Source of the DNA: Candidatus Sumerlaeota bacterium
GTDB lineage: Bacteria; CG03; SLGR01
Assembly (NCBI GenBank): GCA_007136585.1
Contig: SLGR01000086.1
Location: 1 to 14,958, forward strand
DNA: 14,958 bases
Reading direction: 5' to 3'
Shown here: in pieces, positions 1 through 14,958 of the stretch
How the letters are laid out: each line of letters starts with the position of its first letter
Position numbering within the stretch: the stretch's first letter is position 1
Translations under genes and position numbers: made by a program
Notes under the pieces: generated by a model
The model's database searches: none
What the model saw: the letters and a program-made list of their open reading frames with translations, nothing else
What the model was told of the DNA's origin: nothing

Positions 1-967
1 GATAAATGGAATCCGGCGGGAGATAAAGGATGTATATAGTAAACAGAGAAGAAGTAAGGCACTGCCGAATATTTTCTTCAACTCTATGTTGATAGTGGAC
101 GGTCATGAGACATATTCAAGTGATCTGCACAAATGTTCAGGATGCTTGCAGAGGACAGTACATACTAAAAATGGAGATAAGATACAGTGTTATCACAGGC
201 ATGTATTGGGGATGTTGTCGCTTGACGGAGGTTTCCCGGTACTGCTGGATATAGAAGAACAACTCAAGGGGGAAGATGAAGTAGCTGCCGCTGAGAGGCT
301 GGTAAAAAGGATATTGAAAAACTATCCCCGGGCATTCAGGATAGTAGCGGGAGACGGATTATATTTAAGGAGCAACTTTTTTAATCTTGCGTTATCGCAT
401 GGGAAGGAGGCCATCGCGGTATTGAAAGATGAAAAGCGGGATTTACTCAAGGATGCAAGAAAAATGTTCGAGAACCGGGAGCCTGAAATAATAAAGACAA
501 AAAACAAAGAAATCCAAATGTGGGACTTGGAAGGCTTCCGGTCGTGGTGGACTTTTGATAAAGAGGTAAGAGTGGTAAGAACGATTGAAACGCAGACAGT
601 ACGTCGGCAAAAAACAGGCCGGAAAGAAAAAATAATGAAAGAATGGATGTGGGCAACAACGCTGAAAACAAATATAGCATCTACGGAAGCCATAGTAAAA
701 TTGGGTCATGAAAGATGGGATATTGAGAACAAAGCTTTTAATGAAATGGTAAATACATGGCACGCCGACCATGTATATCGGCATAGCTCTAATGCGATAA
801 CGGCTTTTTGGCTGACACTTATGCTGGCATTAAATTTGTACAGAACGTTCGTAAACCGGAATATCAAACCGGAGTTTAGAGAAAAGCATACTGTAAAATA
901 TTTTTCAGAACTTATCCGGGGAGAACTTGATTGCTACGGAAATTGTCGTCAGAGATACCCTCCTTAG
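1..967 (+). mobile_element. Right-hand part of an insertion sequence (boundary not defined)
   Basis: The transposase gene enters from beyond the left edge and ends at 967, so only the 3' part of the element is here. The right end must lie after 967 and before the operon promoter near 1225. It cannot be placed, because the left terminal inverted repeat is outside the window and no target duplication can be compared. The stretch is visibly richer in A and T than the genes that follow, which agrees with recent acquisition. Confidence 0.7.
2..967 (+). CDS. DDE transposase, IS4-superfamily type (5' end outside window)
   Basis: This is an RNase-H-fold transposase that would cut and join the ends of its own element. 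The frame is open from base 2 with no stop, and codons before the Met at 86 read as sensible protein (a basic stretch ending SKALPNIFFNS), so the true start is upstream and 86 is internal. Counting from that Met, the likely catalytic triad is D5 in VDGHE, D90 in VAGDGLY and E214 in RWDIEN; the RWxIE motif is typical of the IS4 superfamily. A CSGC pair (residues 17-20) follows the first Asp. The last residues look like a normal C-terminus and no frameshift is seen, so the visible part appears intact. I cannot name the exact IS family. Base composition differs from the operon downstream. Confidence 0.85.
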   Translation: MNGIRREIKDVYSKQRRSKALPNIFFNSMLIVDGHETYSSDLHKCSGCLQRTVHTKNGDKIQCYHRHVLGMLSLDGGFPVLLDIEEQLKGEDEVAAAERLVKRILKNYPRAFRIVAGDGLYLRSNFFNLALSHGKEAIAVLKDEKRDLLKDARKMFENREPEIIKTKNKEIQMWDLEGFRSWWTFDKEVRVVRTIETQTVRRQKTGRKEKIMKEWMWATTLKTNIASTEAIVKLGHERWDIENKAFNEMVNTWHADHVYRHSSNAITAFWLTLMLALNLYRTFVNRNIKPEFREKHTVKYFSELIRGELDCYGNCRQRYPP

Positions 968-1291
968 AAGTACCAGCAAAATAGAACTCATCACTTTTAT
1001 TCCGACAAAACTGTCCTTGCTGTACCGGTTAAACGTACAGGTCTGCCTATCTAAAAAAATACAATAAAATTTGGCTGGCATTTGTAATTTTTTCTGGGAT
1101 TTTGTAGCTTACAAATCAAATCCTGCTTGGATTTCAGGAAAAACCCCATACGAATTTCCTTTACACTGTGTTATTTACGATATATGCTTGAAGTTGCGGA
1201 ATCGCTGAGGTCGACTTTGCCAGATTGACACCCGAGCTTAAAATATGATAAACAAAATACCTGACTGCCCTGAACCTGGAAAGGAGAAATC
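968..1291 (+). other. AT-rich intergenic stretch: IS right flank and operon leader
   Basis: No gene is seen here. It holds an 8-bp inverted repeat, ATTTGTAA at 1080-1087 against TTACAAAT at 1109-1116. A short hairpin follows, AAATCC at 1118-1123 against GGATTT at 1129-1134 with a 5-base loop. A 5-bp pair, TGTAC at 1021-1025 and GTACA at 1035-1039, lies further left. Any of these could belong to the element's end or act as a weak stop to transcription leaving the transposase. The last 70 bases hold the promoter candidate, and AAGGAG at 1281-1286 is the ribosome binding site for the glycosidase gene. Confidence 0.6.
1225..1252 (+). promoter_or_regulatory. Candidate sigma-70-type promoter of the sugar operon
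   Basis: A perfect -35 hexamer TTGACA (1225-1230) is followed after 16 bases by GATAAA (1247-1252), which matches four of six positions of the -10 consensus. TATGAT at 1244-1249 is a better -10 match but would give only a 13-base spacer. Transcription would start near 1259 and leave a leader of about 30 bases before the ATG at 1292. No clear operator palindrome was found beside it. Confidence 0.45.
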
Positions 1292-3664
1292 ATGACTCTT
1301 ACTGTGGGAAACGGGTCATTCAAAGAAAACGGAAAATATTTCTTTACCTACTCAGGTGAGATACATTATTTCAGAATAGAGGAGGATCTATGGGACCTTC
1401 ACCTTGAGAAGGCCCTGAAAGCCGGACTTAACACAGTCTCGACCTATATCCCCTGGTGTATACACGAGGTTCGGGAGGGTGAGTTTGACCTGACGGGGTT
1501 TACCCGGTTCGCCGGTAAGGTAAGAGAGAAAGGTCTGAAGATGATAGCCCGCGTCGGGCCGGTCTCCAATGCGGAGCTTACGGCGGAGGGACTTCCCGCC
1601 TGGCTTACACGGAATTACCCGCAGGTTTACCTGAAGGGGCGGGCTCTGAAAAACCTTCCTCACGAGACCCTTGTGGCTTATAATCATCCGGATTTCCTGA
1701 AACTTACGGGAATATGGTATGACCGGGTTCTCCCGGAAGTAAAGAAGAACCTTTTATCTTCGGGGGGATGTATATCTATGGTGCAGCTTTGCAACGAGGT
1801 GGGGATGGTTCACTGGCTTAACAAGGCTGCCGATTATAACCCTTATTCTGAGGATATGTACCGGGATTTTCTACGGGAGAGGTACAAAGATATAGAGAAC
1901 CTCAACCGCGATTACTCCGCCGGGTTCGGATCTTTTGAGGAAATATCCCAGCCGGAAGAGATAGATATCCGGGAGGGAGATAACCTGATACCTTTTCTTG
2001 ACTGGATGGAGTATTACTGCCGTTACTACGCCGAGTATTTCGGGTTCCTTTACCGCAAGGCGGAGGAGCACGGGATTGATACTCCTATTATAGCGAATAT
2101 CCCCCAGTTTTATGATTTTGATGTCAGGGGCCGGGGAGTCTACAGTCCGATGACCACGCTGATGTTCAGAAAATTCTCAGATAAGGTACCCGGGCTTGTC
2201 TTGGGCGGGGCTTACCAGATGCGCCGCCTTGATTACGAGAATTTCCACGATCTTCTCTTTACCGGGGAGGTAATGAAGATGGTAAGTTCTCCCGGAAACC
2301 CCGTAATGTGCTGCGAGCTGCAGACAGGGATAATGAGGGACCGGCCCAGGATATATCCGTCGGATGTGGAGCTTAACCTGAAGACCTCGGCCGCGAGCGG
2401 TCTTGACGCTCTTAACGGGTATATGTTCTCCGGGGGGAAGAATACCGGAGAGACCGGGGCTATGGGTTCATACCACGAGTGGCAGGCCCCCGTCTCCTCG
2501 GAGGGCCGGGAACGTCCGCATTACGGGCCCCTGAAGCGTTTCGGGGGTGTGGTCAGGAGTTTAGGAAGAGGTCTTGCCGGGGCAGGTAAGGTTGATGATA
2601 CAGTATTCGGGTTTTACCGGCCGTATTATATGACGGAGTTTCTCAGCGGTCCTTTTATTGATAAGCTTGAGAATATGAGGACGGAGCTTTTCTTTGACGG
2701 TTTCGGAAGAACCGCCGCCCTGGCAGGGTACTCTTTCTTATTTAAGGATATATCTTCCGCCGGGGAGGATCTTTCGGGTATTCCCCATATCTTCTGTTTC
2801 TGCCTTGAGATGATGGACGGGGAGACCCAGCGGGTTCTTGCCGAGTACGCTCTTTCGGGGGGAAAGCTCCTTCTCTACCCCGGGCTTCCGTCAAAGGATA
2901 CGGGAAACCGTCCCTGCGGTGTGTTCTCGGAGCTGACCGGTATCAGCGTGAGCCGGACCGTGAATGAGAAGTTCATACATATGAAAGAAACAGAGGCTAT
3001 GGTTATCCCTCCTGTCCAGGTTCTGGATCCCGGGGATAATGAGTCTGAGGTCATAGCCCGTACCGCCTCCGGCCTTCCCTGCGCCCTGAAGGTAAGAACC
3101 GGAAAGGGCTGGGTCACGGCAGCAGGGTTCGGGTTTTCCCATACCTATGATTATCACGTGGATATAACCCGTATGCTTCTTGAAAGCTCAGGGGTGTCGC
3201 CCGGTATACTCACCCCCTCCTCCAGCGAGGTGGTCACGCTTCTGAGAGGTTCGGAGGAGGGCGCTTACCTCTTTGCCCTGAACTATCACGAGATGCCCGG
3301 GACCCTGAGCGCGGAGTTTGCTCTTCCGGGTAATGGAAGGAAAGTAAGGGTTCCCTCCGAAGGCGAGTTTACGGTCCCCGGGAGGAGAGCCTTTGTTATA
3401 CCGGCCGGAATCACTCCGGGAGAGGGTGTTTTTATAGAATACGTGACAGCGGAGGTTGAGGACCTGGAGATTTCGGAGGACCAGCTCAGGCTCCGTATGA
3501 ATGGTCCCGGGCTCCGTGAAGGGGTGATTGAAACCTCCCGCGATATTTCCGGGGTGGAGGCGGGAAGCATACCGGTCAGATGGGAGTTCAACCGGGGGAG
3601 ACTGCGTTTTGAACTTGACCTCGGGGAAGAAGCGGCCGAGGTGACGATAAGGTTTAAGGGGTAA
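1292..3664 (+). CDS. Cytoplasmic GH35/GH42-like glycosidase (beta-galactosidase or exo-beta-glucosaminidase)
   Basis: This 790-residue clan GH-A glycoside hydrolase is predicted to release a terminal beta-linked sugar by the retaining mechanism. The N-terminus has the GH35 pattern (SGEIHYFRI at 21-29, then TYIPWCIHE at 51-59). The Asn-Glu pair N168-E169 is the likely acid/base, and E342 in CCELQTG the likely nucleophile. The segment DYNPYSEDMYRDFL (181-194) and the following LNRDYSAGFGSF are more like GH42. A mix of this kind, and this length, are known from archaeal exo-beta-glucosaminidases, so substrate cannot be settled between galactosides and glucosaminides. The C-terminal part (about 430-790) should hold the accessory and beta-sandwich domains. 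There is no signal peptide, so it should act on sugar brought in by the transporter downstream. AAGGAG sits six bases before the ATG. Confidence 0.85.
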   Translation: MTLTVGNGSFKENGKYFFTYSGEIHYFRIEEDLWDLHLEKALKAGLNTVSTYIPWCIHEVREGEFDLTGFTRFAGKVREKGLKMIARVGPVSNAELTAEGLPAWLTRNYPQVYLKGRALKNLPHETLVAYNHPDFLKLTGIWYDRVLPEVKKNLLSSGGCISMVQLCNEVGMVHWLNKAADYNPYSEDMYRDFLRERYKDIENLNRDYSAGFGSFEEISQPEEIDIREGDNLIPFLDWMEYYCRYYAEYFGFLYRKAEEHGIDTPIIANIPQFYDFDVRGRGVYSPMTTLMFRKFSDKVPGLVLGGAYQMRRLDYENFHDLLFTGEVMKMVSSPGNPVMCCELQTGIMRDRPRIYPSDVELNLKTSAASGLDALNGYMFSGGKNTGETGAMGSYHEWQAPVSSEGRERPHYGPLKRFGGVVRSLGRGLAGAGKVDDTVFGFYRPYYMTEFLSGPFIDKLENMRTELFFDGFGRTAALAGYSFLFKDISSAGEDLSGIPHIFCFCLEMMDGETQRVLAEYALSGGKLLLYPGLPSKDTGNRPCGVFSELTGISVSRTVNEKFIHMKETEAMVIPPVQVLDPGDNESEVIARTASGLPCALKVRTGKGWVTAAGFGFSHTYDYHVDITRMLLESSGVSPGILTPSSSEVVTLLRGSEEGAYLFALNYHEMPGTLSAEFALPGNGRKVRVPSEGEFTVPGRRAFVIPAGITPGEGVFIEYVTAEVEDLEISEDQLRLRMNGPGLREGVIETSRDISGVEAGSIPVRWEFNRGRLRFELDLGEEAAEVTIRFKG

Positions 3665-3847
3665 GATGAAACGTCTTATGAGTATATACCCGCAAATAGA
3701 AATGAAAATTCTGAGTCAGCCGCTGCCGGCACGGTTTTTCTCATTCTCGCAGCCTTTGGCTGCTCCGAGGGGTTCTTCCCTGTCCTCAGAACAAACCCGA
3801 AAACAGATACCGACAGCCCCTGAAGGTGTACTAGAGGGTATTTTCAT
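3665..3847 (+). other. 183-base gap between glycosidase and transporter genes
   Basis: No convincing gene is seen. A perfect hairpin GCAGCC-TTT-GGCTGC lies at 3749-3763, without a T-run, so it is more likely an RNA processing or stability element than a terminator. A 61-codon frame (ATG 3666 to TGA 3851) starts two bases after the glycosidase stop, behind AAGGGG, and overlaps the next ATG by ATGA, which would suit translational coupling; its product resembles no family I know. In the glycosidase frame, past the stop codon, bases 3731-3763 encode a hydrophobic run ending in FGC that looks like a lipoprotein signal but has no start codon. AGAGGG at 3833-3838 is the ribosome binding site of the next gene. 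Confidence 0.5.
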
Positions 3848-6145
3848 ATGAGAAAGAGAGCTATTATCCTGGGTATAGCCTCGGCGGGGCTTATTTCGTG
3901 TTTTTCCTCGCATGCCGTTTCCGGGGACCGCAGGGAGCTCCTTGTATGGGCGATGGGGCACGAGGGGACCGTCATACGGGAGATGGCACGCCGGTTTGAG
4001 GACGAGAACCCTGAGGTAAAGGTGATTACGCAAGCCATACCCTGGTCTGCCGCCCATGAGAAACTCCTTACCTGTGTTGTCGGGGGAGTCCCGCCGGATG
4101 TAACCCAGATGGGAACAACCTGGGTCGCGGAGTTTCAGTCAATGGATGCCCTGGAGCCCCTTAACAGGTATATGGAGGAGTCGGAGTTCAATTCCGGGGA
4201 TTTCTTTGAAAGCACTTTTGATATCGGGTATATTGAAGGAAAGAACTACGGGGTTCCCTGGTATATAGATACCCGGGTTCTCTTTTACAGGAAAGATCTC
4301 CTGGAGGAGGCCGGGTATGATTTACCTCCGGAGACCTGGGACGAGTTCCTGGAGGCGGCTATAAGACTTTCCGGAGAGACACCCGAAGGGAGAAGCAGAT
4401 ACGGTATAGCCCTCCCTGTAGCCGACTGGCAGATGTTCCTGGTTACCCTGTGGCAGAACGGCGGAGAGATACTTGATGTTGAGACCCTGGAAATATTTGT
4501 GGAAGATCTCGAGTTTCATGGGGCTGTGGACTTCTACAGGGAGTTTTTTGAACAGGGAGCCGCGCCGCTGGAGGACCCCGGCCACGAGCTCCTCTGGGCT
4601 TTCAGCCGCGGGATATACCCTATGTTCGTATCCGGCCCCTGGATGATTGACCAGATCCGGCGTCAGCTTCCCGAGCTGGAGGGCAGATGGGGGGTCGGGA
4701 AACTTCCGGGGCGTAAGACCAGGACCTCGTTTGTGGGGGGGAGTCACCTGACGGTTTTCCGAGATGCCGAGAACAAGGATGACGCCTGGAAGTTTATTGA
4801 GTTTATGAGCCGACCGGAGAACCAGATCCAGTGGTTTGAGATTTCCGGGGGGCTCCCGGCCAGTATCCGGGCCTGGGAGACAGGTTATTTTGATGATAAA
4901 CCCGAGGTAAGTGTATTCGGCCGGCAGATGTTTGATACAAAAAGCCCCCCGAATATACCTGAGTGGGAGGAGGTAGCCACCCGGATAGACCAGCGCCTGG
5001 AGGAGGTGATAAGGGGAGGCCGCCCTGTTCCCGAGGCGCAGGAACTCCTCAGGGGTGATATACAGCGCATACTCGCCCGGCGCCTGGAGGAGGGGGATGC
5101 CAGGGTTATATTATGGATGATCCTGATAAGCGTGGTTGCCTTTGCCGTTCTCGTAGCTTATATCCGGGGTGTGAGGATAAAAAGGTTTCTCCCTGTAAAA
5201 ACCCCGGAGAAGGAGACCGAGTATGATATAATGCGCGAACCCCCGGGCGGTATGGCTTCCCGGGGACTGCAGAGGTTTCTGATCCCCTATTTCTTCATAC
5301 TGCCTGCGGTTCTTACTCTTACCGTTTTCCTGTTTCTGCCTATATTCGGGTCGTTTCTTATAAGTCTCACAAACTGGAATATATACACCTTCTCGGAGCT
5401 GAGCAACCTCAGGTTCACGGGGTTAAGCAACTATATGGATCTTTTGAATGACCGGATATTCTGGCAGGCGCTGAGAAACACGTTTGTCTTTTCCCTGGTG
5501 GGCATCCCCCTGAATGTTACCATCTCGCTATTCGTGGCGGTTATGATAGACAAGAAATACATAAGTCACAAGTCGTTCTTCCGCGCCGGATACTTTATGC
5601 CTGTAATAACCACTCTTGTGGCTGTGGCTGTTGTATGGATGTGGCTTTATAACCCCGAGTACGGGCTCGTAAACTACCTCCTTGAAAGGCTGGGTATACC
5701 TCCTCAGAGGTGGCTCTCAAACCCGTCTCTTGCTCTTCCCTCGCTGATAATAATGAGCGTCTGGAAGAACTTCGGGACAAATATGATAATTATCCTGGCG
5801 GGGCTTCAGACCATCCCGGCAAGTCTTTACGAGGCTGCAAGTGTTGACGGGGCCGATGCCTGGCAGTCTTTCTGGAACATAACCCTGCCCTCGCTGAAAC
5901 CGACCCTGTTTTTCGTTATTGTTATGACCACCATAGGGTCTTTTCAGTTCTTTGACGAACCCTACATAATGACAGACGGAGGCCCCCTTAACAGCACGCT
6001 CTCAATGATACTCCTGATGTACAGGCAGGGGTTTGATAACTTCAACTTCGGGTACGGAAGCGCCATAGGGTACGTGCTGTTTCTCTGTATAGTGGGGTTT
6101 ACTCTCATACAGCTTTACGGAAGAAAGAGACTTCAGGAGAGATAA
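3848..6145 (+). CDS. Sugar-binding protein fused to MalF-type ABC permease
   Basis: One 765-residue chain joins two parts of a CUT1-type sugar importer that are usually separate. Residues 1-18 form a signal peptide with lipobox-like L15-I-S-C18, so the N-terminus may be lipidated. Residues about 28-415 are a MalE-like binding domain (PETWDEF at 161-167, SGPWMIDQ at 262-269, and the usual AWKFIEF region near 313-319). A single helix at 419-439 then crosses the membrane, followed by a basic linker (RGVRIKR at 440-446). The permease domain runs from about 475 to the end, with its EAA loop at 662-681 (EAASVDGADA and LP), which docks on the ATPase. The topology is consistent: binding domain outside, linker inside, permease entering from the cytoplasm. 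No stop or frameshift separates the halves. The next gene begins two bases after the stop. Confidence 0.93.
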   Translation: MRKRAIILGIASAGLISCFSSHAVSGDRRELLVWAMGHEGTVIREMARRFEDENPEVKVITQAIPWSAAHEKLLTCVVGGVPPDVTQMGTTWVAEFQSMDALEPLNRYMEESEFNSGDFFESTFDIGYIEGKNYGVPWYIDTRVLFYRKDLLEEAGYDLPPETWDEFLEAAIRLSGETPEGRSRYGIALPVADWQMFLVTLWQNGGEILDVETLEIFVEDLEFHGAVDFYREFFEQGAAPLEDPGHELLWAFSRGIYPMFVSGPWMIDQIRRQLPELEGRWGVGKLPGRKTRTSFVGGSHLTVFRDAENKDDAWKFIEFMSRPENQIQWFEISGGLPASIRAWETGYFDDKPEVSVFGRQMFDTKSPPNIPEWEEVATRIDQRLEEVIRGGRPVPEAQELLRGDIQRILARRLEEGDARVILWMILISVVAFAVLVAYIRGVRIKRFLPVKTPEKETEYDIMREPPGGMASRGLQRFLIPYFFILPAVLTLTVFLFLPIFGSFLISLTNWNIYTFSELSNLRFTGLSNYMDLLNDRIFWQALRNTFVFSLVGIPLNVTISLFVAVMIDKKYISHKSFFRAGYFMPVITTLVAVAVVWMWLYNPEYGLVNYLLERLGIPPQRWLSNPSLALPSLIIMSVWKNFGTNMIIILAGLQTIPASLYEAASVDGADAWQSFWNITLPSLKPTLFFVIVMTTIGSFQFFDEPYIMTDGGPLNSTLSMILLMYRQGFDNFNFGYGSAIGYVLFLCIVGFTLIQLYGRKRLQER

Positions 6146-6147
6146 AA

Positions 6148-6996
6148 ATGGCTAAGAAATCACAGGAATACATACTGGAGAGAAAGGTGAAAAAGACCGT
6201 CATATATCTGATTCTTATCGGCGGGATGATAATAACCCTCACTCCTTTTTTCTGGTCAATATCCACCTCGTTAAAGCCGCGGGCCGGGATATTTTCAATG
6301 CCCCCTGAGTGGGTCCCCTCGGAGCCCACACTTGAGCATTACGGAAGGCTTTTTGACGAGGTGGATTTTCTGCGGCACTTCATAAACAGCACCGTTGTTG
6401 CCGTTGCTGTTACACTGCTTGGGCTTTTTCTAAACTCCCTGGCGGGGTACGCCTTTGCCAAGTTCAGGTTTCCCGGAAGAGACCGGCTTTTCTCTATTCT
6501 CGTGCTTTCCCTTATGGTTCCGGGGCAGGTGACGATGATGCCGGTATTTATGATACTCAGGTCACTGGGGCTGATAAACACCTATACGGGGCTTATAATA
6601 ACCGGGACCATATCTGTTTTTGGAATATTTCTTATAAGGCAGTTTGTTCTTACTATCCCCAACGACCTGATCGAAGCAGCCAGGATAGACGGATGCGGCG
6701 AGTTTGCCATTTACTGGAAGGTTATACTTCCTCTATGCAAGCCCGTTCTGGCGACCCTGGGTATATTCACTTTTATGTCCTCGTGGAACAGCTTCCTCTG
6801 GCCCCTTATTGTTATGGTCAGGGAGGAGATGTACACCCTTCCGGTTGCGCTTGCGAACCTCAGCGGGCAGCACGCCACAGATTACGGGCTGCTTATGGCG
6901 GGGGCCGTTGTGGTGGTTATACCGGTAATACTGGTTTTCCTTGCGGCCCAGAAATATATTATTGAGGGGATAAGCACCACGGGGCTGAAAGGATAG
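6148..6996 (+). CDS. MalG-type sugar ABC transporter permease
   Basis: This is the second membrane half of the importer, 282 residues, the usual length for the CUT1 MalG/UgpE group. A short basic N-terminus is followed by a first helix at about 17-38, and five more hydrophobic segments lie at roughly 78-105, 113-135, 143-165, 202-222 and 248-268. The EAA loop begins at E176 (EAARIDGCGEFAIYWKVILP), with the conserved Gly at 182, and contacts the ATPase. It pairs with the permease domain of the fused protein immediately upstream, from which it is separated by two bases. AGGAGA just before the upstream stop serves as its ribosome binding site, so translation is probably coupled. Nothing is missing. 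Confidence 0.95.
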   Translation: MAKKSQEYILERKVKKTVIYLILIGGMIITLTPFFWSISTSLKPRAGIFSMPPEWVPSEPTLEHYGRLFDEVDFLRHFINSTVVAVAVTLLGLFLNSLAGYAFAKFRFPGRDRLFSILVLSLMVPGQVTMMPVFMILRSLGLINTYTGLIITGTISVFGIFLIRQFVLTIPNDLIEAARIDGCGEFAIYWKVILPLCKPVLATLGIFTFMSSWNSFLWPLIVMVREEMYTLPVALANLSGQHATDYGLLMAGAVVVVIPVILVFLAAQKYIIEGISTTGLKG

Positions 6997-7017
6997 ACTC
7001 AAAGGAGTAAAGTAAAA

Positions 7018-8130
7018 ATGGCTGATGTAGTATTTAAATCCGTTTCAAAGATATACAGGGGAGGTGTAGTAGGCTGCAGGGATATAGACCTGCGAATAAA
7101 CGACAAGGAGTTCTGCGTGCTTGTGGGCCCTTCAGGTTGCGGTAAATCAACTACACTGAGAACGATAGCAGGGCTGGAAGAGGTTACTTCCGGAGAGCTC
7201 TGGATAGGGGACAGTATGGTCAATGAAATGCCCCCGAAAGACCGTGATATAGCAATGGTTTTTCAGAATTACGCGCTCTATCCTCATATGAAGGTCAGGG
7301 ATAATATGGCCTTCGGTCTCAAGCTCAGGAAATATCCGAAAAAGGAGATAGAGCACAGGGTCCGGGAAGCTTCGGAAATACTCGGCATAACCAATCTTCT
7401 GGAAAGGCGGCCGAAGCAGCTCTCCGGGGGGCAGAGGCAGCGGGTGGCCCTGGGGCGGGCCATAGTCAGGAAACCCAAGGTCTTTCTTTTTGACGAGCCG
7501 CTTTCCAACCTTGACGCCAAGCTGAGAGTGCAGATGAGGGTTGAGATAAAACGGCTGCACGCGCGTCTCCGGACAACAATGGTATATGTTACCCACGACC
7601 AGGTTGAGGCTATGACCATGGGAGACAGGATAGTTGTAATGCAGGACGGGGTGATCAAGCAGGTCGACGAACCCGTAAGGCTCTATGATAACCCCCGGTG
7701 CAGGTTCGTAGCGGGTTTTATGGGGTCTCCTGCAATGAATTTTTTTGACTGCTCCGTCAGCAGGAAAAAAAATGAAGACGATATACTTCTTGAAGGCGAC
7801 GGTTTCAGCATATCCCTCAGCGGGATTGAGTTCAGTCATCTTACATCGTACAGGGGCAGAAAGGTTACCCTGGGGATACGTCCCGAAGATATAATTGACC
7901 GGCTCTACTCCCAGGTAACCGCTTCGGAGAACCTTGTGCGCGCCCAGGTAATAACCGAAGAACCTATGGGGAGCGAGAATTACATACACGCAACTGTGGG
8001 GGAAAAGAACCGGCTTGTAATGAAAACTTCAGGGTCAAACCGGGTTAATATGGGAGATGATCTTGAACTTGTTTTCAAACCCGGAAAACTCCATTTTTTT
8101 GAGATAAAATCCGGTGAAAGGATAGTGTAG
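7018..8130 (+). CDS. Sugar ABC transporter ATPase (MalK/MsmX/UgpC type)
   Basis: This 370-residue protein is the ATP-hydrolysing subunit that should drive the importer encoded just upstream. All core motifs are present: Walker A GPSGCGKST (37-45), Q-loop Q83, signature LSGGQ (135-139), Walker B with FLFDEP (156-161) and the switch His H193 in VTHDQ. The C-terminal third, from about 240, is the TOBE/regulatory region typical of the MalK/UgpC group, including the conserved LGIRPEDI at 285-292. AAAGGAG at 7001-7007 precedes the ATG. Many bacteria use one shared MsmX-like ATPase for several sugar transporters; here it lies in the operon, which suggests a dedicated subunit, though sharing cannot be excluded. 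The gene looks intact. Confidence 0.95.
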   Translation: MADVVFKSVSKIYRGGVVGCRDIDLRINDKEFCVLVGPSGCGKSTTLRTIAGLEEVTSGELWIGDSMVNEMPPKDRDIAMVFQNYALYPHMKVRDNMAFGLKLRKYPKKEIEHRVREASEILGITNLLERRPKQLSGGQRQRVALGRAIVRKPKVFLFDEPLSNLDAKLRVQMRVEIKRLHARLRTTMVYVTHDQVEAMTMGDRIVVMQDGVIKQVDEPVRLYDNPRCRFVAGFMGSPAMNFFDCSVSRKKNEDDILLEGDGFSISLSGIEFSHLTSYRGRKVTLGIRPEDIIDRLYSQVTASENLVRAQVITEEPMGSENYIHATVGEKNRLVMKTSGSNRVNMGDDLELVFKPGKLHFFEIKSGERIV

Positions 8131-8162
8131 CGGGTACTGCCTTTTCAGGCGGGAGGTTAATT

Positions 8163-8633
8163 ATGGCAGAAGAAAAGGAAAAATGCAGAAGAAGTAATTT
8201 TCTGACAGACAGGATCCAGATCAAGTACGCGCTTATGCTCTGCGGAGTTATGGCTCTGATGCTGGTTCTGACGCAGGTTTACACTATGCTTTCCCTGCGC
8301 TCCATTCTCCGGCACGTGGTCTCTTCCGAGTACAGTCACAAGATAACCGAGCTCCAGTTTCATCTTCTTATCTCGGGGATCGCATATATAGCGGCGGTTG
8401 CGGTGCTTTCTTTTTACGTGACAAACAAGATAGCGGGACCGGTTTACAGGATACAGCTTGGTGCAAGGAAAATCGCGAAGTCCCGGGATCTTAACTACCG
8501 ATTTCATATAAGGAAAAAGGACGAGTTCCAGGATGTTGTAAAAACCCTGAACCTTATGCTGGATAAGCTCCAGGAAAACCACGAACCCCGGTCCGGCGGG
8601 GGCGATGAGGGCGCTCCGAACCCTTCAGGGTGA
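8163..8633 (+). CDS. Two-helix membrane protein with stand-alone HAMP domain
   Basis: This 156-residue inner-membrane protein has a basic cytoplasmic N-terminus, a first helix at about 22-44, a short outer loop (about 45-64), a second helix at about 65-87, and then a HAMP-like segment (about 86-138) that starts TNKIAGPVYRIQ and contains the DEF of the second HAMP helix. The tail is Gly/Pro-rich and ends without a kinase, cyclase or chemotaxis domain. HAMP domains normally relay signals between membrane helices and an output domain, so this may act as a partner or scaffold for another protein. The outer loop is too short for a sugar-sensing domain. GGGAGG at 8151-8156 is the ribosome binding site. 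It lies 32 bases after the ATPase gene and probably ends the operon; a role in the sugar system is a guess. Confidence 0.75.
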   Translation: MAEEKEKCRRSNFLTDRIQIKYALMLCGVMALMLVLTQVYTMLSLRSILRHVVSSEYSHKITELQFHLLISGIAYIAAVAVLSFYVTNKIAGPVYRIQLGARKIAKSRDLNYRFHIRKKDEFQDVVKTLNLMLDKLQENHEPRSGGGDEGAPNPSG

Positions 8634-8637
8634 AAGG

Positions 8638-8673
8638 GGCGGCTTTCTCCGCCGGGAGGTAGTTTCCCGTTTT
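8638..8673 (+). terminator. Weak intrinsic terminator candidate after the sugar operon
   Basis: Just after the HAMP gene stop, GGCGG (8638-8642) can pair with CCGCC (8649-8653). A second stem of about six pairs, one of them G-T, forms between 8653-8658 and 8664-8669 and is followed by TTTT (8670-8673). A longer T-run stands further on at 8688-8694 without its own stem. The two stems share a base at 8653, so they would compete. The site is well placed but not strong. Confidence 0.35.
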
Positions 8674-8785
8674 GACTTGGGCTGTTATTTTTTTAAAATT
8701 CAATTCTGATAGTTTAGATTTTTAAAGGCGGTTCTCACTAAATAAGAAACTTATGATTAGAAGCTTATTAAAAGAAATGAAAGTT

Positions 8786-8816
8786 TTGCGGCAGGCATCG
8801 CCTGCCGATGTATACT
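8786..8816 (+). promoter_or_regulatory. Possible dnaE promoter with very short leader
   Basis: TATACT (8811-8816) is a good -10 match. TTGCGG (8786-8791) could be a poor -35 at a long 19-base spacing, and the hairpin at 8789-8807 fills that spacer. Transcription would begin near 8823, only a few bases before the ATG at 8827. That fits the lack of any purine-rich ribosome binding site there, though a promoter farther upstream (TTGACT at 8672-8677 with an unclear -10) is also possible. Confidence 0.3.
8789..8807. repeat. Perfect palindromic hairpin upstream of dnaE
   Basis: Eight bases CGGCAGGC (8789-8796) are matched exactly by GCCTGCCG (8800-8807) around an ATC loop. It is a GC-rich island in an otherwise AT-rich gap and ends 19 bases before the dnaE start. 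It has no T-run, so it is not an ordinary terminator. It resembles a REP-type palindrome or a binding site; whether it recurs in the genome cannot be seen here. Confidence 0.6.
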
Positions 8817-8826
8817 TTTATATTAT

Positions 8827-11800
8827 ATGGTGAAGCACTCAAGGTTTGTTCATCTGCATCTGCATACCGACCACTCGTTTCTTGACGGAGCGTGTCAGAT
8901 AGAACCGCTGGTCGGCAGGGCCGTGGAGTACAGAATGCCGGCTCTTGCCATAACCGATCATGGGAATATGTGCGGTGCCGTAAGGTTTTACAGCCAGTGC
9001 GTAAAATCCGGCATAAAACCGGTTATCGGGTGCGAGTTTTATCTTGCTCCGGGCTCAAGGAAGGAGAAGAATAAGGGCAATTTCCATATGACGCTCCTTG
9101 CCCGGGATACAGACGGGTACAGGAATCTGATGAAACTCAACGAGCTTGCCTACAGGGACGGGTTTTATCATAAGCCCAGGATAGATATGCAGCTTCTTGA
9201 ACAGTACAGCAGGGGCCTTGTTGCGCTGACAGGATGCCTGCAGGGCCTTATTCCGCGTCTAATACTTGAGAATAATGATTCCCGCGCCTTTGAGGAGGCC
9301 GGGAAGCTTAACGAGATATTCGGTGCAGGACACCTGTACCTTGAGATGATGAGGACCGGTATCCCCGAACAGGAAAAAGTCAATAAGGGTCTTATGCGTA
9401 TATCGGGCAGGACAGGTATAGAGTGCGTGGCCACGAACGACTGCCACTATATAAACCGGGATGATGCCTACGCGCAGGAGATACTTATGTGCGTGGGAAC
9501 GGGGAGAAAAATAGATGATCCGGGGCGGCTCAGGTTCTCAACCCAGGAGTACTATCTCAAGTCTCCCGAGGAGATGTACGCTCTTTTCAGCGATTATCCC
9601 GAGGCGGTTTCCAATACCGTGAAGGTGGCTGAGAAATGCAACCTCAAGCTGGATTTCAACAGCCATTATTTGCCCGAGTATGAGGTTCCCGAGGGGATGA
9701 CCAGGAGCACTTACCTTGAGAAACTCTGCCGCGAAGGTCTTCGGAAACGCTACGGCGATACGCCTCCGGAGGAATCTCTCTCCCGGCTTGAGTCGGAACT
9801 TGAGTCTATAACCCAGCTGGGGTTTCCGGGTTACTTTCTGATATGCTGGGATTTCGTAAACTACGCCAGGGAGAGCGGGATCCCGGTCGGTCCGGGCAGG
9901 GGAAGCGGGGCCGGGAGCATAGTCTCCTACCTTCTCGGGATAACCGATATAGATCCCCTTAAGTACGGGCTGCTCTTTGAGAGGTTTCTCAACCCCGACA
10001 GGAAGACTCTCCCAGATCTTGATATAGATTTTGCCGATTCCGGGCGCGACAGGGTGATAGAATATGTAAGGCAGAAGTACGGATCCAGGCGCGTTGCCCA
10101 GATCGGGACTTTTTCAACTCTAAAGGCGCGGGCCGCTTTTAAGGATGTGGCCCGGGTTCTCTCAATACCTTACGACGAGGCGGACAAGGTATCAAAGATG
10201 ATACCAGATAATCTGACCCTGTACAGGGCTGTCGAGGAAACCCCGGAGCTGGTGAAAGTTTACGGTTCCGATGAGCGTATAAAACAGGCCCTGGAGATAG
10301 CGATGACCATAGAAGGGTGTAAGAGGCAGCCGGGAGTCCATGCCGCTGGTGTTGTCATAGCCCCCGGAGACCTCTCTGATTATGTTCCGAGGGGGCTCAG
10401 CAGCGAGAACAGGGGTATAACCCAGTATGAGGGAGAGGACCTTGTAAAGCTGGGGCTTCTTAAAATGGATTTTCTGGGACTCAAGAACCTGACAGTTATT
10501 AAGAAAGCTGTTGAGAATATAAAGGAAACCCGGGGTGAAGAGATTGATATAAACCTCATCCCCCCTGAAGATAAAAAAACCTTTGAACTTCTTTCCTCCT
10601 CCGAGACCCTTGGTGTTTTCCAGCTTGAGAGCGGCGGGTTTCAGAACCTCCTGAGAAAGATGGAGATAACCCGGTTTGAGGATATAGTGGCCCTGGTGGC
10701 TCTCTACCGTCCTGGTGTGGTTAAAAGCGGGATGACCGAGGAGTATATCGAGAGGAAGAACGGGACCAAGCCGGTTGAGTATTTTGACCGATCTGTGGAG
10801 GGTATACTGAAGGAAACCTACGGGATAGTACTCTATCAGGAACAGGTTATGCAGATAGCCCGCGAGCTTGGTGGTTTCACCCCATCCCAGGCCGACGATA
10901 TGCGAAGGGCTATGTCAAAGAAGATCCCGGAGATGCTGCAGAAGCTCAGGAAGGAGTTTGTCTCCGGGGCGGCGGAGAAGGGGATTAAATCCGGAAAAGC
11001 CGATTCAATATTTGAAAACCTCTCTAAGTTCGGGGCTTACGGGTTCAATAAGAGTCATTCCGCGGCTTACGGGAAGATAACCTACCAGACGGCTTACCTG
11101 AAAGCCAATTATCCCACCGAGTATATGTGCGCTCTTCTTACCTGCGACCAGGATAAGACGGAGAAGGTAGTATCGTATGTGCAGGAATGCGAGCGTATGG
11201 GAATAGAAGTCATGAGACCGGATGTTAACGAATCCTATGCTGACTTTTCCATAGAATCGGATAAAAGAATAAGGTACGGTCTGAGCGCCGTAAAGAATGT
11301 CGGCCGCGCGGCAATTGATTCCATAATCAGCGCCAGGAAGAAGGGGGGCGGGTTTAAAACTTTTTACGGATTCTGCAGCAGGGTTGATCTCCAGAAGGTA
11401 AACAAGAGGGTTGTTGAGAGTCTTATAAAGGCCGGGGCCTTTGATTGTCTGGGGAAAGGTCGGCGTCCTCTTTTTATGGGGGCTGACGATGCCATATCCC
11501 AAGCGGGCGAATACCAGAAGGACCTCCTTGCGGGGCAGGAGTCATTTTTTGATGTAATTGACGGGGAAAAGCTCCCTGAGATTGAGATATCCGATACCAG
11601 GGAATGGCACGAGAACGAGTACCTTGTATATGAGAAGGAGGTTCTGGGATTCTTTCTTTCGGGTCACCCGCTGGCAAAGAATGCCGGAGAGATACTGAAC
11701 CTCACAAGCGGGGAGATCGGAAGTGTCTGCCAGTCCCGCGCCCCGGGAACTCCCGTTGCTCTTGGAGGTATGGTGAAACACTCCCGTAAGGTCAGGACCA

Positions 11801-12264
11801 GGAAGGGCGCAGATATGGTGGTTTTTATGCTGGAAGACCTTTCCGGTAAAGTGGATTCGGTAATATTCCCTTCGGTATATACGCCGGAGCTGGAGGCTCT
11901 GGCCGAGAACGATTCAATAGTAATAGCCTGCGGGCGTATTGATGACCGTAAGGGGCACAGGCAGATTATAGTGGATAGGCTTATGGATATAGAGGAGGCC
12001 AGGAAAGAACTTGTGGATAAGGTGGTGCTCAGGATAGATTCATCGGCTACAGAGAAGGATATTGATGAGATCCGGCGGGCCGTTGAGAGGTATCCCGGGA
12101 AAACCCTTCTGGAGTTTGAGGTTGATACAAAAAATTTCAGCAGGGTTCGTATACGCTCCGGTATCCGGGCCCGGGCGGGAAACGCCCTGGTTGAAGAGCT
12201 TAAGCGCATACTGGGAAATGAATCTGTACGCCTGGTCGGAAGCTATGCTGCCGACGCGGCGTGA
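8827..12264 (+). CDS. dnaE: DNA polymerase III alpha subunit
   Basis: This 1145-residue replicative polymerase copies the chromosome as part of the Pol III holoenzyme. Order of parts: PHP domain (about 7-275); the palm with GPGRGSGAGS (355-364) and the catalytic acids D399 and D401 in PDLDIDF (396-402); fingers and helix-hairpin-helix region near 858-877; a clamp-binding peptide QESFF (904-908); and an OB-fold near 973-1060. The PHP metal ligands appear complete: H11, H13, D20, H45, E70, H87, C137, D205 and H207. Some of these are lost in E. coli, so this PHP may still bind metals and have nuclease activity, as in mycobacterial DnaE1. There is no PolC-type exonuclease insert. The ATG at 8827 fits the family N-terminus (FVHLHLHTDHS starts at residue 7), but no ribosome binding site precedes it. 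Confidence 0.97.
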   Translation: MVKHSRFVHLHLHTDHSFLDGACQIEPLVGRAVEYRMPALAITDHGNMCGAVRFYSQCVKSGIKPVIGCEFYLAPGSRKEKNKGNFHMTLLARDTDGYRNLMKLNELAYRDGFYHKPRIDMQLLEQYSRGLVALTGCLQGLIPRLILENNDSRAFEEAGKLNEIFGAGHLYLEMMRTGIPEQEKVNKGLMRISGRTGIECVATNDCHYINRDDAYAQEILMCVGTGRKIDDPGRLRFSTQEYYLKSPEEMYALFSDYPEAVSNTVKVAEKCNLKLDFNSHYLPEYEVPEGMTRSTYLEKLCREGLRKRYGDTPPEESLSRLESELESITQLGFPGYFLICWDFVNYARESGIPVGPGRGSGAGSIVSYLLGITDIDPLKYGLLFERFLNPDRKTLPDLDIDFADSGRDRVIEYVRQKYGSRRVAQIGTFSTLKARAAFKDVARVLSIPYDEADKVSKMIPDNLTLYRAVEETPELVKVYGSDERIKQALEIAMTIEGCKRQPGVHAAGVVIAPGDLSDYVPRGLSSENRGITQYEGEDLVKLGLLKMDFLGLKNLTVIKKAVENIKETRGEEIDINLIPPEDKKTFELLSSSETLGVFQLESGGFQNLLRKMEITRFEDIVALVALYRPGVVKSGMTEEYIERKNGTKPVEYFDRSVEGILKETYGIVLYQEQVMQIARELGGFTPSQADDMRRAMSKKIPEMLQKLRKEFVSGAAEKGIKSGKADSIFENLSKFGAYGFNKSHSAAYGKITYQTAYLKANYPTEYMCALLTCDQDKTEKVVSYVQECERMGIEVMRPDVNESYADFSIESDKRIRYGLSAVKNVGRAAIDSIISARKKGGGFKTFYGFCSRVDLQKVNKRVVESLIKAGAFDCLGKGRRPLFMGADDAISQAGEYQKDLLAGQESFFDVIDGEKLPEIEISDTREWHENEYLVYEKEVLGFFLSGHPLAKNAGEILNLTSGEIGSVCQSRAPGTPVALGGMVKHSRKVRTRKGADMVVFMLEDLSGKVDSVIFPSVYTPELEALAENDSIVIACGRIDDRKGHRQIIVDRLMDIEEARKELVDKVVLRIDSSATEKDIDEIRRAVERYPGKTLLEFEVDTKNFSRVRIRSGIRARAGNALVEELKRILGNESVRLVGSYAADAA

Positions 12265-12291
12265 GAAAAAAAAGAAAGGACTAAAGAGAAG

Positions 12292-13518
12292 ATGAACGGT
12301 AAACTTAAAGGCAATATGCTCATAGCGCAGGGGGGCGGACCTACCGCTGTAATAAACAGGTCGCTGGCAGGGGCGGTCCGCAGGGGTTCGCGTTTCAGCC
12401 GGGTTGAGGGCATATACGGCGCCCTTAACGGGGTAAGCGGTATAATAAACGAGAGGATGGTTGACCTTTCGGCGGTTACCGCCGGGAACCTTGAGGATAT
12501 AGCCTCATCCCCGGCTTCGGCGCTTCTTTCAACAAGAGACAAACCCGACAACGAGTACTGCGAAAAGATATTCCGGGTTCTTGAAGCTCATAATATTCGT
12601 TTCTTTTTCTACATCGGCGGGAACGATTCTTCGGATACTCTCCGCATAGTAAAGGAGTACGCTGATAACGAGGGGTATGAGATGAGAGCGGTTCATATAC
12701 CCAAGACGGTAGATAACGACCTTGTAAAGAACGACCATACCCCGGGGTACCCTTCTGCGGCGAGGTTTGTTGCGGAGGCGTTCTCGGGACTGGACCTGGA
12801 TAACAGGTCTCTTCCGGGGGTTTATATAGCGGTAGTTATGGGACGGCACGCGGGGTTTCTTACCGCCGCCGGGGAGCTTGCCCGCAGGAGTCCCGATGAC
12901 GGACCCCACCTGATATATCTTCCGGAAAGAAGTTTCAGTGTCAGCGGGTTCCTCCGGGATGTTGAGGAGGTTTACAAAAAACACGGGCGGTGTGTTGTTG
13001 CTGTATCCGAAGGGATACAGGAGGACGGGGTCCCCGTAGCGGCCAAACTGGCTGAGAATGTTGAGAAGGATGCCCACGGAAATATCCAGCTCTCCGGAAG
13101 CGGATCCCTGGGGGATATGCTCAAGGACCATATAAAGTCAAATACTTCCATAGGGCGTGTAAGAGCGGATACTTTCGGATACCTTCAGAGGTCTTTCAGA
13201 GGGTGTGTAAGCGAGGTTGACAGCAGGGAGGCGGAAGAGGCCGGGGAATCAGCGGTGATATTCGGCGTTGAGCAGGATAAAGACGGTTCGGTTACGATAA
13301 AAAGGACGGGTGATTACGCCGTAAGCTACGAGCTTTCTGCCCTGGAGGATATCGCGGCAAAGACAAAAGTTATGCCTGAGGAGTTCATAAACTCCTCCGG
13401 AAACGGAGTTAACCCCGCTTTCAGGGAGTACCTTCGCCCTCTTCTGGGATGCAGTTTCACCCCGGGAGGGGCCCGCATAAGCGCGCCGCGTATAGCCCCG
13501 ATCCTGTCCCGGTCATGA
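12292..13518 (+). CDS. 6-phosphofructokinase, predicted pyrophosphate-dependent
   Basis: This 408-residue enzyme of the PfkA fold should interconvert fructose 6-phosphate and fructose 1,6-bisphosphate in glycolysis. The phosphoryl-donor site reads GGNDS (109-113): the Asp at 112 takes the place of the Gly found in ATP-using enzymes. The next motif is PKTVDND (137-143), with Lys rather than Gly before Thr. These two changes are the known marks of pyrophosphate use, which would make the step reversible and save ATP. MGRHAG (183-188) and the SEGI segment (239-242) form the sugar-phosphate site. Asn111 stands where many PFKs have a magnesium-binding Asp; I recall similar GGND forms in other bacterial PPi-type enzymes, but from memory only. 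It starts 27 bases after dnaE behind AAAGGA, probably in one transcript, and its stop overlaps the next gene's start. Confidence 0.88.
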   Translation: MNGKLKGNMLIAQGGGPTAVINRSLAGAVRRGSRFSRVEGIYGALNGVSGIINERMVDLSAVTAGNLEDIASSPASALLSTRDKPDNEYCEKIFRVLEAHNIRFFFYIGGNDSSDTLRIVKEYADNEGYEMRAVHIPKTVDNDLVKNDHTPGYPSAARFVAEAFSGLDLDNRSLPGVYIAVVMGRHAGFLTAAGELARRSPDDGPHLIYLPERSFSVSGFLRDVEEVYKKHGRCVVAVSEGIQEDGVPVAAKLAENVEKDAHGNIQLSGSGSLGDMLKDHIKSNTSIGRVRADTFGYLQRSFRGCVSEVDSREAEEAGESAVIFGVEQDKDGSVTIKRTGDYAVSYELSALEDIAAKTKVMPEEFINSSGNGVNPAFREYLRPLLGCSFTPGGARISAPRIAPILSRS

Positions 13519-14222
13519 GACTTCTTAAAATACTGCCGGCTGCGGTTCTTATTTCCGCGGTTCTTGCCGCCCCTGCGGCGGCGGGAACTGTGACCGAGAT
13601 AATAGATACCCCCACGGCTTCTCCGGTGGAGTTTAACTCCTACTCCCTCTCGTTCAGGTTCTACAGGGGCGGCTCTATACTCACACGCCTCTTTTACGGT
13701 ATGATAATGCAGGATCTTACACTGGGGCTGAGTTTTGACGCGGAGAACGTTGTGGGAACCGGGAAGGTGGAGCCCCGACGCCCTTATATATACGTGAAAC
13801 TCCCGATTTACTCCGGGGGCGGAAGGTGGCCTGCCTTAAGTCTGGGGTTTGACGAACAGGGTTTCGGAAAGTATGATGATAAGGATGAACTGTACCAGTA
13901 TCCCCCGGCTGGTTTTTTCCTTGTGGCAACAGCAGGAGGGGTAGCTCCGGGGCTCAACCTGGGGGCGGGAGTGAACGCCGAGTATACCTCCGCGGAAGGG
14001 GCTTCGGAGAAAATAACCGGATTTGCAAACTTTGATTTCACCGTGGGGCCAGAGTTTATGTTTGTTGGGGAGGTAAGGTCCCTGGGTAACAGCTCCGCCG
14101 GGAACGCCGGTTTCAGGTACCTGCTGAGACCGGAGCTCCATTTTGAGTTTGCTGTTATAAATATAGGAGGTCGGGGCGACCCTGAGAGGATACTCAGGGC
14201 TACTTACAAAGGGGCTTTCTGA
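13515..14222 (+). CDS. Secreted small beta-barrel-like outer membrane protein, function unknown
   Basis: I do not recognise the family with certainty. The frame can be read from 13449, but the ATG at 13515 is better: it overlaps the PFK stop by ATGA and begins a clean signal peptide ([20 protein letters not shown], cleavage after AAA, near residue 23). The mature part, about 212 residues, alternates polar and hydrophobic residues with many Gly, Tyr and Phe, like amphipathic strands (for example [36 protein letters not shown]). The last residue is Phe, as in proteins inserted by the BAM complex. Together this suggests a small outer-membrane barrel and hence a two-membrane cell. A short stretch ([15 protein letters not shown]) loosely recalls YjbH-like lipid/envelope proteins, only by impression. 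It sits tightly between a glycolytic gene and accA, possibly for shared expression with lipid synthesis. Confidence 0.65.
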
Positions 14223-14223
14223 T

Positions 14224-14958
14224 ATGCCAGATATTAAAGCTAAGTTTCCGTGTTTTGAGAACCCTATAATAGAGGTCCAGGAGAGGATAGACTCTCTTTT
14301 CCAGGAGGATCCTGATTCCCCGGAGCTGAAAAAACTTATCCGGGAGAAGAATAAGCTTGTAAAGGATATATACTCCGGGTTGAGCTCCTATCAGAAGGTG
14401 CAGCTTGCGAGGCACCCGATGAGGCCGCACTCTCTTGATTATATTGAGGGTATTTTTGAGGATTTCCTGGAACTGCACGGGGACCGCAAGTTCGGTGACG
14501 ACGAGGCTGTCGTGGGGGGTCTGGCCTCGCTTAAGGGCGAGACTTTTATGGTTATAGGCCAGCAGAAGGGGCGCAGCCCGGAAGAGAATCTCAGGAGAAA
14601 TTACGGCATGCCGCATCCTGAAGGGTACCGCAAGGCGCTGAGGCTGATGAAGCTCGCGGAAAAGTTTTCCATCCCGGTCATATCATTCATAGATACTCCC
14701 GGGGCCTACCCCGGGGTCAAGGCCGAGGAGAGAGGCCAGGCCGAGGCCATAGCCACAAACCTCAAGGAGATGATGGACCTTGAGGTCCCGGTCATAGTCA
14801 TTGTCATAGGGGAAGGGGGGTCCGGAGGGGCCCTGGGTATGGGGGTGGGTGACAGGGTTCTTATGCTTGAGTACTCGGTGTACTTTGTCTGCACTCCCGA
14901 GGCCTGCAGCGCCATACTCTGGAAAGACTCCTCAATGGCCGAGAAAGCCGCGGAGAAC
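14224..14958 (+). CDS. accA: Acetyl-CoA carboxylase carboxyltransferase subunit alpha (3' end outside window)
   Basis: AccA with AccD moves the carboxyl group from biotin to acetyl-CoA, giving malonyl-CoA for fatty acid synthesis. The frame starts at ATG 14224, one base after the preceding stop, with AAAGGGG about ten bases ahead. It stays open for 245 codons to the window edge; the family is usually about 315-325 residues, so roughly the last quarter is missing. The N-terminal part is a charged helical region (about 10-55), followed by the conserved [12 protein letters not shown] segment. Key crotonase-fold motifs are present: DTPGAYPG (157-164) and [10 protein letters not shown] (196-205), whose backbone forms the oxyanion pocket. 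The sequence is highly conserved and no defect is visible. Close spacing to the envelope gene suggests co-transcription with dnaE and PFK. Confidence 0.95.

What the first reader, a model, noticed from the sequence alone, without database searches (positions are those of the whole stretch)
3848..6145. Sugar-binding protein and permease fused into one chain in a CUT1-type importer
In most MalEFGK-type sugar importers the binding protein is a separate gene. Here a signal-bearing binding domain (residues about 28-415), a single membrane helix (419-439), a basic linker and a full MalF-like permease (from about 475) form one open frame. The added helix places the binding domain outside and the linker inside, as the permease needs, so the design is mechanically sensible. 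Fusions of this kind are well known in glycine-betaine and amino-acid importers (OpuA, GlnPQ) but uncommon in this sugar class. A tethered domain would raise local receptor concentration, and each transporter would carry exactly one receptor because the MalG partner is not fused.
Basis: partly seen in the sequence, partly recalled or inferred. Interest (0 to 1): 0.7.

Follow-up and report, generated by a model that had tools for sequence, protein, structure and literature searches.

The report
Sugar importer with built-in receptor
A bacterial sugar importer has its sugar-catching receptor joined to its membrane pore in one protein chain; the join is real, is shared by relatives in many phyla, has arisen several times, and this one most likely imports short beta-1,2-glucan chains.

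Summary
The fusion is real. ORF 3848-6145 encodes a 765-residue protein: N-terminal hydrophobic segment, sugar-binding domain, one added membrane helix, basic linker and a MalF-like permease, followed by MalG and MalK genes. The same order, in one open frame, occurs in 15 members of its own clade and in at least six further lineages. In a 290-genome sample, 40 genomes from 31 families carry at least one such fusion (hand count, lower bound). It is therefore neither a frameshift artefact nor rare, although I found no paper in the searchable library describing fusion in CUT1 sugar importers. The nearest unfused relatives keep separate receptor and permease genes without the added helix. Every fusion checked has a helix between the domains, as membrane topology requires. 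Substrate: the receptor's best solved match is the beta-1,2-glucooligosaccharide receptor Lin1841, the neighbouring GH35 enzyme's best match is a beta-1,2-glucosyltransferase with both catalytic residues kept, and sister operons carry GH144-type and GH94 beta-1,2-glucan enzymes. Best reading: a CUT1 importer of sophoro-oligosaccharides with one tethered receptor per transporter. New variant of a known kind.

The parts
1292..3664 (+). GH35 enzyme of the IaSGT (beta-1,2-glucosyltransferase) type, 790 aa, no signal peptide evident, so cytosolic
   Evidence: Best solved match 7vkw/7vkx beta-1,2-glucosyltransferase E 2e-94, next group E 1e-47; acid/base E169 and nucleophile E342 align with published E176 and E343 of IaSGT
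3848..6145 (+). Fused receptor-permease (MalE-MalF type), 765 aa
3848..3925 (+). N-terminal signal segment, residues 1-26 (most relatives lack a cysteine at the lipobox-like position, so probably an ordinary signal peptide)
   Evidence: hydrophobic stretch, N-termini aligned
3929..5092 (+). Substrate-binding domain, residues 28-415, Lin1841-like
   Evidence: phmmer 5ysb E 1e-85; VIA-align Z 50.2, rmsd 2.0 over 384 residues
5102..5164 (+). Added transmembrane helix, residues 419-439
   Evidence: hydropathy, AF2 helix 419-446, equivalent helix in every fused relative checked
5165..5269 (+). Basic cytoplasmic linker, residues 440-474
   Evidence: charge count; low pLDDT around 440-470
5270..6142 (+). 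MalF-like permease domain, residues 475-765, EAA motif at residues 662-681
   Evidence: Pfam; SugA 8ja7 E 6e-34; motif
6148..6996 (+). MalG-like permease, EAA motif from residue 176
7018..8130 (+). MalK/UgpC-type ATPase with Walker A, signature, Walker B, H-loop, and OB/TOBE regulatory domains
   Evidence: NF008653 489 bits, cut-off 432; Pfam; motifs

Best explanation
It is a CUT1 (MalFGK2-type) importer whose receptor is permanently tethered to the MalF subunit. The receptor domain folds outside the inner membrane; the added helix brings the chain back in, so the permease starts at its normal cytoplasmic N-terminus; MalG and two MalK subunits complete the transporter, giving one receptor per transporter. 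The receptor catches beta-1,2-linked gluco-oligosaccharides (sophoro-oligosaccharides) and docks on its own MalF/MalG mouth; the imported sugar is processed in the cytosol by the neighbouring GH35 enzyme and, in relatives, GH94 phosphorylase. Shown by sequence: single frame, domain order, conservation, the helix in every fusion checked, intact EAA and ATPase motifs, conserved gene company. Inferred: substrate, docking in cis, stoichiometry, no free receptor pool.
For: Domains in one frame. 15 fused members of the same clade, in records labelled Elusimicrobia, Endomicrobia, Caldiserica, Clostridia, Riflebacteria and Wallbacteria among others. Nearest unfused relatives (L045, L053, L126, L059, Thermotogota) lack the helix. 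All 22 fusions verified have a hydrophobic 19-residue segment between the domains, followed by K/R-rich sequence in nearly all. AF2 model pLDDT 92.8, pTM 0.87. Receptor closest to Lin1841 by sequence and fold, which binds Sop3-5 (PMC12369401). GH35 closest to IaSGT with both catalytic Glu. Relatives' operons: PF10091|fusion|MalG|GH94 (L036, L039), fusion|MalG|GH35|GH94 (L038), GH94|fusion|MalG|GH35|GH94 (L037), fusion|MalG|GH94|GH35 (L043), fusion|MalG|GH94 (L041), fusion|MalG|GH35 (L132). A GH144-type protein (5gzh E 1.5e-138) is about 13 kb from the fusion in the same-family genome G001. The same set of families forms the characterised Ignavibacterium album beta-1,2-glucan cluster (PMC8861115).
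Against: No expression, proteomic or transport data. In the window and its two closest relatives an in-frame ATG lies near the start of the permease, so a free permease could also be made. Ligand-contact residues were not compared with Lin1841. The AF2 model lacks MalG and MalK, and its coordinates could not be inspected, so docking in cis rests on pTM alone. The window's own genome has its PF10091 and GH94 genes on other contigs.
Confidence: 0.82

Rival explanations
1. The chain is fused but the sugar is different: a beta-galactoside or glucosaminide importer, as generic GH35/GLMA family names suggest.
For: Pfam names the neighbour GH35, GH42 and GLMA-like; NCBIfam gives exo-beta-D-glucosaminidase at 172 bits and, weakly, beta-galactosidase.
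Against: Both NCBIfam hits are far below cut-off (172 of 1500; 26 of 500). Against solved proteins the beta-1,2-glucosyltransferase is about 47 orders of magnitude better in E-value than GlmA/beta-galactosidase, and receptor and operon partners point the same way.
Confidence: 0.12
2. The gene is one frame but gives two products: the full fusion plus a free permease from an internal start near residue 462/469, or cleavage in the linker releasing the receptor.
For: In-frame ATG codons at 5231 and 5252, with AAGGAG upstream of the first at a long spacing; the ATG at about the second position is kept in the two closest relatives, one with a good ribosome-binding match. The linker is the least confident part of the model.
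Against: Many fused relatives (e.g. L036, L037, L116, L117, L118, L161, L170) have no in-frame start codon in the linker (L036 is listed there as its copy L008). The ribosome site at 5231 is poorly spaced compared with those of malG and malK.
Confidence: 0.1
3. Sequencing or assembly artefact: two real genes joined by a missed stop or frameshift.
For: The window comes from a draft genome (88% complete, 257 contigs). One relative, L044, does show a frame break inside its permease.
Against: Independent assemblies from many species have the same open frame with an added helix and linker that unfused relatives lack.
Confidence: 0.01

Closest known systems
CUT1 maltose/trehalose importers (E. coli MalEFGK2, mycobacterial LpqY-SugABC)
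   Same: Same receptor family, MalF and MalG permeases with EAA motif, MalK/UgpC ATPase
   Different: There the receptor is a separate soluble protein or lipoprotein; here it is joined to MalF through an added helix
OpuA (glycine betaine) and GlnPQ (amino acids)
   Same: Receptor covalently linked to the permease; OpuA uses a hydrophobic membrane anchor and a short 11-residue linker between them (PMC11065425)
   Different: Different receptor and permease families; in OpuA (own knowledge) the receptor follows the permease and two identical fused chains give two receptors, here it precedes the permease and only one of two different permeases carries it
Lin1841 beta-1,2-glucooligosaccharide-binding protein, Listeria innocua
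   Same: Closest solved receptor by sequence (E 1e-85) and fold (Z 50.2, rmsd 2.0, 36% identity)
   Different: Lin1841 is a stand-alone binding subunit
Ignavibacterium album IaSGT beta-1,2-glucan gene cluster
   Same: GH35 of the IaSGT type, GH94 and GH144 homologues, Lin1841-type receptor (PMC8861115)
   Different: The related Ignavibacteriales locus L053 has separate receptor and permease genes; I did not inspect the I. album permease itself
NF043073 spermidine/putrescine permease/substrate-binding protein (MMSYN1_0195)
   Same: A named family with a permease and a receptor in one chain, as its NCBIfam title states
   Different: Polyamine class; it matched only the MalG protein weakly, 24.5 bits against a cut-off of 1250

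Membership tests
CUT1 sugar ABC importer | Family-1 sugar-binding receptor domain | tested here: met
   SBP_bac_1 147.7 bits, cut-off 26
CUT1 sugar ABC importer | Two different permease subunits, MalF-like and MalG-like, each with an EAA motif | tested here: met
   MalF and MalG parts separated by profile scores
CUT1 sugar ABC importer | MalK/UgpC-type ATPase with C-terminal regulatory domain | tested here: met
   NF008653 489 bits over cut-off 432; OB_MalK and TOBE_2
CUT1 sugar ABC importer | Transports a carbohydrate | not testable with these tools
   needs uptake or binding assay
OpuA/GlnPQ-type fused importers (works like) | Receptor covalently joined to the permease through a membrane anchor | tested here: met
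OpuA/GlnPQ-type fused importers (membership) | Permease present as two copies of the fused chain, giving two or more receptors per transporter | tested here: not met
   MalG is a separate, unfused gene
OpuA/GlnPQ-type fused importers (membership) | Receptor and permease of the betaine or amino-acid families | tested here: not met
   sugar families found instead
Beta-1,2-glucooligosaccharide receptor (Lin1841 type) | Closest among solved receptors by sequence and fold | tested here: met
Beta-1,2-glucooligosaccharide receptor (Lin1841 type) | Conserved ligand-contact residues and sophoro-oligosaccharide binding | not tested
   source paper not held; binding needs an assay
IaSGT-type GH35 (window 1292-3664) | Catalytic Glu pair at IaSGT E176/E343 and no signal peptide | tested here: met
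   E169 and E342 aligned; signal peptide judged by eye only

The most novel reading that the evidence does not exclude
Joining the receptor to MalF is a recurrent, widespread and little-described design among CUT1 sugar importers. It arose in several lineages, always with a helix inserted to keep the topology, and it replaces the usual large free receptor pool by one receptor per transporter.
Probability: 0.65. Interest if true: 0.6.

Novelty: new variant of a known kind. Interest (0 to 1): 0.45.

Why it matters
CUT1 importers are the standard picture of a free receptor in large excess over its transporter (30- to 50-fold for E. coli maltose; PMC9045158). A natural one-to-one tethered version, found in several lineages and in 40 of 290 sampled genomes, gives matched fused and unfused pairs with the same likely sugar and closely related parts (window clade versus L045, L053, Thermotogota). 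That makes the cost and benefit of receptor excess versus tethering directly testable. It also assigns a likely sugar (beta-1,2-glucan fragments) to an importer in poorly known lineages.

Tried and rejected
Frameshift or assembly artefact: rejected by the many independent open frames. Internal translation start as a general rule: rejected for the family, left open for the three closest members. Lipoprotein anchoring: the window has a lipobox-like LISC, but most aligned relatives lack the cysteine, so I do not rely on it. Prior literature: my phrase searches for fused CUT1 receptors found nothing, but the library holds only part of the literature and no domain-architecture database was searched; such proteins may be listed there. 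Plasmid collection: the best annotated matches are separate genes. The Lin1841 structure paper is not held. Structure search of the whole model was filled by the receptor domain, so the permease fold rests on sequence matches. A joint model of the fusion with MalG and MalK could not be run. One paper look-up used a term the tool cannot take and was not repeated.

Full report
What is there. ORF 3848-6145 reads through 765 codons without a stop. It holds a family-1 sugar-binding domain and a binding-protein-dependent permease domain, with an added hydrophobic helix and a basic linker between them. AlphaFold2, fed with the protein and 65 relatives from fetched loci, gives mean pLDDT 92.8 and pTM 0.87, with helices at 2-23, 419-446 and from 469 on. 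MalG follows at 6148, MalK/UgpC at 7018, and both have the expected motifs.

Is it an artefact? No. A scan of species genomes and of relatives found the same order in one frame in other assemblies. On the permease tree the window's clade holds 11 fused members with bootstrap 99 / SH-aLRT 88, and 15 when more are added. The receptor tree recovers 12 fused members together (SH-aLRT 89), with three further ones nearby. The nearest unfused relatives (L045; L053, L126, L059; Thermotogota L042, L046, L047, L057; L048) have a separate receptor that stops soon after its fold and a separate permease with no extra helix. The fusion therefore came with a gained helix and linker. L044 has a frame break inside the permease and is not counted as intact.

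How common is it? A profile of the fused family was run over 290 genomes, most from different families. Counting by hand the matches that run from receptor to permease in one frame with no stop, I find 47 complete ones plus 3 cut by contig ends, in 40 genomes of 31 families; 171 genomes had any strong match. At most three candidates per genome were scored, so this is a lower bound on fusions; the sample was drawn as relatives of the window genome, so it is not random. I checked 22 of these loci: all have a hydrophobic stretch between the domains, mostly followed by basic residues. Fused rows fall into 7 pure groups on the permease tree; the parsimony count is 7 changes (3 forced by well-supported branches) there, 6 (4 forced) on the careful smaller tree, and 11 (6 forced) on the receptor tree. 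Long branches make the exact number unsure, but several origins, or origins and losses, are needed. So 'uncommon in this sugar class' is not supported. In the plasmid collection, which is rich in well-studied bacteria, the best annotated matches are separate genes, which may be why the design is little noticed.

What does it carry? The receptor's best solved match is Lin1841 (E 1e-85; fold Z 50.2, rmsd 2.0 over 384 residues, 36% identity), which binds sophoro-oligosaccharides of 3-5 units (PMC12369401). The neighbouring GH35 protein at 1292-3664 matches the beta-1,2-glucosyltransferase IaSGT at E 2e-94, far ahead of GlmA and beta-galactosidases; its E169 and E342 align with IaSGT E176 and E343, the published acid/base and nucleophile. 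Relatives' operons add GH94 and PF10091 proteins; [quoted passage not shown] The same set of families forms the Ignavibacterium album cluster (PMC8861115). The window's own genome has PF10091 and GH94 genes, on other contigs. I put the substrate at about 0.8-0.85.

How it probably works. Shown: one chain, one added helix, normal permease start on the inside, intact coupling and ATPase motifs. Inferred: the receptor domain stays on its own MalF and docks over the MalF/MalG mouth. pTM 0.87 suggests a defined placement of receptor and permease, but I could not inspect coordinates, and MalG and MalK were absent. No second receptor gene was seen in the fused operons examined, and the window genome's only other match is a separate importer on contig C209 with a 28% identical receptor, so one receptor per transporter is likely. 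This gives up the large free receptor pool of the maltose system (30- to 50-fold excess; PMC9045158). OpuA is the nearest working analogue and also uses a hydrophobic anchor and short linker (PMC11065425), but its receptor follows the permease and it has two receptors per transporter; this protein belongs with CUT1.

Limits. No experiment supports full-length product, transport or sugar. In the window and its two closest relatives an in-frame ATG near the permease start leaves room for a second, permease-only product. The literature search covers only open-licence papers, so 'little described' is a statement about that library.

Noticed in passing
window 8163-8633: 156-residue protein with a HAMP domain and no output domain found by Pfam, directly downstream of malK.
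   Followed up: no
window 2-967: DDE transposase (PF01609) cut by the contig start; the window is the whole contig C28.
   Followed up: no
L150:44-5584 (G000:C169), also L147:7158-12779 and L152:994-6294: GH94 protein of about 1770-1880 residues; in the copy scanned (L147) Pfam finds only the GH94 domains in the C-terminal part, leaving about 1100 N-terminal residues unassigned.
   Followed up: partly
L044:1136-3462: Fused gene of the Candidatus Theseobacter exili record with a frame break inside the permease; error or decay not resolved.
   Followed up: partly
L035:4935-5972: LacI-type regulator between the GH35 and fusion genes in the closest relative; absent from the 183-base gap in the window.
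   Followed up: no
L115, L116, L117 (genome G019): One genome carries three different receptor-permease fusions.
   Followed up: partly
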